Below, piece by piece: positions 1 to 64,000 of a DNA stretch of 64,000 bases (position 1 is its first letter; each line of letters opens with the position of its first letter). The DNA lies in assembly GCF_010091925.1 (NCBI RefSeq), contig NZ_WVID01000001.1, forward strand, positions 186,001 to 250,000, read 5' to 3'. The notes under the pieces were generated by a model, which was not told the DNA's origin, ran no database searches, and saw only the letters and a list, made by a program, of their open reading frames with translations. Source of the DNA: Nostoc sp. B(2019). GTDB lineage: Bacteria; Cyanobacteriota; Cyanobacteriia; Cyanobacteriales; Nostocaceae. The translations under genes and the position numbers were made by a program.

Positions 1-413
1 ATCAACTTGTCTTCAGTAAAACTACTGGCAATACACCATCACATAATTTATTTACTCAAAATTCATAAAAACAGTAATTTTCTTAGTGAATTACGTAGGT
101 CTATAGCAGATAAAATTAACTATTTACACCAAATTTCTGCGTTGATGTTGATTTTATTTAGACTAATCAATTTACTGCATTTTTACGCCAAGTATTACTG
201 AATAATTACTAAATAAATAAGATGCTTAATTTCAACTAAGTTTTAAAATTTTGATAATATCTACTTAAGGTCATCAATTTTAAAAAGACACAATACAAAT
301 AATTGAAAGTAAAGAGTACAGACACAATATTCATTGCATCTGTACAAGTTAAAATAAGAACTTTTTGCTTTTTAGTGTTGGCTTTTTGTCTAGACGCTAC
401 CGCGTAAGCAGAA
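1..413. other. AT-rich region at window start, no gene seen
   Basis: I see no convincing gene here. A 64-codon open frame on the plus strand near the left edge has low-complexity, AT-driven composition and no ribosome binding site. Near 391-410 there is a short match (AGACGCTACCGCGTAAGC) to the dispersed GCGTAGCGTCT repeat family found elsewhere in the window, in reverse orientation. Confidence 0.5.
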
Positions 414-1601
414 TTAAACTCTTACATTGTCAGTAAAGCGAATTTTCAGATAGTCTTCTTCCATCTTTGCTCCTGATGGTTGGAGTGCTGCTAAGGCTTG
501 CGGTAATACTAAGTTACGCCGATGGTTGCCAATAGTAATGTTTAATTCATCTCCAGTTTTATTCAGTTGAATTTGGTCTTTGGGAATACCAGGTAAGTAG
601 AGTTCCAAACTGTATTGGTTTTGCTCTTGCACGACTCTAATAGTCGTTTCTTTGTAATAAACCTGAGTTGGATCTTCATCCTTATACAGAGTTTCCTTTA
701 ACCGTTCTAATGCTGGCAATCCACACAATTCCTCAGAGAATAGCGGAACTTCCTTTACAGGCAAAGGGTGAAAATTATCATGGATTTCCTGACGGTATTG
801 CTGTTGATTCTCTTTCCAACGTTGGAAAAATGGGTCTTGTACTTCGCTAGGAATGATACGATTAGCTACTACTAAATCTGTAGCAACGTTGTACAAACTT
901 AAATAGGCATGAGCGCGGAGAGACTCTTTAATCACCATCTTTTCTGGATTCGTGACGAGACGCACTGAGGTTTGAGTATTGTCTGTTAATACTTTTTCTA
1001 GAGCTTCAATTTGTTCATAAAACTCGTAAGGTGCATCCATCACCTCTTTGTCTGGGAGGGAAAAACCAGCGATTGGTCTAAAAAAAGGTTCAACTAGAGG
1101 TCTAAGCGCTACTGAAATGTTTTGAAATGGTTTGTAAAAACGGCGCATATACCAGCCACCAATTTCTGGTAAACTTAGTAGTCGTAATGCTGTACCAGTA
1201 GGGGCTGAGTCAATAATTAAGACATCAAACTCGCCTTCATCGTAATGACGTTTCATTCTTACCAAGCCAAAAATCTCATCCATGCCTGGTAAAATTGCCA
1301 ATTCTTCTGCCTGTACCCCTTCTAAACCTCTTGCTTGTAAAACTTGGGTGATATAGCGCTTCACAGAACCCCAGTTTCCTTCTAGTTCTAGCAACGCATC
1401 CAATTCCGCACCCCACAAATTTGGGCGAATCTCTCGCGGCGCATGGCCCATTTCCAGGTCAAAACTGTCTGCCAAAGAGTGAGCGGGGTCTGTACTCAGA
1501 ACTAGTGTGCGATAACCTAGTTCCGCGCAACGGAGTCCAGTCGCAGCAGCAACGGAGGTTTTACCCACGCCGCCTTTGCCAGTCATCAAAATTACACGCA
1601 T
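414..1601 (-). CDS. ArsA/GET3-family ATPase with C-terminal HSP20-like domain
   Basis: A 395-residue soluble P-loop ATPase of the ArsA/TRC40 family. The deviant Walker A GKGGVGKT lies at residues 8-15, the switch-like [13 protein letters not shown] at about 36-48, and the [12 protein letters not shown] segment at about 130-141. Residues from about 318 on (starting near [10 protein letters not shown]) form a small beta-rich tail like the HSP20-like domain attached to many cyanobacterial ArsA proteins. No arsenic genes (arsB, arsR, acr3) are nearby, so a role in client or tail-anchored protein handling is as likely as arsenite export; this is inference. It starts at an ATG, stands alone, and the family call is secure while the substrate is not. 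Confidence 0.9.
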
Positions 1602-1646
1602 GGATGATTCTGTCCTGACTGAGAATTTTTTACATTTATTTACATT

Positions 1647-1710
1647 ATCAACTGTTTAAGAAAAATAAATGCTGCTTTCGTACGTCTAGGCGTAAATAGT
1701 TCCAATAATT
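1647..1710 (-). pseudogene. decayed 3'-end copy of the DUF2358 gene
   Basis: Read on the minus strand, these 64 bases encode [19 protein letters not shown] followed by a stop. The intact DUF2358 protein whose gene ends at 1977 finishes with the near-identical YWNCSRLDVVKQHFFSLNSR. The two DNA segments match at an offset of about 332 bases with only scattered substitutions. Nothing recognisable of the rest of the gene precedes it, so this is a remnant of a partial duplication lying downstream of the intact copy. Confidence 0.7.
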
Positions 1711-1976
1711 AAACCTTGTTGTCATACTGACCGCTATTAATCGCGTAGTGAATTAGGGTGATACGGTAGGAGGCGGTAATGTCAAAACGAAAAATTCTCC
1801 AACCGGATGGGAACTACTTATGCTGTTCTAGCGTTACTCGCAATTAATTATTTGAGTTCTTTATCAGTTATTGCGATCGCACGTTGAGATTAAGATTATT
1901 ATTCATCATAATTTGTGGGTTAAATTGAGCGATCGCAAAACCCAGTATTTATAAGTTGACTTCAACAGTATTTCAA

Positions 1977-2366
1977 TTATCGACTGTTTAAGGAAAAGAA
2001 ATGCTGTTTTACTACGTCTAAGCGCGAACAATTCCAATAATCAACATGAGAAACAATCAAACTAGCAGAATTAAGACGTAATTCACTCCAGCCAGGGATA
2101 GAAATTCGTGGTTTCCAAGGCAGGGGAGTATTCCAGCTAAGTGTCCAGTCAGTTTTTATTATGTCTCCATATTTTTTTATATCGTGTAAGTCCATTTTGG
2201 GATTTAAAAAAAACGTCTCAATGAATTTAATCATCCATTTGTAACGTTTAACACCATGAAATTTATTCAGCGGGTCTTGGAAATAAACATCTTGAGCGTA
2301 AATACTGTAAGTTTGATTAACTGGAAATCTTTGATAGTCTTCTTTGAGGATTTCAATGATATCCAT
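1977..2366 (-). CDS. DUF2358 family protein
   Basis: A 129-residue soluble protein that I assign to DUF2358, a family common in cyanobacteria and plastids and related in fold to the NTF2/SnoaL-like group. The typical N-terminus (DIIEILKEDYQRFP, then a YAQDVYFQDPLNKFHG segment) and the Trp-rich middle (TLSWNTPLPWKPRI) are visible. No catalytic role is established. It is a single gene with an ATG start and AT-rich flanks. The last 20 codons recur as a decayed copy at 1647-1710. Confidence 0.8.
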   Translation of the reverse strand: MDIIEILKEDYQRFPVNQTYSIYAQDVYFQDPLNKFHGVKRYKWMIKFIETFFLNPKMDLHDIKKYGDIIKTDWTLSWNTPLPWKPRISIPGWSELRLNSASLIVSHVDYWNCSRLDVVKQHFFSLNSR

Positions 2367-2442
2367 AATGAATAGACTTATTTTTAAATTGATGTAAATT
2401 ATGTAAACAGGGTATGATATAAATTACTATTATGAATTAAAA

Positions 2443-3006
2443 TCAACCCTCATTCCATAAGCGTTCTAACTGACGCCGCCAAGCACCTAATACTTCTGCT
2501 TGCGCCTCTGGGGTTTCCTCTATTTCACCCAGTAAACCTTCTGCGTAAAAGCGTTCCAGGTTTTGCATAGTAGCTTGAAGAGATTGTCCTTGCTGTTTTG
2601 CTGCTTGGATAATTTGCCGGATGCGGCTTTCTACAAGTCGATTAAAGACATCATTTAATCCAGCCTGATGCAAAGACACAAGTCTGTTAATTGCATTGAA
2701 AAGATCTGCACTTACCAAAGTCTCACTGTTGTGATGAAATACTCCCCAAATTACCCCTTCATACAAAGCATAGCGTACTTCCTGAGTGGCATCAAAGTTA
2801 GCTTCTAGTAACTGTCCTAAAAAAGGTTGAGCTTCTTGTGCAGGCACAATAGGTAGTAAAACTCGCAGCCAAGTATTATCTTCGGAAAGCAGTACCAAAA
2901 GCCGAAAATTAGGAGTGTCTACTTGCCATGATCCTGGTGCGATCGCGGCAACCGCTTCTGTACTAAATAATTCTGTTAAGGTAGCCGCAATTTCTTCATT
3001 TATCAT
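2443..3006 (-). CDS. conserved cyanobacterial hypothetical protein
   Basis: A 187-residue acidic soluble protein with no signal peptide or membrane segment. The first half alternates strands and helices (SWQVDTPNFRLLVLLSED, then LRVLLPIVPAQEAQPFLGQL), a pattern reminiscent of small chaperone-like CesT folds. The second half is helical (residues about 110-187) and rich in Gln and Glu. I do not recognise a named family and assign no function. It starts at an ATG and lies 76 bases upstream of the DUF2358 gene in the same direction, so the two may share a transcript. Confidence 0.7.
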   Translation of the reverse strand: MINEEIAATLTELFSTEAVAAIAPGSWQVDTPNFRLLVLLSEDNTWLRVLLPIVPAQEAQPFLGQLLEANFDATQEVRYALYEGVIWGVFHHNSETLVSADLFNAINRLVSLHQAGLNDVFNRLVESRIRQIIQAAKQQGQSLQATMQNLERFYAEGLLGEIEETPEAQAEVLGAWRRQLERLWNEG

Positions 3007-3108
3007 AGTTTTCCGTGGCTTCAGCCTCTAGCGTACTGCTCTGAGGTTCATTAGGTACATCAGTTTATCTATTAGATACCTAAAATAGGATTGCACTTAA
3101 CCCTTCAA

Positions 3109-4041
3109 TTATTGTGTTTTTTTATAAATCAAAAAAACTGAGCCAATTGGCCCATAGTTTTCTACATATATTTTCTGATTGTAATACAATCCTGGAGACA
3201 TACCTCCATCAAATAATATCCCTTCTTGAATCTTACCTAAACAGTTATTGCGGGCAATTCCTTCCAAAACATCATCAAACATATTTGGTAGCAACTCTTG
3301 ATTAACTTGAGATATCTCAATAGCTGAATTAGCTTTTGCGTCATTTACCAACAGAATCACATACCCTTTATTAGTGATAGCTGCCATAGAACGATTAGTC
3401 GCATTTTTACAAGCAAATTCTCCCAAGTCTTGACAAATATCTTTAAACTTACCCTGACGGTAGAATCTGCCATTACCTCCCACTAAATTGTAATTAAGAA
3501 TATTATTTTTTCTTCTGCCAGCCTGGATGGTAGCCTGTCGCTGCTTGGGTATACCTCCTGATATACCAAAGGAAGAACGCTTATTTTTAAAAGCTCCCGA
3601 ATACTCAATTCCGCGAGAAATATTTAAGCCTTGTGGCTGATCATCAGTATCTATATAATCAGCATTAATCGCGGCGATGGGTAGCTGTCTGTTTAATTTA
3701 GCATTTCCATCAGCGATCAGTTCACGAAATTGTTTTGGTATATATTCTTGACGCAGTTTTCCCCTGGCATTCTTAGCATATATCTGATGAGATAGACCAA
3801 CATTAACTTTGAAATCTAATTTCTCTGATTTAGGATTAAAAATAATTACATGGTTGATGCCTCTTTCATATTTTTCACCCCGATTATTAGTTTTGAAAAA
3901 TTCAATACTGAATTTGTTATCTTTACCAAGACAAGTTTTAGATGCTTTGGGTATTGAATTTGCTGAAATCTCTGTACAACCTGAGAATAAGCTTGCTGCA
4001 ATGATCGAGATAAGTAACAAAATTAAGTTTTTTGTAGACAT
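3109..4041 (-). CDS. phosphodiester glycosidase (NAGPA/DUF2233) family lipoprotein
   Basis: A 310-residue exported lipoprotein. The N-terminus is a type II signal peptide with a lipobox ending in LFSGC (Cys at about residue 22). The body resembles the phosphodiester glycosidase family named after human NAGPA (DUF2233): an AAINADYID segment near residue 125, a GISGGIP segment, and the C-terminal LFDGGMSPGLYY motif that carries the family's conserved Asp and Gly residues. Bacterial members are thought to act on glycosidic phosphodiester bonds in the envelope; the substrate here is unknown. It lies downstream of the DUF4912 gene but is separated from it by a strong terminator, so it needs its own promoter. 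Confidence 0.8.
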   Translation of the reverse strand: MSTKNLILLLISIIAASLFSGCTEISANSIPKASKTCLGKDNKFSIEFFKTNNRGEKYERGINHVIIFNPKSEKLDFKVNVGLSHQIYAKNARGKLRQEYIPKQFRELIADGNAKLNRQLPIAAINADYIDTDDQPQGLNISRGIEYSGAFKNKRSSFGISGGIPKQRQATIQAGRRKNNILNYNLVGGNGRFYRQGKFKDICQDLGEFACKNATNRSMAAITNKGYVILLVNDAKANSAIEISQVNQELLPNMFDDVLEGIARNNCLGKIQEGILFDGGMSPGLYYNQKIYVENYGPIGSVFLIYKKTQ

Positions 4042-4048
4042 GTAATGT

Positions 4049-4079
4049 AAAAACCCGCTATAGGATTACTATAGCGGGG
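4049..4079 (-). terminator. intrinsic terminator after the DUF4912 gene
   Basis: A perfect 10-bp inverted repeat (CCCGCTATAG at 4054-4063, GATTA loop, CTATAGCGGG at 4069-4078). Read on the minus strand the hairpin is followed by five T residues (4053-4049). It lies between the stop of the DUF4912 gene and the start of the NAGPA-family gene, both on the minus strand, and should end the upstream transcript. Confidence 0.85.
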
Positions 4080-4119
4080 AAAATTTCATATTTCAGCTTG
4101 AGGTTCATCTAATAACCAA

Positions 4120-5379
4120 TTAAGGCAGCCATTCTAGAACAGCTTCTTCTTTGGTGTTGGTATTCCGAGATGGTGTCTCACGATTAAACTTCATGTGAAT
4201 TGATCGGGTTTGTTCACCATCAGCAGCCACAGCCAAAATCGGATAGTCAATTAAACCATCTTGGAAGGACATCTGGAAACGGAATGTACCATCTGGATTC
4301 AGCTTAATCGGACGGCCACCAATTGTTACGGTAGCATCAGGTTCAGTTGCACCATAGACAATCAATTCAGCATCAGCAATTAGCCAAAACTGGCGCGGAC
4401 GTACTGGCACAGCGGAAGCCGAGAAGCCAACACCCGACATTCCTACGCCAGACATGGTTAAACCAGACACGGTAGGAACTGCCCACATACCCACACCAGA
4501 TGGGAAAACGTAGGAACTGATAGCTTGTTCGGGACGCGCGGAACCTGGTACTTGCTGCATGGAACCGAAGATAGAACCAGCAACTCGTTGTGCTTCGGCG
4601 GACTCAGCCAAGCCAAAGATTTGGTCGTAGATAGGATTGCCGTTAGAATTCACATTGCCATTGGCATTTGTTGCCGCTATCTTCTTGGCAGGGGGAACTA
4701 GTTCGTACTGAGTCTGTCCACGCAAATCTTCTTCAAAGTTCACGGTGATAAAGACATCCTCAATCCAATCGGAAGGATAGACGGGAGGAATGTGTACTTT
4801 TGTTGAACGGGCTAATACTAACCAGCGACCATCGGCAGCACGGTAGCCGACATCGATTACATAATCGCGATCGCTCACTGGAACTGGTAGATACCATTCT
4901 CTTGCTAGTTCATCAGCAGGATATTCTTGAATGCTGTGAGGACTTTGGTACTCGATATTGATGTCGGTGACATCATAAATCCGCAGTGCCAGTTGTTGTC
5001 CTCCTTGGCGGCGCAGCTCTTCTTTATGTTCATTAGGAACATCCCAGTAAGTGTAAGCCCACTGAGGATCTCGTGGTAAAAGTACAATGCGGCTGTCACC
5101 GTAACCTGCTGGCAGATCCGCAATTCCTTCGTCAACATCAGCGAGGGAGCCACCAGTACGATCTTCTTGACCTAATTCAAATTTTGCTGCTTCCACGGTT
5201 TCCTGTGCCTCCAGTGAGCGAGATGGGATAAGCGAAGTTTTGCTGCGCTGGACTTCTTGAATTGATGCCAGCAGTTGTGATTTCCGCATTCGGCTATAGC
5301 GAGAGATGCTATATTCACTGGCAACTCTACGTAGTTGCCGTAATGTCATTTCTTCTAACGGTGGGCGTTCTTTTGCCAT
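4120..5379 (-). CDS. DUF4912 protein with N-terminal Rho/SAP-like helix domain
   Basis: A 419-residue soluble protein. Residues 8-50 (EEMTLRQLRRVASEYSISRY onward) form a Rho-N/SAP-like helical module often involved in nucleic acid binding. Residues about 95-230 match DUF4912, with the characteristic RDPQWAYTYWDVP motif and the later LAREWYLPVP and VDVGYR blocks. A linker with repeated GVGMSGVGFS-type glycine and serine follows, then a small beta domain (WLIADAELIVYGATEPDATV) resembling an Ig-like fold, with a SIHMKF strand. The biological role is unknown. The gene has its own terminator downstream and a long AT-rich upstream region. Confidence 0.85.
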   Translation of the reverse strand: MAKERPPLEEMTLRQLRRVASEYSISRYSRMRKSQLLASIQEVQRSKTSLIPSRSLEAQETVEAAKFELGQEDRTGGSLADVDEGIADLPAGYGDSRIVLLPRDPQWAYTYWDVPNEHKEELRRQGGQQLALRIYDVTDINIEYQSPHSIQEYPADELAREWYLPVPVSDRDYVIDVGYRAADGRWLVLARSTKVHIPPVYPSDWIEDVFITVNFEEDLRGQTQYELVPPAKKIAATNANGNVNSNGNPIYDQIFGLAESAEAQRVAGSIFGSMQQVPGSARPEQAISSYVFPSGVGMWAVPTVSGLTMSGVGMSGVGFSASAVPVRPRQFWLIADAELIVYGATEPDATVTIGGRPIKLNPDGTFRFQMSFQDGLIDYPILAVAADGEQTRSIHMKFNRETPSRNTNTKEEAVLEWLP

Positions 5380-5954
5380 TTGTTTGGCCTCCAGTAGTTT
5401 AAGCGGTAAATGATTTCCCCTGGTTAAAGAATGCTGTATAAAATGTCATCCACTCCAGATGAATTTCTTATTCCTGACTCCTGGTTTTGCCCAGTTTTTA
5501 AGTTTTTTAGTCTGTTTTTAAATTGAGAGTGACTCACTTTCAATTCCTATTTATGCCATAGTCAGCATTTCTTTGGGATCGGAGGAGTTGTTTCTATAAG
5601 TATATATAACCAGTAACCCTCTGTAGGGATCAAGGGGTCTCAAGACGTTTTTTTGTTCGTTTTACGAATTTATCAGTTCTTTCGGGATCAAAATGTTATG
5701 GTTCTATGACATTGTAGCCATAGGCGCTGGTTCAGTTCTAGGATAAATGTCAAGATTTCATAACATTTATGGAGTTTCCAGACATGGAGAAGAACACCAA
5801 TGCCCCATAACGCCAGTTGTGAGACATGGCGATCGCGCAATTAGCTGAACAAGGTTCTTCTATCACTGTATTGATGTTCGTCTGCGGAAAGTCTGAGGGT
5901 CGGTTTCTAAACATCAGAACTTTCCAAGACAGGGGTTAGATTTTTGTAAAAGGT
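5380..5954. other. 575-bp intergenic region with possible FAD/NAD-binding gene remnant
   Basis: Upstream region of the DUF4912 gene (minus strand). On the plus strand two fragments look like pieces of a dinucleotide-binding N-terminus: MLWFYDIVAIGAGSVLG then stop (5693-5746), and MAIAQLAEQGSSITVL within a 37-codon frame (5826-5939). Together they recall the beta-alpha-beta start of FAD-dependent oxidoreductases, but the GxGxxG spacing is off by one and about 80 bases of unrelated sequence separate them. It is not an active gene. The rest is AT-rich with no other recognised element. Confidence 0.3.
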
Positions 5955-6668
5955 TTATTTAAGAAAGTATGCCTTAACTTCTTGTTCTATTTGATCACTA
6001 ATAATCTCAGTTCCCATACTAGGTTTATCCAGATTAACTCTAATAAAATTTGTCTTGTCTTCCTCTGTAAATTTTTTATTGTTATCAGAATCTTTGAGAA
6101 TTTTTAAAATAATTGCGTTTTGACTGGGAATAACAACCCAATTGATGACTTTGGTGTTATTTGGAGTAATTTGCTGGAGGTTCTTACCTGACAAATCAGA
6201 AAGATAGCCAATAATGGCATCTTCGTTGTTTAGTTTTTTATCTGTGTTTGTATCTTGGTCAAGGATTTTATACAACCAAAATCTGGTGGGTGGTCTGCCT
6301 GTTGCTTTTATTTCTAATAAATCGAAGGAAGTTATGATTGCTTTTTTATTTAATAGAAGATGAGTTTCAGCATCTTGTTTATGATAGAATATGATATTAA
6401 ATAAATTGCTATTTCTTTCAGAGTAACCTGAAGAATTCAAATAATTATCCCTTTCTTTATTTATATCTTTTAGACTAACTGGAATCATCAAATAATCTGA
6501 TTGTTCTTTAATAATTAATTCGCCATAGACAATATTTTGTTGTGGTTTAGATTTGTCAGTGGCCTTCGCTTGCTCTGTTTTTCTGCTAACAGTTGGTTCA
6601 CAGGCAAAAGAAAGGGTAGCTATGATAATAGCTGTAGTAATTCTCTTGAAAAAGCTATAATTCTTCAT
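5955..6668 (-). CDS. hypothetical lipoprotein
   Basis: A 237-residue exported protein from the ATG at 6668, chosen because GGAGAG lies just upstream of it; an earlier in-frame ATG at 6680 overlaps that Shine-Dalgarno site. The N-terminus is a lipoprotein signal peptide (hydrophobic IITATLSFAC-like stretch ending in a Cys followed by EPTVS). The mature part is hydrophilic and rich in Asn, Asp and Lys, with two short DxDxN-like stretches (DQDTNTDKKLNNED and DSDNNKKFTEED) that resemble EF-hand-like calcium loops as seen in some periplasmic proteins. I do not recognise a family. It is followed downstream by an unrelated long gap. Confidence 0.7.
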   Translation of the reverse strand: MKNYSFFKRITTAIIIATLSFACEPTVSRKTEQAKATDKSKPQQNIVYGELIIKEQSDYLMIPVSLKDINKERDNYLNSSGYSERNSNLFNIIFYHKQDAETHLLLNKKAIITSFDLLEIKATGRPPTRFWLYKILDQDTNTDKKLNNEDAIIGYLSDLSGKNLQQITPNNTKVINWVVIPSQNAIILKILKDSDNNKKFTEEDKTNFIRVNLDKPSMGTEIISDQIEQEVKAYFLK

Positions 6669-6875
6669 TAAACTCTCCATCAGGAAATGTTGCTGTCCTA
6701 TTGTATTCCCTGCTGGAAAATTGCCAAAGAGTTTTATTTAGATTCAGAACGAACAAAATAAGCTTACTTGAACAGGCTTGTTCATATATATCAGGTGGAT
6801 CAAGTACTCTAAGCAAAAGGTTTTAGATTTATTGGGGCCATTAAGTAAATATAATTAATATAAAATGAAATCTTA

Positions 6876-6962
6876 GTTCGTAGTGTTCGCGTAGCGTCTC
6901 GGAGAGAGCTATTCATCGCTCAAAATAAGGATTATCAGGACTAAAGTCCTGACTACAAACTT
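6876..6962. repeat. dispersed hairpin repeat (GTTCGTAGT...ACTACAAAC type)
   Basis: Begins GTTCGTAGTGTTCGCGTAG, contains CGTCTCGGAGAGAGC, a perfect AGGACT-AA-AGTCCT hairpin at 6937-6950, and ends in GACTACAAAC, which is roughly inverted to the start. The first 47 bases recur at 20631-20677 with few changes. No open frame. This looks like a non-autonomous intergenic repeat typical of Nostoc genomes. Confidence 0.65.
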
Positions 6963-7084
6963 TAATTTATTCACGCTAACTATTAATTAATATTTTCCTA
7001 GTCCTGCAACTAGCTCCTAAAGCGTGAATTCCAGCACTTATTGCCTGACTGCGAATAATTAATATTACTTTGATATAAAAAACA

Positions 7085-7137
7085 CCCTAAAAATCCAAAA
7101 ACCTAGTCAGGATTGACCAGGTTTTCTCGGATTTAGG
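7085..7137. terminator. nested bidirectional hairpin
   Basis: An inner stem (CCTAGTCA at 7102-7109 with TGACCAGG at 7114-7121, one mismatch) is flanked by AAAAA on the left and TTTT on the right, and enclosed by an outer stem (CCTAAAAATCC / GGATTTAGG). It could terminate transcription in either direction, most plausibly transcripts arriving from the right on the minus strand. Confidence 0.55.
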
Positions 7138-7322
7138 ATTTTCAAGTGATTAAACTTTGTAAGCAATCGAGAGTTAACAACTAAGGTGAACATTAAACTC
7201 ACAAATCCAGCATTCTTGCGTTTTTCCGCTTTGGGATTTGGCTTTGCCTTTGAAATCGGGCTTTTGGCCACTTGCATATTATTGATATGCTGAGATTTGC
7301 TTGGGTTGCTGACGGGAGACAC
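7107..7322 (-). CDS. doubtful small ORF
   Basis: A 71-codon frame with a GTG start and no clear ribosome binding site. The product is basic (many Lys and Asn) with one hydrophobic stretch (FVSLMFTLVV). Its stop lies inside the hairpin at 7085-7137. I recognise no family, and the frame runs open upstream without a better start codon, which suggests either a non-coding region or a decayed gene end. Listed only because it fills an otherwise empty stretch. Confidence 0.2.
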   Translation of the reverse strand: MSPVSNPSKSQHINNMQVAKSPISKAKPNPKAEKRKNAGFVSLMFTLVVNSRLLTKFNHLKILNPRKPGQS

Positions 7323-7482
7323 CAGGTCATTTACCCATTTAGTTTTGGTTTTTCCTTGTTTGGTGTCCTACTATTTAAGTTATCACTTAGTTGATGAGTT
7401 GTAACCCTGAGTTTACTAAAGTTGACGTTTTGTTGGATTTTGCAATATGGATGTCACATACTGTGCAAAACAACAAGTCAAT

Positions 7483-8443
7483 TTACCAATTCCACATGAT
7501 TGGACTATCATCAAAATGGTCTGTAACGATGCGTCCAATGGCATCAATTTCTGTCAGTTCAGCAGTAGAAAGTTTAACTTCAGCGGCTAGTGCGTTTGCT
7601 GTTGCTTGTTTGGGATAACGCGCCCCAGCGATGGCATTTGTTTGAGGTTGAGCAATTAACCATGCTAATGCCAACTGGGCCAAGGTACAATTATGACGGT
7701 CAGCTATGGGACGCAGTTTTTCTAAAGCTTGTTGGGCACGTTCAAAGTTTTCGCCTTGAAATAGCTTATTTTTAGCACGGTTATCTGCTGGGTCAAATTT
7801 GTGACCAGACTCAAATTTACCTGTCAGCAATCCCTGGGCTAAAGGCGAATAAGCCAGGATAGAAATATTGTTTTCTACACAATAAGGCATTGCATCCTTT
7901 TCTATCTGCCTCCAAAACAAAGAATAGGGCGGTTGTAAACTATCAATACGTCCATACTTTGAGGCTTCTGCCAATTGGACGCGAGAAAAATTAGAAACAC
8001 CAATTGCTCGAATTTTACCTTGCTCTTTGAGTAGAGTTAGAGCGCCCATAGTTTCCTCAATCGGTACTATTTCACTATTGAAAGCACCGGAGGGCCAATG
8101 AATTTGGTAAAGGTCGATGTAATCGGTTTTGAGGTTTGTTAGAGATCGCTCACAAGCTTCAATTACTTGATCATGCTTTAGATGGTTAGCAAAAACTTTT
8201 GTGGCATATTCCACGCGATCGCGCACATCAGATAAAGCTTCGGCTACGATGCGCTCAGAATACCCTTCACTATAAACTTCAGCAGTATCAATCGTGGTGA
8301 TCCCGGCCTCATAAGCTGCTCGGATAGTTTTAATTGAGTCAGCATCCTCAATTCCCACCCACATTTTTTTTACCAGCTTGCCAAGTTCCCATCAGAATGG
8401 GTGTGATTTGCACATCTGATTTACCTAGCGATCGCTTTTCCAT
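7483..8443 (-). pseudogene. aldo/keto reductase, frameshifted near the N-terminus
   Basis: The frame from 8364 to 7483 encodes 293 residues of an NADPH-dependent aldo/keto reductase: TIDTAEVYSEG (catalytic Asp and Tyr), YATKVFANH (Lys), LYQIHWPSGAF (His), IGVSNFS, and the C-terminal cofactor segment ending IAGARYPKQATANA. The missing start is present in another frame: from the ATG at 8443 it reads MEKRSLGKSDVQITPILMG then TWQAGKK, after which a run of eight A residues on the coding strand (8365-8372 region) shifts the frame and a stop follows. Seven A residues would restore one 319-residue protein, the usual family length. It is either an inactivating mutation, a sequencing error in a homopolymer, or a slippage site. 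Confidence 0.75.
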
Positions 8444-8522
8444 GCTTAAATCCTGAGTTGATAATTCCTTCTTCATCTTAGTCAGCTGAAGTAGACAGCT
8501 GTAAACGAAGAGACTACCTCAG

Positions 8523-9107
8523 CTATGGTTCTACAGTCACGGGTGTTCCTAAATCCACCTGATGGAATAATTCCTGAATATCCTGGTTGTACATCCGAAT
8601 ACAACCATGTGAGACGGCTTTGCCTACTGAATCAGGATTAGGAGTACCATGAAAGCCAACCCAATTGTTACCGTCTGTCCAAAATCCAATCCAGTAGTTA
8701 CCAAGAGGATTTTGAGCATGTCCTCCGGGGACGGCTTTCTCGGTGAAAGGGTTTATCCAAGCAGGTTTTTTCAACATATTAAGTACTTGGAAATTGCCTG
8801 TTGGAGTTTCCCAGCCTTGGCGTCCTACTGCTATTGGATAACTTTTAATTTGGGTTTTTCCTCGATAGAGAGTTACTTGGCGATCGCTAAGACTAATTTT
8901 GAGATGAAGAGGTAAAGTATTTGAATCATTAGCAACTAAATTTTTGGATGAAGTGTGAGAAGTAACTGATAGCTCAGAAGCTAATGGTATCGCTGGATGA
9001 GAATTTAATCCAAATATACAAGTGAAAATAACTAATTTGACTGATTGCTTTAACATTTGGATATGGCTGTATTTCAGTGGTAGAAACATTTGTGAGTTTC
9101 TCCTCAT
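8523..9107 (-). CDS. L,D-transpeptidase (YkuD family)
   Basis: A 194-residue secreted protein that would crosslink peptidoglycan stems (3-3 links) or attach proteins to them in the periplasm. A signal peptide covers roughly residues 20-45. The YkuD domain runs from about residue 75 (KISLSDRQVTLYRGKTQIKS) to the end and holds the catalytic HGTPNPDSVG and SHGCIRM motifs with the nucleophile Cys. The start may be further in (second Met at residue 7 or 18). It is a single gene; the domain call is secure. Confidence 0.9.
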   Translation of the reverse strand: MRRNSQMFLPLKYSHIQMLKQSVKLVIFTCIFGLNSHPAIPLASELSVTSHTSSKNLVANDSNTLPLHLKISLSDRQVTLYRGKTQIKSYPIAVGRQGWETPTGNFQVLNMLKKPAWINPFTEKAVPGGHAQNPLGNYWIGFWTDGNNWVGFHGTPNPDSVGKAVSHGCIRMYNQDIQELFHQVDLGTPVTVEP

Positions 9108-9558
9108 CGATATTTCCTGAGTTAAAAGCTAAAAAACTCTTAAATTGATAAGCAATTTATTGTAAGCCTAACTAATGCTCTACTTTTGAACATAATTAAC
9201 GATGTGAATTAGAAGTTTAAAACTTGCATATAGGCATTTATCTTAAAATTTAACTTTGTTAAGTTTTTGTTTCGTCTGTCTAGAGTATAATTAATTTCAA
9301 TATTTTGTAATGTTTGATACAGGGTTTTTCAAATTAAGTTATTTTTTAAACTACTTACATATTTTTTTAATAAAATTGTTATAGTATGAATTTAATCATT
9401 TTATTTTTGATTAAATAATAGAGAAGTAGCAGAATTATTTATAGAGATAATTAAACTAAGAATATTGCTAATTTCCTATCATTAAGTAGCAATAGTGTGG
9501 GCGATAGTCAACACACCAGATGTTAACCTATGATTAAAACACTGCTAAGTGAATACCT
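9108..9558. other. 451-bp AT-rich divergent promoter region
   Basis: Separates the L,D-transpeptidase gene (minus) from the DUF1802 gene (plus), so it must hold promoters for both. It is very AT-rich (for example 9340-9430). I see no gene, strong hairpin or recognised operator. Confidence 0.5.
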
Positions 9559-10149
9559 ATGCAAGCAACCACTATCCACGCTCTCAAAGAATGGGCAGTT
9601 GCCGTAAATGCCCTAGAAAGTGGCAAAACAATTATGTTGCTCCGTAAAGGTGGTATCCATGAACGGAGTGGACGTTTCCAAGTTGCTCATGAGCAGATTT
9701 TGCTTTATCCTACTTATGAACATCAACAAGCTTTCATGCTCAAAGCTGAGTATGCTAATTTTGTCTATCCAGTAACATCAGGTTGGCATCCAGAAACAAT
9801 TCGCATCGGCAGTTGGGCTGAAATTACTGATATTTTGCCAGTCAGTAACGAGTCTATTGTTGACGCCTTACTCCCTTTCCATATTTGGAATGAGCATTTT
9901 ATTAGCGATCGCCTCAAATGGAAACCACGTCAACCTTTGTATATTCTCCTCCTGCGAGCTTACAAACTACCCCAAGAGCAAGAAATTCCTTATCGCTCTG
10001 AGTACGGTGGCTGCAAATCATGGATTGATTTAGAGCAATCGATTCAGATAGAAGGTGCAAAACCTGTTTTATCTGACTTTGCGTACACCCAGTTAGTAGA
10101 GGCAATTCGCGGGATTGTCGGCGACAAGTTGTATGTCCCATCTCTCTAA
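9559..10149 (+). CDS. DUF1802 family protein
   Basis: A 196-residue soluble protein matching DUF1802. The family signature is visible at the start: HALKEWAVAVNALESGKTIM followed by LLRKGGIHERSGRF and the QILLYPTYEHQ segment. Such proteins occur in cyanobacteria and firmicutes and have no established function. It starts at an ATG and ends shortly before a non-coding stretch of about 370 bases. It is not obviously co-transcribed with anything. Confidence 0.85.
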   Translation: MQATTIHALKEWAVAVNALESGKTIMLLRKGGIHERSGRFQVAHEQILLYPTYEHQQAFMLKAEYANFVYPVTSGWHPETIRIGSWAEITDILPVSNESIVDALLPFHIWNEHFISDRLKWKPRQPLYILLLRAYKLPQEQEIPYRSEYGGCKSWIDLEQSIQIEGAKPVLSDFAYTQLVEAIRGIVGDKLYVPSL

Positions 10150-10520
10150 CGCCAAGTGCAGATTTTGGATTTGACGCAACTGCATAAGTAACTTCTAAAA
10201 TCTGCGCTGATGTAACCAGAACAACAAATAGTTTGATTGCGAACCTCAGCTTAAATAGTAGTTGTTGATACATACAATTGCAAAAACCGCGGATAACATT
10301 AGAGGAATCTTGACCTAGGGGAAAGGTAAAGGCTGTTTATCTTTGTGTCCTACAATCAGCTACCTTTATGGGGTTAATTTTTTAAGTAATTACCCCTAGT
10401 TGAATAGTGCTTAATCTTGCGTATCTAAAGGTTTAGGTAAAAATTCCCCCACAAGGGTGAGGTTAGTCTTGACAAAAGTCTGCCATTATGCTTTATCAGA
10501 GAAAAGCAAAGGAGTTTGCA
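10150..10520. other. 371-bp intergenic region
   Basis: Non-coding between the DUF1802 gene and the next small plus-strand gene. It contains AAAGGAG at 10508-10514, the ribosome binding site of that gene. A frame on the opposite strand overlapping the end of the DUF1802 gene is a shadow. I see no other element. Confidence 0.4.
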
Positions 10521-10781
10521 ATGCATCGACAAATGTGCTGGTTATCTAAGTTTGGCAGCGATGGAGAGAAAATTTTGCATTTGCAGATAGCACCCAATCA
10601 ACCTTGGCGTCCCTACACAACTTTTGGGCAATTTGCAGTACCAGATTATCAAATACCAGGCGGTTCTAAAGGCTGGGCAACTTATCAAAAACTTCTCAAA
10701 GCTGGCTGGACATTAGTACATAGCGCACGGGCAAATGAATTTGGTAGCAGCTTCGCAGAGTCAAAAGTCCAAAATCAGTAG
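10521..10781 (+). CDS. small conserved-looking hypothetical protein
   Basis: An 86-residue protein from the ATG at 10521, chosen because AAAGGAG lies seven bases upstream; an in-frame ATG at 10488 lacks such a site. The sequence (MHRQMCWLSKFGSDGEKILH and later YQKLLKAGWTLVHS) looks coding, with aromatic residues spaced as in a small alpha/beta fold ending in a YQKLLKAGW helix. I recognise no family. The last ten or so residues run into repeat-like DNA and may be less conserved. Confidence 0.6.
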   Translation: MHRQMCWLSKFGSDGEKILHLQIAPNQPWRPYTTFGQFAVPDYQIPGGSKGWATYQKLLKAGWTLVHSARANEFGSSFAESKVQNQ

Positions 10782-10958
10782 AGACGCGATTATACTCTTC
10801 GAGAAGCCCTTCGGGTTCGGGGGTTCGCAATCGACGGGAACCGCCAAGACTGCGACCCCCTCACCGCTCTTTGAGCGTCTACGCATCTGTACAAGAGTCA
10901 AGAGTTATTATTCTCCCTCTGCTCCTCCTGTTCCCTGCTCCCACTCCCCCACTCCCCA
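10782..10958. repeat. GC-rich repeat-like spacer
   Basis: Contains palindromic fragments (CCCTTCGGGTTCGGGGGTTC) and a CT-rich run (10910-10965) of a kind scattered through Nostoc genomes. The open plus-strand frame across it (to 11139) is an accident of this composition and overlaps the ggt gene. Confidence 0.4.
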
Positions 10959-12752
10959 TCACCACCCTCTGGGGGAGCCTTCACCACGGGGATCAGCCGC
11001 TCCTTCTAAAGTTCCATCTGTTGTTACAGCGATCGCATTAACATTACCCCAAGGAGGAGTTTCCTTGATATTATGTCCTCGACGGCGTAAGTCTTGCAGA
11101 GTTAGAGCATCCAAACTCCAGGATTCTGAGCGCAACTGATCTGGAAGCCATTGATGATGTATGCGTGGGACAGAAATCGCAGCACCGACATTCATGTTGT
11201 ATTCCAGCACATTCAGGATAACTTGCAAGACTTGGGTGATGATGGTGCTACCTCCGGGTGTACCGACTGCCATGCGGAGGCGTCCATTTTCTGTGATAAT
11301 CGTGGGAGTCATGCTGGATAAGGGAGTTTTGCGAGGTGCAATGCTGTTGGCGTCGTTGCCAACCAAACCAAAAGCGTTAGGCACTCCTGGTGCAGCTGCA
11401 AAATCATCCATCTCGTTGTTGAGAACAATCCCGGTTCCTGGTGTCACCACACCAGCACCAAACCCTAAGTTAATCGTGAAAGTCAAACTCACGGCATTAC
11501 GTTGTTTGTCCACAACAGTAAGGTGACTGGTTTGAGTAGATTCAGAGGATTTTGAATTGGGAATTGTATTGAGTCCTGGCTTGATCTCGGTCGAAGGTCT
11601 AGCCAGTTTCATATTAATTTCTTGACGGCGTTTTTTGGCGTATGCTGGACTGAGCAGTTCTTGTACAGGGACTTTGACAAAATCTGGATCGCCTAAATAT
11701 TGCGAGCGATCGCTGTAAGCAATTTTCATCGCTTCTACCATCAAATGTAAAGCATCGGGATGATGCCAACCTAAAGATTTTAAATCAGTGTCACCAATAA
11801 TATTTAATATCTGCAATAGGTGAATGCCTCCTGATGATGGTGGTGGCATTGAACAAATTTTAGCTTTGCGGAAATTTCCACAAACGGGAGTCCGCCAAAT
11901 TGGTTTGTAGGCTTTGAGGTCTTCTAAAGTAATTAAACCACCGTTTTTAGCCATATCGGAAGCGATCGCCTGAGCAATATTTCCGGTGTAAAAGCTTTGG
12001 GGATTTTGGGCAATTGTTGCTAATGTGCGTCCTAAGTCACGCTGCACTAGCTTTTCCCCTGGTTGATATAATTCGTCGTTGCGAGTGAAAATTTCTCGCG
12101 CCGCCGGATTGTTGAGAATTGCCTGCTTGCGATTGTTATATTCTGGGATCGAACGCCAAGTAACTTCAGGACTGAGGATAAAGCCATCTTTAGCCAGAGC
12201 GATCGCAGGTTTTACTACCTCTTGCCAAGACAGCTTACCATAGCGACGATGAACTTCATAAAGTCCGGCTACCGTTCCTGGTGTTGCCACCGCTAAATAA
12301 CCATTTACACTTGCATTCGGACGCACCTTACCTTGTGCATCCAGATACATATTTCTTGTAGCTTTCAGGGGTGCGCGTTCCCGGAAATCTAAGGCTTTCA
12401 TTTCCCCAGTTTTCTCTGAATGCATTAACAAAAAGCCACCGCCGCCGATTCCCGCCGAAAAAGGCTCAACTACAGAAATAGCGAAGGTTGTGGCTACAGC
12501 CGCATCAATTGCATTTCCACCCTTACGTAACATCGAAATTCCTGCTTCACTTGCGAGGGGATGGGCCGAAACCACCATTCCTTTTTTGGTGCGTAGGGGT
12601 AAAGTCAAGCCTGCTGATGCGACTTGACTATAAATGAGAACGCTAAAAGAAAAAAAAGCAATCGCCACTTGCATGGAGTTGGTAACTAGGGCGATCGCAG
12701 ATGGTTGGAAACGTTGAATTTGAGCGGATGTAAAATTTTTAGACAAGTCCAA
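10959..12752 (-). CDS. ggt: gamma-glutamyltransferase
   Basis: A 597-residue exported enzyme that transfers or hydrolyses the gamma-glutamyl group of glutathione and related peptides in the periplasm. A hydrophobic signal segment covers about residues 25-47. The Ntn-hydrolase body starts at GMVVSAHPLASEAGISMLRK; FRERAPLKATRNMYLD carries the substrate Arg. Autocleavage is expected before the Thr of TSHLTVVD (near residue 408), giving large and small subunits. LNNEMDDFA and PLSSMTPTI complete the small subunit. The C-terminus (PRGEGSPRGW) fits the usual end. It is a single gene whose 5' edge abuts a short repeat derived from the next gene. Confidence 0.92.
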   Translation of the reverse strand: MDLSKNFTSAQIQRFQPSAIALVTNSMQVAIAFFSFSVLIYSQVASAGLTLPLRTKKGMVVSAHPLASEAGISMLRKGGNAIDAAVATTFAISVVEPFSAGIGGGGFLLMHSEKTGEMKALDFRERAPLKATRNMYLDAQGKVRPNASVNGYLAVATPGTVAGLYEVHRRYGKLSWQEVVKPAIALAKDGFILSPEVTWRSIPEYNNRKQAILNNPAAREIFTRNDELYQPGEKLVQRDLGRTLATIAQNPQSFYTGNIAQAIASDMAKNGGLITLEDLKAYKPIWRTPVCGNFRKAKICSMPPPSSGGIHLLQILNIIGDTDLKSLGWHHPDALHLMVEAMKIAYSDRSQYLGDPDFVKVPVQELLSPAYAKKRRQEINMKLARPSTEIKPGLNTIPNSKSSESTQTSHLTVVDKQRNAVSLTFTINLGFGAGVVTPGTGIVLNNEMDDFAAAPGVPNAFGLVGNDANSIAPRKTPLSSMTPTIITENGRLRMAVGTPGGSTIITQVLQVILNVLEYNMNVGAAISVPRIHHQWLPDQLRSESWSLDALTLQDLRRRGHNIKETPPWGNVNAIAVTTDGTLEGAADPRGEGSPRGW

Positions 12753-12754
12753 TT

Positions 12755-12812
12755 ACCTTCAGCCAAATTTAGCTAACTCAGGTTAAACAATTGACAGCGC
12801 ACCTAAATTACC
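12755..12812 (-). pseudogene. decayed 3'-end copy of the bluetail protein gene
   Basis: This 58-base segment matches 12861-12918 at an offset of exactly 106 bases with about ten differences. Read on the minus strand it encodes NYSGNLGALSIV and a stop, against GGNLGTLSIV and stop in the intact gene, and YSGNL is typical of the tail of other bluetail proteins. It includes the sequence just after the stop as well, so the copied unit spans the gene end and its trailer. Confidence 0.65.
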
Positions 12813-12888
12813 GCTGTAGTTTTTTCAATTAGATGACATAGACGTTTAACAACTCTAATGACCTTCAGTCGAACTAACTTAATTCAGG

Positions 12889-15405
12889 TTAAACAATTGA
12901 AAGCGTACCTAAATTACCACCCAAAGACGTCTCTACATTACTTCTCCAACCAGTAATTTCAATGATGGCATCAGTGGCGGCGTTAAATCCATTAGTAGAA
13001 TCGTTGAGAGCCAAGAACGTCCGCTTACTAGTACTTGTACTCATACCCACACTAAATGTTGCCGCCTGATTGGCTACAAAAGTAGTTGTGTTCAATAAAC
13101 CTTGAATTTTCGCTTCAGTCAGAGCATTAATAGTACCAAATTGGATAATATTAGCAGCACTTACAGGTAATGGTGCATCGATAGTATCTACACCAATCTT
13201 CAAGTCTTTAATCACATCAAAATTGGACAGCAACGAATCACTCAGTGACTCAAACACAAACGTATCACGACCATTACCACCAATTAGGATATCTGCACCA
13301 GCAGCGCCAATGAGTGTATCATTACCACTGTCACCCGACAGTTTATCATTACCATCAAATCCTGAGAGTTGGTCATCACCGTTGCCACCGTAAAGTATGT
13401 CATCACCATCAAATCCCACCACATCATCACTACCGTTACCACCAGAGATGTAGTCAGATCCCGCTAATCCTAAAAGTTCATCGTTACCGTCGCCACCATA
13501 AATTTTGTCATTGCCAGCATCCCCAATCAGTTCATCATTACCATTGCCACCGTTGAGAAGCAAATCCGGCACTGGATTGTCATTATTAACAATCTTCGCT
13601 ACAAGTTGACTCTTGCGAACTTGAGCGTACTCATAACGCGCAGTTATTACAGGGTATACATCTACATCATAGATATAACTGACAATACTATCAGTAACGC
13701 CATCATTATTATTGTCTGTCTGCTCAGATATTAGCTTGCCGTCAGCATCGTAGTTGTAGGTAGTGAATGCGTCAATGATGCCGTCGTTACCATTATCAAA
13801 GTTTTTGGTTGTCAGATTACCTTTAGCATCGTAGCTGTAAGTGGTAAGTGCGTCAGTGACGCCATCATTATTATTGTCAGTTTGCTCAGATATCAGCTTG
13901 TCGTTGGCATTGTAGCTGTAGGTACTGAGTACATCAACAATGCCATCGTTGCTGGCGTCAAAGTTCTTGGTTATTAGCTTGCCAGTAGCATCATAGCTGT
14001 AAGTGGTGAGTGCATCAGTGACGCCATCATTATTATTGTCAGTTTGCTCAGATATCAGCCTGCCGTTAGCGCCATAGCTGTAAGTGGTGAATGCATCAGT
14101 AAAGCTATCATTATTGTTGTCATCACTTTTGCTTGTACGACCATAGATAGCGGTATTTTCAGGCACGCCGAAGACACCAACAGCGGATGTTAAATTACCG
14201 TAGGCATCGTAGGTATAAGTGGCGTCATAAGTGGTGTTACTATCAATAGTGCTGTCGACACCATATTTAGAGATTAGGGATATCAATCGGCCGTAAGCAT
14301 CATAAGCATACGTGTAAATAATGTCAGGTTTGCCATCGCCATAGTTGTCAAAGGCTGCGTTTGTCCGGTTGCCGTTAGCGTCGTAGGTATAGTAAGCAAC
14401 GACTTCAGCTTTGCCGTCGCCATCGTCGTCATAGCTTTCGGATAATCGGTTGCCGTTGGCATCATAAGTAAAAGTATGGACTTTATCAAGTTTACCGTCG
14501 CCATTATAGTCTTCGGTATATAATGTCTGGTTCCCGTTGACATCATAAGTATAAGTGGTTACACTGTCAGCTTTGCCGTCGCCATTGGTGTCAACTCTTG
14601 CGGATGTGAGGTTTTTGTTGGCGTCATAAGTATAAATAGTAGCGTTTACTTGATAAAGATTATCGTCGGCATCATAGTATTTAGTACTTTTGGAGGTTTG
14701 ATTGACGTCGGCATCATAGATATAGGCGGTGATATTATAACTACTAACCTCACCGTAGTAATTAAATTCGGATGTCAAATTACCGTTGACATCGTAAGTG
14801 TAAGTAGTATTTCCCTCATAAATATTACCATCTTGATAAACAATATTTGTACTAACGAATGTTAGTCTACCATTTGCATCGTAAGTATAATTTGTGACAT
14901 TATTTTCTGAATCGTTGCCACTGAGCCTTGATGTTAGTTTGCTATTAGAATTGTAGGTAGCGGTGTAAACTACATCATCAGCTACGCCGTCGCCATCGTT
15001 GTCTGTACTTTCGGATGTACGATTGCCGTTGGCATCGTAGGTATAAAGAGTAGTGGCATACCCACTCTTACTTTCTGATGTGAGGTTGCCGTCAGCATCA
15101 TAAGTATAAGTGATTCGTTCAGGCGTGCTGTTGCGATCATAAACGGATGTCAGATTGTTGTTGGCATCGTAGGTAGCAGTATAGAATACATCATCAGCTA
15201 TACCATCGTTATCATTGTCATAGCCTGCGGATATCCGGTTTCCTTTAGCATCGTAGGTATAAACATTAATAGGGTAGAGGTCAAAGGTGCTATATATGAC
15301 GTTATAGTTGATAACAGAATCGGTTATACCATCACTATTGTTGTCAATCTTCTCGGAGATGAGGCTACCGAAATCATCGTAAGTATAAGTTGTAGTTGAT
15401 GCCAT
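12889..15405 (-). CDS. YD-repeat / calcium-loop / RTX mosaic protein with bluetail C-terminus
   Basis: An 838-residue, very acidic protein with no N-terminal signal peptide. Residues 1 to about 590 are some twenty RHS/YD-type repeats (TYTYDANGNLTSE), most carrying an inserted Asp-rich loop such as DNDGDGVADD, which resembles EF-hand or thrombospondin-3 calcium loops. Residues about 615-710 are RTX nonapeptides (GGNGNDELIGDAGND). The end (TFLALNDSTNGFNAATDAII then EITGWR, finishing LGTLSIV) matches the cyanobacterial bluetail domain of putative surface proteins. RTX repeats without a signal peptide suggest type I secretion, but no such exporter is adjacent. A 162-bp unit is tandemly repeated at 13699, 13861 and 14023. 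Function is probably extracellular and structural or adhesive; this is inference. Confidence 0.8.
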   Translation of the reverse strand: MASTTTYTYDDFGSLISEKIDNNSDGITDSVINYNVIYSTFDLYPINVYTYDAKGNRISAGYDNDNDGIADDVFYTATYDANNNLTSVYDRNSTPERITYTYDADGNLTSESKSGYATTLYTYDANGNRTSESTDNDGDGVADDVVYTATYNSNSKLTSRLSGNDSENNVTNYTYDANGRLTFVSTNIVYQDGNIYEGNTTYTYDVNGNLTSEFNYYGEVSSYNITAYIYDADVNQTSKSTKYYDADDNLYQVNATIYTYDANKNLTSARVDTNGDGKADSVTTYTYDVNGNQTLYTEDYNGDGKLDKVHTFTYDANGNRLSESYDDDGDGKAEVVAYYTYDANGNRTNAAFDNYGDGKPDIIYTYAYDAYGRLISLISKYGVDSTIDSNTTYDATYTYDAYGNLTSAVGVFGVPENTAIYGRTSKSDDNNNDSFTDAFTTYSYGANGRLISEQTDNNNDGVTDALTTYSYDATGKLITKNFDASNDGIVDVLSTYSYNANDKLISEQTDNNNDGVTDALTTYSYDAKGNLTTKNFDNGNDGIIDAFTTYNYDADGKLISEQTDNNNDGVTDSIVSYIYDVDVYPVITARYEYAQVRKSQLVAKIVNNDNPVPDLLLNGGNGNDELIGDAGNDKIYGGDGNDELLGLAGSDYISGGNGSDDVVGFDGDDILYGGNGDDQLSGFDGNDKLSGDSGNDTLIGAAGADILIGGNGRDTFVFESLSDSLLSNFDVIKDLKIGVDTIDAPLPVSAANIIQFGTINALTEAKIQGLLNTTTFVANQAATFSVGMSTSTSKRTFLALNDSTNGFNAATDAIIEITGWRSNVETSLGGNLGTLSIV
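13699..14184. repeat. 162-bp tandem repeat inside the mosaic gene
   Basis: The string GCCATCATTATTATTGTC recurs at 13699, 13861 and 14023, giving a period of exactly 162 bases (54 codons) with the following CTGCTCAGATAT-like sequence also conserved. Each unit encodes two YD repeats plus two calcium-type loops. The unit is expected to vary in number between strains by slippage or recombination. Confidence 0.75.
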
Positions 15406-15846
15406 TAGTTGTATTAAGTGTATTAGAGATAATTGTTGATTGTACCAAGTGTTAAATTACTCTGTTTAGCAATTAATCTATTGCAACAAATTAAAGTGAT
15501 TAATATAACCAAGCGTAATAGAGTAAAGTCATTTTCATACTCAGGCTAAATTGATTTGCTCTACCTTGAGGATAGTTTTGTGAGCAATACAAAAATATCA
15601 AATTCACTCTAAAGATAGATGCACAAGATGTTATAATATACTTTACTGCGGGATTTAAATGATGAAAGCGATCGCTTCTCTACCCAACTTCAAGTAATTT
15701 ATAATTTTATTTCTAGATAGAAAATACAGATATGAAAGCGATCGCCTCCCTACACAACTTCCATGCAGCGATTAATAAGCTCTAAGTTAAGTTATATCTA
15801 TTCCCACTTTTACACTTTTATAGGTGAGGTCTAATCACCTTAAAAC
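15406..15846. other. 441-bp AT-rich region with a duplicated HIP1 element
   Basis: Upstream region of the mosaic protein gene. It is AT-rich and holds two copies of a 30-base unit described separately. No gene seen. Confidence 0.5.
15662..15761. repeat. two 30-bp direct copies around HIP1
   Basis: ATGAAAGCGATCGCTTCTCT... at 15662-15691 and ATGAAAGCGATCGCCTCCCT... at 15732-15761 match over about 30 bases (both end in an ACAACTTC or CCAACTTC block), 70 bases apart. Each contains one GCGATCGC. They do not continue as an open frame. Confidence 0.6.
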
Positions 15847-16206
15847 TCACATTGCCATTTGGCGTTTATTTTCTCGAAAAACCTTAAATGTAATAGGACA
15901 ATCTGGAGTCTGAAAAACTTTGTCTTCGCTCAAAGCTACCCAGAGAACCCATTTCTTAGGATTTATGCCTAAACAGACATAAGAGTATTCTCTATTTTCA
16001 ACACACCAATGATAATTAATATCTCTAAGAAATTCAGTCTTTAATTTATCAAACATAACTTCCCAATCTGGGCAAGTATTTTGAAGCTTATATTTAACCC
16101 AATCTTTCACTTCAGAAGAATTTAACCACTCAGACAATTCATCAACTGTTGGGTGGAGGTTGCCATAGTGAGAATCTAAAAAATTTCTGATTTTTGATTT
16201 CAGCAT
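15847..16206 (-). CDS. hypothetical protein
   Basis: A 119-residue soluble protein with helices at the start (LKSKIRNFLDSHYGN, LSEWLNSSEVKDWVKYKL) and a beta-rich second half (YVCLGINPKKWVLWVALSED). The composition looks coding. No signal peptide, no family recognised. It starts at an ATG and has more than 200 bases of empty sequence on both sides, so it is probably monocistronic. Confidence 0.55.
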   Translation of the reverse strand: MLKSKIRNFLDSHYGNLHPTVDELSEWLNSSEVKDWVKYKLQNTCPDWEVMFDKLKTEFLRDINYHWCVENREYSYVCLGINPKKWVLWVALSEDKVFQTPDCPITFKVFRENKRQMAM

Positions 16207-16420
16207 TGGTTTTTAATAAATAATTAAATTTGCTAATAGTGAAGAAATCAATACAAGAGAATTTCTAATTAGCGTATAAGTGGCTACAGAAGCAAGAAAT
16301 AATAGAGTAACAATACTTGAAACTGCTTCTCTGATTAAAGCAACAATAATCTAACTTTTGCAGATTCTCTGTGACACTATTTTGTTGTTTGTGTAAATTT
16401 TCTGTGTAAATTTATAATGT
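16207..16420. other. intergenic, nothing recognised
   Basis: AT-rich spacer after the devA gene and upstream of the 119-residue hypothetical gene. No clear terminator hairpin for the dev operon was found. Confidence 0.4.
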
Positions 16421-17098
16421 TCATTTTCCTTGTAACCGTCCATCTTCCATGTGAACAATGCGATCGGCAATATCTAAAATACGGGCATCATGAGTTACAA
16501 GTAGAACTGAACAACCTTCTTCTTTTGCAAGACGTTGAATAATGTCAACGACATCGCGGCCAGTTTTACTGTCTAGTGACGAAGTAGGTTCGTCTGCTAG
16601 CACCAATTTGGGTTGAGCAACCAACGCTCTAGCGATCGCCACTCGTTGCTTTTGTCCACCCGATAATTTTTCTGGGTAATTATCCACAAGTTCGCCTAAT
16701 CCTACAGCTGCTAACATGGCTACAGCGCGGTGTCGATACTCCTGCTTGGGAATTTCTGGATGTAGCTTTAGGGACATGCGGACATTACCATAGGCAGAGA
16801 GGCACTTAAGTAAGTTGTGATGCTGAAAGATAAAGCCGATTTGGTTCCGCACTTGAGTTAACTGCTTTTTGCTAGAACCCCGTAGTTCTTGACCAAGGAT
16901 TTTCAAACTTCCATCCTGCACCGATCGCAATCCGCCAATTAGTGTAAGTAATGTTGTTTTCCCACCACCAGAAGGGCCTGTGAGGATGACAATTTCCCCC
17001 GGATAAATCACTAAATCCACATCACTTAGCACAGGCTTACGCAAAACCCCTTGACCGAAAGCATGATTGAGGTTGCTAACAGCAACAGTCGGTTCCAT
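16421..17098 (-). CDS. devA: DevA-family ABC transporter ATPase
   Basis: A 225-residue ATPase that powers the DevBCA-type exporter. Walker A GPSGGGKTT is at about 38-46, the signature LSGGQKQRVAIARAL at about 143-157, Walker B LVLADEPTS, and the switch His in VLLVTHDAR. It is the last gene of devB-devC-devA, nine bases after devC. In Anabaena, DevBCA exports the heterocyst glycolipid layer with TolC; cyanobacteria carry several paralogues, so whether this copy is the heterocyst one cannot be told from sequence alone. Confidence 0.88.
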   Translation of the reverse strand: MEPTVAVSNLNHAFGQGVLRKPVLSDVDLVIYPGEIVILTGPSGGGKTTLLTLIGGLRSVQDGSLKILGQELRGSSKKQLTQVRNQIGFIFQHHNLLKCLSAYGNVRMSLKLHPEIPKQEYRHRAVAMLAAVGLGELVDNYPEKLSGGQKQRVAIARALVAQPKLVLADEPTSSLDSKTGRDVVDIIQRLAKEEGCSVLLVTHDARILDIADRIVHMEDGRLQGK

Positions 17099-17107
17099 AA
17101 ATCACTC

Positions 17108-18346
17108 CTAAAACACATCAGCAGGATCGGCGGAACGGAGTTTAGTAGTAGCGATCGCACCGGAAACGCCACACATTACAATGGTTAGGATGAACACTTG
17201 AATAGCAACACTCGCCTTCATCGCCAGAGGAATTCGCGTGAGTGTTACGAGTAATTGATAAATACCAACTGAGGCGATAAAGCCGGGGATGAATCCCATT
17301 ACACCCAAAATAACAGCTTCTTGTAGCACTACTAATAATAAAGAGCGATCGCTATAACCCATAGCTTTGAGAGTGGCATACTCTGACAGGTGATCGCTAA
17401 CATCAGAGTAGAGGACTTGATAGAGAATAATTACCCCAACAACAAAGCCGACAATCGTACCAAACTTGAGGATGATTCCCTCTGGCTGTGAACTGTAGAA
17501 TTGCTGTTCGCGTTGAATTAATTCTTGATGAGTAAATACTTCCACCTCTGGCGGAAGACGTTGACGCAGTTTTGCTTGGACTGCGGTTAGATTTGCACCT
17601 TTTTCCAGGGTAACTACTCCCAACCGCGCTTGGTCGAGGCTATCTTGACCATTGCGCTGAGCGTAATTCCAGTCACTCATGATCACGTTTCCTTTATCAT
17701 TCATGGTACTACCCATGCTGAAAAGTCCAACTATGTATGTGCGACGATTTTCCATGATAGTTGCTAACTCTGATTTCTTAGCAAGCGATTGAGGAATTTC
17801 GCCTAATGAAGGTTGGGATAGGCGGTCAAATAATACCGCGTCTGGTGCAGTCAATTTTGCTAGTTGTTGATTCACTTCTGGTAATTTCAACACAGAAGGA
17901 TGAGCAGGATTGAAAGCAATAATCCTAACTTCGTTACCAAATAAACCCCGTCTGCGAGGTATTCTTTGGTTTGAGTTATTCGGTTTAGATAACTGATTGG
18001 GATTTACCCAATTTGCCCTATTAATATAGACAGGGCTAACAGCAGAGACACCATCTACCGCAGTTGCTTGATAAAGGTAAGCACGTGGAAAAGATATTCT
18101 AAACTGTAAACTATGACTGTATGAGGATACTAATAATAAATCTCCTCCTAAGCTTTCATGAAGTCTGGTTGTTCCTTCTGTTAACATTGCTAAAAGTCCT
18201 AGCTGTGTGAACATCAGAATATTGGCAAAGCACACGCCTGTAGTTGCTACAGCTAAGCGCACTTTTTGATGAGACAACTGTGACCAAGCTAGGGGAGTCT
18301 CTAATTGGAAATTGTTGGAAAAGAATTTGAGCGGAGGAAATTTCAT
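17108..18346 (-). CDS. devC: DevC-family ABC exporter permease
   Basis: A 412-residue MacB/FtsX-like inner membrane permease. One membrane helix lies near the N-terminus (after TPLAWSQLSHQKVRLAVATT, residues about 28-55), a large periplasmic domain follows (about 60-285), and three helices lie at the C-terminus (VGFVVGVIILYQVLY, AVILGVMGFIPGFIASVGIY and IQVFILTIVMCGVSG). The order and spacing with devA (9 bp) and devB support an operon. The motif TLKAMGYSD in the cytoplasmic loop is typical of DevC proteins. Confidence 0.88.
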   Translation of the reverse strand: MKFPPLKFFSNNFQLETPLAWSQLSHQKVRLAVATTGVCFANILMFTQLGLLAMLTEGTTRLHESLGGDLLLVSSYSHSLQFRISFPRAYLYQATAVDGVSAVSPVYINRANWVNPNQLSKPNNSNQRIPRRRGLFGNEVRIIAFNPAHPSVLKLPEVNQQLAKLTAPDAVLFDRLSQPSLGEIPQSLAKKSELATIMENRRTYIVGLFSMGSTMNDKGNVIMSDWNYAQRNGQDSLDQARLGVVTLEKGANLTAVQAKLRQRLPPEVEVFTHQELIQREQQFYSSQPEGIILKFGTIVGFVVGVIILYQVLYSDVSDHLSEYATLKAMGYSDRSLLLVVLQEAVILGVMGFIPGFIASVGIYQLLVTLTRIPLAMKASVAIQVFILTIVMCGVSGAIATTKLRSADPADVF

Positions 18347-18492
18347 GATTGCAGGTTTCTGATTTGGGTAACAAATTACCTTTTAACGAACCGCTAAGGA
18401 CGCAAAGAACGCAAAGAATTGAAAGAGAAGATTTTAGATGTTGCTGAATATAAAAATCAAATCTTTAAAACTCTTATCTCTGCGACTCTGTC

Positions 18493-18561
18493 TTGAAAAG
18501 TTTCCTAGGTCGGGGAAACCCTCCTTCTCCTGACGGAGACGCTACGCGAACAGAACTTTTC
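18493..18561. repeat. hairpin repeat between devB and devC
   Basis: Starts CTGTCTTGAAAAGTTTCCTA and ends GAACTTTTCGCTGCG, so the edges pair (GAAAAGTT with AACTTTTC). The interior carries GACGGAGACGCTACGCGAACAG, the reverse of the GCGTAGCGTCTC family. The same edges occur at 45292-45388 around a different interior. It sits in the 278-base gap between devB and devC, which is unusually long for this operon. Confidence 0.65.
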
Positions 18562-18624
18562 GCTGCGCCTCTGCGTGAAACAAAATTCATATTTCCACTC
18601 AACAACGCCACATTTTACTAATCG

Positions 18625-19842
18625 TTAAGAAGCCGCAACGTCAATCTTGACTCGCACTTGCATCCCAGTTAAAGCGGCTACTTTTGAACTATCTTCTGGG
18701 TCAATGCGGATTTTAACTTCCACTACACGGGTATTGACATCGTTAGTTGGGTTATTTTGGTCTTGATTGAGGCGGGTTTTACCAATTTGCAGACCAATTT
18801 GATCGACCTTACCCCGGATTTCGCCACTAAAGCCGCCGTACTCGCTATTAATTATTGCTTGCTGTCCTAGACGCACTTTGACGATATCAGTTTCGTAGAC
18901 TTCTGCGATCGCATACATCTGTTTTGTTTGTCCTAACTCTGCAATTCCCTCTTGGGTGTTTACCTGTTCTCCAACACGGGTATTGAGCCGCAAAATCTGT
19001 CCAGCGACGGGAACTCGCACTTGTGAATCTTCTAATTGAGCTTTTTGCTGTTCTACCTGGATTTGGGCTTGCTCTAATTCAGCTTTCGCAATCTCAATAT
19101 CAACTGGACGCACCTCCTGCAATCGCTTGAGATTCGCCTTTTCTTTAGCAAGTTGTGCTTGTACGGTGGATATGGTGTTATCTAACTCGGCTTTATTCTG
19201 CGAAAGAACTGCTTTTGCTCGATCAAATTTCTCTTGGGCGTCGTCTAACTCAGAGCGCTTGATAGCTCCTTCCTGAGCTAAAGTCACATAGCGTTGATAT
19301 TGCAATTGAGTATTACGGATAGTTGCTTGGGCTTGGGCGATGGTTGCTTGTCGTTGTTTGGTTTCAGTTCGCAGGCGGGCCTCTAATTCAGTAATAGCAG
19401 CACGCTGAGCAGCAATTTCTCCCTGTTTAAAATCTCCTTGTTGAATTTTAAGCAATTGCGATCGCTTAATTGTCACGTTTGCCTGAGTATCTCTAAGCTG
19501 TTGTTCGGCTTTATTTTGTCCTTGGAGGATGGCAATTACCTGATTTGCCTTGACAAAATCACCTTCTTTTACCAGGATTTGATTAACACGGCTATCTTGA
19601 GCATTGACCACAGAAATCTTAATCACATCTCCTTCTGGCACTAATTTTCCTAAAGCTACTACCCGATTGGAGGTAGCAACTTCAGTTTGTACCGGAGCAT
19701 CACGAGGATTATTTTGTGCCTGTATGGAACCGCAGGCGACAGATAATGTGGAAAGACTGATGATGGTTGTGTAAGTCACACACTGCCGAAGTAAGACAGA
19801 TACACTCTGCTGAAACTGAACCATAGCTAATGGAAGCATCAT
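18625..19842 (-). CDS. devB: DevB-family membrane fusion protein
   Basis: A 405-residue HlyD-like periplasmic adaptor that links the DevCA pump to an outer membrane TolC. The N-terminus is hydrophobic with a lipobox-like LSVACGS at about residue 35. Residues 65-110 hold the biotinyl-lipoyl half motif (VNQILVKEGDFVKANQVIAI), about 115-265 a long coiled-coil hairpin, and the second lipoyl half and beta-barrel follow (LRLNTRVGEQVNTQEGI). First gene of devBCA. Several in-frame Met codons near the start make the exact N-terminus uncertain. Confidence 0.88.
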   Translation of the reverse strand: MMLPLAMVQFQQSVSVLLRQCVTYTTIISLSTLSVACGSIQAQNNPRDAPVQTEVATSNRVVALGKLVPEGDVIKISVVNAQDSRVNQILVKEGDFVKANQVIAILQGQNKAEQQLRDTQANVTIKRSQLLKIQQGDFKQGEIAAQRAAITELEARLRTETKQRQATIAQAQATIRNTQLQYQRYVTLAQEGAIKRSELDDAQEKFDRAKAVLSQNKAELDNTISTVQAQLAKEKANLKRLQEVRPVDIEIAKAELEQAQIQVEQQKAQLEDSQVRVPVAGQILRLNTRVGEQVNTQEGIAELGQTKQMYAIAEVYETDIVKVRLGQQAIINSEYGGFSGEIRGKVDQIGLQIGKTRLNQDQNNPTNDVNTRVVEVKIRIDPEDSSKVAALTGMQVRVKIDVAAS

Positions 19843-19952
19843 AGCTTTTGGCAGATGTTTTGATTTTTACGTCAAGCCACAAATATGCTAGAAGGCAACG
19901 CCTACAGGGAAATACAGACTCCAAGTGTATTTATAAGGTTCCCACGAATAAA

Positions 19953-19971
19953 ATTGCTGACTATCAGCAAT
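19953..19971. promoter_or_regulatory. candidate operator palindrome between devB and the YdeI-like gene
   Basis: A perfect 8-bp inverted repeat with a 3-base centre (ATTGCTGA-CTA-TCAGCAAT). It lies between the divergent devB (start 19842) and the YdeI-like gene (start near 20015), about 110 bases upstream of devB. No T run follows, so it looks more like a protein-binding site than a terminator. It is not a GTA-N8-TAC NtcA site. Confidence 0.4.
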
Positions 19972-20014
19972 GATAATATCGATTCTCAGTTGAATGTATC
20001 ACATAGTCAGTATC

Positions 20015-20599
20015 ATGCCGAAATTTGATAATCAACTAGAAACCTTTTATGCCACAAATCGCCAAGAATGGCGCGAATGGTTGGAGAAAAACCATAACAT
20101 CTCTGTTGGTATATGGCTCATCTACTACAAGGTGAAAAGTGGTAAGCCAAGCGTTCAATATAGTGAAGCTGTCAAAGAAGCCTTATGCTTTGGTTGGATT
20201 GACAGTAAAGTCAAATCGTTAGACGAAGAACGTTATATGCAAATATTTACACCCCGAAAACCAAAAAGCGTATGGTCAAAATTAAACAAGAAATATATTG
20301 AAGAACTTATCGAACAAGATTTAATGACTGATGCTGGATTGAAAAAAATTGAAGTTGCAAAACAAGATACTTATTGGAATAAATTAGACGCCATAGAAGA
20401 GTTAATCATTCCAGTAGATTTAAAGCAAGCATTAGAAGCAAACGAAACCGCTAACAAATATTTTCAGGCATTTAGTAACTCATCCAAAAAGAATATACTC
20501 TTTTGGATTGAAAGTGCTAAACGTCCAGAAACGAGATTGAAAAGAATAGAGCAAACTATCAACTCAGCCGCGCAGAATAAAAATCCCTTAGTACGATGA
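20015..20599 (+). CDS. YdeI/OmpD-associated family protein
   Basis: A 194-residue soluble protein of the YdeI family (bacteriocin-protection YdeI/OmpD-associated group). The signature runs from ATNRQEWREWLEKNH through SVGIWLIYYKVKSG and EALCFGWIDSKVKSLDEERY to the RKPKSVWSKLNK segment. Biochemical function is not established. A start seven codons earlier (19994) is possible; the Met at 20015 fits the family better. Divergent from devB. Confidence 0.85.
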   Translation: MPKFDNQLETFYATNRQEWREWLEKNHNISVGIWLIYYKVKSGKPSVQYSEAVKEALCFGWIDSKVKSLDEERYMQIFTPRKPKSVWSKLNKKYIEELIEQDLMTDAGLKKIEVAKQDTYWNKLDAIEELIIPVDLKQALEANETANKYFQAFSNSSKKNILFWIESAKRPETRLKRIEQTINSAAQNKNPLVR

Positions 20600-20630
20600 C
20601 AGCGTAGTTAAGCAGATACCTATAACTTTT

Positions 20631-20677
20631 GTTCGTAGTGTTCGCGTAGCGTCTCGCAGAGAGCAATTTATTGCTCT
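20631..20677. repeat. second copy of the GTTCGTAGT repeat
   Basis: Matches 6876-6922 almost base for base (GTTCGTAGTGTTCGCGTAG then CGTCTCGCAGAGAGC and an ATTGCTCT arm pairing with AGAGCAAT). It sits in the 124-base gap between the convergent YdeI-like and phytochelatin synthase genes. Confidence 0.65.
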
Positions 20678-20723
20678 GTATAAAACTTTAAAGGGCTAAA
20701 GCACCTTACTAAAAGCTTTTATC

Positions 20724-21464
20724 TTAAGAACCTTTACTGACAAATACAAAACCACGTGTTTTACCTGAAACCGAATCAGTAGTTACCATCGCCTTCCATA
20801 AATCTGTTGTCTTTACCCAAACTGGCGGATATTTGTAACGGGAAACATCCATAATTAAAAATCTATCTGTCTGCTCATTATATGCTGCCAATGGGGAGAT
20901 ATGCCCGCCTCTTTCTTGACCAATTTCTTTACGTAAATAGTTAATTAAAACGAAGTTTCTTGGCTGTTTTAAATTTTCTGCTGCTAGCTTGCGAAACTGT
21001 TCTAAATTAGTATTAGCTGCATGGTAAACATTAATTTTAACACCGTAGCTAGCTAATAATCCTCCCAACTGCTCTAGAGTCATCCCTTGACGAGAGACAA
21101 TCTCAGGAGCTAATACTTTTTTTGTAGCTTCATTATTAAAAAAGTTTTCTTGAGTAAATACTCGATAGGGCTTGTACTGTGCTGCTTCCGGTGCAGGAAT
21201 TTGCAAGCCATTCAGCACCATAACAATACTTGCAACACCACAATAAGCCTGATTATTTTGAGTAATAAATTGCATACTCAGCGGAAAAAAATCTTCTCTC
21301 GATTTACTGTCAACTAATAATTTTTCTCCTTCATCTGAATTAAAACCAATCAAATTAGGCGAAAGAGATAATGTTTGAGATAAAACAGTTTCACTAGAGA
21401 TACACAGCCCAATAATTAAAGCTTTCAAGGATATTTTTATAGCCTTGAATAAAGTGTCATTCAT
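20724..21464 (-). CDS. phytochelatin synthase-like cysteine peptidase
   Basis: A 246-residue exported papain-fold enzyme of the short cyanobacterial phytochelatin synthase type (like Nostoc Alr0975), which mainly cleaves glycine from glutathione and weakly makes phytochelatins. The catalytic Cys is in NQAYCGVASIVMVLN (near residue 75), the His in RGGHISPLAAY and the Asp in LIMDVSRYKYPPVW. An N-terminal hydrophobic segment (about 12-32) suggests export. The start at 21464 is preferred over an upstream in-frame GTG because a GGA-rich site precedes it. Lacks the C-terminal domain of plant enzymes, as usual for this group. Confidence 0.88.
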   Translation of the reverse strand: MNDTLFKAIKISLKALIIGLCISSETVLSQTLSLSPNLIGFNSDEGEKLLVDSKSREDFFPLSMQFITQNNQAYCGVASIVMVLNGLQIPAPEAAQYKPYRVFTQENFFNNEATKKVLAPEIVSRQGMTLEQLGGLLASYGVKINVYHAANTNLEQFRKLAAENLKQPRNFVLINYLRKEIGQERGGHISPLAAYNEQTDRFLIMDVSRYKYPPVWVKTTDLWKAMVTTDSVSGKTRGFVFVSKGS

Positions 21465-21508
21465 AGCTAAATCCACTAAATAATATATATTTTTGTCACA
21501 GGATGAGG

Positions 21509-22447
21509 TTAAGCAGAAACAGGTTTTTTAGTTTTTTTGAAAGAATCTAATCCTTTTAACTTGCGAAACTCCTGAACAACATCTTTAATATTGCGTAATT
21601 CACCCTCAACTAAATTATTTAATTGTCGCATTTCATCTGCTGAAATTTTACCAGCAAGTTGGGCGATCGCCTTTCTCAATTCTGGATATTTCTGTAAAGT
21701 TTCTTGACGGACAATTGGTGCTGCTTCATAAGGAGGAAAATACTGTTTATCATCTTTTAAGACCACTACACCTAAGCGAGAAATCTGACCATCTGTAGAA
21801 CTACCCGCCACCATATCCACCTGTTTTTGAACCAGCGCACGATATACTAAACCCAAGTCCATAATTTGGGGTGGTTTGGCAAAACGTAAGTTATAAGTTT
21901 TAGCTAATCCCGGAAAACCATCTTCTCGCTCCAAAAATTCATAGCCAAAACCGCCGCGCCACTGCGGTGTATATTGACTAACTTGGGAAAGAGTTTGAAT
22001 CTTGTAGCGCTTAGCGTCCTCACCGCGAATAATCATCGCAAAAGTGTTTTCAAAACCCAAAGATGGCATTACTTCCAAATTGAATTCTTGGGCATAAGCT
22101 TGTTTTAACTTTTCATAAACTTCTTTGGGATTACTAACTACTTTTTGTTTTAAAATCCCAGTAAAAGCTGTGCCTGTATATTCAATATATGCATCAATTT
22201 TACCGGAAGTAATTGCACTATGACAAATAAAAGAACCACCTAAACGAGGACGACGATCTACTTTTAAATTAGTTGTCGCCTCGATTTGCTGTGCTAATAG
22301 TTCTCCTAAAATATCTTGTTCAGTAAAATCTTTGGAAGCAACGATAATATTACCACCACTGCTACTACTACTTAAATTAGGTTTGCAACTAGCGATTAGC
22401 AGTAACAAAGCAAAGCTTAAAAAGCAAAATGCCAAAAATCTTTTCAT
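21509..22447 (-). CDS. osmoprotectant ABC transporter substrate-binding lipoprotein
   Basis: A 312-residue lipoprotein (lipobox LLLIASC, Cys near 21) of the glycine betaine/choline/carnitine-binding OpuAC/OsmF type. Family marks: IIVASKDFTEQDILGELLAQ near the start of the mature part, IDAYIEYTGTAFTGIL, and DMVAGSSTDGQISRLG. Last gene of a three-gene minus-strand operon (ATPase, permease, binding protein), 7 bases after the permease. The ligand cannot be told from sequence but a betaine-type osmolyte is likely. Confidence 0.88.
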   Translation of the reverse strand: MKRFLAFCFLSFALLLLIASCKPNLSSSSSGGNIIVASKDFTEQDILGELLAQQIEATTNLKVDRRPRLGGSFICHSAITSGKIDAYIEYTGTAFTGILKQKVVSNPKEVYEKLKQAYAQEFNLEVMPSLGFENTFAMIIRGEDAKRYKIQTLSQVSQYTPQWRGGFGYEFLEREDGFPGLAKTYNLRFAKPPQIMDLGLVYRALVQKQVDMVAGSSTDGQISRLGVVVLKDDKQYFPPYEAAPIVRQETLQKYPELRKAIAQLAGKISADEMRQLNNLVEGELRNIKDVVQEFRKLKGLDSFKKTKKPVSA

Positions 22448-22454
22448 GACTTGC

Positions 22455-23078
22455 TTAATTTTTAACTTTTAATTTATTCTCTATCCATCCAATTATTAAG
22501 TCAGCCAGTAATGCAATTACCGCCGCCGGAAACGCCCCAGCTAAAATTAACTGATCATTTACTACTGATATGCCGCGAAAAATAAACACTCCCAAACCAC
22601 CAGCACCAATTGCAGCTGCAATAGTTGCAATGCCAATAGCAATTACAGTTGCTACTCGTACCCCTGCTAAAATCACTCCCATTGCCAAGGGAATCTCGAC
22701 TTGTAACAATAATTGTATATCTGTCATTCCCATGCCTTTACCAGCTTCTCGAATAGCCGGGTCTACACTAGTAATACCTGTGTAAGTGTTGCGAATTATT
22801 GGTAAAAAAGAATATAAAGTTAAGGCAATAATCGCTGGTACTACACCAATTCCAGCAATGGGGATGAGTAAGCCAAACAGTGCCAAACTGGGTATAGTTT
22901 GCAAAACATTTGCTATCCCAAGAATTGGTTGGCGAAGGTAGGTTTTGCGCGTAATCAAAATACCTAGTGGAATGCCTACAAATATGGCAATACTGATAGC
23001 AATACCCACCAAAAATAAATGTTCTAGAGTATGCTGAAGGATTTCTGGAGCATACTTAACAAGGAAGAAATCTTTCAT
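22455..23078 (-). CDS. osmoprotectant ABC transporter permease
   Basis: A 207-residue inner membrane permease of the ProW/OpuAB type with about five to six helices and the binding-protein-dependent transport motif around IREAGKGMGMTDIQLLLQVE. The start at 23078 is chosen because its ATG overlaps the TGA of the ATPase gene by four bases (ATGA); an in-frame start at 23105 would overlap more. Translational coupling with the ATPase is expected. Confidence 0.88.
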   Translation of the reverse strand: MKDFFLVKYAPEILQHTLEHLFLVGIAISIAIFVGIPLGILITRKTYLRQPILGIANVLQTIPSLALFGLLIPIAGIGVVPAIIALTLYSFLPIIRNTYTGITSVDPAIREAGKGMGMTDIQLLLQVEIPLAMGVILAGVRVATVIAIGIATIAAAIGAGGLGVFIFRGISVVNDQLILAGAFPAAVIALLADLIIGWIENKLKVKN

Positions 23079-23833
23079 AAAGTATCTTTCAGGGAACGCA
23101 GACATTGAAGAAAGGCTAGGCTTTCTGGGTGTTGCGATCGCATAAATTCATCTGTTGTCCCCAATACTACCAATTCTCCCCCATACATTAAACCAATTCT
23201 CGATGCCAAAACAAAGGCTTCTTGAATATCGTGGGTGACAAAAACAACTGTCTTGCCTAATTCCTGTTGCAGACGCCGAAACTCTTGTTGCAGTTCTAGG
23301 CGTGTAATCGGATCGAGTGCGCCAAAGGGTTCATCCATTAATAATACTGGCGGATCTGCGGCTAAAGCCCTGGCGACACCGACTCTTTGCTTTTGCCCTC
23401 CCGAAAGTTCATGAGGGTAACGCTGGGCAAATTGTGCTGGTTCTAAGCCTACCAATTGCAACAATTCATAAACCCGCGTTTTAATTTGTTTAGGCTGCCA
23501 ACCTTCCAACGCCGGGACTAAACCTACATTACGTTCAACACTAAAATGGGGAAATAAACCAGTTTCTTGAATTACATAACCAATTTTTCGCCGCAATTTA
23601 ATTTCGTTCCATTGAGTTGTGGGAACACCATCAAATAAAACTTCGCCTTGTGTGGGTGTAAACAGGCGATTAATTAACTTCATTGTTGTAGTTTTGCCGC
23701 TACCACTGCGTCCTAGTAATACTAGTGCTTCTCCTTGACGAATGGTGAAATTGAGATTTGATACCAAGGGGCGATGGTTGCGGCTAAAGGTGACATGGCG
23801 AAATTCAACAGCAATTTGGTTACTTTGCGGCAT
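23075..23833 (-). CDS. osmoprotectant ABC transporter ATP-binding protein
   Basis: A 252-residue ATPase of the ProV/OpuA group. Walker A LGRSGSGKTTTMKLINRL, signature LSGGQKQRVGVARALAA, Walker B VLLMDEPFGALDP and the switch VFVTHDIQEA are all present. It lacks the C-terminal CBS pair found in some OpuA ATPases, so ionic-strength sensing through CBS domains is not expected. First gene of the transporter operon. Confidence 0.9.
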   Translation of the reverse strand: MPQSNQIAVEFRHVTFSRNHRPLVSNLNFTIRQGEALVLLGRSGSGKTTTMKLINRLFTPTQGEVLFDGVPTTQWNEIKLRRKIGYVIQETGLFPHFSVERNVGLVPALEGWQPKQIKTRVYELLQLVGLEPAQFAQRYPHELSGGQKQRVGVARALAADPPVLLMDEPFGALDPITRLELQQEFRRLQQELGKTVVFVTHDIQEAFVLASRIGLMYGGELVVLGTTDEFMRSQHPESLAFLQCLRSLKDTL

Positions 23834-23878
23834 GAGTGGCTTTTGGTAGACTACTATGCAATTTAAAAGCGTAACAGC

Positions 23879-24565
23879 TTATTCTTCTAAAATTAAGTCG
23901 CTTTTAATTAACCGTTTTTGTAAAGCAACAACAACAGCGGTTTGGCGATCGCCTACTTCTAGCTTATGTAAAATGGTATGCACATGCACCCTGACTGTTC
24001 CAGGTGTAATGTAGAGTGCAAGAGCAATTTCTTGATTAGTTTTTCCTGTTGCCAGCAGCGATAAGATTTCTCGTTCGCGGTGGGTTAGAGGATTTGCAGG
24101 TGTTAAAAGGTTTGTAATCTGAGACTGAGACGGAACAGACGTAAAGGCGGAGCGAATTTCATTGGTTGCGGTTTCATCCCACCACGATGCACCAGCAGCA
24201 ACAGAACGGAGTGCCAAAACTAATTTTTCAGCAGCAATTCCTTTAAGACAATAGCCTTGAGCGCCTGCCTCAATCAAACGTGCAATCAGGGATTTTTGAG
24301 AATGGGAAGTTAAAACTAAGATTGGTAAACGAGGATTTTGCTGCTTGATTTGTTTACACGCCTCAATTCCTCCAATTCCTGGCAATCCGACATCTAACAG
24401 TACTAAATCAAGAGGGGTATGATTGACTAACTCAATAGCTGTTTCACCATCTTCAGCCTCAGCCATAATCTCTAACCCAGTCTCTTGTTGCAACCGCACA
24501 CGCAAGCCTAACCGGAAGAGTTCATCATCCTCAACTAGGAGAATTTTGATTGGGGTAAGGGGCAT
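23879..24565 (-). CDS. NarL/LuxR-type response regulator
   Basis: A 228-residue response regulator. The receiver domain (1-125) has the acidic pair VEDDE, the phospho-acceptor Asp58 in LVLLDVGLPG, the Thr/Ser of VLTSHSQ and Lys of CLKGIAAEK. The C-terminal LuxR helix-turn-helix (about 165-225) shows LTHREREILSLLATGKTNQE and the recognition segment GTVRVHVHTILHKL. Only one base separates it from the histidine kinase stop, so the two form an operon. It is divergent from the kdp operon. Confidence 0.9.
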   Translation of the reverse strand: MPLTPIKILLVEDDELFRLGLRVRLQQETGLEIMAEAEDGETAIELVNHTPLDLVLLDVGLPGIGGIEACKQIKQQNPRLPILVLTSHSQKSLIARLIEAGAQGYCLKGIAAEKLVLALRSVAAGASWWDETATNEIRSAFTSVPSQSQITNLLTPANPLTHREREILSLLATGKTNQEIALALYITPGTVRVHVHTILHKLEVGDRQTAVVVALQKRLIKSDLILEE

Positions 24566-24566
24566 C

Positions 24567-25667
24567 TCACAAAGTTAGAGAGGATTGAAATGGATAAACG
24601 GGAAGCTTAAAAGCAAAGATAGCACCACTGGGTACTCTGTTCTCTGCCCAGATTATACCGCCATGCGCTTCAATAATTTGGCGAGATAGGTAAAGCCCCA
24701 ACCCAGAGCCTTTGCCTTGGCGATCGCTACTTCCCTGGTAAAATCGCTCAAATAAGTAGGGGAACTCTTCAGGCTGGATACCCGCACCCGTATCTAAAAT
24801 TTTGACAACTTGATAGGACGTTTGGCCTGTTAAGACGATTTCAACATGATCACTACGCCGGGAATGGTTAATAGCATTCACCAGAAGATTGATAAAAACT
24901 CGTTGTAGTTGTAGGACATCACCCTTAACCCATAGCGTTCGCCGCCAATCAGAGTCACCATAACTAAATGAGAAATAAACCCGACGATTTGCAGCTAATT
25001 CAGTGAGGGTACTAGCTGTTTCCTCAGCCAAAACAACTAAATCTACAGGTACCAAATCAAGCTTTAAGCCTTCAGTATCATTGCGATAGACATCTAATAA
25101 AGTTTCTAAGAGTTGTAGGGAAGTCTCATGGCTGCGTGCCATCGTTGCTAAAACTTTCTGCTGTGCTGGTAAGACTGCACCAAATTTTTCTTGTTGAAAG
25201 GCCTTAAGAGCTTCAATTGCTCCCAGTAGCGGTGTTTTCAGATCGTGAGTAAGTGTGGAAGCAAAATCTTCTCGCAATCTGACTAATTCTTCTTGTGCTT
25301 CTAACTTTGCCTTAGTCAGGGCGATCGCTTCTTGTGAGCACCGAATGCGATCGCTCAAAAACCCTGTTACAATCAATGCCATCGCTGCGATCGATCTACT
25401 TGCGACTATGGAAGCCTTCATCACTTCATTTCCTGGTACTACAAGGTTCAGCATCGTTAAGCACACAGCCACGAGTGTAGCTTGAAAGGTGGCAAGCCGC
25501 CCCAGCCAAAAATTTGCCAATAAAATTGGCCCCGTGTAGAGATACCCAAACACGTATTCATTTGGTGTAGAAAACTCTAGAGTCAAAACAACTATAAACA
25601 GACTAGCAATGAGCAAAGATTTGCCCAAAGGCGATTTTTTATTAGGTAATTTAGCTTTCAAAGACAC
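24567..25667 (-). CDS. sensor histidine kinase
   Basis: A 366-residue membrane kinase. About four hydrophobic helices occupy residues 15-110 with no large periplasmic sensor, followed by a short coiled linker. The HisKA domain has the phospho-acceptor in STLTHDLKTPLLGAIEAL, and the ATPase domain has N box VFINLLVNAINHS, G1 DTGAGIQPEE and G2 GKGSGLGLYLSRQI. It pairs with the NarL-type regulator directly downstream. Its position divergent from kdpA, whose own KdpD lacks a kinase, makes a link to potassium control conceivable but unproven. Confidence 0.9.
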   Translation of the reverse strand: MSLKAKLPNKKSPLGKSLLIASLFIVVLTLEFSTPNEYVFGYLYTGPILLANFWLGRLATFQATLVAVCLTMLNLVVPGNEVMKASIVASRSIAAMALIVTGFLSDRIRCSQEAIALTKAKLEAQEELVRLREDFASTLTHDLKTPLLGAIEALKAFQQEKFGAVLPAQQKVLATMARSHETSLQLLETLLDVYRNDTEGLKLDLVPVDLVVLAEETASTLTELAANRRVYFSFSYGDSDWRRTLWVKGDVLQLQRVFINLLVNAINHSRRSDHVEIVLTGQTSYQVVKILDTGAGIQPEEFPYLFERFYQGSSDRQGKGSGLGLYLSRQIIEAHGGIIWAENRVPSGAIFAFKLPVYPFQSSLTL

Positions 25668-26103
25668 TATTTATAAAATGGTTATTTTTATGCATTTATG
25701 CATTATATATTAACTAAAAAGCTCAAAATTTATTTTATATATTTATCTAATTTTACCTAACCTATTATTAATTTGATTAAATATAGTTTATCCAAAAATA
25801 TACACATATATAGAAGTTAGCTAAACACCTTAAACACTTAATCTATATACAAATAAACATCATGCATAAACAAATAAACTTTATTTTATATCCTCCTAAC
25901 ACTTGTTTTAATTGTCAAATTAACTAATGATATAAATTGAAATTAATTAGAGAGTATTATTTTCTGGATAAACGTAAAAATGCAATTATGTCACTTAGTT
26001 ACTACGCTGAAAACTTTCTTTAACAAAACGCATCCAGTTCGCTGCTCGCCCAAAGAGTGTTTAATCAAAAGTTAGAAAATAATGTCTTGGGATTTCTAAA
26101 TTC
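25668..26103. promoter_or_regulatory. 436-bp divergent control region between the two-component genes and kdp
   Basis: Very AT-rich (especially 25680-25960). It must hold promoters for the kinase/regulator pair (minus) and for kdpA (plus). No clear operator palindrome or consensus promoter could be assigned by eye, and no gene is seen. Confidence 0.45.
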
Positions 26104-27837
26104 ATGTTACAAGGATGGATTCAAATTGTTCTAACGTTACTCATCGTCATAGTAACTACTCCCTTGTTTGGGAGATATATGGCTCACGTTTTTATGGGAG
26201 AGAGGACGTTACTCGACCCAGTGATAACTCCGATAGAACGAATGATTTATAGCTTTAGTGGAGTGCGATCGCGTAGCGTCTCCGTAGGAGAATCGCTTAC
26301 GGCGGGGCGTAGCCCATCGCAAGATGAAATGACTGGGTGGCAATATGCTAAAGCTGTGCTGTATAGCAATCTCGTCATGGGGATTTTGGTTTACCTCATT
26401 CTCATGACTCAAGGATGGCTACCACTCAATCCCACAAGGCTAGGTGCGCCAAGTTGGGATTTAGCACTGCATACTACTCTTTCCTTTCTCACCAATACAG
26501 ATCAGCAGCACTACTCTGGTGAGACAACTCTTAGCTATGCCAGTCAAATATTTGCGCTTGGTTTTCTAATGTTCACTTCTGCTGCAACAGGTTTATCTGT
26601 TGGTATCGCCTTCATTCGCGGTTTAACTGGCAGACCTTTGGGCAACTTTTACACTGATCTTACAAGGTCAATTACACGAATATTACTACCCATGTCCATC
26701 ATTGGGGGATTGTTGTTAATCTTGGCAGGTGTACCAGAAACCTTGGCAGGCCCAGCAACAGCAACCACCTTAGAGGGGGCGACTCAGGTAATTGCCCGTG
26801 GGCCAGTTGCCCACTTCGAGATTATTAAAGAAATTGGAGAGAACGGCGGCGGTTTCTTTGGCATCAACTCTGCCCATCCCTTTGAAAATCCCAATGGTTT
26901 CTCTAACTTGCTAGAGACTTGGGCAATGATTTCCATCCCCTCGGCATTGATTTACACCTACGGTGTGTTTGCCAACAATCGCAAACAGGCGTGGTTAGTG
27001 TTTTGGATGGTGTTTGTGATCTTTGCCTTTTTAGTAGGCATTGCAGCAGTAGGTGAGTTCCAAGGAAATCCCCTTGTTAATCCCCTGTTGGGAGGACAGC
27101 AACCCAACTTAGAAGGAAAAGAAGTTCGATTTGGTTGGGCGCAAACAGCACTATGGGCGGTAATGACTACAGCAACAATGTGTGGTGCTGTAAATGGAAT
27201 GCACGATTCCTTAATGCCGCCAGGTGGGTTTGCCACTCTATTTAATATGTTCTTGCAAATTATTTGGGGAGGTCAGGGAACTGGTACAGCATACTTATTT
27301 CTCTACTTAATTTTAGCGGTGTTCCTTACTGGTTTAATGGTGGGACGAACACCAGAATTTTTAGGACGCAAAATTGAGAAAAAAGAAATCGTCCTTGCCA
27401 GTGTCATCTTGTTAGTTCACCCCTTTGCCATTCTTATTCCTTGGGCGATTGTCTTTGGCTTTCCCGATACCCTGTCAGGCATTAGTAACCCAGGTTTTCA
27501 CGGTGTTTCGCAGGTAGTTTACGAATATGCTTCAGCAGCAGCAAACAATGGTTCTGGCTTTGAAGGGTTAGGAGATAACACCCTCTGGTGGAACCTCAGC
27601 GCCAGTGTCAGCATTTTGGCAGGACGTTATATCCCCATCATCGCCCTGCTGCTGCTAGCAGATAGTATGTCCCGCAAGCAAGCCGTTCCTATGACCTCTG
27701 GTACTTTAAGAACCGATACCAGACTTTTCACTGGAGTTACAGGGGGCGTGATTTTAATTCTTGGTGCTCTTACCTTCTTCCCCGTATTAGTTTTAGGCCC
27801 TCTGGCAGAAGCATTTCAAATTGCCAGAGGCGGATAA
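26104..27837 (+). CDS. kdpA: potassium-transporting ATPase subunit A
   Basis: A 577-residue channel-like subunit that binds and passes K+ through the inner membrane in the KdpFABC pump. Selectivity-filter regions are visible: [51 protein letters not shown] and [12 protein letters not shown]. Ten or so membrane helices. Residues about 54-73, between the first helix and EMTGWQY, are an extra segment ([20 protein letters not shown]) encoded by a dispersed DNA repeat inserted in frame. Reading frame and all filter motifs are intact, so the protein is probably functional. First gene of kdpABFCD. Confidence 0.95.
26265..26320. repeat. dispersed palindromic repeat inserted in frame in kdpA
   Basis: Begins with HIP1 GCGATCGC, continues GTAGCGTCTCCGTAGGAG then AATCGCTTACGGCGGGGCG and ends at CCCATCGC. 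The GCGTAGCGTCTC core is shared with intergenic repeats at 6890, 18534 (reverse) and 20643. GTCTCC-GTA-GGAGA forms a small hairpin. Its 56 bases code for polar residues not expected in KdpA. Confidence 0.75.
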
Positions 27838-27861
27838 ACAATTCAAATTTGCTCATTCAAA

Positions 27862-29931
27862 ATGGAATCATCAACTAAACTTCGACAAGAACGCAAACAT
27901 ACGCCCAAAGTCAAAAATACTGGACTCTACTCTAGGGCTTTTCGGCAAGCATTTGTCAAGCTACATCCGCGCAATATGCTCAAGAATCCAGTAATGTTCT
28001 TGGTATGGGTAGGCACAATTATCACAGCGCTGGTAACGATCGCCCCTAACCTGTTTGGCAACATTCCCGGAGATAACCCACGACTGTTTAATGGGCTGAT
28101 TACCCTGATTTTGTTCTTCACCGTTGTGTTTGCCAACTTTGCCGAAGCGATCGCCGAAGGACGGGGCAAAGCTCAGGCCGATGCTTTAAGAGCTACAAAA
28201 TCCGATGTCACCGCACGTAAACTTCTCCCCGATGGCTCTATTCAAGAAGTTAGCTCTACAGCCTTACGTCGCGGCGACCAAATCAAAGTAATTTCAGGCG
28301 ACATCATCCCCGCCGATGGCGAGGTAATTGCGGGGGTGGCTTCCGTAGATGAATCTGCCATCACTGGGGAGTCTGCACCAGTATTGAAAGAACCAGGGTC
28401 AGACATTGCCAGTTCCGTTACTGGGGGAACGCGCATCACCTCTGATGAGTTGGTAATTCGCGTTACGGCTGACCCTGGCAAAGGCTTTATTGACCGGATG
28501 ATATCTCTAGTAGAAGGGGCTTCCCGCAGTAAAACTCCTAATGAAATCGCTTTGACGGTCTTGTTAGCAGTCCTTACTCAAGTATTTTTAGTGGTGATTG
28601 CAACTCTGCCTACGGTTTCAGTCTACGTTAAATCACCAGTAAGTATTGCCATGTTGATAGCCTTGTTGGTGGCGCTGATTCCTACCACAATTGGGGGATT
28701 ATTAAGTGCGATCGGTATTGCTGGCATGGATAGAGTTGCTCAGTTTAACGTGATTGCTACTTCCGGGCGCGCGGTAGAAGTTTGCGGGGATATTAATACG
28801 TTGGTATTAGATAAAACAGGCACAATTACTTTAGGGAACCGTTTGGCAGAAGAATTTATTCCTGTTAATGGTCATTCCCTAGATGATGTGGCGAAAGTTG
28901 CGCTGGCATCTAGTGTGTTTGATCAAACACCAGAAGGAAAATCCATCATCAAACTCGCAGAGAAATTAGGAGCAACATTAGATTTCGACCCGAAACAAGC
29001 AGAAGGTATCGAATTTTCTGCCAAAACTCGCATGAGCGGCACTGACTTACCTAATGGCATACAAATTCGCAAGGGTGCTGTAGATGCAATTAAAGGATTT
29101 GTCCGCTCCCGAAATGGAAAATTAACTCCCGAACTTGATGCAGCCTACGAGCGAATTTCCAGATTGGGCGGAACTCCGTTAGCTATATGTCAAAATGACG
29201 AAATTTACGGTGTGATTTATCTTAAAGACATCATTAAACCGGGCATTCGAGAACGGTTTGATCAAATGCGGCGTATGGGGATCAAAACCGTTATGCTGAC
29301 TGGAGATAACCGCATCACTGCATCTGTGATTGCTCAAGAAGCTGGAGTCGATGACTTTATTGCTGAAGCTACTCCAGAAGACAAAATTGAGGTGATTCGT
29401 TCTGAACAAGGACAAGGCAAGTTAGTTGCCATGACTGGAGATGGTACTAACGATGCTCCAGCTTTGGCTCAGGCAAATGTCGGAGTGGCAATGAATTCTG
29501 GCACGCAAGCGGCGAAAGAAGCTGCTAACATGGTAGACCTGGATTCTGACCCCACCAAATTAATTGATATCGTCACTATTGGTAAGCAACTACTGATTAC
29601 CCGTGGCGCACTTACTACCTTTTCAATTGCTAACGATGTCGCCAAGTATTTCGCTATCATTCCCGCTATCTTCGCGGGAATTGGTGTTGGCAGTCTCAAT
29701 ATTATGGGTTTGGCAAGCCCTCAATCTGCGGTATTGTCAGCACTGATTTACAATGCCTTGATTATTCCGGCGCTTATTCCCTTAGCGCTAACTGGTATCA
29801 AGTTTCGACCGTTAACAGCTGATCAACTTTTACAACGAAATATTTTCATTTATGGACTCGGTGGCGTGATTGCTCCCTTCATTGCCGTCAAAGTTATTGA
29901 TGTGCTAATTACTGCGGTTGGTTTAGCATAA
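27862..29931 (+). CDS. kdpB: potassium-transporting ATPase subunit B
   Basis: A 689-residue P-type ATPase that energises K+ uptake. The phosphorylation motif is [14 protein letters not shown], the actuator loop [10 protein letters not shown], the hinge [20 protein letters not shown], and TGDNRITA precedes it. Membrane helices are where expected for a KdpB. It lies 24 bases after kdpA. Confidence 0.95.
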
Positions 29932-29952
29932 TAGGATTTTGGATTTTGAACT

Positions 29953-30195
29953 ATGGAATATTTACCACACAATTTTTCTGAAGTATTTACCTTCGTAACT
30001 TGCAAACGAAATCGCATTCCGCTAAATCTATTTTTACTTTTGTGCGTTAACGTGCTGCTAGCACCAGCAGTACAGGCGGCGACTCCAGTCGAACTATCAC
30101 GCTCTGCATCTTATGCCATTGCGCTTTTAGGACTTGTCACCCTCAGCCTGTGTATTTATTTATTCGTTGTGATTTTTCAACCGGAGAAATTTTAA
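29953..30195 (+). CDS. KdpF/KdpG-like small membrane subunit
   Basis: An 80-residue protein between kdpB and kdpC. The last 35 residues (SASYAIALLGLVTLSLCIYL then FVVIFQPEKF) form one membrane helix ending in the PEKF tail seen in KdpF, the lipid-like stabiliser of the pump. The N-terminal 40 residues contain a second hydrophobic stretch (LNLFLLLCVNVLLAPAVQA) that reads like a cleavable signal. Anabaena kdp operons carry a gene at this place called kdpG; this appears to be its counterpart. It ends one base before kdpC starts. Confidence 0.8.
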   Translation: MEYLPHNFSEVFTFVTCKRNRIPLNLFLLLCVNVLLAPAVQAATPVELSRSASYAIALLGLVTLSLCIYLFVVIFQPEKF

Positions 30196-30786
30196 ATGAG
30201 TCAGCTACGCCAAATCAATAAAGCTATTCGTTCTACTGTTGCTCTGTGGGTGCTAACAGCATTACTGTATCCCCTGTTCATGCTGCTGTCTGGACAGATA
30301 GCGTTTTCCTCCCAGGCAAATGGTAGCTTACTCACCAATCCTCAAGGAACAGTTGTTGGTTCGGCATTGATTGGTCAACCGTTTAGGAGCGATCGCTACT
30401 TTTGGAGTCGTCCTAGCAGCATTGACTATAGTACTAAACCTGAAGTTGCTACCACAGGAACTTCAGGAGCCAGCAACCTAGCACCTAGCAATCCTGAACT
30501 CCTCAAACGCATTCAAGGAGAAGTAACAAGGCTCAAACAAGCTAATATTCAACCTACCGCCGATTTAGTTTATGCCTCTGGCTCTGGTCTAGATCCACAT
30601 ATCAGCCCTGAAGCAGCCCAAGCACAGGCTCAGCGTGTTGCTACCTCTCGCCGTATTGATCCAAACCAAATTCAAAAGCTGATAGATGATAACACTGATG
30701 GCAGATTCCTGGGTATTTTTGGCGAACCTGGAGTCAACGTCCTGAAGCTGAATTTGGCATTAGACGTTTTGCAATCCAACCTTTAG
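30196..30786 (+). CDS. kdpC: potassium-transporting ATPase subunit C
   Basis: A 196-residue inner membrane protein with one N-terminal helix (TALLYPLFMLLSGQIAF) and a periplasmic domain. Family marks are GSALIGQPFRSDRYFWSRPS, ASGSGLDPHISPEAA and FGEPGVNVLKLNLALD. GGAG precedes its ATG by about nine bases. Fourth gene of the kdp operon. Confidence 0.95.
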   Translation: MSQLRQINKAIRSTVALWVLTALLYPLFMLLSGQIAFSSQANGSLLTNPQGTVVGSALIGQPFRSDRYFWSRPSSIDYSTKPEVATTGTSGASNLAPSNPELLKRIQGEVTRLKQANIQPTADLVYASGSGLDPHISPEAAQAQAQRVATSRRIDPNQIQKLIDDNTDGRFLGIFGEPGVNVLKLNLALDVLQSNL

Positions 30787-30810
30787 CTTTCCAAAGTTTA
30801 CTCTTCGTTC

Positions 30811-31932
30811 ATGTTTCATCCCTCTAACACCTCCCCTGACAGTTCTTACATCCGTCCTGCCCGACGTGGGAAGCATAAAATTTTTATTGGTATGGCTCCC
30901 GGTGTCGGCAAAACTTACAAAATGCTGGAAGAAGCACATCTTCTCAAGCAAGATGGTATCGATGTCGTGATTGGCTTTTTGGAAACTCATGGACGCAAAG
31001 ACACGGCTCTTAAAGCCGCTGGACTAGAGGTAATTACTAGAAAAGCCTGTGTTCATCAAAACATCGCCCTGGAAGAAATGGACACAGACGCAATTCTCTT
31101 GCGCTCTCCCCAACTGGTGTTGGTTGATGAACTCGCTCATACTAATGTGCCAGGTTCATTAAGAGAAAAGCGCTATCAAGACGTAGAAATAATTTTGGCA
31201 GCCGGAATTGATGTTTACTCCACTGTCAATATTCAACATTTGGAAAGTTTAAATGACCTAGTAGCGAGAATTACAGGTGTTATCGTGCGAGAGCGTATTC
31301 CAGATCGCCTCCTTGATGAAGCTGACGCTGTTGTTGTCATTGATGTCACTCCAGAAACACTAGAAGAGCGCTTGCAAGAAGGTAAGATTTACGCTCCTGA
31401 GAAAATCGAGCAATCCCTGAAAAACTTTTTTCAGCGTCGTAACCTCATTGCTTTGCGAGAACTGGCATTAAGAGAAGTAGCAGATACGGTTGAGGAAGAA
31501 GCAAACACCTCAACTTCGGCGGGACAGACTTGCAATATCCACGAACGAGTTTTAGTCTGTATATCTACCTATCCTAACTCAGTACAATTGCTCCGTCGGG
31601 GTGCGCGTATTGCCAGTTACATGAATGCGCGCCTTTATGCTGTGTTTGTGGCAGATCCCGAACGTTTCCTTACCAAAGAAGAAAGTTTACACATTGATAC
31701 ATGCGAAAAATTATGCCGAGAGTTTGGCGGACAATTTTTGCACGTCAAGAGCCACAGTATTGCCAAAGAAATCGCTCAGGTCGCAGTAACTTATCACATC
31801 ACCCAAATTGTCATAGGTGAAAGCCAGCAGTCCTCATGGAGAAGATGGCTCAAAGGCTCCTTTACACAGCGATTGATGGAGCTAATCAGACATCAAAAAA
31901 TAGATTTACACATTATCGCTACCGAGAAATGA
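30811..31932 (+). CDS. kdpD: truncated KdpD (sensor and USP domains only)
   Basis: A 373-residue cytoplasmic protein. Residues about 17-225 are the KdpD N-terminal domain with a Walker A-like GMAPGVGKTYKM and VDELAHTNVPGS; about 245-370 are a universal stress protein-like domain. The four membrane helices and the histidine kinase present in the E. coli protein (about 890 residues) are absent, and no kdpE follows. Short KdpD proteins of this kind are known from Anabaena kdp operons. It probably modulates another kinase or the pump directly; the partner is unknown. Confidence 0.9.
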   Translation: MFHPSNTSPDSSYIRPARRGKHKIFIGMAPGVGKTYKMLEEAHLLKQDGIDVVIGFLETHGRKDTALKAAGLEVITRKACVHQNIALEEMDTDAILLRSPQLVLVDELAHTNVPGSLREKRYQDVEIILAAGIDVYSTVNIQHLESLNDLVARITGVIVRERIPDRLLDEADAVVVIDVTPETLEERLQEGKIYAPEKIEQSLKNFFQRRNLIALRELALREVADTVEEEANTSTSAGQTCNIHERVLVCISTYPNSVQLLRRGARIASYMNARLYAVFVADPERFLTKEESLHIDTCEKLCREFGGQFLHVKSHSIAKEIAQVAVTYHITQIVIGESQQSSWRRWLKGSFTQRLMELIRHQKIDLHIIATEK

Positions 31933-32084
31933 TTGAAGAAAATCATAAAACTATTGCAGAACAAAAGTATAAAAAGATAAATACGGTTATACCTTAGTAC
32001 TACGATCGCCTTTGATAATTTTGGGTTACACAATTATCACCTATCGCGCTTTATGCCACCTTTGGATTAGTAAATCTGAAGATT

Positions 32085-34013
32085 TTAAGACTCCATCTCA
32101 GCTAATTCTAACCAGCGCTCAGTCGCCACATCAATCGCTTGCTTGAGCGATTCCACCTGTTCATAGAGTTTTTGTACTTGGCTATAATTTCCCGGAGAAA
32201 CATTCGCTAGGGTTTTCTCGGTTTCTGTTTTCTCAGCTTCTAACTGAGCAATTTTATCTTCCAACTGTACCCATTCTTTTTTTTCCCAATTTGATAGCCC
32301 GCGCCGCTTTTTATTCTCTACTTCTTTAGACACAGATGCAGCTTTCTGAACTTCTACATTTTTTTGCTTCTCCTTCGTATTAGCAGCTTGTTGCTGTGCT
32401 TCTTCGGCTTTTTTGTAATCCAGATAAACTGAGTAATTACCTGGATATTGCCGGAGATTACCGCCTTCTTCAAAAGAAAAAATTGTGTCTATAGTGCGGT
32501 CGAGAAAATAGCGATCGTGAGAAACTACAATTACACACCCTGCAAAATCTTCTAAATAGTCCTCTAAGACTGCCAACGTTTGTACATCTAAATCATTTGT
32601 TGGTTCATCTAAAATCAAAACATTGGGCGCACTCATGAGAACCCGCAATAGAAATAAACGGCGTTTTTCTCCACCAGAAAGTTTATGAATTGGTGCATAT
32701 TGCTGGTTTCCCGGAAACAGAAACCGCTCCAGCATTTGAGAAGCAGTAATTTGAGTACCGTCGGTTATTTTGACAAATTCTCCTTCTTCTTTGATATAGT
32801 CAATCACACGCTGATCTTCGTTCAATGCTGTAAGTAATTCTTCAGAATGCTGGTCAAAATAACCAATATGAACTGTACCACCAATTTCTACACTGCCAGA
32901 ATCAGGCTGAACCCGCCCGGTAATCATATCCATTAATGTGGATTTACCTGCACCGTTACCGCCAATAATGCCAATGCGGTCTTCTGGACTAAATTCGTAG
33001 GTAAAATTATTAATTAGAGTGCGCCCATCGTAAGCTTTAGAAACTTGATTTAGTTCAATAACTTTTTTGCCTATCCGACGACCAACTGTAGAAATATCAA
33101 CTTTACCCTGAACTTGCTTAAACTCAGTGTCTCGCAGAGCATGAGCGCGGTCAATTCTCGCTTTTTGCTTAGTACTCCTGGCTTTCGGCCCTTTTTTGAG
33201 CCATTCCAACTCGCGCCGCAACAGGCCTTGATGTTTGCGTTGACTACTAACGGCAGATTCTTCAGCTAAAGCTTTCTTTTCGAGGTAATATGAATAATTA
33301 CCTGTGTAAGCGTAAATGTCGCCTCGGTCAATTTCAACGATGCGATTGGTGACACGATCCAAAAAGTAGCGATCGTGAGTTATGAGAAAAAGTGCGCCAC
33401 GATAGCGGTTCAAATAACTTTGTAACCATTCCACAGAAAGAGCATCAAGATGGTTTGTAGGCTCATCCATGAGTAAAACATCGGGTTCTGACAACAGTGC
33501 TGATGCTAAAGCGATGCGCTTGCGATAGCCTCCAGACAAAGTACCTATTTTGGCGTCAAAATCAGAAATTCCTAACTTAGTGAGGATGATTTTGGCATTG
33601 GTTTCTAGTTCCCAAGCGCCGCTTGTATCCATACGTTGCATCACCGCAGAAAGGCGAGACATTAGCTGAGTGTCATCTGGATAATGAGCTAGTTTATCTG
33701 AAAGTTCTTCGTACTCACGCACCAAAGCTGTATGTTCGCCACTGTCAGCGAAAACTTGCTCTAAAACTGTGTGATTTTCATCCAAATCTGGTTGTTGGGG
33801 TAAATAGATGATTTTAGAACCAGAGTTGACTAAAATTTGACCACTATCAATTGGTTCTAGCCCTGCTATCATCTTTAATAATGTTGATTTACCAGAACCG
33901 TTAGTACCAATTAAACCAACTTTATCTGTAGCATCAAGGCTAAAGCTAGCATCTATGAGGATTTCTTTGATGCCAAAGTCTTTTTTGACTGATTGTAGTG
34001 TAATAATACTCAT
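32085..34013 (-). CDS. ABC-F family ATPase (Uup-like)
   Basis: A 642-residue soluble protein with two ABC domains in tandem and no membrane segment, as in ribosome-associated ABC-F factors. Walker A motifs GTNGSGKSTLLKMIAGL and GGNGAGKSTLMDMITG, signatures LSGGYRKRIALASALL and LSGGEKRRLFLLRVL, and both Walker B motifs (LLMDEPTNHLD, LILDEPTNDLD) are present. The tail (about 560-642) is a coiled coil as in Uup. The start at 34013 is chosen because the ABC domain begins there; an in-frame start 69 bases upstream adds an unlikely extension. Confidence 0.9.
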   Translation of the reverse strand: MSIITLQSVKKDFGIKEILIDASFSLDATDKVGLIGTNGSGKSTLLKMIAGLEPIDSGQILVNSGSKIIYLPQQPDLDENHTVLEQVFADSGEHTALVREYEELSDKLAHYPDDTQLMSRLSAVMQRMDTSGAWELETNAKIILTKLGISDFDAKIGTLSGGYRKRIALASALLSEPDVLLMDEPTNHLDALSVEWLQSYLNRYRGALFLITHDRYFLDRVTNRIVEIDRGDIYAYTGNYSYYLEKKALAEESAVSSQRKHQGLLRRELEWLKKGPKARSTKQKARIDRAHALRDTEFKQVQGKVDISTVGRRIGKKVIELNQVSKAYDGRTLINNFTYEFSPEDRIGIIGGNGAGKSTLMDMITGRVQPDSGSVEIGGTVHIGYFDQHSEELLTALNEDQRVIDYIKEEGEFVKITDGTQITASQMLERFLFPGNQQYAPIHKLSGGEKRRLFLLRVLMSAPNVLILDEPTNDLDVQTLAVLEDYLEDFAGCVIVVSHDRYFLDRTIDTIFSFEEGGNLRQYPGNYSVYLDYKKAEEAQQQAANTKEKQKNVEVQKAASVSKEVENKKRRGLSNWEKKEWVQLEDKIAQLEAEKTETEKTLANVSPGNYSQVQKLYEQVESLKQAIDVATERWLELAEMES

Positions 34014-34085
34014 AAAATTTAGTAATTTTTTATTAGTTATTAGTTCGGTAGGCAAGACATACGCCCTACCTACATTTGCCAAATT

Positions 34086-34502
34086 CTATACAAATAAATC
34101 CAAAGGTAAGTGTCCATACATTTCGTTGATTCCTCCTTCTTGGTAAGATTGGCAAGATACCAGTACGCCTCGATGATGTCCGAGATAGGAATCTAGATAG
34201 CACAAGCCGTTTTTGCCATTTAATTTTATATAAACTGGCCCTTCAGATGTAGGTAAATTATTGGGTGCTTCATAACCAAAAGCCAGAGAGTAGGTTTTCA
34301 TAGCCAAAATTCCTTCCTCTGCTGTATCAGCACAAATTCCTAAAATTTGATAATCAGAAAGGCTGCTAAGTAAAATTAAAGCATTACGAGTTATAGCTTT
34401 TTCTGATGGCTGGAGAACAGGCGCAATGTCTAGACAGTTGAATTTGTTCAGAATTTTTTTCGCTTCTTCAGCGGTGAGAGTGTGATCATTATGGGTTGAC
34501 AT
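34086..34502 (-). CDS. DUF1824 family protein
   Basis: A 138-residue soluble protein of the cyanobacterial DUF1824 family. Recognisable blocks are AEEAKKILNKFNCLD, ALILLSSLSDYQILGICADT and the C-terminal GPVYIKLNGKNGLCYLDSY and GVLVSCQSYQEGGINEMYGH. Function unknown. It ends about 70 bases upstream of the ABC-F gene and may be co-transcribed with it. Confidence 0.85.
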   Translation of the reverse strand: MSTHNDHTLTAEEAKKILNKFNCLDIAPVLQPSEKAITRNALILLSSLSDYQILGICADTAEEGILAMKTYSLAFGYEAPNNLPTSEGPVYIKLNGKNGLCYLDSYLGHHRGVLVSCQSYQEGGINEMYGHLPLDLFV

Positions 34503-34542
34503 AAACTTGGATTATTCCCTGGATGATGTTTCTTTTTTGTCT

Positions 34543-34563
34543 AAGTTGGGCATAGCCCAACTT
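34543..34563. repeat. 9-bp stem-loop of the AAGTTGGGC family
   Basis: AAGTTGGGC-ATA-GCCCAACTT, a perfect inverted repeat between the prohibitin gene and the DUF1824 gene. No T run follows on the minus strand, so termination is doubtful. Its core (TTGGGCAT/ATGCCCAA) recurs in the larger hairpin at 40284-40311. Confidence 0.5.
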
Positions 34564-34583
34564 ACTAATATTATTTACTCTAA

Positions 34584-35432
34584 TTAAGGTTGATTTGAAA
34601 CATTCCCTAGGTTGAAAATGAAAGGAACACTGCCTTTCGAGTCAGCACCCATAACGAGAACTTTTGGCATCTGAGCGCCGCCAGTCTTCCAAGCTTCGAT
34701 TGCTTCTTTTTGCAGAACTAACTGTCCTCCTTGGGCTTTGAGAGTCTCTGCTAATAGTCTTTGAGCTTCTGCTTTACCCTTAGCGCGATTTACCTCTGCT
34801 TGAGCTTCTTGTTCAGCTTCCCGCGCCACATAAACGGCTCTTTGTGCTCGTTGTTCAGCAATTTGTTTTTCTTCAACTGCTCTAGCAAATTCCGGTGAGA
34901 ACGTCAAGTCAACTACGCTAGTATCTAACACTATTATTCCATATTTGTCTAAGCGATCGCCTAACGCATTATCAAAGTCTTCCTTCAATTCACTTCTTTT
35001 GGTAATTGCTTCTTCTACTGTTCTTCTAGCAGCTGCTATTTTAAATGCTTCTTGCGTCTGAGGTGCGATGATCTTTGATACAATATTTTCTAAAGTTCCT
35101 TGTTTTCTTCTCACTTGAACTACTTGTGTAGGATCGAGGCGAAAGTTAATCGCAAATCTCGCAGATAAATTTTGCAGATCCTTAGTAGAACTTTCTGCTG
35201 GGACTTCAAACTTTTGTACAGTTAAATCATACACATCTATCACTGAGATGAAAGGTGGTTTGACATGAATACCTTCCAATAAAGCACCATCTCTGGCTTT
35301 ACCCAAGATGCTAATTACTCCTGCTTGTCCTGGATTGATGATAATAAAGGCATTTAGTCCTACAATCACCAGTATTGCTAACACAATTCCGAAAGCTGTG
35401 GTTTGCCAGTTTCCTAATTGTTGATTTTTCAA
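34584..35432 (-). CDS. prohibitin-family (SPFH) membrane protein
   Basis: A 282-residue protein with one N-terminal membrane helix (residues about 12-32) and an SPFH/band 7 domain (LNAFIIINPGQAGVISILG through DTSVVDLTFSPEFARAVEEK), then a long charged helix rich in Glu, Ala and Arg (about 195-245) as in prohibitins. These form ring assemblies at membranes and often partner FtsH proteases; cyanobacterial members are localised to thylakoid or plasma membranes. Single gene, divergent from the ABC exporter. Confidence 0.9.
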   Translation of the reverse strand: MKNQQLGNWQTTAFGIVLAILVIVGLNAFIIINPGQAGVISILGKARDGALLEGIHVKPPFISVIDVYDLTVQKFEVPAESSTKDLQNLSARFAINFRLDPTQVVQVRRKQGTLENIVSKIIAPQTQEAFKIAAARRTVEEAITKRSELKEDFDNALGDRLDKYGIIVLDTSVVDLTFSPEFARAVEEKQIAEQRAQRAVYVAREAEQEAQAEVNRAKGKAEAQRLLAETLKAQGGQLVLQKEAIEAWKTGGAQMPKVLVMGADSKGSVPFIFNLGNVSNQP

Positions 35433-35559
35433 ATTCTTATCTCCTTTTTTTCGCGGGCAACTCCTGTATTATGTTGGCATGTGCGGGCTAAAGGCTACAT
35501 AAAGTGAAGATGCTCATTGTTCTTGTGGTAATATCATTCACACGCAACCGCAAAAAGCC

Positions 35560-37368
35560 GTGGCTACAGTATTGAAATCTCATCGGGTATCAAGAAGGCG
35601 TAAGCACTCAACGCATCCTCTCCAGCGCCTGCTTGAGTATGGACATCAGTATCGTAAACAAATTTGGCTGGCGACTACTTATTCTACCCTGAATAAATTT
35701 TTTGACTTGGCACCACCTGGATTAATTGGTATCGCGGTGGATGTGGTAGTAAAGCAGCAAGACTCTATCATTGCACAGTTAGGAGTGAAGGATGTCTTTT
35801 GGCAATTTTTGATTCTTTCTTTCCTCACTGTTATTGTTTGGATACTAGAATCGATTTTTGAATACGCCTACGCTCGACTTTGGCGCAATTTGGCGCAGAA
35901 TATTCAACATGATTTGCGTTTGGATGCATACAAACATTTGCAAGAGTTAGAACTAGCTTATTTTGAAGAACGCAGCACTGGCGGTTTAATGTCCATCCTT
36001 AGTGATGATATTAACCAATTAGAGCGATTTTTGGATGTGGGAGCAAATGACATCATCCAAGTTGCCACAACTGTTTTAATTATTGGTGGTGCATTCTTTA
36101 TTTTGGCTCCTAATGTGGCGTGGATGGCGATGTCGCCGATGCCATTTATCCTCTGGGGTTCGTTTGCTTATCAACGCTTGCTTGCACCTCGCTACGCTGA
36201 TGTCCGTGAGAAAGTAGGTTTTCTAAATTCGCGTTTGGCAAATAATATTAGCGGAATTACTACTATTAAAAGTTTTACTGCTGAATCTCATGAAGCCTCA
36301 CGTTTAGAAGTAGATAGTGAAGCTTATCGCCAAAGTAATGGTAAGGCAATTAAACTTTCTGCTGCCTTTATACCCTTAATTAGGATGTTGATTTTGGTAG
36401 GGTTTACCGCTTTACTCTTATACGGAGGAATGGCAGCAGTTTCGGGAAAAATGTCTGTAGGCACTTACAGTGTTTTAGTGTTTTTAATTCAGCGCTTACT
36501 GTGGCCTTTAACTAGATTAGGCGAAACCTTTGACCAATATCAACGGGCAATGGCTTCTACTAATCGAGTGATGGATTTGTTGGATACTCCCATTGCTATT
36601 CATCCAGGAAATATAGTATTGCCTGTGGATGAAGTGCGTGGTGAAGTAGAATTTAAAAATGTCTATTTTGCTTATAAAGATAGATTACCAGTAATTAAAA
36701 ATCTGTCTTTAGATATTCCAGCAGGAAAAACGATCGCAATTGTCGGTTCAACTGGTTCGGGTAAAAGCACTTTAGTCAAACTTTTGTTACGGTTGTACGA
36801 AGTGCAAACGGGAAGCATTACCCTGGATGGCATTGACTTACAAAATTTGAATTTGCAAGATTTACGCCGCTGTATTGGCTTAGTGAGTCAGGATGTATTC
36901 TTATTTCATGGCACTGTAGCAGAGAATATTGCTTATGGTAGCTTTGATGCCACAGATCAAGAAATCGTCATGGCGGCTAAAGTGGCTGAGGCACACGAAT
37001 TTATTATGCACCTGCCCCAAGGTTATGAGACAATTGTGGGAGAAAGAGGACAAAAGTTATCTGGTGGACAAAGACAGCGGATTGCGATCGCCCGCGCAGT
37101 ATTAAAGAATCCACCCATTTTGATTTTAGATGAAGCTACCTCAGCAGTGGATAATGAAACAGAAGCCGCAATCCAGCGATCGCTCGAACGGATTACCGTA
37201 AATAGAACTACAATTGCGATCGCTCATCGTCTTTCCACCATCCGCAATGCCGATTGCATTTATGTCATGGAACATGGGAAATTAGTAGAGTCGGGAACCC
37301 ATGAACAACTGCTAGAAAAAAATGGTACTTACGCCAGTCTTTGGCTTGTACAGTCAGGTTCAAGGTGA
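35560..37368 (+). CDS. ABC exporter with fused membrane and ATPase domains
   Basis: A 602-residue half-transporter of the MsbA/HlyB-like class. Residues about 25-330 carry six membrane helices; the ATPase domain (about 360-600) has [17 protein letters not shown], signature [32 protein letters not shown] and the AHRLST switch. It would act as a homodimer. Substrate cannot be told (lipid, peptide or polysaccharide). The GTG at 35560 is used as start; an internal start is possible because the first 25 residues are basic and unstructured. Confidence 0.9.
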
Positions 37369-37392
37369 ACTTTACGCAATTCTTTGTATCTT

Positions 37393-37418
37393 AATTACGA
37401 ATTACGAATTACGAATTA
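37393..37418. repeat. short tandem heptamer repeat (AATTACG)n
   Basis: Three and a half copies of AATTACG in tandem just upstream of the next gene. Heptameric tandem repeats are a hallmark of heterocystous cyanobacteria. Confidence 0.75.
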
Positions 37419-37421
37419 TTT

Positions 37422-37850
37422 ATGATGTTTGCTAGTACACAGCCGGAATCAGGTGATAACAAGTGGCGTCGCCAGTTGGATAAATTTGTCAAAGCAAATC
37501 AGCCAGAATTGGCGGCGCTGTTTTGGGGCTTGTGGTTAGAGAATAGTGATAGCCAAGGTACTATCGGTATTGATTTGCAACCAACACCGCATTTTGTGTA
37601 TTGTCCTAAAGAGGCAATAGAGAAATTAAATACTAAAGTTGAGAATCGGCTTCAGGAAATTTTAGGAATTGTCGAGAATCATAAACCAGAAGTTGAAGTT
37701 GTGATGATTGGTATTGGTAGCGGTGAAATCAAGTTAATTCAGTTTGCACCAGAACCAGCACCACCCGCTTGTTTTGAACAATTAGGTAAGGATGTTGATA
37801 GCTTATTAGAACTACTAGAACAGCGCATGAATGAGCAGTTACAAAGCTGA
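37422..37850 (+). CDS. conserved cyanobacterial hypothetical protein
   Basis: A 142-residue acidic soluble protein. The start KWRRQLDKFVKANQPELAAL and LFWGLWLE read as a helix pair; VEVVMIGIGSGEIKLIQF is a strand pair; the end LEQRMNEQLQS is a helix. I do not recognise a named domain. It lies 53 bases after the ABC exporter in the same direction and may be in its operon. Two Met codons at the start leave the first residue open. Confidence 0.7.
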   Translation: MMFASTQPESGDNKWRRQLDKFVKANQPELAALFWGLWLENSDSQGTIGIDLQPTPHFVYCPKEAIEKLNTKVENRLQEILGIVENHKPEVEVVMIGIGSGEIKLIQFAPEPAPPACFEQLGKDVDSLLELLEQRMNEQLQS

Positions 37851-37860
37851 TTAAAATTAC

Positions 37861-38205
37861 TTAGAGAAATGGTATCCAAGGAATAATTATGCTGAGAAAT
37901 TCGTTGACTCCCTCAGTAAGCCTAGCGATATCCTCAAAGTTGTTTGTTTTTTCTTCTAAGTTTTTAATTCCTTTCTTGAAAGAGGATTCATTTTGCTGTA
38001 GTTTTATTAAAAATCCAGTAAGAACATCCCCTTCTAATTGATTAATACAATGGTCAATTTTATCTCGGACTGTTTCAAAAGCCTTTTTTTTATTCTGATC
38101 TTGTTCTATACGAAGTGCTTCCTGAACCTTGATACTATTAAGCCCTTTACGAACTTCTCTTAATCTATTAAGTTCTGTAGCGCTATCTTCAGATTGGGTA
38201 GCCAT
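37861..38205 (-). CDS. small helical hypothetical protein, partner of the lipoprotein upstream
   Basis: A 114-residue, mostly helical, highly charged protein (coiled-coil pattern over about residues 8-95, for example LRIEQDQNKKKAFETVRDKI) ending in a short hydrophobic tail NEFLSIIIPWIPFL. No signal peptide and no family recognised. It lies 23 bases downstream of the lipoprotein gene in the same direction, so the two are probably one operon. Confidence 0.6.
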   Translation of the reverse strand: MATQSEDSATELNRLREVRKGLNSIKVQEALRIEQDQNKKKAFETVRDKIDHCINQLEGDVLTGFLIKLQQNESSFKKGIKNLEEKTNNFEDIARLTEGVNEFLSIIIPWIPFL

Positions 38206-38228
38206 AATACTAGTACCTTAATTTATAA

Positions 38229-39095
38229 TTATTTGTTGTTTGAAACGAGGGTTAAAAAGGAATTAGCATCTTGCAAAACAGTTTTGAGTTGTTCAGAAGA
38301 AACTTCTTCTGTTAATGAAGCTTTAAAAATACTTTTAAAATCTCCTAATAACTTATTTGCATTTTCGATTTCTTCTATCTTGCTATATTTCATTGTGAGA
38401 ATCTGCTTTCGATTCTCAATCCACTCATTTATACTTCCTATTTGATCTGTCTCTTTAAGAGGTAAAAAAACAAGACGATATTCCTGTAGCTGCTGTATTT
38501 CGTCAAGATCTGATTTCATTGATTTACCAAGGAAATCTAGCAATTCTTCTTGTAGTGCTATTTCCTTAAAAATTGTCTCTTGGCGCTTATTTAACTCTTC
38601 TCTAAGTGCGCCTTGAATTTCAGCACGGAGTTGAATTTTTGTCCCTTCTGAAATCAGCTTTTTAACAGGAGTGTGTAATCTACCAAGTGTTAAACCACTA
38701 TCTTCTAAGTTGTTTGCAATATTATCAATTTGTTTTTTAGTTCTACCAGGAGTATCAGACTCAGCTAAATCTAAAAGTTTAGAAAAATATTGTAATAAAA
38801 GTTGGTTATGTTTACGAAGTTCATTAATAAGTTCAAGTCTTGCTTTAGCATCATTAGAATTATTATCGTATGCAGTCTGATCAAAAGGAGTATTGGTTAC
38901 TATTTTACGTAATAAATTCTCTGATGTTAAATCAATTTTAATATCACCAGCTTCTATGAATACCTTGTCAGCAGCTTTAGCATATTGATCACCAGCATCA
39001 GCAAGTTTTTTATACTCTTCAGAAGACTGACAGCCAGTTGTCAATGCTGCTATTGCAGAAAATATTGTAACTATTTTATAAAATTTTTTCATCAT
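38229..39095 (-). CDS. hypothetical coiled-coil lipoprotein
   Basis: A 288-residue protein with a lipoprotein signal peptide (lipobox ALTTGC, Cys near 22) and a mature part predicted by eye to be helical coiled coil throughout (KARLELINELRKHNQLLLQY, LREELNKRQETIFKEIALQE). It recalls no family I know. With the small helical gene downstream it forms a two-gene unit of unknown function; a helical, membrane-anchored periplasmic protein plus a small helical partner. Confidence 0.65.
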   Translation of the reverse strand: MMKKFYKIVTIFSAIAALTTGCQSSEEYKKLADAGDQYAKAADKVFIEAGDIKIDLTSENLLRKIVTNTPFDQTAYDNNSNDAKARLELINELRKHNQLLLQYFSKLLDLAESDTPGRTKKQIDNIANNLEDSGLTLGRLHTPVKKLISEGTKIQLRAEIQGALREELNKRQETIFKEIALQEELLDFLGKSMKSDLDEIQQLQEYRLVFLPLKETDQIGSINEWIENRKQILTMKYSKIEEIENANKLLGDFKSIFKASLTEEVSSEQLKTVLQDANSFLTLVSNNK

Positions 39096-39670
39096 AAATA
39101 TCTCTATGAGAGTTCAATAAGTGCTAATTTATGCCAAGTCAATATCTATTTACAAGAACTTCTGAATTGCCTAAAAACAATTTATCTCTGTAAATAAAAT
39201 ACTATCTTTAATTTCAGATTTAATATAGTTTTAAAACTCATACAAAAACTAATATAAAAACTCATAATAATTTTTATATGGCTGAGTATTAATAAAAATT
39301 ATCAGGCATGAAAAAATATTTAAAAATATAAAAATATTTGTTTCATAATACAAGCTAAAATTCAACTTGTACTTTAGCGATCGCCCCTGGCGTGCTGGAA
39401 GCGATCGCATCTATCGTCGTAAAAAATAAGAGTGTAAATAAAATAGAAAGCTGTCAAGTCTGCACGCAATGAGTGTCTATAAACTTTTCCTTTCACACTG
39501 ACTCAAAAAAAGCGGCGGGAGAAATGTGAAAGAACGAGAAACTCTATTTACATAAGAGCAAATCCTCTCATCAGGGAAACCTAACAAATATGACGTGTGC
39601 TATAAAGTACCCGCGTCCTTTTTCTTTCCTGGGTTAAAGCCAGAGGTTTACCAAACTCCTGTGAGGTGTT
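39096..39670. other. 575-bp intergenic region
   Basis: The left part (39200-39360) is AT-rich with several ATATAAAAAT-like stretches. Two HIP1 octamers stand 24 bases apart near 39377-39408. The right end holds GAGGTG before the ATG of the next gene. No gene, riboswitch or strong hairpin recognised. Confidence 0.4.
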
Positions 39671-40267
39671 ATGAAACAGATCAAAAATAAAATTACGAAT
39701 AAATTAGAGCGACTATTAGAGCAACATTTAGTACCTCGTTTGATAGATTGGGAAGAATACCTGCAAACCAAAATCAGGCGTTATAAGCATCTGGAACTCA
39801 AAGGTAAATTGAAATTTTGTGGCTCAGGTGTTCGGTTCAAGCGAGATATTAGAATTGATAACCCTCAAAATATATCTTTGGGAAATAAAGTGTATATCGG
39901 CCCAGATGCCTTATTAGATGGTCGTGGCGGGATCACAATTGGTGATAACACAACACTTGGCTTTAACGTTGTGATCCTATCTGCAAACCACGACTATCAA
40001 AGTAATGATCTTCCTTATGAACATAATATTTATATTCATAAACCTGTTATTATCGGTCGCAATGTTTGGATTGGTGGAAACGTTTTAATTATTCCAGGAG
40101 TTTCCATAGGAGACGGTGCAATTGTGGCGGCTGGTACAGTTGTAACTGCTAATGTTGAACCTTTAGCAATTGTCGGAAATCAACCGATGAGAACAATTAA
40201 ATACCGCGACAAAGAACACTATGAACGACTTGCTAATCAGCAAGAAAGCCAACCTCCTTTGGAATAA
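39671..40267 (+). CDS. hexapeptide-repeat acyltransferase
   Basis: A 198-residue left-handed beta-helix enzyme of the WcaF/maltose-O-acetyltransferase type. Hexapeptide turns run from about residue 50 (KFCGSGVRFKRDIRIDNPQN) to 185; the catalytic His is in LSANHDYQS and the cofactor region is VIIGRNVWIGGNVLIIPGVS. An N-terminal helical stretch (1-45) precedes it. It probably acetylates a sugar in exopolysaccharide or lipid synthesis; donor and acceptor unknown. A GAGGTG site precedes the ATG. Confidence 0.88.
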   Translation: MKQIKNKITNKLERLLEQHLVPRLIDWEEYLQTKIRRYKHLELKGKLKFCGSGVRFKRDIRIDNPQNISLGNKVYIGPDALLDGRGGITIGDNTTLGFNVVILSANHDYQSNDLPYEHNIYIHKPVIIGRNVWIGGNVLIIPGVSIGDGAIVAAGTVVTANVEPLAIVGNQPMRTIKYRDKEHYERLANQQESQPPLE

Positions 40268-40283
40268 TTCAAACAAAATTAAA

Positions 40284-40311
40284 TAGGTTGGGCATTACAA
40301 TGCCCAACCTA
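40284..40311. terminator. bidirectional hairpin between convergent genes
   Basis: A perfect 13-bp inverted repeat (TAGGTTGGGCATT / AATGCCCAACCTA, 2-base centre) exactly between the acyltransferase stop (40267) and the P450 stop (40313). T-rich flanks are weak, but the position between convergent genes fits a shared terminator. The same GTTGGGC core occurs at 34543. Confidence 0.65.
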
Positions 40312-40312
40312 C

Positions 40313-41746
40313 TTAAACTGAGACTGGTGTATTAGCACGCTTTACCTGGGGCGTTGCTACCATCCGCATTCCTGCTGGTGTGGCTAGAGTTAGACCACGG
40401 CGCACAGGACGCACAGGACGCTTATTTGCTAGGCATACTTGAAAATCTGACAAAATAGTTGCCAAGACGATTTTCATTTCATACTGGGCAAATGCCATGC
40501 CAATACAACGACGGCTACCCCCACCAAAGGGTAAGTATTCATAAGGTGAAAATTGCCTTTCTAAAAAGCGTTCTGGTTTAAACTGTTTGGGTTGCGGGTA
40601 GACTTCTTCTCTATGGTGCGCTAAATAAATACTGGGGATTATTGCTGTTCCCTCTGGCAGTTTGTAGCCCATAACTTCAATTGGGGTTTTCACAATCCGC
40701 AAGAAAGCATTCATAGCAATTGGGTAAATTCGCAACGTTTCTTGGCAAACTGCTGTTAAATAAGGCAATTTAGCAATACTACTCGGATCTGGGTTAACAC
40801 CAAGGGTGTTGAGTTCCTGTAGCAACTTCTCACGCACCTCTGGTAAATGGTCAATCCAGTAAAAAGCCCATGTCAATGCAGAAGCAGTAGTTTCATGTCC
40901 CGCTACTAGCAGTGTCATTAACTCGTCGTGTAATTCTGCATCTGACATCCCTTGACCATCGTCATAACGAGCAGCCATCATCAAACTCAGGATATCTTGG
41001 CGATTTTGGTGAGATTCAGCCCGACGTTCTTGAAGTAAAGCATAAATGAGTTGATCAATTTTTTGCCGTTGTCGCAGAATCCAGCCCCAAGGACTCCAAG
41101 CGCCTAAATCTTTTTGCATAAACCCGAAAAAGAAGGCACTGGACATTACAGGCGAGCTGATAAAGTTTAGTAGGTCACTTAGCGATCGCCTCAGTTCCTC
41201 AAAAAGCTGTCCCTCATCCAAACCAAATACAACTCGTAAAATAACACGCAAGGTAATTTCTTGCATCGACTCACGGATATCAAAAGGCTTACCAATTAGC
41301 CACTCGTCACTTACTTGTTGAGTTATTTTACGGATATCCTGACCGTAAGCCCGCATTCTTTCGCCATGAAAGGGAGGCGCTAATAGTTGACGTTGGCGCT
41401 GGTGGCGATCGCCATCCGTTAACATAAAAGAGCGATCGCCAAGCAAAAATCTTAGTCCTACGTTCCCCCTCCCAACCTCAAAATGACTAGAATCAGCAGT
41501 AAAAATCTGCTCAAGCGCTTGGGGTTGGCTGAAGTACACAAGATGATTATCCCCGCGGCTACTCCTGATAGTAAAGGTATCACCGTAGAGTTTGGCAAAA
41601 TCATCCACATATTTCACTGGCTGACCAATAAACTTGAGCATCCGCAGAAAACGCGGCATTTTTGGCCCATCGGGTAAATTAGAAATGGCTGTCATAGAAG
41701 TTTGTAGAATTGACGGCTTCTGAATTTTATTGTTACGAGTTTTCAT
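40313..41746 (-). CDS. cytochrome P450 (CYP110-like)
   Basis: About 477 residues. The heme-binding loop is [19 protein letters not shown] with the Cys ligand, the I-helix is [15 protein letters not shown], and the K-helix ExxR is ETLRIYP. The start ([20 protein letters not shown]) resembles the cyanobacterial CYP110 family, which oxidises fatty acids, alkanes and terpenoids. The start at 41746 is one of two candidates (41695 is the other). An open frame extends upstream to 41959 but would overlap the divergent ParA-type gene and is not used. Substrate unknown. Confidence 0.9.
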
Positions 41747-41803
41747 GTTCTTGAGGGTTACACAAAGCGGTATATTCTTGTAAGGCAGCATCGGAAGCAA
41801 GCA

Positions 41804-42436
41804 GTGCCAAAAATCATCGCTATTCTTAACGGTAAAGGAGGAGTCGGTAAAACGACTACCGCAGTCAATCTGGCTGCAAACTTTGCAAAGAAAAAAAAGG
41901 TGATTCTGATTGACGCAGATATTCAAGGTTCTGCAAGTTGGTGGGTTGGACGCAATCAACAGGAAATAGGATTTGATCTATCTCAAGAAACGGATCCTAC
42001 ACTTTTAGGTGATTTAGGAAAGATAAAAGGTTACGATTTAGTAGTGGTGGATACGCCTCCGGCGCTGCGCTCTGAAGCATTGGCGGCGGTAGTTGCGATC
42101 GCAGATTATCTAGTTTTGCCTACACCCCCAGCAGCAATGGATTTAGCTGTGCTCGTGGAGACAGTAAAGGCAGCCATTATCCCTGTGGGAACTCCCCATC
42201 GGGTACTGCTAACTAAAGTTGATACACGGAGTATGGGAGAAGCACTAGAAGCTAAAAACACCCTCACGAAGCTAGGTATTCCGGCTTTTAATACCTTTAT
42301 CCGTGCCTATAAAGCTCATGAACGAGCGGCCCTTGAGGGTGTAGCGATTACTCAATGGCGAGGAGGAAATGCCAGAGAGGCGGAGTTAGACTACCGCCGC
42401 GTGGCTGATGAATTACAGCGTGAATGGAGGAAATAA
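41804..42436 (+). CDS. ParA/MinD-family ATPase, probable McdA
   Basis: A 210-residue ParA-type ATPase with a classical Walker A ([20 protein letters not shown]), switch [12 protein letters not shown], and VVVDTPPAL. It starts at a GTG with GGAAG upstream. It is immediately followed, with a TAATG overlap, by a small coiled-coil gene, and 1.7 kb further by ccmK3-ccmK4. This arrangement and the partner's features fit McdA, which forms nucleoid gradients that space carboxysomes; the canonical Lys in Walker A fits the type 2 group. A generic plasmid-type ParA is less likely because no ParB or parS is seen. Confidence 0.7.
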
Positions 42437-43095
42437 TGGTTAAGAAACGTCTCACCGACTTAATACAAGAGGAGGCACAAAAATTTACACCTTCCGAAGG
42501 TGAAGATGCAATTGAAATCGCATCTGAAGTAGTTGTGGAAGAAAATGCTGCCGCAACTGAAGAAACGTCAGCACAAGAAACTGAACCAACTTCTACTAAG
42601 CGCACAAATCCAACCAAGGCTGATTTAGAAGCAACTGTCAAAGAATTGACAGAAACTCTAGAAAAAAACCATAAAAAAGAAGCTGAGCTTCAGCAGCAAA
42701 TTATTGATTTGCAATCAAATTTATCTGAACAAAAAACATTAGCAGAACGGCTAACAAAAGAATTGTACGAAGCTAAAAAAACAGCATTACAACTTGCAGA
42801 AGCTAATTCTAAGCTAATAGAAGAAAAGAGCGCTGCAAAACCCGCAGAAAAAGCCAAATCTCAGCTAATAGAAGAAAAGAGTGCTGCAAAACCCGCAGAA
42901 AAAGCCAAATCTCAGCTAATAGAACAAACTAGTGCTATAAGACCAGTAAAAGAATACAACCCACTGAACTACAAAAAGTCACACCGCTCATCTGAAAAGC
43001 TGGCTCAATATCAGCCAGACAATCAACATCAACCAGACAATCAACCAAACGAGTCTGCTGATGATTCTAATAATCAGATGTGGTTACTTGATTAG
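42436..43095 (+). CDS. probable McdB (carboxysome positioning adaptor)
   Basis: A 219-residue acidic, low-complexity protein with no ParB-like helix-turn-helix. It starts at the ATG overlapping the upstream stop, with GGAGG seven bases before. Order: basic N-terminal helix ([16 protein letters not shown]), acidic disordered stretch (about 20-60), coiled coil (about 62-130), a 17-residue repeat (SQLIEEKSAAKPAEKAK) nearly twice and part of a third, a Gln/Asn-rich region, and an end of NNQMWLLD. A Trp close to the C-terminus is a reported invariant feature of McdB. McdB links McdA to the carboxysome shell and condenses in vitro. Confidence 0.65.
   Translation: MVKKRLTDLIQEEAQKFTPSEGEDAIEIASEVVVEENAAATEETSAQETEPTSTKRTNPTKADLEATVKELTETLEKNHKKEAELQQQIIDLQSNLSEQKTLAERLTKELYEAKKTALQLAEANSKLIEEKSAAKPAEKAKSQLIEEKSAAKPAEKAKSQLIEQTSAIRPVKEYNPLNYKKSHRSSEKLAQYQPDNQHQPDNQPNESADDSNNQMWLLD
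42814..42930. repeat. 51-bp tandem repeat in the mcdB-like gene
   Basis: CTAATAGAAGAAAAGAG... begins at 42814 and again at 42865 with one base changed (AGCGCT/AGTGCT) over 51 bases, and a shorter third copy starts at 42916. It codes for the 17-residue unit of the protein linker and is a likely site of copy-number change. Confidence 0.8.
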
Positions 43096-43137
43096 ACTTT
43101 AATCCAGCTTTTACTGAAAAAGTCGTTATCTTGGGAG

Positions 43138-44025
43138 TTAACCCCGAAACTCTAAAATATGCTGGGCAGTGATTTGTGGTTGTTCCAAGTGAGGGAGATG
43201 ACCACAATCTTGTATCCAGGTTAAAGTACTGTGTGGAATTGCCCTTTTAAACCGCTTGGCATCCCCAGTACCCAAAATTTTATCAGAATCACCCCACAAA
43301 ATCAGCGTCGGTTGCACAATTTCTGCTAGTTTCTTAAATCTAAAAGCACTGTAGCCACCACTTTTAGTAAAAGCAATCAAAGCTTGATGCCAACTAGGCA
43401 TTTGTAGGTGTAATGCTCCACAATATAGAGCATCGATAGAGGCAAGAGTTTGATTTTTATATCCTATACGGGAAACGCGATCGCGCACTTTCAGATTACT
43501 CAAAAACTGAGTTGCTAAATAATCTAACGGGGGAAACATTAATTTACTCAATGGCGAACCACCCGCCAAACCAGCACTGTCAATTAACACCAACTTTTGC
43601 ACCACTTCCGGGTAACTCAGCGTGAAATCAATTGCCGTTGCACCCCCCATGGAAGCGCCCACCAAAATTACAGGTTGATTTATTAGACTTTTCCAGAAAT
43701 AATAAAGATGGGTTTTAATGGCAGTTGGGCTATAGACAATTCCTGAAAGTCTGTCTGTAAATCCAAAGCCCAACAAATCTACTGCCCAAGTTTCATTATC
43801 TTCAGAAAGCAGTGGTAAAAGCCGGCGAAATTCCAATACAGAACTATCAAAACCGTGAATTAATAATATAGGAGTTCCACCACTTCCTAAATGCACATAG
43901 GTTGTGGTAATTGGTTGATTATTTAGGGGAGTAGCGATCGCAAACGATTGAATGCTTTGAGCTAATGCGATCGAAGCAGGTTCAGTAAGTTGACGAACTG
44001 CTGTAGGAAGAAAATTAGGAAACAT
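43138..44025 (-). CDS. alpha/beta hydrolase
   Basis: A 295-residue soluble hydrolase. Oxyanion LLIHGFDSSVLEFR, nucleophile elbow VGASMGGATAIDF (Ser), acid LILWGDSDKILG and His in IQDCGHLPHLEQP are present. No signal peptide. Substrate unknown. It lies on the opposite strand between the McdAB pair and ccmK3, so it interrupts the carboxysome cluster without being part of its transcript. Confidence 0.88.
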   Translation of the reverse strand: MFPNFLPTAVRQLTEPASIALAQSIQSFAIATPLNNQPITTTYVHLGSGGTPILLIHGFDSSVLEFRRLLPLLSEDNETWAVDLLGFGFTDRLSGIVYSPTAIKTHLYYFWKSLINQPVILVGASMGGATAIDFTLSYPEVVQKLVLIDSAGLAGGSPLSKLMFPPLDYLATQFLSNLKVRDRVSRIGYKNQTLASIDALYCGALHLQMPSWHQALIAFTKSGGYSAFRFKKLAEIVQPTLILWGDSDKILGTGDAKRFKRAIPHSTLTWIQDCGHLPHLEQPQITAQHILEFRG

Positions 44026-44188
44026 AGATTTTAGTTTACTGTATTAACTGCCTGCTGCATAACGCTACTTGCACTAGCAGACGCTCTCTCAGCTATTGGT
44101 ATCAAAGAAAGTTTGCCAAAATGTCAAAATTGGGACTAAAGCCACGTACAATTGATATCGCCCATTCCTTGATTTGGGAGTTGATGCC

Positions 44189-44500
44189 ATGCCAATGGCG
44201 GTTGGCGTAATTGAAACTTTAGGTTTTCCTAGTGTGTTAGCCGCAGCAGATGCTATGGTCAAATCTGCCGCAGTCACAATTGTGTATTATGGTCAAGCTG
44301 AAAGCGCTCGTTTGTTAGTCGCCGTCAGGGGACATGTTGCTGAAGTCAAAAGAGCAGTTGAAGCAGGAATCGCCGCTGGAGAAGAAGTAAAGGTTGGTAC
44401 AGTAATCACTCATTACATCGTTCCCAATCCCCCGGAAAATGTAGAAACTATTCTACCAATTCACTTTACTGAAGAATCAGAACCTTTCCGTATGTTCTAA
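44189..44500 (+). CDS. ccmK3: carboxysome shell protein CcmK3
   Basis: A 103-residue BMC-domain protein that forms hexamer tiles of the beta-carboxysome shell. The start at 44189 has GGGAG eight bases upstream and gives MPMAVGVIETLGFPSVLAAA, the usual CcmK3 N-terminus. ADAMVKSAAVTIVYY and SHYIVPNPPENV-like HYIVPNPPENVETILP are the BMC core. The Tyr pair after TIV and the acidic pore segment differ from CcmK2/K4 as expected for CcmK3, which mixes into hexamers with CcmK4. First of two genes. Confidence 0.88.
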   Translation: MPMAVGVIETLGFPSVLAAADAMVKSAAVTIVYYGQAESARLLVAVRGHVAEVKRAVEAGIAAGEEVKVGTVITHYIVPNPPENVETILPIHFTEESEPFRMF

Positions 44501-44586
44501 GCAATTTCGCCATCAAAATCTGTAGCGAAGCTTCGTACAATTAACTTATAGCGCCACATACAGTTTATTCCTAAAGGAGATTACTA

Positions 44587-44937
44587 ATGTCACTACAGGC
44601 AGTTGGAGCACTGGAAACTAAAGGTTTTCCTGCTGTACTAGCAGCAGCCGATGCTATGGTAAAAGCCGGTCGAGTCACCCTCGTTGGTTATATCAGAGTA
44701 GGTAGCGCTCGCTTTACAGTTAATATTCGTGGCGATGTTTCTGAGGTTAAAACAGCTATGGCTGCTGGTGTTGAAGCCGCAGAAAACGTTTATGGCGGTA
44801 CCCTAGAATCCTGGGTGATTATTCCTCGTCCTCATGAAAACGTCGAAGCTGTTCTGCCAATAGCTTACACAGAAGCAGTTCAACAGTATCGAGAATCTGT
44901 AGAAAATCCCATCGTCAGGTCGTCTAACGGACGATAA
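44587..44937 (+). CDS. ccmK4: carboxysome shell protein CcmK4
   Basis: A 116-residue BMC-domain hexamer protein. [20 protein letters not shown] and [20 protein letters not shown] are typical of CcmK4; the tail [11 protein letters not shown] extends slightly past the BMC fold. AAAGGAG precedes its ATG. It is 86 bases after ccmK3 and followed by a strong terminator, so ccmK3-ccmK4 is a satellite operon away from any ccmKLMN cluster in this window. Confidence 0.9.
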
Positions 44938-44952
44938 GGTCAAGGTCAATAG

Positions 44953-44987
44953 TCAATAGTCAATATTGATTTTGACTATTGATTTTT
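44953..44987 (+). terminator. intrinsic terminator of ccmK3-ccmK4
   Basis: TCAATAGTCAA (44953-44963) pairs with TTGACTATTGA (44972-44982), followed by five T residues. The left arm is made from the heptamer tandem repeat AGTCAAT, an example of a tandem repeat serving as a terminator. Confidence 0.8.
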
Positions 44988-45946
44988 ACTCATATCAGGT
45001 TTTGAAAAAAACTTTCCGATGATAGAGGCGGATTTGTCCGTGAAGCTAGTTTGGCTAATTAGCTCTATTATTTAGAATAGCGATCGCCATTTTGTACAGT
45101 AGAGTAGATTTTATACTTTCTATCTAAATCGTAGTGTCTTTTTACAACATCTTAATAAGTTTTATAAAAATATTTGCGTTTTTAACAACGAACCTATCAA
45201 ATCAAACTTGGCAGACTACTAGGAATATAAAATTAACCCTTTCAAGGTGACTCGTAAAATCTCATTTCTTCTCTCTGTGCCTCCGTGTCTCTGTCTTGAA
45301 AAGTATGAGCGCCTAGGTTGGGCTGCGCCAACGCCGGTTCGCCTTTGGCGTTCCCGCAGGGTAGCCGGCACTCATACTTTTCGCTGCGGTTTATAAATTA
45401 TTTCTTTAACCACACAAAAAAGTCCGAGTGGAACTTTAACAGAACACAGAGATAAGAGGTTATGGAGGTCTTTATTTGCCAGAATTTTTCCCTACATTTG
45501 AAAGGGCTGGAATATCAAACTTACACACTGTAAAAATTGAGTATTATGTATACCAAATAGTTGATTGTTTCTGTCAAGGCGTAAATTATCAATAGATATT
45601 AAGTTTTTTATGAGTTTTTATATGAGGTTTCTATGAGTTATATGGGTTTGATTAACATTAAATTTAAGCTAATATCTTTTAGTTAAATTAAAAGGTATAA
45701 AAACAAATGTTTTCCTCTTTAACAATGACATAGCAACCAGTAGTAATCAGAGATGGTTTCAGGTAGGGCTTTATTCACAAAATTAAATTTTTGTCAATAC
45801 ATTAAGTCCTAGAACAATCAATATCAGATGAGTATTTTTAGTTATTTTATACTAACTCCCAATAGCTATACAGACACTATTTCATAGAAAATATAAAGTA
45901 TAAAATAATACTAAAGTTTTTACTTTTCCAGTGAGGTTTCGTAGAA
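44988..45946. other. about 960-bp intergenic region
   Basis: Contains one hairpin repeat (45292-45388) and otherwise AT-rich sequence. No gene recognised. It lies upstream of the small ORF and hetZ and may hold their promoters. A HetR-type GGG-N5-CCC site was looked for and not found. Confidence 0.4.
45292..45388. repeat. hairpin repeat with 12-bp arms
   Basis: GAAAAGTATGAG (45298-45309) is inverted at 45371-45382 (CTCATACTTTTC), enclosing CCTAGGTTGGGC and a GCGTTCCCGCAGGGTAGC block. The outer edges (CTCTGTCTTGAAAAGT and ACTTTTCGCTGCG) equal those of the repeat between devB and devC, and the inner GCGTTCCCGCA.GGGTAGC block recurs at 47622-47640. Confidence 0.7.
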
Positions 45947-46177
45947 ATGAAACTTATACTGTTAAAACAACGTCTGAACATTAAGTTAAATTATATTCGT
46001 TCCTTAAAATTGGGTGCGAAATGTTCAGATTTTTCAAACCTCTATCCGGCAAAAGTCTATCTCTTTCTTGACTCTGGGAAGATTGCTATTCTCAGTTCGC
46101 AAAACATAACTTTACAAAAACTCGAAATTAACAGAATTGACGAAAATGCCTTAGAGACAGTGATTTCCGGTACTTGA
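45947..46177 (+). CDS. small ORF upstream of hetZ
   Basis: A 76-residue basic protein (LKQRLNIKLNYIRSLKLGAK) with a GAGG-like site before its ATG. In Anabaena PCC 7120 a small gene, asl0098, precedes hetZ; position and size here agree, but I cannot confirm sequence identity from memory. The end (KLEINRIDENALETVISG) reads as a strand and a helix. Confidence 0.45.
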   Translation: MKLILLKQRLNIKLNYIRSLKLGAKCSDFSNLYPAKVYLFLDSGKIAILSSQNITLQKLEINRIDENALETVISGT

Positions 46178-46329
46178 AAATTAAAAGCAAAATGCAATGC
46201 AAAAATTTCTGCATAAATCTAGTAACTCAAGACGTAATAAAAGTGGAATCACTGAGATATTTTCATGAAATTCATGAAATCCGGGGCAACTGCCAGTTAA
46301 AAAATTAAGTGGGAGAAATGGGGGTTGTG

Positions 46330-47505
46330 ATGCAAACTTTAAAATCGAGTTTCGAGGAGCGCAATCTCGCTATGGCAACGGATGTGGAAAAACTGGCGCT
46401 ATATTGGCGAAAGCGGCTAGCTGCCGAATGTCCTGAACAAAGTGAGGCGGCTAGGCAAAGTATTCTTTTATGGTTGTTAGGAGCTGACTCCAAGCGGTTT
46501 GATCTGCTCAACCCCAAAGAACTCGATATCGCCAAGCAAGCGATGGAATATCGCTGGAGGATTTTACGTCAACGCTACTTAGGGATGGGGCGAGAACGCG
46601 CTTATCGCAACTTGATAACTCGGCTGGGAAGTATAGTGACGTTACGCAATAAGATCCAGACTTGGATTGCTCTCAGCCGCGATCGCCAGCGCAGTGTCAT
46701 GGATGTGTTGCAAGAAGTACTCCAAGAATTGCTGCAAAGCGATACCTACATGCAGCAGCAAATGGCTGACATTGCAGAATGTACCACCGATAAACGATTG
46801 CGGGATACTCTGCTGTTTGCCAGTGTAGAAGAGTATTGTTTACGTCCAGTACGCAATCAACCCCTATTGGTTTACCGCTTTGTAAATTATTTGCGTCGTA
46901 CGCAGCGTGGCGGTTTAACCCAAGTGCCAAGCCGGGACTTGATTAGGTTAGTTTCAGAAGAAATTCTGACAGACGACACTGACAACCGAGTTAACTTAGT
47001 GGATAGTCAGGCGATCGCAGAATATCAAGAAACACAACAACTAGAAGAACAGCAGGTGCTACGTCAGGGAGTACAAAAAGAATTTGAAAATTATTTACAA
47101 GAAAACTTGGGAACAGAGGCAGTAGAGTGGCTACGACTGTATCTGCAAGGTAAGTCTCAAGAAGAAATCGCCCAAAGATTGAACAAGCAGATTAAGGAAG
47201 TATACCGACTCCGAGAAAAAATTAGTTACCATGCCGTGCGCGTCTTTGCTCTAAAAAGTAAGCCAGAACTCGTGGATAGTTGGCTTTCAATTTCTTTGCA
47301 AGAAAATAACTTGGGGCTAACACAGAACCAATGGCAACAACTTTATGAACAATTAACTCATCTTGGGCGGCAGATCCTAGATTTGCGGAGAGCGGGTAAC
47401 TCAATAGAAGCCACAGCCCAACAGTTAAAACTCAAAACCCATCAAGTAATGGGCGAATGGACAAAAGTCTATCTTGCAGCCCAAACTTTAAGAACTCAGG
47501 AATAG
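46330..47505 (+). CDS. hetZ: heterocyst differentiation protein HetZ
   Basis: A 391-residue soluble, helical protein (starts at 46309, 46318 and 46330 are in frame; GGGGG precedes the last). It fits HetZ in length and sequence style: FDLLNPKELDIAKQAMEYRW near residue 50, a helix-turn-helix-like GKSQEEIAQRLNKQIKEVYR near 275, and SIEATAQQLKLKTHQVMGEW near 365. HetZ is a DNA-binding regulator acting with HetR early in heterocyst differentiation. The next gene is patU-like, matching the known hetZ-patU order. A HetZ-related paralogue is the alternative. Confidence 0.75.
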   Translation: MQTLKSSFEERNLAMATDVEKLALYWRKRLAAECPEQSEAARQSILLWLLGADSKRFDLLNPKELDIAKQAMEYRWRILRQRYLGMGRERAYRNLITRLGSIVTLRNKIQTWIALSRDRQRSVMDVLQEVLQELLQSDTYMQQQMADIAECTTDKRLRDTLLFASVEEYCLRPVRNQPLLVYRFVNYLRRTQRGGLTQVPSRDLIRLVSEEILTDDTDNRVNLVDSQAIAEYQETQQLEEQQVLRQGVQKEFENYLQENLGTEAVEWLRLYLQGKSQEEIAQRLNKQIKEVYRLREKISYHAVRVFALKSKPELVDSWLSISLQENNLGLTQNQWQQLYEQLTHLGRQILDLRRAGNSIEATAQQLKLKTHQVMGEWTKVYLAAQTLRTQE

Positions 47506-47573
47506 CTAGATTCATCAAAAGTTGGCGAGAAACTCCAGAGAGCAAGTGGCGTGGAGAAGGATAGCCCTGCGCT

Positions 47574-47645
47574 CATGGGGAGCCAGTGCGTTGCGCGGGT
47601 TAAGAGCGTTGTTCGCTCTTAGCGTTCCCGCAAGGGTAGCAAGTG
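47574..47645. repeat. intergenic repeat with TAAGAGCG hairpin
   Basis: TAAGAGCG-TTGTT-CGCTCTTA (47601-47621) forms a perfect 8-bp hairpin; the following GCGTTCCCGCAAGGGTAGC matches the interior of the 45292-45388 repeat. It lies in the 537-base gap between hetZ and patU. Confidence 0.6.
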
Positions 47646-48042
47646 TTGTCGTAAAGCAATGGCGTGGAAACCCCCTACCGTGCTAACTCACCGCCCACCA
47701 ACTTAGGGTATTAGGGATTGGGCATTGGTGACTGAAGATTTTTGGGTTTGGGTTGATCCACATCTAAAATTCATCCTCTACCCACCTCTACTTATGTGTA
47801 GTTTTATGTGTACTTATGGCAGTACTCGTTTAAATAAAATACAACGAGGTGATGGGAAGTATATCCTGTAGCTCATACTTATCAGTATTTAAGTTTCTGA
47901 TACAGGTGTAATTATGTATTCATCCCCATCAGGAATGGAAATAGTTTAATTTTTAACAACTCAACAAAGTATCTTTATTAACAGCCTACTAAATTAAAGG
48001 CAAGATATATAGTATAAGAGCAAACACCAAGTAATCATACTT
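47646..48042. other. upstream region of patU
   Basis: AT-rich toward the gene. The gap between hetZ and patU is too long for simple read-through coupling, so patU probably has its own promoter. No operator recognised. Confidence 0.4.
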
Positions 48043-49320
48043 ATGTTGTCTTCAGAGGGCAAACCAACTCATACCGCAGCAACTATGAAGCAAGTGCTAA
48101 CCACCACTCAAACTAAGTGGGAACAAGGAGGCGATACTCCAAGAGAGTTACTGAGTGATCGCCAGCAAATATTCCAGCTAATTGATACTTTGTTGTCATT
48201 TGAAGCTTGCCTATACCACCAGATTTTGCCCTTTGCATTAAAAGACAACAACCTCTTACTGGGTATGGTTCATCCACAAGACAGTGAGGCCTTAGATTAT
48301 GTTGGGCGCATTTTGTCTTATATTAATTGCTCGATGGTAGCTAAGGCGATCGCAGCTGACACTCACCGGACAATACTGTCAGCCTACCTCAACCACAAAA
48401 ATACATCCGTGCCAGCCAAACCAGCAGACTTTTCCTCAAAAAAGAGCGCAGCTACAATTACTGACAAACCTATTCCCTCTAAAGATACTGACTCTGAATC
48501 ACATCAACCGCCAATATTGATGATGCCTCAGACCCAAAGTCCTAAACATTCTTGGCAACGGGTAGATTTACCCCCAATTCCAGCCTCTCCAATTTCAGAC
48601 CTAAATAACTTGTCTAAAATTACCAACTTCTTGACTCCTGGCAATAGTGAGCAAGAGAAGAATACTTTTAAGACAGCATCGCCAGACAATTTACCCGTTT
48701 TACCAGCACAAGTTCCCGATTTATTTAGTCCTATTGCAATACTTCCGACACTACCACCCAAGAAATTACTAGAAGAATTACTAGGGCGAATTCTAGCTGG
48801 AGGCATTGGTCGGCTGTACTTAGAAAGGCAACCTTACGAAGGCAAAATACTGTGGAGTGATAATGGAGTCTTGCAGTCTGTTTTAGACAAACTGCCGCTC
48901 TCTGTTTTCCAAGGAGTACTCAATGAATTAAAGCGGTTTGCTTCCCTACCTGTTACTACGGTTGCAGAACCAAAACAGGTAGAAAAGGAATGCGTGTATC
49001 AACAAAACCGCCTGTTATTACGCTTGCGAATCATGCCGGGAATTTACGGCGAAGAGGCTACACTACAAGTGCTGCGGGGAGCAGCATTAAAGTTTTATCA
49101 ACAACAACAGTTGACGCGTCTAGGCCGCGATGCCTTGGGAATTGCTCAACAACTAAGCTTCAAGTTGCATGAACTACAAGAACGGCTTCTCTTGAATCCC
49201 AGCCTTGACTTTCAGCAATTAGAGGCTTTAGTTGCCTTAAATCAACTAGTGGAAAATTTAGACCAACAAATCAAAATACTCTCACTAGATAACAACGCAA
49301 CAACAATCAGCAAATCATAG
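48043..49320 (+). CDS. patU: PatU-like heterocyst pattern protein
   Basis: A 425-residue soluble protein. Residues about 40-115 resemble the MshEN/PilB N-terminal domain (ALKDNNLLLGMVHPQDSEAL), then a Pro/Ser-rich disordered stretch (about 125-230), then a degenerate GspE-type N2 region (KKLLEELLGRILAGGIGRLY) without Walker motifs, and a C-terminal helical tail. This is the architecture of PatU, which lies after hetZ in heterocystous species. In Anabaena PCC 7120 the gene is split into patU5 and patU3; here it is one frame, as in Nostoc punctiforme. Confidence 0.7.
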   Translation: MLSSEGKPTHTAATMKQVLTTTQTKWEQGGDTPRELLSDRQQIFQLIDTLLSFEACLYHQILPFALKDNNLLLGMVHPQDSEALDYVGRILSYINCSMVAKAIAADTHRTILSAYLNHKNTSVPAKPADFSSKKSAATITDKPIPSKDTDSESHQPPILMMPQTQSPKHSWQRVDLPPIPASPISDLNNLSKITNFLTPGNSEQEKNTFKTASPDNLPVLPAQVPDLFSPIAILPTLPPKKLLEELLGRILAGGIGRLYLERQPYEGKILWSDNGVLQSVLDKLPLSVFQGVLNELKRFASLPVTTVAEPKQVEKECVYQQNRLLLRLRIMPGIYGEEATLQVLRGAALKFYQQQQLTRLGRDALGIAQQLSFKLHELQERLLLNPSLDFQQLEALVALNQLVENLDQQIKILSLDNNATTISKS

Positions 49321-49519
49321 CTCTGTCAGTGAAACCGCTGATTTCGATCCCATACATAGTTGTTATTTTGTAATGGAACCCTAGAGCGACTGACCTTAGA
49401 GGTTCAGATCAAATATGTGCAAATTTTGCGCCCGTATTCTCCATAAGATTACGGTTTAAACAAACTTATAGTAGCAAAGTTAATTTTCCGCTCTTGAATC
49501 CATTTCTTGCAAATATTTC

Positions 49520-50203
49520 ATGCACACTGAGGTTTTTAGTGAACTTTTCCCCTTAATGAGTACAGCCAATCCACAAACGCTGGAATGGCTGCTCAATGTT
49601 GCAATTGAACATGAATATCCGGCTGGACGAGCCGTTGTGATGGAAGATGCTTGGGGTAACGCCGTTTACTTAGTGGTTTCTGGTTGGGTCAAAGTCCGGC
49701 GTACCTCCGGGGAAGATTCAGTAGCTCTGGCAATTTTTGGTCGGGGCGATTTTTTTGGCGAAATGGCAATTTTAGATGAATCTCCCCGTTCAACCGATGT
49801 CATTGCCCTTTCACCCGTAAAGTTGCTGAGCATTTCCAGAGAGCGCTTTATTCAAATATTGTTCAAAGACCCACAGTTACATCATCGGATGCTGCAATTA
49901 ATGGTGCGGCGATTGCGGCAAATCAACCTGCGTTTGCAAATGCGGTCTTCACCACCAGCAGTCAAACTTGCTTATACCCTAGTGACTTTAAGCGAAAGCT
50001 ATGGTCAAGAATCAAATCTAGGAAGGGAAATTTATAACATTCCCTTCAAAGATTTAGCAGAGGTGACAGAAATCGGTGTTGAAGAAACCACGAAAATCAT
50101 GGAAAAGCTCCACGAAAAAGGGTGGATCAAAATTGACAACGCCAACAACATTATTTATCTTGTGAACTTCAAACAGTTGATGAATTTGGCTGGGAAAGTC
50201 TAA
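49520..50203 (+). CDS. Crp/Fnr-family transcription regulator
   Basis: A 227-residue regulator. The cyclic-nucleotide-binding fold (about 15-130) has the FFGEMAILDESPRSTDVIAL segment equivalent to the cAMP pocket (Arg-Ser at the phosphate site), followed by the dimer helix and a winged helix (DLAEVTEIGVEETTKIMEKL). No Fe-S Cys ligands are present, so it is not an FNR-type oxygen sensor. It may bind cAMP. It follows the patU gene by 200 bases; no functional link is shown. Confidence 0.85.
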   Translation: MHTEVFSELFPLMSTANPQTLEWLLNVAIEHEYPAGRAVVMEDAWGNAVYLVVSGWVKVRRTSGEDSVALAIFGRGDFFGEMAILDESPRSTDVIALSPVKLLSISRERFIQILFKDPQLHHRMLQLMVRRLRQINLRLQMRSSPPAVKLAYTLVTLSESYGQESNLGREIYNIPFKDLAEVTEIGVEETTKIMEKLHEKGWIKIDNANNIIYLVNFKQLMNLAGKV

Positions 50204-50338
50204 TTAGTGCTGAAGCGCGGTAGCGGAGCGTTTAGCCCGTATTGAGTGTTGCGTCAACAGTCCACAGTTTTTGACTATTGACTAATGGCTGTTGACTAAT
50301 GACTATTAACTAATAACTCAGAACTCAGCACACTCAAG

Positions 50339-52120
50339 ATGACTGAAGCAACAGCACCTCGCTCCAACACCCACATCCAGCAAACTGGGCCGACGATTCA
50401 TTACCAGGTAGCAATGCCCTCACCAGAAACTCATCTGTTTGAGGTGACTTTAAGCCTTGGGGATTACCCCTCACCGATTCTCGATTTAAAACTGCCAGTA
50501 TGGACACCCGGCTCCTATTTAGTGCGAGAATACGCCAAAAACTTACAGGAATTTACAGCTTTTAGAGGGAATGAGCCTTTACCTTGCCGGAAGATCAGTA
50601 AAAATCACTGGCAGATAGAGAAAAGTGGTGTTTCAGAATTAACTGTGCGTTACCGCATTTTCGCGAATGAGTTATCGGTACGGACAAATCATTTAGATAC
50701 CACCCATGCCTATTTCAACGGTGCGGCACTATTTTTTAGAATACCTGGTTGGGAGAAACAACCCATTCGCGTTACCATCGTGCCACCACACCCAGAATGG
50801 CAAATAACTACTCCTCTCCCACCAGTTGAACAAGAGGCTAATACTTTCCTGGCTGGCGATTTTGATACTCTTGTCGATAGTCCGTTTGAAATTGGTCGCC
50901 ATCAGTTGTATCAATTTGAAGTGTTGGGAAAACCCCACGAACTGGCCATCTGGGGACAGGGTAACTTTGATGCTCAGCGGATGATAGCTGATATTCAGAA
51001 AATTATCCAAGCAGAAGCACAGATGTTTGGCGGTTTGCCATATAAACGATACGTATTTCTACTACATTTATTTAGCCAAGCTTTTGGTGGTTTGGAGCAT
51101 AAAAACTCCTGCTCCCTAATTTACCAGCGTTTTGGGTTTCGCGCTCAGGATAAGTACGATCGCTTTCTTCAATTAGTGGCGCACGAATTCTTTCACTTGT
51201 GGAATGTCAAGCGAATTCGCCCAAAAGCACTAGAGGTTTTTGATTACGACCAGGAAAATTACACACCCTCTTTATGGTTTTGTGAGGGGACTACTAGTTA
51301 CTACGACTTGTTAATTCCTTTGCGAGCAGGAATTTATGATGTGAAGTCCTATTTGAATAATCTGGGCAAGGAAATTACCAGATATGAAACTACACCAGGG
51401 CGCAAGGTACAACCCGTTGCTGAGTCCAGTTTTGATGCCTGGATTAAACTCTATCGTCCAGATGCCAATAGCGGTAATTCCCAAATTTCCTACTATTTGA
51501 AAGGAGAAATGGTATCGTTGTTGCTGGATTTACTCATTCGCTCTAATCATGACAATCAGCGTTCTCTCGATGATGTCATGCGGAAAATGTGGCATCAATT
51601 TGGGCAAGCTGAAATTGGCTATACCCCCGAACAGTTGCAGGAAATCATAGAATCTGTAGCGGGAATTGATTTGAATGATTTCTTTAAACACTATATTAAT
51701 GGCACTGACGATTTACCCTTCAATCAGTACCTAGAACCGTTTGGCTTGCAGTTAGTAGCTGAACACGAGGAAGAACCTTATTTGGGTGTGAAAACAAATA
51801 CCGAAAATGGGCGGGAGATAATTAAGTTTGTCGAGGCGGGTTCACCTGCACAAGCAGCAGGAATTGACGCAGGCGATGAGCTGCTAGCAATTAATGGGAT
51901 TAAGGTGACAGTGAGTAGCTTAAGCGATCGCCTCAAAGATTATCAACCAAGTGATATCATCCAAGTCGCAGTTTTTCACCAAGATGAACTGCGTATTTAC
52001 TCTATTACCCTAGCTCCACCACGTCCCACTCGGTATCAGGTAAAACCTGTTGATCATCCTAACTCTACGCAGCAGCAAAACTTTGCTGGATGGCTTGGCG
52101 TAACGCTCACAACTCTTTAA
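50339..52120 (+). CDS. M61 family metallopeptidase with PDZ domain
   Basis: A 593-residue soluble peptidase (glycyl aminopeptidase family). The zinc site is VAHEFFHLWNVKRIRP (HExxH plus the later Glu in WFCEGTTSYY). The PDZ domain lies at about residues 470-555 (YLGVKTNTENGREI, GSPAQAAGIDAGDELLAING). No signal peptide was seen. Its substrates in cyanobacteria are unknown. Confidence 0.9.
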   Translation: MTEATAPRSNTHIQQTGPTIHYQVAMPSPETHLFEVTLSLGDYPSPILDLKLPVWTPGSYLVREYAKNLQEFTAFRGNEPLPCRKISKNHWQIEKSGVSELTVRYRIFANELSVRTNHLDTTHAYFNGAALFFRIPGWEKQPIRVTIVPPHPEWQITTPLPPVEQEANTFLAGDFDTLVDSPFEIGRHQLYQFEVLGKPHELAIWGQGNFDAQRMIADIQKIIQAEAQMFGGLPYKRYVFLLHLFSQAFGGLEHKNSCSLIYQRFGFRAQDKYDRFLQLVAHEFFHLWNVKRIRPKALEVFDYDQENYTPSLWFCEGTTSYYDLLIPLRAGIYDVKSYLNNLGKEITRYETTPGRKVQPVAESSFDAWIKLYRPDANSGNSQISYYLKGEMVSLLLDLLIRSNHDNQRSLDDVMRKMWHQFGQAEIGYTPEQLQEIIESVAGIDLNDFFKHYINGTDDLPFNQYLEPFGLQLVAEHEEEPYLGVKTNTENGREIIKFVEAGSPAQAAGIDAGDELLAINGIKVTVSSLSDRLKDYQPSDIIQVAVFHQDELRIYSITLAPPRPTRYQVKPVDHPNSTQQQNFAGWLGVTLTTL

Positions 52121-52267
52121 TAAAGAGATTGGGGATTGGGTATTGGGGACTGGGTATTTAGGTACTTATTATTTATTCACCTTGTCTCCCTAGTCACCAG
52201 TCACCAGCCCCTAGTCTCTAGTCCCCAGCGATGTACTGAGTTTCGACTGCGCTCAACTACCGCTTGT

Positions 52268-52303
52268 CGTACCCCTACGCAAAAGCCAAGCTAAGCGTAG
52301 CGT
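52268..52303. repeat. 36-bp dispersed repeat, copy 1
   Basis: CGTACCCCTACGCAAAAGCC then AAGCTAAGCGTAGCGT. It matches 59856-59891 with about two differences. It ends in the GCGTAGCGT core of the repeat family seen in kdpA and elsewhere. Confidence 0.7.
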
Positions 52304-52333
52304 CCCGCAGGGAAGTGTCCCCAGTCCCCACTT

Positions 52334-54115
52334 CTAACGCGTTCCCACCGCTCCAGAGTAAACTAAACCCCGTTGCAGATCCAGCGTCAGAATCGCCCCA
52401 TCTCGAATTACTTGCGTCGCCTGTTTCACACCGACAATCACTGGCACACCGAGACGCAAACCGATCACCGCTGCGTGACTTGTGAGACTCTCATCTTCGG
52501 TAATAATCCCGGCAGCTTTACGAATCACCTCTACATAATCGGCATTAGTGCGGGAGGCAACCAAAATATCTCCGGGATTAAAGTTACTCACATCCATGCT
52601 AGTTTGAGCCACCCGTGCGCGACCACTCACCGAACCTTGCCCCAGACCAATTCCGTGACCTAGTACTGCTGTCACCACCTCAACCTTAATCAAATCCGTT
52701 GAACCAGAAATTCCTTGGAGTGTGCCGGCAGTCATCACCACTAAATCGCCTTCAGACAATAACTGATTTTCCTGAGCTACGTTGATGGCAGCTTGAAATG
52801 TCTGACCTGTGGAAGGTAATCCTAGTACTAACAAGGGTTTCACTCCCCACACCATCTGTAGCTGCCGTGCCACATTCACATGTGGTGTCACGGCCAAAAT
52901 CGGTGTCTGAGGACGGAACTTAGAAACATTGCGAGCTGTTGCACCTGTTTGCGTGAGGGTCATGATTGCCGCTGCTCCCAGTTGCTCGGCAATTTGACCT
53001 ACAGCTTGACTAATAGCATTAGGAATGGAACGCCTAGTATCTTTTAAAGAACGTAAGTTTGAGTTTTGGGATTCCTCCTGCTCCATACGCTCGGCAATAC
53101 GTGCCATTGTTGCCACTGCTTCCACTGGGTAACTACCGACAGCAGTTTCATTAGAAAGCATCACTGCATCTGTGCCATCTAAAATCGCATTTGCCACATC
53201 CGACACTTCGGCGCGAGTGGGACGCGGGTTGCTCACCATACTGTCTAACATCTGGGTAGCTGTGATGATCGGAATCCCTAAGCGATTTGCAGTCGCAATC
53301 AATCGCTTTTGCAGTACCGGAACATCCTCGGCTGGCAGTTCCACGCCCAAGTCGCCTCTGGCAACCATTACACCATCACACAAAGCCAGAACTGCCTCCA
53401 TTTGTTCAATGGCTTCATGTTTTTCAATTTTGGCAATCACTGGCACTTGTTTGCCTGTGCTAGAAATTAGCTCTTTAATTTCTATCATATCCAGCGGATT
53501 GCGGACAAAAGACAGTGCTACCCAATCTACACCCTGGTCTAGACCAAACATTAGATCTTCGCGGTCTTTGTCGGTCATTGCCTTAATCGACAAGTAAACT
53601 CCCGGAAAGTTTACACCTTTGTTGTTAGAAAGTTTACCAGGCACAGTGATGCGACAATGCAAATCACCTTTGTCACGGTTAATTTCCTCCACCAACATTT
53701 CTACTCGCCCATCATCGAGGAGGATTTTTGCGCCAACCGGGACTTCTTCGGCCAAATAATCGTAGGTGACGCAGCTAATTTCCTCTGTGCCGATAATCGG
53801 GCGATTAGTCAAGGTGAAGCGATCGCCTTTTGCCACGACTATATACCCGTTTTCAAACTTCCCCAAGCGAATCTTTGGCCCTTGCAAATCTTGAAGAATA
53901 GCTACTGGCTGATTTAGTTCAAAAGCGGTTTGCCGAATTAAGCGAATGTTACGTTGATGGTCAGCGTGAGTTCCGTGAGAAAAGTTTAGCCGCAGTGTCG
54001 TTGCTCCCGCTTCGATGATCGCCTTGAGCATTTCTGGGCTGCTGGTGGCGGGGCCAATAGTAGCGACAATTTTTGTCCGGCGTGGAGAATCTTTTAATTG
54101 CATATTATATTGCAT
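52334..54115 (-). CDS. pyk: pyruvate kinase with C-terminal PEP-utiliser-like domain
   Basis: A 593-residue glycolytic enzyme making pyruvate and ATP from PEP. Catalytic blocks: TIGPATSSPEMLKAIIEAG, the ADP/metal region PVIAKIEKHEAIEQMEAVL, MVARGDLGVELPAEDVPVLQ and TATQMLDSMVSNPRPTRAEV. After the usual end (about residue 475) a domain of about 110 residues carries DESLTSHAAVIGLRLGVPVI, the phosphohistidine-type swivelling domain found in many cyanobacterial and Bacillus pyruvate kinases. A second Met (residue 5) is an alternative start. Confidence 0.93.
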   Translation of the reverse strand: MQYNMQLKDSPRRTKIVATIGPATSSPEMLKAIIEAGATTLRLNFSHGTHADHQRNIRLIRQTAFELNQPVAILQDLQGPKIRLGKFENGYIVVAKGDRFTLTNRPIIGTEEISCVTYDYLAEEVPVGAKILLDDGRVEMLVEEINRDKGDLHCRITVPGKLSNNKGVNFPGVYLSIKAMTDKDREDLMFGLDQGVDWVALSFVRNPLDMIEIKELISSTGKQVPVIAKIEKHEAIEQMEAVLALCDGVMVARGDLGVELPAEDVPVLQKRLIATANRLGIPIITATQMLDSMVSNPRPTRAEVSDVANAILDGTDAVMLSNETAVGSYPVEAVATMARIAERMEQEESQNSNLRSLKDTRRSIPNAISQAVGQIAEQLGAAAIMTLTQTGATARNVSKFRPQTPILAVTPHVNVARQLQMVWGVKPLLVLGLPSTGQTFQAAINVAQENQLLSEGDLVVMTAGTLQGISGSTDLIKVEVVTAVLGHGIGLGQGSVSGRARVAQTSMDVSNFNPGDILVASRTNADYVEVIRKAAGIITEDESLTSHAAVIGLRLGVPVIVGVKQATQVIRDGAILTLDLQRGLVYSGAVGTR

Positions 54116-54593
54116 AGGAGCTGAAGTTAGGGAGCTATCTAGGAAGTCATCGTAACTTTAAGTGGCATCTCCTTTTCAGTCACAGCTATATCAATGATTT
54201 AAACAGTTAGAGAGGGGAGTGGGGGTAGGGGCCCCCTCTGGGTTTAGGGGCTGTGGGGAAGTGGGAGAGTGGAGGAGTGGGGGAAGTAAATGAACAATTA
54301 CTTCTGTCCCCTCTCCCTTTCCCCCTACCTTCTCCTCTTGTCTCTCCTCTTCCCTAGAGGCTGTGAGATAGACTAGATATTGTTAATAGATCTTTGTAAA
54401 GGAAGGTTTCTCCCATTAACTCTTTGGCACTTGTCATACTTCATTCATCAGCAAAGACTTAGGTCTCGTCTGGAATCATAACGTTATTCATCTGCTGATT
54501 ATGCAAACCAGAGATAAATATTGCTATACAAAACTTTATTATTCCTAGTCTTTATCGTATATTCGTAATGCTTTGATAAAAAAGGAGTCAAGA
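54116..54593. other. about 480-bp intergenic region, divergent promoters
   Basis: Between pyk (minus) and crtR (plus). It contains a G-rich run (54208-54290) and a C-rich run (54300-54345) of the kind frequent in Nostoc spacers, then AT-rich sequence. AAAGGAG at 54582-54588 is the crtR ribosome binding site. No gene seen. Confidence 0.45.
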
Positions 54594-55484
54594 ATGCTCA
54601 CGTCGGAGGCAAAAAAGCCACTGACTATCCCACCCAGGGAATTTTTAGCGCCTCCCGGTGATTTTAATCCAACGCTGCTGCTGTTTTTAACAGCCGTAGC
54701 GATACTGGTGTTATCTAACTTTGGTTACTGGCTGTGGCAATGGCCGCACTGGCTGTGCTTTAGTGTTAATACTATTGCCTTGCATTGCAGTGGAACGGTA
54801 ATTCACGACGCTTGTCACCAATCTGCCCATCGCAACCGGGTGATGAACGCGATGTTAGGGCATGGTAGTGCATTGATGTTAGCTTTTGCCTTTCCGGTGT
54901 TTACGCGGGTACATCTACAGCATCATGCCCATGTCAACCATCCTAAAGACGACCCAGATCATTATGTTTCTACGGGTGGGCCGCTATGGCTGATTGCGGT
55001 CAGGTTTTTGTACCATGAGATATTTTTCTTTCAAAGGCAACTGTGGCGTAAATATGAGCTACTGGAATGGTTCATCAGCCGCTTGATTGTGGGTTTAATT
55101 GTTTATATCTCAGTGCAATACCATTTTTTGGGTTACATTCTCAATTTTTGGTTTATACCAACATTTGTGGTGGGGATAACACTGGGATTATTTTTTGATT
55201 ATTTACCTCATCGTCCCTTTGCAGAGCGCGATCGCTGGAAAAATGCTCGCGTCTATCCTCATCCAATTCTGAATGTCTTAATTTTAGGGCAGAACTACCA
55301 CTTAATTCACCATCTCTGGCCTTCTGTTCCTTGGTATAATTATCAGCCGACCTATTACCTTATGAAACCCCTTTTAGATGAAAAAGACTGTTATCAAACT
55401 TCAGGATTGCTACAAAGAAAAGACTTTTTTGAGTTTGTTTATGACATCTTTTTAGGAATTCGGTTTCAGCATCATAAAGAATAG
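54594..55484 (+). CDS. crtR: beta-carotene hydroxylase CrtR
   Basis: A 296-residue membrane desaturase-superfamily enzyme that hydroxylates beta-carotene to zeaxanthin (and related carotenoids). The His boxes are HDACHQSAH, HLQHHAHVNH and HLIHHLWPSVPW; four or so membrane helices. The start at 54594 has AAAGGAG six bases upstream, while a TTG 21 bases earlier overlaps that site. Single gene. Confidence 0.9.
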   Translation: MLTSEAKKPLTIPPREFLAPPGDFNPTLLLFLTAVAILVLSNFGYWLWQWPHWLCFSVNTIALHCSGTVIHDACHQSAHRNRVMNAMLGHGSALMLAFAFPVFTRVHLQHHAHVNHPKDDPDHYVSTGGPLWLIAVRFLYHEIFFFQRQLWRKYELLEWFISRLIVGLIVYISVQYHFLGYILNFWFIPTFVVGITLGLFFDYLPHRPFAERDRWKNARVYPHPILNVLILGQNYHLIHHLWPSVPWYNYQPTYYLMKPLLDEKDCYQTSGLLQRKDFFEFVYDIFLGIRFQHHKE

Positions 55485-55787
55485 AGTTGTTGTATAAAGC
55501 GATCGCGTAGTTAGCATGTGTGCAACACCTCATCTTCCGATCCTAGCTCTCGCCGTCTCGGATTGTACTTGAGGCGATTGGAAAACGCTATTTTACAATA
55601 AACGGATGAGAGAACCGACGGGGGCGCAGCTAGGAACTTTGTATCGGCCTTGTCATATCAAAAAATTAAGAAATATGAGGGTAGGCAAACCGCCTGCCCT
55701 ATCTCCTAGCTAATGCTAATGATCTCATCGTTGATTACCAATTTGAAATCAGAGGCATCGCAAGCAGTACGAAATCCCTTAATACAC
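55485..55787. other. 303-bp intergenic region between convergent genes
   Basis: Includes a HIP1 octamer at 55500-55507 region and an inverted pair GGGTAGGC / GCCTGCCC near 55679-55702. No gene or clear terminator with a T run. Confidence 0.4.
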
Positions 55788-56207
55788 TTAAGTATTTGGC
55801 ACTTTTGACCTAATTGCTTGTTGTGATTGTAACGACTGAGGTAAACTCCAGTCGGGACGCAAACTAGCAGCGTTACGCAAATAGATATGGTGAATTGGGG
55901 CGGAGGCTGGCAGGTAAGCGTGGACTAACAACCGGATGCAGAACTCTAAGCTGCCTTTGACATGCATTTGCTGCACATCTAGCATAGCCACATTATCCCA
56001 GTCAGGACGCGTTCTGGCGATCGCAGCTGGAAAAATAGCATCCAAATCGCGTGTTACTGAGAAAGTAACACTAATAATCTCCGTTGGCTGGAGTTGATTC
56101 CGGTTTTCTAGTTCATCTAGTAGTTCCGTAACCACTTCTCGGATTGCCTCATCAGTATTTTCTGAAACGGTTGTTGCTCCACGAATAGCCCGCATTTGCC
56201 ACTCCAC
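55788..56207 (-). CDS. aroH: chorismate mutase, AroH type
   Basis: A 139-residue enzyme converting chorismate to prephenate for Phe/Tyr synthesis. The AroH-type trimer fold shows MRAIRGATTVSENTDEAIRE, EIISVTFSVTRDLDAIFPAA and IHHIYLRNAASLRPD with the catalytic Arg residues. The GTG at 56207 is chosen as start because AGGAGG lies eight bases upstream; the ATG at 56195 is an alternative. It lies downstream of sppA on the same strand, a pairing common in cyanobacteria. Confidence 0.88.
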   Translation of the reverse strand: MEWQMRAIRGATTVSENTDEAIREVVTELLDELENRNQLQPTEIISVTFSVTRDLDAIFPAAIARTRPDWDNVAMLDVQQMHVKGSLEFCIRLLVHAYLPASAPIHHIYLRNAASLRPDWSLPQSLQSQQAIRSKVPNT

Positions 56208-56281
56208 GCCAAAATCCTCCTCATATTTAGTCAAGGGGAGCCAGCGCCGTGGGCGGGTTTCCCGACTTGAGGCGACTGGCG

Positions 56282-56352
56282 TTCAAGGGTCAAGGGTCAA
56301 GGGTCAAGGGTCATTACTTTTGACTTTTGACCTTGGACTTTTGACTCTTGAC
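56282..56352. repeat. heptamer tandem repeat (TCAAGGG)n with inverted tail
   Basis: Five tandem TCAAGGG units followed by a stretch of CTTTTGAC/CTTGGAC/CTTTTGAC/CTCTTGAC, partly complementary to the first part. It lies between aroH and sppA. Confidence 0.75.
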
Positions 56353-56363
56353 GATACATTCAT

Positions 56364-57185
56364 TTATGGTCTATACAACCATAGAGGTAAACCGCTGGTG
56401 GACATTTCAAATTCCAGCCAATCAATACCAGCTCCAATTCCTGATGAAATCTGACGGCTTCCAGGTAAAACTCGACTCAACAAGGGTTTTCGTTCTTCTA
56501 GGGTGTAGCAGAGCGTTTTTTCCGGGTCAAGACCCACAAGTTCTGCTGTCCAGCGACGGGCATCTTCTTCTGTTCCCAGACGGTCTATAACACCCAACTC
56601 TAAGGCTTGCTGTCCTGTAAAAATGCGACCATCGGCGAAACTTTTAACAGTTTCCACCCCCAAAGAACGTGCTTCGGCAACAGTTTGGACAAATTGTTGA
56701 TAACTTATATCAATCAACTCTTGTAGGATGCTTTCTTCTGGTTCAGTCAGTTCCCGGTCGAAAGCTAAAATGTCTTTGTAGGGGCCAGACTTAATTACCT
56801 TGAAGGAAACACCGATTTTTTCTAGCAAGCGTTCTAAGTTATTTCCACGCAGAATCACACCAATGCTACCTGTAATCGTACCGGGGTTAGCCATGATGTG
56901 CTCGGCTCCCATACCAATGTAGACGCCTCCAGAAGCCGAAATATTGCCAAAGCTGGCAACAATTTTGATTTTTTCGCGCAAACGCTTGAGGGCGCTGTAG
57001 ATTTCTTGGGAATCTCCCACTGTACCGCCAGGACTATCGATACGTAGCAGTAATGCTGGAAATTTTTTTTCCTCTACAGTTTTTAGGGCTTCTAACACGC
57101 GTTTGCGAGTAGCACTGGCGATCGCACCAGTAATTTCAATCCGCGCAATTTGTTTACGAAACTTGGGCTTAAACGGCCAAACCAT
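56364..57185 (-). CDS. sppA: signal peptide peptidase SppA (S49 family)
   Basis: A 273-residue serine protease that degrades cleaved signal peptides at the membrane. Start at the ATG 57185; an upstream TTG at 57215 is possible. LLRIDSPGGTVGDSQEIYSA, the catalytic Ser in SFGNISASGGVYIGMGA and Lys in VIKSGPYKDI are present. This is the short (single-domain) form with no obvious N-terminal membrane helix. Upstream of aroH, probably co-transcribed. Confidence 0.9.
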   Translation of the reverse strand: MVWPFKPKFRKQIARIEITGAIASATRKRVLEALKTVEEKKFPALLLRIDSPGGTVGDSQEIYSALKRLREKIKIVASFGNISASGGVYIGMGAEHIMANPGTITGSIGVILRGNNLERLLEKIGVSFKVIKSGPYKDILAFDRELTEPEESILQELIDISYQQFVQTVAEARSLGVETVKSFADGRIFTGQQALELGVIDRLGTEEDARRWTAELVGLDPEKTLCYTLEERKPLLSRVLPGSRQISSGIGAGIDWLEFEMSTSGLPLWLYRP

Positions 57186-57656
57186 GAGTGTTAAAATACC
57201 TCGTAATAAACTCAATATAAAATGCCCAGCGGTCAGACTACTTGCTTTGCTTTGTTAAGAAACATGAGCAGGCATTATACCAATCAGCATTTTAATGAAG
57301 TTTTTATGTTTTGTTATCTTCGTAAATGTCAATCCAGTCATAGAAGATGTTAGCCAGAACAAAATGCTTTGCCAGAGCTTAGTGTCCAGCGCTATAGTTT
57401 AACACACCTGACTTTAGCTATTACAGTTTAATAAATGTATCAGCCTGAGTAAATTCCTTAGTCATTAGTAACTAATAACTAATGATTTATAGTTAATAAG
57501 TATTTAATTAATTCGGCACTCAATTTAATTAATAAAAATTTATTCAGAAGTACTAATCCTTAACTAAGTTAGAACTAGTAACAACTTACACTTTCGGGAA
57601 TATCACTTTTTCATCTCATTGTGCAGTCTATGAGTACCTCACGAAACTGTTGCTAC
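57186..57656. other. 471-bp intergenic region, no gene seen
   Basis: AT-rich, with one stretch of TTAGTAACTAATAACTAATG (57466-57484) of the heptamer-repeat type. Probably carries the sppA promoter. Confidence 0.4.
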
Positions 57657-57953
57657 TCAGGAATCTATGCGTAAAATTTGACAGCGATAATAAGCGTACA
57701 TATCAAACAGTGCGCCGACGAAACTACAAGTCAAACTAATCACAAATAGTCCCCGTAGGGAAGTCCCACTACCAAAGGTGGCAAGAAAATGTAAAATCTG
57801 AGTTGCGATCGCCTCAGTCAATTCTTCTAAGCCAGGAAAATAACCCATGAGGGATAGAAGCAGCAATACACCCCCAACTAGGAACATGGGAGCAACAAAA
57901 CTAAAAATGATTGTTAGTAGCAGGGAGCGGAGAAAATTAGTAAAAATGGTCAT
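57657..57953 (-). CDS. small membrane protein, conserved in cyanobacteria
   Basis: A 98-residue protein with two hydrophobic helices (residues about 8-40, FSFVAPMFLVGGVLLLLSLM, and 65-90, GLFVISLTCSFVGALFDMYA) joined by an amphipathic loop. I recognise no named family. ATG start, monocistronic. Confidence 0.65.
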   Translation of the reverse strand: MTIFTNFLRSLLLTIIFSFVAPMFLVGGVLLLLSLMGYFPGLEELTEAIATQILHFLATFGSGTSLRGLFVISLTCSFVGALFDMYAYYRCQILRIDS

Positions 57954-58407
57954 CTAGAACAAGCTCCGTGAGTAAAGATGACAATAGCTGGATAGCTTTA
58001 TGTCATTTTCTACAATACGTGCGATCGCTTCTGAGCAGACAAACTGTCAAAAATCTTAAGTTTTCATTAAAAGAAATGGCAAGCTGTGACACCAGATGCA
58101 GGGGACATCAAAAAGGGCTGGAATCTATAAAACCCCCGAAAAATCAAGCTTATGGTCAAAGATAGTCACTATTTATTGCGTCAAAGCACGCTTGAAAACA
58201 GCTTAATTTTCTGAGAGGAGCTTTAAACTAAGTTAATGTTCAGCCCCGACAAGAGGAAGGGGGGAGCAGGGGGGAAGTTGCAGTAAGTCTTTCCCCTCTG
58301 CCTTCTAACTCTTGACTGTTGACTTTAGACTAATGACTAATGACCGATGCCCAATGCCCCACGACTTTCGCTATTCTTAAGGCAGTTACCGAGTTAGCTA
58401 TAGAACA
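57954..58407. other. 454-bp intergenic region
   Basis: No gene: a 65-codon frame at 57968 begins with GTG and reads as composition. Part is purine-rich (58250-58275) and part is heptamer-like (TGACTAATGAC near 58320-58350). It must hold the promoter of the mlaE gene, which starts with TTG. Confidence 0.45.
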
Positions 58408-59205
58408 TTGAGCGAGACTACATCCAAATCCAGTTTAGGAGAATGGAGTCAGCGGTTGCTGGCGGCGATTTTTTTGGGTGGACAAGTACTAGTTCACCTC
58501 CTGAGAGGCAAAATCCATCGGCGCAATACCTTAGATCAAATGGCAGCAGTTGGGCCAGATTCTCTGTTTATTGCCCTCTTGACAGCTATTTTTGTCGGAG
58601 CAGTGTTTACTATTCAGGTAGCACGGGAATTTATCAACTTTGGCGCTGGAAACATCGTCGGTGGTGTGCTATCCGTAGCATTGACACGAGAATTGACGCC
58701 CGTGCTGACAGCAGTGATTTTGGCGGGGCGAGTTGGTTCCGCTTTTGCAGCGGAAATCGGCACAATGCGGGTAACAGAACAAATCGATGCCATGTTGATG
58801 TTAAAAACCGACCCCATTGATTACCTAGTTATTCCCCGTGTTCTGGCTTGCTGCTTAATGCTGCCAATTTTAACCCTTCTGTCTTTGGTAACAGGGATGT
58901 TAGGAGGCTTAATAATTGCAACGAATATCTACAACCTCTCCGACACAGTGTTCCTAGACTCGGCCCGTAACTTTCTCGGCATCTGGGATATTTTTAGCGC
59001 CATGATTAAGGCGTGTTGCTTCGGCGTTTTAATTGCCGTAATTGGTTGCAGTTGGGGCTTGACGACAACAGGGGGAGCTAAAGGAGTAGGACAATCAACC
59101 ACAACGGCTGTTGTTACCGCCTTGCTAATTATATTTATTAGCAACTTCTTTCTTTCGTGGTTAATGTTTCAAGGGGCTGGTAGTGCATTTCTACCAGAAT
59201 TTTAG
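58408..59205 (+). CDS. MlaE-family lipid ABC transporter permease
   Basis: A 265-residue inner membrane permease of the MlaE/Ycf63 family that moves phospholipids or other lipids between membranes with an Mcl/Mla ATPase and an MCE protein (neither is in this window). Marks are VGAVFTIQVAREFINFGAGN, TRELTPVLTAVILAGRVGS, EIGTMRVTEQIDAMLMLKTD. Starts with TTG. First gene of a plus-strand group with DUF3119, DUF3086 and plsY. Confidence 0.9.
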   Translation: MSETTSKSSLGEWSQRLLAAIFLGGQVLVHLLRGKIHRRNTLDQMAAVGPDSLFIALLTAIFVGAVFTIQVAREFINFGAGNIVGGVLSVALTRELTPVLTAVILAGRVGSAFAAEIGTMRVTEQIDAMLMLKTDPIDYLVIPRVLACCLMLPILTLLSLVTGMLGGLIIATNIYNLSDTVFLDSARNFLGIWDIFSAMIKACCFGVLIAVIGCSWGLTTTGGAKGVGQSTTTAVVTALLIIFISNFFLSWLMFQGAGSAFLPEF

Positions 59206-59312
59206 TTGCTACACGACAGCGATGAATCATCCTGATCAATAACTTCGCATCTCCTAACCCTTGAAATCCTAGAATAGGAGAAATATCTAGTAACAAAGCA
59301 GGATTTAAGACT

Positions 59313-59699
59313 GTGACCAGTTCATTTGCTCCTGAGTCCACATCAACTGTGGAACTTAAGCCTAGTTACAATATACCTGTAGTGTTGGTGATCGCCGCTA
59401 TTCCAGTGCTGATAGTACAACCTTGGGTAGGCTTCGCTTTAGCACTATTTGGTTTGTTTCTCATGTTTCAGGCATTAACACTGCGTCTACAATTTACCGC
59501 CACTGACTTAGATCTTTACAGAGGCGAAAAATTAATTCGCCGCTTTCCCTACCAGGAATGGCAAAACTGGCGGATCTTCTGGAATGGAGTTCCCATCTTG
59601 CTTTATTTTAAAGAAATTAAAAGCATTCACTTTTTGCCGATTTTATTTGACCCCAACACGCTGAAAAATTGCCTAGAACACCGTTGTCCACGTATTTAG
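59313..59699 (+). CDS. DUF3119 family protein
   Basis: A 128-residue protein with two closely spaced N-terminal membrane helices (VVLVIAAIPVLIV, FALALFGLFLMFQ), then a PH-like beta domain (LDLYRGEKLIRRFPYQEWQN, and ILLYFKEIKSIHFLPILFDP). It fits DUF3119. GTG start. It is 107 bases after the mlaE gene and in many cyanobacteria travels with it, which suggests a part in lipid transport (inference). Confidence 0.85.
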   Translation: MTSSFAPESTSTVELKPSYNIPVVLVIAAIPVLIVQPWVGFALALFGLFLMFQALTLRLQFTATDLDLYRGEKLIRRFPYQEWQNWRIFWNGVPILLYFKEIKSIHFLPILFDPNTLKNCLEHRCPRI

Positions 59700-59739
59700 T
59701 GCCGAGTAATTAGTGCTGAGTTCTGAGTCTAGATTCGGA

Positions 59740-59905
59740 ACTACTCAAGACGAGCGCGAGAAGTTTGTAGCAAGATCCCGTAGGGTGCGGCGGCTTTCTC
59801 ACTTTGTTGACCAATCAAGTCTTCTGCCAAAGGGAGACGCCCGCCGTAGGATGCCCGTACCCCTACGCAAAAACCAAGCTACGCGTAGCGTATCCTTTAA
59901 AAGAA
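59740..59905. repeat. repeat-rich spacer with second 36-bp copy
   Basis: Contains CGTACCCCTACGCAAAAACC then AAGCTACGCGTAGCGT (59856-59891), the partner of 52268-52303. The open frame of 78 codons across it is an artefact of the repeat. Confidence 0.65.
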
Positions 59906-59997
59906 GGGCTGTAGGGCGATTGGTGGCTCAAGACTCAAGACTCTTGTAATATTTCTGAAAGCTATTTATTCGCGTCATAGGAATTACACTATTGTTT

Positions 59998-61287
59998 ATG
60001 AACCCAGAGGAATCTCAAACCCCAGAACCAATTGATGAATGGTTGCCAGAAAAACAAGAACAGAGCAATGCTATTGAACATCCAGAAAATCCACCTATTG
60101 AGTCAGTAGTGGAAACAGAAACCCTGAGTTTATCAGTTGACAATCAAGATGATGCAACTTTTGAGCAGTCCATCTCCAATGCAGAAGTTATAGAATCTAC
60201 AACTGAGCTAACAGAAGACTCAACTGGCGAACTTGTGGCGCAGTTAGAAGCAGAAACTACCGCGCTGGAGTCAGAAATAGAATCAGAATCACAAGATAAT
60301 TTACTATACGCAGAAACAGAGCAACGACTGGCAGAGTTGCAACGTACTGAAGCAGCCCTTAAAGAAGAAATAGCCACACTGCAAGCATCCTACAAAACAC
60401 TTCAAACACAAATTGGTGAGACTCAAACTGCACTGGGACGACTTGTGCAAGAATCGTTGGCACAGTTAGAACAGCGCAAACAAGCACTACAAATTTCTGT
60501 AGAACAACTGGAACGCCGTCAAGACCGTATCCGCAACGAGATGCGAACCACTTTTGCAGGAGCATCCCAAGATTTGGCAATTAGGGTGCAGGGTTTTAAA
60601 GACTATCTCACGGGTAGTTTACAGGATTTGGCAGCAGCAGCAGAGCAGTTACAACTAATGCCTGCTGTAACCGAACGAGAAAAACCAATTGCTAGAGAAG
60701 CTAAACCAGTTGAATCGCAGCCTGGTACACCACAATTTGCCCAACAGCAGTTTCAAGACGCTACAAAGCAAATTCGTCGCTTAATTGACCAATATCGTAC
60801 TAAACCAGATTATTACGGCCCTGCATGGCAACTGCGCCGCACCTTTGAACCAGTCCACGCTGAACGAGTCTCTAACTGGTTTTTCAGCCAAGGAGGACGG
60901 GGTGCTTTACGAACAATGGGTAGTCGCTTGCAGAATATCTTGATTGCCTCAGCAGCGATTTCGATATTACATAAGCTGTATGGCGATCGCGTCCGCACGT
61001 TAGTATTAGCAAATACACCAGAACGTTTGGGTGAATGGCGGCGCGGCTTGCAAGACTGTCTGGGAATTGGTCGCCCAGATTTTGGCCCCGACCGAGGATT
61101 GGTATTATTTGAAGCACCTGAAGCCGCAGCTCAAAAAGCAGACCGATTGGTGAAAGCGAATCAACTGCCCTTCATTATCATTGATGATTCAGAGGAGCAA
61201 ATCAGTCTATCTCTGCTGCAATTTCCCTTATGGTTAGCCTTTGCTCCTGACCCCAAAACAGTGAGAAACTATGATGATGATTTCTAA
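59998..61287 (+). CDS. DUF3086 family coiled-coil protein
   Basis: A 429-residue soluble protein from the ATG at 59998 (a TTG two codons earlier is possible). Residues 1-100 are acidic and disordered; about 100-200 form a coiled coil (LQRTEAALKEEIATLQASYK); about 270-429 is the DUF3086 domain (YYGPAWQLRRTFEPVHAERV, LHKLYGDRVRTLVLANTPER, LPFIIIDDSEEQISLSLLQF). Function unknown. It sits between the DUF3119 and plsY genes in the lipid cluster. Confidence 0.85.
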   Translation: MNPEESQTPEPIDEWLPEKQEQSNAIEHPENPPIESVVETETLSLSVDNQDDATFEQSISNAEVIESTTELTEDSTGELVAQLEAETTALESEIESESQDNLLYAETEQRLAELQRTEAALKEEIATLQASYKTLQTQIGETQTALGRLVQESLAQLEQRKQALQISVEQLERRQDRIRNEMRTTFAGASQDLAIRVQGFKDYLTGSLQDLAAAAEQLQLMPAVTEREKPIAREAKPVESQPGTPQFAQQQFQDATKQIRRLIDQYRTKPDYYGPAWQLRRTFEPVHAERVSNWFFSQGGRGALRTMGSRLQNILIASAAISILHKLYGDRVRTLVLANTPERLGEWRRGLQDCLGIGRPDFGPDRGLVLFEAPEAAAQKADRLVKANQLPFIIIDDSEEQISLSLLQFPLWLAFAPDPKTVRNYDDDF

Positions 61288-61305
61288 TTAGTCATTGGTC
61301 ATTGG

Positions 61306-61339
61306 TCAAAAGTCCACAGTTACGACTCTGGACTTTTGA
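61306..61339. repeat. 11-bp hairpin between DUF3086 gene and plsY
   Basis: TCAAAAGTCCA (61306-61316) with TGGACTTTTGA (61329-61339). No T run follows. It belongs to the TTTTGACT/AGTCAAAA family of spacer sequences also seen near 56330 and could attenuate rather than end transcription. Confidence 0.5.
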
Positions 61340-61369
61340 CTTTCTGGAATTTTGAATCTTAAATTTTTT

Positions 61370-62050
61370 ATGGCTATTTGGTTAACCGGATGTGTGGTAA
61401 TTGTGGTCATAGCTTACCTATTGGGTTCTTTCCCCACTGGGTACATCGCTGTGAAGCAGTTAAAAGGTATTGATATTCGCGAGGTTGGTTCGGGTTCTAC
61501 CGGAGCAACCAATGTGCTGAGAACCTTGGGAAAAGGGCCAGGAGCATTCGTTTTATTCCTTGATTCCTTAAAAGGAGTATTAGCGATCGCCTTAGTTTAC
61601 TGGTTGTTTAATTTTGCTGCAAATCAAAATTTTATCCCCCCAACGGTAGATGCGAAACTGTGGCAACCGTGGATAGTAACTTTAACTGGGTTAGCTGCCA
61701 TCCTTGGACACAGTAAATCAATTTTTTTGGGTTTTACTGGTGGTAAATCCGTTGCTATCAGCTTAGGAATTTTGTTGGCAATGAGTTGGCAGGTAGGTTT
61801 AGCAACAGCGGGTGTTTTTGCCGTTTGTGCAGCGATATCGCGGATTGTATCATTGAGTTCGATTATGGGTGCGATCGCAGTTCCAATTTTCATGATAGTT
61901 CTGCACCAACCGTTGCCTTATATTCTGTTTGGTATTGCTGGTGGACTGTATGTTATTTTGCGCCACCGAAGTAATATTGAACGGCTGCTTGCAGGTACAG
62001 AGCCAAAAATTGGACAGAGTTTAACGACCGAACCAGAACAAACTGCATAA
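61370..62050 (+). CDS. plsY: acyl phosphate:glycerol-3-phosphate acyltransferase
   Basis: A 226-residue membrane enzyme that makes lysophosphatidate from acyl phosphate and glycerol-3-phosphate, the first step of phospholipid synthesis. Motifs: LLGSFPTGYIAVKQLKGIDI, REVGSGSTGATNVLRTLG, and GHSKSIFLGFTGGKSVAISL, with five or so helices. The ATG at 61370 is chosen over an upstream TTG (61352). Last gene of the mlaE-DUF3119-DUF3086-plsY group. Confidence 0.92.
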   Translation: MAIWLTGCVVIVVIAYLLGSFPTGYIAVKQLKGIDIREVGSGSTGATNVLRTLGKGPGAFVLFLDSLKGVLAIALVYWLFNFAANQNFIPPTVDAKLWQPWIVTLTGLAAILGHSKSIFLGFTGGKSVAISLGILLAMSWQVGLATAGVFAVCAAISRIVSLSSIMGAIAVPIFMIVLHQPLPYILFGIAGGLYVILRHRSNIERLLAGTEPKIGQSLTTEPEQTA

Positions 62051-62243
62051 TTTGGTAAATACCGACATAGATATCTGTAGTTCTTTACTACAGTTAAATC
62101 AAGAATTATGTTAGCTACATTACCAAAAAGTCTCTTAGCAAGGATGCGATCGCTATAATATTTTGCCAAGTCCATCCTATCGGCTTCATCATAAATTCTA
62201 AGGCTTATAGCTAAAATCGGCTCCAACTGAGTGAGAGCTTATC

Positions 62244-63302
62244 TTAATGTCCGGTTTTTTCTTGACAACTTGCCTTTAAGTCAAAACTTTGGCATTCTGT
62301 AGCTTCCAGCAATTGCCTAACCGGATCACCAGGCTGACAACTCATCAAAGTTCCCCCCACAGCAACCAGTGTCACAACAGTTGCTAATCCCAGCACTGTA
62401 GCTCGTTTTCTATGTTGGATTGTACTGACTAAAGTATCTATCCCAGTGGCACTACCGACAACCTCAATTGGCCCAAGTGCTTTTAAAGCCATAGATGCAT
62501 TGGTATAGCGACGTTTCCGGTTAGGTTCTACCATTTTCATCAACCATGACCGAAAACGCGGACTGATGTGGAGAACTAATTGCTGGAAATTAAAGCGATA
62601 GTTATCATCAATTAATTTCCCAATCTCAACAGAACGGGTATTAGTGAGTAAACAAATCAGTGTTGCCCCTAAACTATATAAATCTGACGCCTCAGTGAGA
62701 GCATGACCAAACTGTTCTTCTGGTGGCATGAAACCTGGCGTTCCTGCTACAAAGCTACTAAGAGCTATTTTTGCAACCTGTACCCTAGCCAATCCAAAAT
62801 CAACCAGGTAAGCATTCAGTTGCTCGTCAACTAAAATATTCTCTGGTTTGATATCTCGATGGATAATTGGGTTGACTTGCGTTTGCAGATAAACCAAAAT
62901 TTCTAAAATTGAAAGAGCAATTTGCTTGATTTCTTCAGGATGAAAGCTACGTCTTAATCCTAAAGATGGAGCATTTTTATACTCCTGCACCATATAAAAA
63001 ACCCCTGATGTTTCAAAGGAATCTATATAGCGGGGAATGCGGGAATGATTCAGTTTCTTAAGAATTTCAATTTCCCGCTCGTAAGCTTTCACACCTGACC
63101 AGTCAGTACTCACACTAGTAAATCGGAACTCTTTAATCACCACCTCTTGATCATAGTTGAGGGCATTAGCTAAGTAAGTAATGCGTCCCCCTTCCCGATT
63201 ACGTCCTAGCTCACGAATCACTTTATAGCCTAGCTGGGAAAAATCTGGATGGTGACTTAAGGGAATTACCCTTTTATATCTATTACGCAGATCAAGCTCC
63301 AT
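62244..63302 (-). CDS. Ser/Thr protein kinase with C-terminal membrane anchor
   Basis: A 352-residue Hanks-type kinase. Residues about 25-280 carry VVIKEF (ATP Lys), IHRDIKPENILVDEQ, VDFGLARVQ and GTPGFMPPEEQ. A membrane helix (VLGLATVVTLVAVGGTLMS) lies near residue 310, and a short Cys-containing tail faces the other side, too small to be a sensor domain. The start at 63302 (ATG) is preferred over upstream GTG codons. Substrates unknown; Nostoc genomes carry many such kinases. Confidence 0.88.
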   Translation of the reverse strand: MELDLRNRYKRVIPLSHHPDFSQLGYKVIRELGRNREGGRITYLANALNYDQEVVIKEFRFTSVSTDWSGVKAYEREIEILKKLNHSRIPRYIDSFETSGVFYMVQEYKNAPSLGLRRSFHPEEIKQIALSILEILVYLQTQVNPIIHRDIKPENILVDEQLNAYLVDFGLARVQVAKIALSSFVAGTPGFMPPEEQFGHALTEASDLYSLGATLICLLTNTRSVEIGKLIDDNYRFNFQQLVLHISPRFRSWLMKMVEPNRKRRYTNASMALKALGPIEVVGSATGIDTLVSTIQHRKRATVLGLATVVTLVAVGGTLMSCQPGDPVRQLLEATECQSFDLKASCQEKTGH

Positions 63303-63314
63303 TACACACACCAC

Positions 63315-63561
63315 ATGAGTTTGATTTTGTCAAGGTGCAATTAAAAAATAAGAGACACTGACCCAAATTGTTAGCCGTAGTTTTACACTGCCTGCACCAA
63401 GGCGCATAGCACAAATTTCTTCTTGGTGTGCATCTAGTAGTCTGCCAAAAAACTTGGCGGGTGGGGAAAGGGAAAAGGTTGATTTACCTACCTTATCCTT
63501 TAACCTTTTCCCAATCTACAGGCGTCAATATTTGCGTGGTGAACTACTAGACGCGAAATTA
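63315..63561. other. intergenic, nothing recognised
   Basis: Spacer of about 250 bases between the hydrolase gene and the kinase, containing the kinase promoter. No gene or clear repeat. Confidence 0.4.
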
Positions 63562-64000
63562 TCACCTTTGCGCTAGCCAAGCGACAATCTGGGCATTTAC
63601 AACATCTGGAACTTCATCGTGGGGACAATGACCGGCGTTGGGAATAGGAACAATTTTGATTTCTTTGCCATTCTTGCGCGCCTCCTCGTAAATCTTTGCC
63701 CCGGTAATCGGTGTCCAAGGATCATCAGCACCCCAAATTACTAATAGGGGACGTTCGACTTTGGGCAATAGTTCCACTGGAGTTGGGCCAGGAGGTGCTG
63801 TGAGAATGGAGGCGAAAACTTGTTGCGCTCCCGGATCGCAAGCAGGAGTATAAAGTAAATCAACTAATTCATCAGTAACGGCTGTGCGATCGCGGTAAAC
63901 TTGGTAAAGAGTACGGCGAATTTGGGCTTTTTGACGAATGCGGTTAAAGACGAATTTGCCTGTCAGAGGCGATCGCACAAACCTGTTAAAAGCTCCCATA
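63562..64000 (-). CDS. alpha/beta hydrolase, C-terminal half (cut by window edge)
   Basis: The last 145 or so codons of an alpha/beta hydrolase; the frame is still open at the right edge, so the N-terminal half with the nucleophile Ser lies outside. The catalytic acid region is LLVIWGADDPWTPI and the His region is IPNAGHCPHDEVP. VRSPLTGKFVFNRI belongs to the cap. Likely a proline-iminopeptidase or haloalkane-like family member; substrate unknown. Confidence 0.85.
   Translation of the reverse strand, partial: MGAFNRFVRSPLTGKFVFNRIRQKAQIRRTLYQVYRDRTAVTDELVDLLYTPACDPGAQQVFASILTAPPGPTPVELLPKVERPLLVIWGADDPWTPITGAKIYEEARKNGKEIKIVPIPNAGHCPHDEVPDVVNAQIVAWLAQR

Follow-up and report, generated by a model that had tools for sequence, protein, structure and literature searches.

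The insert that lengthens kdpA in this genome is very probably a pair of very small mobile repeats of the SDR5 kind, probably selfish, lodged in a HIP1 octamer. Each copy would add 24 nt after the third of the eight octamer bases (i.e., between GCG and ATCGC), and the unit together with the two octamer halves (32 nt) is predicted to fold as a three-way junction with GCGAT/ATCGC as its closing stem. Because such an insertion would restore GCGATCGC on its 5' side only, further units would be expected to stack there. The distribution of units on the kdpA tree suggests that the 3' unit, A, is the oldest and the 5' unit the youngest. In support of this picture, kdpA of related genomes presents a ladder of zero, one, two and three units in 24-nt steps, copies are dispersed, and similar units lie in frame in other genes. 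As 24 nt make up eight codons, and the kdpA segment has no stop in three of its six reading frames, an insertion of this type can survive wherever the protein tolerates a flexible loop.

The window, by which we mean the whole stretch of 64,000 nucleotides analysed, comes from a 7.43 Mb draft genome (hereafter the window genome) and carries kdpA as an open reading frame on the forward strand at positions 26104..27837. The best match of its 577-aa product, subunit A of the K+-transporting ATPase, among solved structures is E. coli KdpA, both by sequence (phmmer E = 9.8e-116) and by fold (5mrw; TM-score 0.86 by query length, with 40% identity over 574 columns). The segment at 26265-26320 (GCGATCGCGTAGCGTCTCC...CCCATCGC) lies in frame within kdpA just before EMTGWQY, a placement put forward in an earlier, sequence-only reading of this DNA and one on which the sequence and the open reading frame agree. 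That reading took the segment for a single 56-base event; it is better described as GCG + unit B + unit A + ATCGC, built up stepwise from 24-nt units. All parts being given on the forward strand, GCG (26265..26267) and ATCGC (26316..26320) are the left and right parts of a split HIP1 octamer and account for eight of the 56 bases. The net insertion is the 48 nt between them (26268-26315), that is, two abutting units which add 16 residues, with the codons for the added peptide (residues 56-71, as placed by the KdpA alignment and AlphaFold2 pLDDT) at 26269..26316. Unit B (ATCGCGTAGCGTCTCCGTAGGAGA, 26268..26291), putatively the later insertion, is common to Nostoc sp. MG11 and is not present in the orthologs of SJRDD-AB1 and LEGE 12411. 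Unit A (ATCGCTTACGGCGGGGCGTAGCCC, 26292..26315), putatively the first, is found in four of the five members of the genus, those with an ortholog. Removal of both units would leave GCGATCGC at the site and V-R-S-Q-D-E-M in the protein.

The evidence for stepwise insertion is comparative. Among 30 kdpA loci read as DNA, three units (A'-B-A) are seen in Nostoc sp. MG11, two (B-A) in the window genome, one (A) in Komarekiella delphini-convector SJRDD-AB1 and in Aff. Roholtiella sp. LEGE 12411, and none in the other 26, and genomic alignments with these closest named relatives (MG11, SJRDD-AB1 and LEGE 12411) show gaps of exactly 24 nt at kdpA. The segment was also sought in the KdpA of distant cyanobacteria and was not found there: units are absent from 110 of 117 aligned KdpA rows (an alignment that counts some genomes twice and takes in paralogs), and the seven rows with units all come from four genomes of the Komarekiella clade, which bears out the earlier view of an insertion, limited to one lineage. 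G084, the remaining one of the five genomes in the genus, carries only KdpA paralogs, at ~75% identity. In N. flagelliforme FACHB-838 the unoccupied position is GTGCGCTCACAAGATGAG, which codes VRSQDE (VRSQDEM), and here GCGCTCAC matches six of the eight HIP1 bases; that kdpA itself once offered a complete, empty HIP1 is something that we infer.

The kdpA tree, built without gapped columns, pairs the window genome with MG11 (98%) and SJRDD-AB1 with LEGE 12411 (98%), and groups the four unit-bearing genomes against N. flagelliforme with a support of only 69%. The simplest history consistent with the distribution of units on this tree would have A arrive first, B follow in the ancestor of the window genome and MG11, and A' come last, in MG11, a possible alternative being one loss at the weakly supported split between N. 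flagelliforme and the unit-bearing four. The loci with zero, one, two and three units form an evolutionary series of very small mobile DNA in a conserved ion-pump gene, and with such a series both SDR-type movement and HIP1 as its target become directly testable.

Though their sequences differ, A and B share one predicted RNA fold, a three-way junction in which the 5-bp outer stem GCGAT/ATCGC closes two hairpins with 3-nt loops; the hairpin stems measure 4+4 bp in A and 3+5 bp in B. When 1.76 Mb of the window genome were scanned for any 5-bp outer stem enclosing a pair of adjoining hairpins, perfect cases came up only for the outer pair GCGAT/ATCGC and only at an inner length of 22 (5/21); the remaining even lengths between 18 and 30 gave 0/39, and all other outer 5-mers 0/18,064. 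The five matches are three copies of B and two of A, and so are not independent. With one mismatch or two wobbles allowed, the figure at length 22 is 7/21 vs 10/2,578. The two extra matches have one wobble each and other sequences. One of them, at 39377..39408 in the window, is a three-way-junction-like sequence unrelated to A or B, with GCGATCGC at both ends and no open reading frame of at least 60 aa over it. The other lies in infB (IF-2) and was rejected as an inserted unit, since an equal-length segment is present in outgroup genera (L366, L367, L368) and the sequence is probably native. This probable native origin speaks against taking every fold match for a unit and, together with the identity of the five perfect matches as copies of A or B, somewhat lowers the odds of the broader proposal put forward below for Nostocaceae. 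Within the A-type units of two genomes (31 distinct sequences), no covariation above that of shuffles was found. We regard the three-way junction as a supported prediction, not as proof.

The units are by no means confined to kdpA. There are 22 A-type places in the window genome (at most two mismatches), four of which belong to B-A pairs, and eight B units, all identical and HIP1-anchored. Across the family, 43 of 135 genomes have A-type units (matching one pattern with at most one mismatch) and 8 of 140 have B units. Among 30 A-type loci, one per genome from 30 of the 43 genomes, 17 sit in frames that run for 150 codons or more without a stop, a count made by frame alone; at least two pairs of these loci (L382/L387 and L403/L406) look like the same gene.

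Three further coding cases come from comparison with homologs, every fetched locus being read by alignment. A PAS histidine kinase of the window genome has 16 extra residues just before its HisKA-like part that are absent in 15/15 homologs, one of them from the same genus. In chlG, eight residues are added in the window genome, LEGE 12411 and also MG11, and 27 of 30 loci are without the insertion. A PhyH-like gene is longer by 8 residues in the window genome and by 17 in G010 (24 + 27 nt), with no insertion in six of eight loci. An empty site can be examined in the window itself, where a histidine-kinase-like open reading frame beside kdpA, on the reverse strand (24567-25667), contains an intact HIP1 at 24720..24727; in K. 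delphini-convector, a 21-nt in-frame insertion falls exactly between the GCG and ATCGC of this octamer and adds seven residues, apparently in the ATP-lid region. A related observation is made at a non-coding site, which holds A in the window genome (C29) and B-A in its MG11 counterpart (C227), the alignment showing a 24-nt gap as well as a 6-nt gap elsewhere. Left outside the set of coding insertions are a glycosyltransferase-FHA open reading frame, an FHA-like one, a C-terminal tail and other open reading frames. A kinase N-terminus of MG11 with A'-B (L348) was also rejected as a coding case, as the gene is out of frame in the window genome and its true start is consequently uncertain. Separately, this sensor kinase N-terminus bears an array of units in several genomes (L348 of MG11, L270, L273, L275 and the window genome, C32 ~149800), and in the N-terminal region of chlG one more locus, from another genus (L288 of G006), has a different repeat in frame in the same region.

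The company that the units keep bears on how they may move. The neighbour of B in the window genome is a complete A-type unit in six of the eight cases and a partial one in two, and all eight neighbours differ. HIP1 sites are common (1,683 in 1.76 Mb), which makes random use of HIP1 by B units unlikely; B may favour sites that already hold a unit, or copies may convert one another. A joint move of B-A as a single piece would agree less well with B parts that are all identical next to A parts that differ.

An alternative to which we give somewhat less than an even chance has units build up through gene conversion over short homologies, or through template switching in replication, among the dispersed copies, with a B-A donor converting an A recipient; it concerns movement only and is compatible with the rest of our main reading. 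The identical B copies beside eight different neighbours are consistent with such a process, as are the position of A' 5' of B in MG11, at kdpA as well as in a kinase gene, the presence of different equal-length units at one position of one gene in the window genome and MG11, and a unit on C56 of the window genome whose arms form a perfect inverted repeat of 13 bp, its MG11 counterpart being ordinary A sequence. On the other hand, B stands alone in four of the seven copies (L271, L276, L277, L278) read outside the genus or in K. delphini-convector, and single units are found in HIP1 sites without a neighbour. The C56 locus (L266, against L343 of MG11) has an A unit whose left arm exactly complements its right arm over 13 bases, and this 13-base perfect palindrome may reflect template-switch correction, in either direction. 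In a large protein that we take to be PfaB-like (C32 ~264971, against L360 of MG11), different equal-length units sit as if one had been swapped for another.

SDR5, the closest parallel for a mobile repeat inserted into HIP1, is reportedly a small dispersed repeat of Nostoc punctiforme and its relatives, mobile and 21-27 nt in length, with a secondary structure that is said to be common to SDR4 and SDR6. The 24-nt unit lies within this size range, the comparison being one of insertion point and size. The insertion point given for SDR5 in the available part of Elhai (2015; PMC4390886) lies between the third and fourth HIP1 base, and the present units also enter between nucleotides 3 and 4 in kdpA, at C29/C227 and in the kinase gene. 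Recent mobility is a further likeness, with presence and absence differing between close relatives at kdpA, at C29/C227 and in other genes. An in-frame ladder in a transporter gene and clustering on occupied sites, however, do not figure in the available part of the SDR5 account (PMC4390886).

Two other families of palindromes are instructive. As described in the accessible portion of PMC10969869, Rickettsia palindromic elements lie in frame in many unrelated genes, and the kdpA units too are palindromic repeats in frame in unrelated genes; the Rickettsia elements, however, measure ~150 bp and encode a conserved peptide, features that the 24-nt units do not share, and that portion concerns a Rickettsia host and mentions no HIP1 target. 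The GTAG/CGTC-tagged REPs of PMC3733652, so far as its available text goes, are likewise small palindromes, some of them within open reading frames, and GTAG types also occur in filamentous cyanobacteria; they differ in their REP/RAYT architecture, and a HIP1 target is not part of that text. In-frame palindromic insertions in genes are thus already known, as the accessible parts of both papers attest (PMC10969869, PMC3733652), and what looks to be new is that in-frame units form a ladder at HIP1 and that later ones gather where a unit already sits. No paper on HIP1-targeted units inside cyanobacterial proteins appears among the matches listed, for which titles and the starts of abstracts were available and few subscription journals were covered.

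It is improbable that the units are themselves REPs of the GTAG type that owe their movement to a RAYT transposase. Unit B does show GTAG directly behind base five, and the available text of PMC3733652 records REPs with this tag from both Nostoc and Anabaena; fixed insertion inside HIP1 is not described there. Unit A is without GTAG at that position, and the five PF01797 matches in the genome (one a fragment with a stop) come from a search that does not discriminate. The PF01797 family also covers IS200/IS605 transposases.

Given that a mobile repeat of the SDR5 kind best accounts for the insert, one may ask what it has done to the pump. KdpA is described as having ten transmembrane helices (PMC6255902, available portion). 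The added residues sit between predicted helices 38-52 and 78-101 of the present protein. By general KdpA topology this loop would be cytoplasmic; the available portion of PMC6255902 does not place it. In an AlphaFold2 model made from an alignment of 35 KdpA (mean pLDDT 70.7), pLDDT is below 50 for residues 56-73, as it is in seven other stretches, and falls to 28 at residues 61-70; the added peptide is predicted to be disordered. Within the clade, kdpA dN/dS is 0.07-0.10 (five pairs), so that the pump gene remains constrained and, by this codon measure, purifying selection is still acting on it despite the insert. The ladder, the KdpA alignment and dN/dS together uphold the proposal of the sequence-only reading that a dispersed repeat entered kdpA in this lineage, adding 16 residues without breaking the gene.

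Its further suggestion that the repeat had been domesticated fares less well, as nothing here points to a function for the added peptide. A selected, functional KdpA loop would agree with the retention of the insertion in all four genus members that have a kdpA ortholog, but its length varies among close relatives (8, 16 or 24 residues), it is predicted to be disordered, the same peptides occur in unrelated proteins, and over the 16 aligned residues of the insert the window genome and MG11 differ by four non-synonymous and no synonymous changes; we consider such a loop highly improbable. The peptide is in all likelihood neutral and disordered, baggage that the pump carries along. Length steps in multiples of 24 nt could also come from plain tandem duplication, or from slippage, in a stretch native to kdpA, but that origin is scarcely credible, given that A and B differ in sequence, that copies are dispersed in the genome and that A' of MG11 is one base off a copy on another contig (C11:56151).

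In its SDR5-like form, the kdpA case offers a simple route by which selfish DNA can lengthen proteins. A broader proposal can be put forward tentatively, and with more doubt than belief: that across Nostocaceae, 24-nt elements (what remains of a 32-nt three-way junction once the 8-nt HIP1 is taken away), defined as much by fold as by sequence, keep supplying 8-residue insertions, being targeted to HIP1, of a size that keeps the frame, and partial to occupied sites. If this is true, proteins would acquire flexible loops that grow eight residues at a time, starting from the element's 5' side.

Two smaller matters concern how such units are counted. The 12-mer core GCGTAGCGTCTC has six matches in the window at up to one mismatch, kdpA included, vs 0.14 expected from dinucleotide shuffles. 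Recurrence of the core in the window, claimed from the sequence at the outset, is therefore far above chance, but the places outside kdpA are three exact (6889, 18536 and 20644) and two with one mismatch (52295 and 59883), not four. By inspection, these five copies are without HIP1 flanks and lie within different repeats, and so are not the kdpA repeat that they had been taken for. Genome-wide, 8 of 29 exact GCGTAGCGTCTCC 13-mers are HIP1-anchored B units like that of kdpA. The spacing of ATCGC after HIP1 was rejected as a count of units, for although it peaks at 24 nt (17 vs ~6 nearby), only 7 of the 17 are A/B-like. Over the same 1.76 Mb, ATCGC is also commoner at 36, 39, 102 and 114 nt after HIP1 than at most distances.
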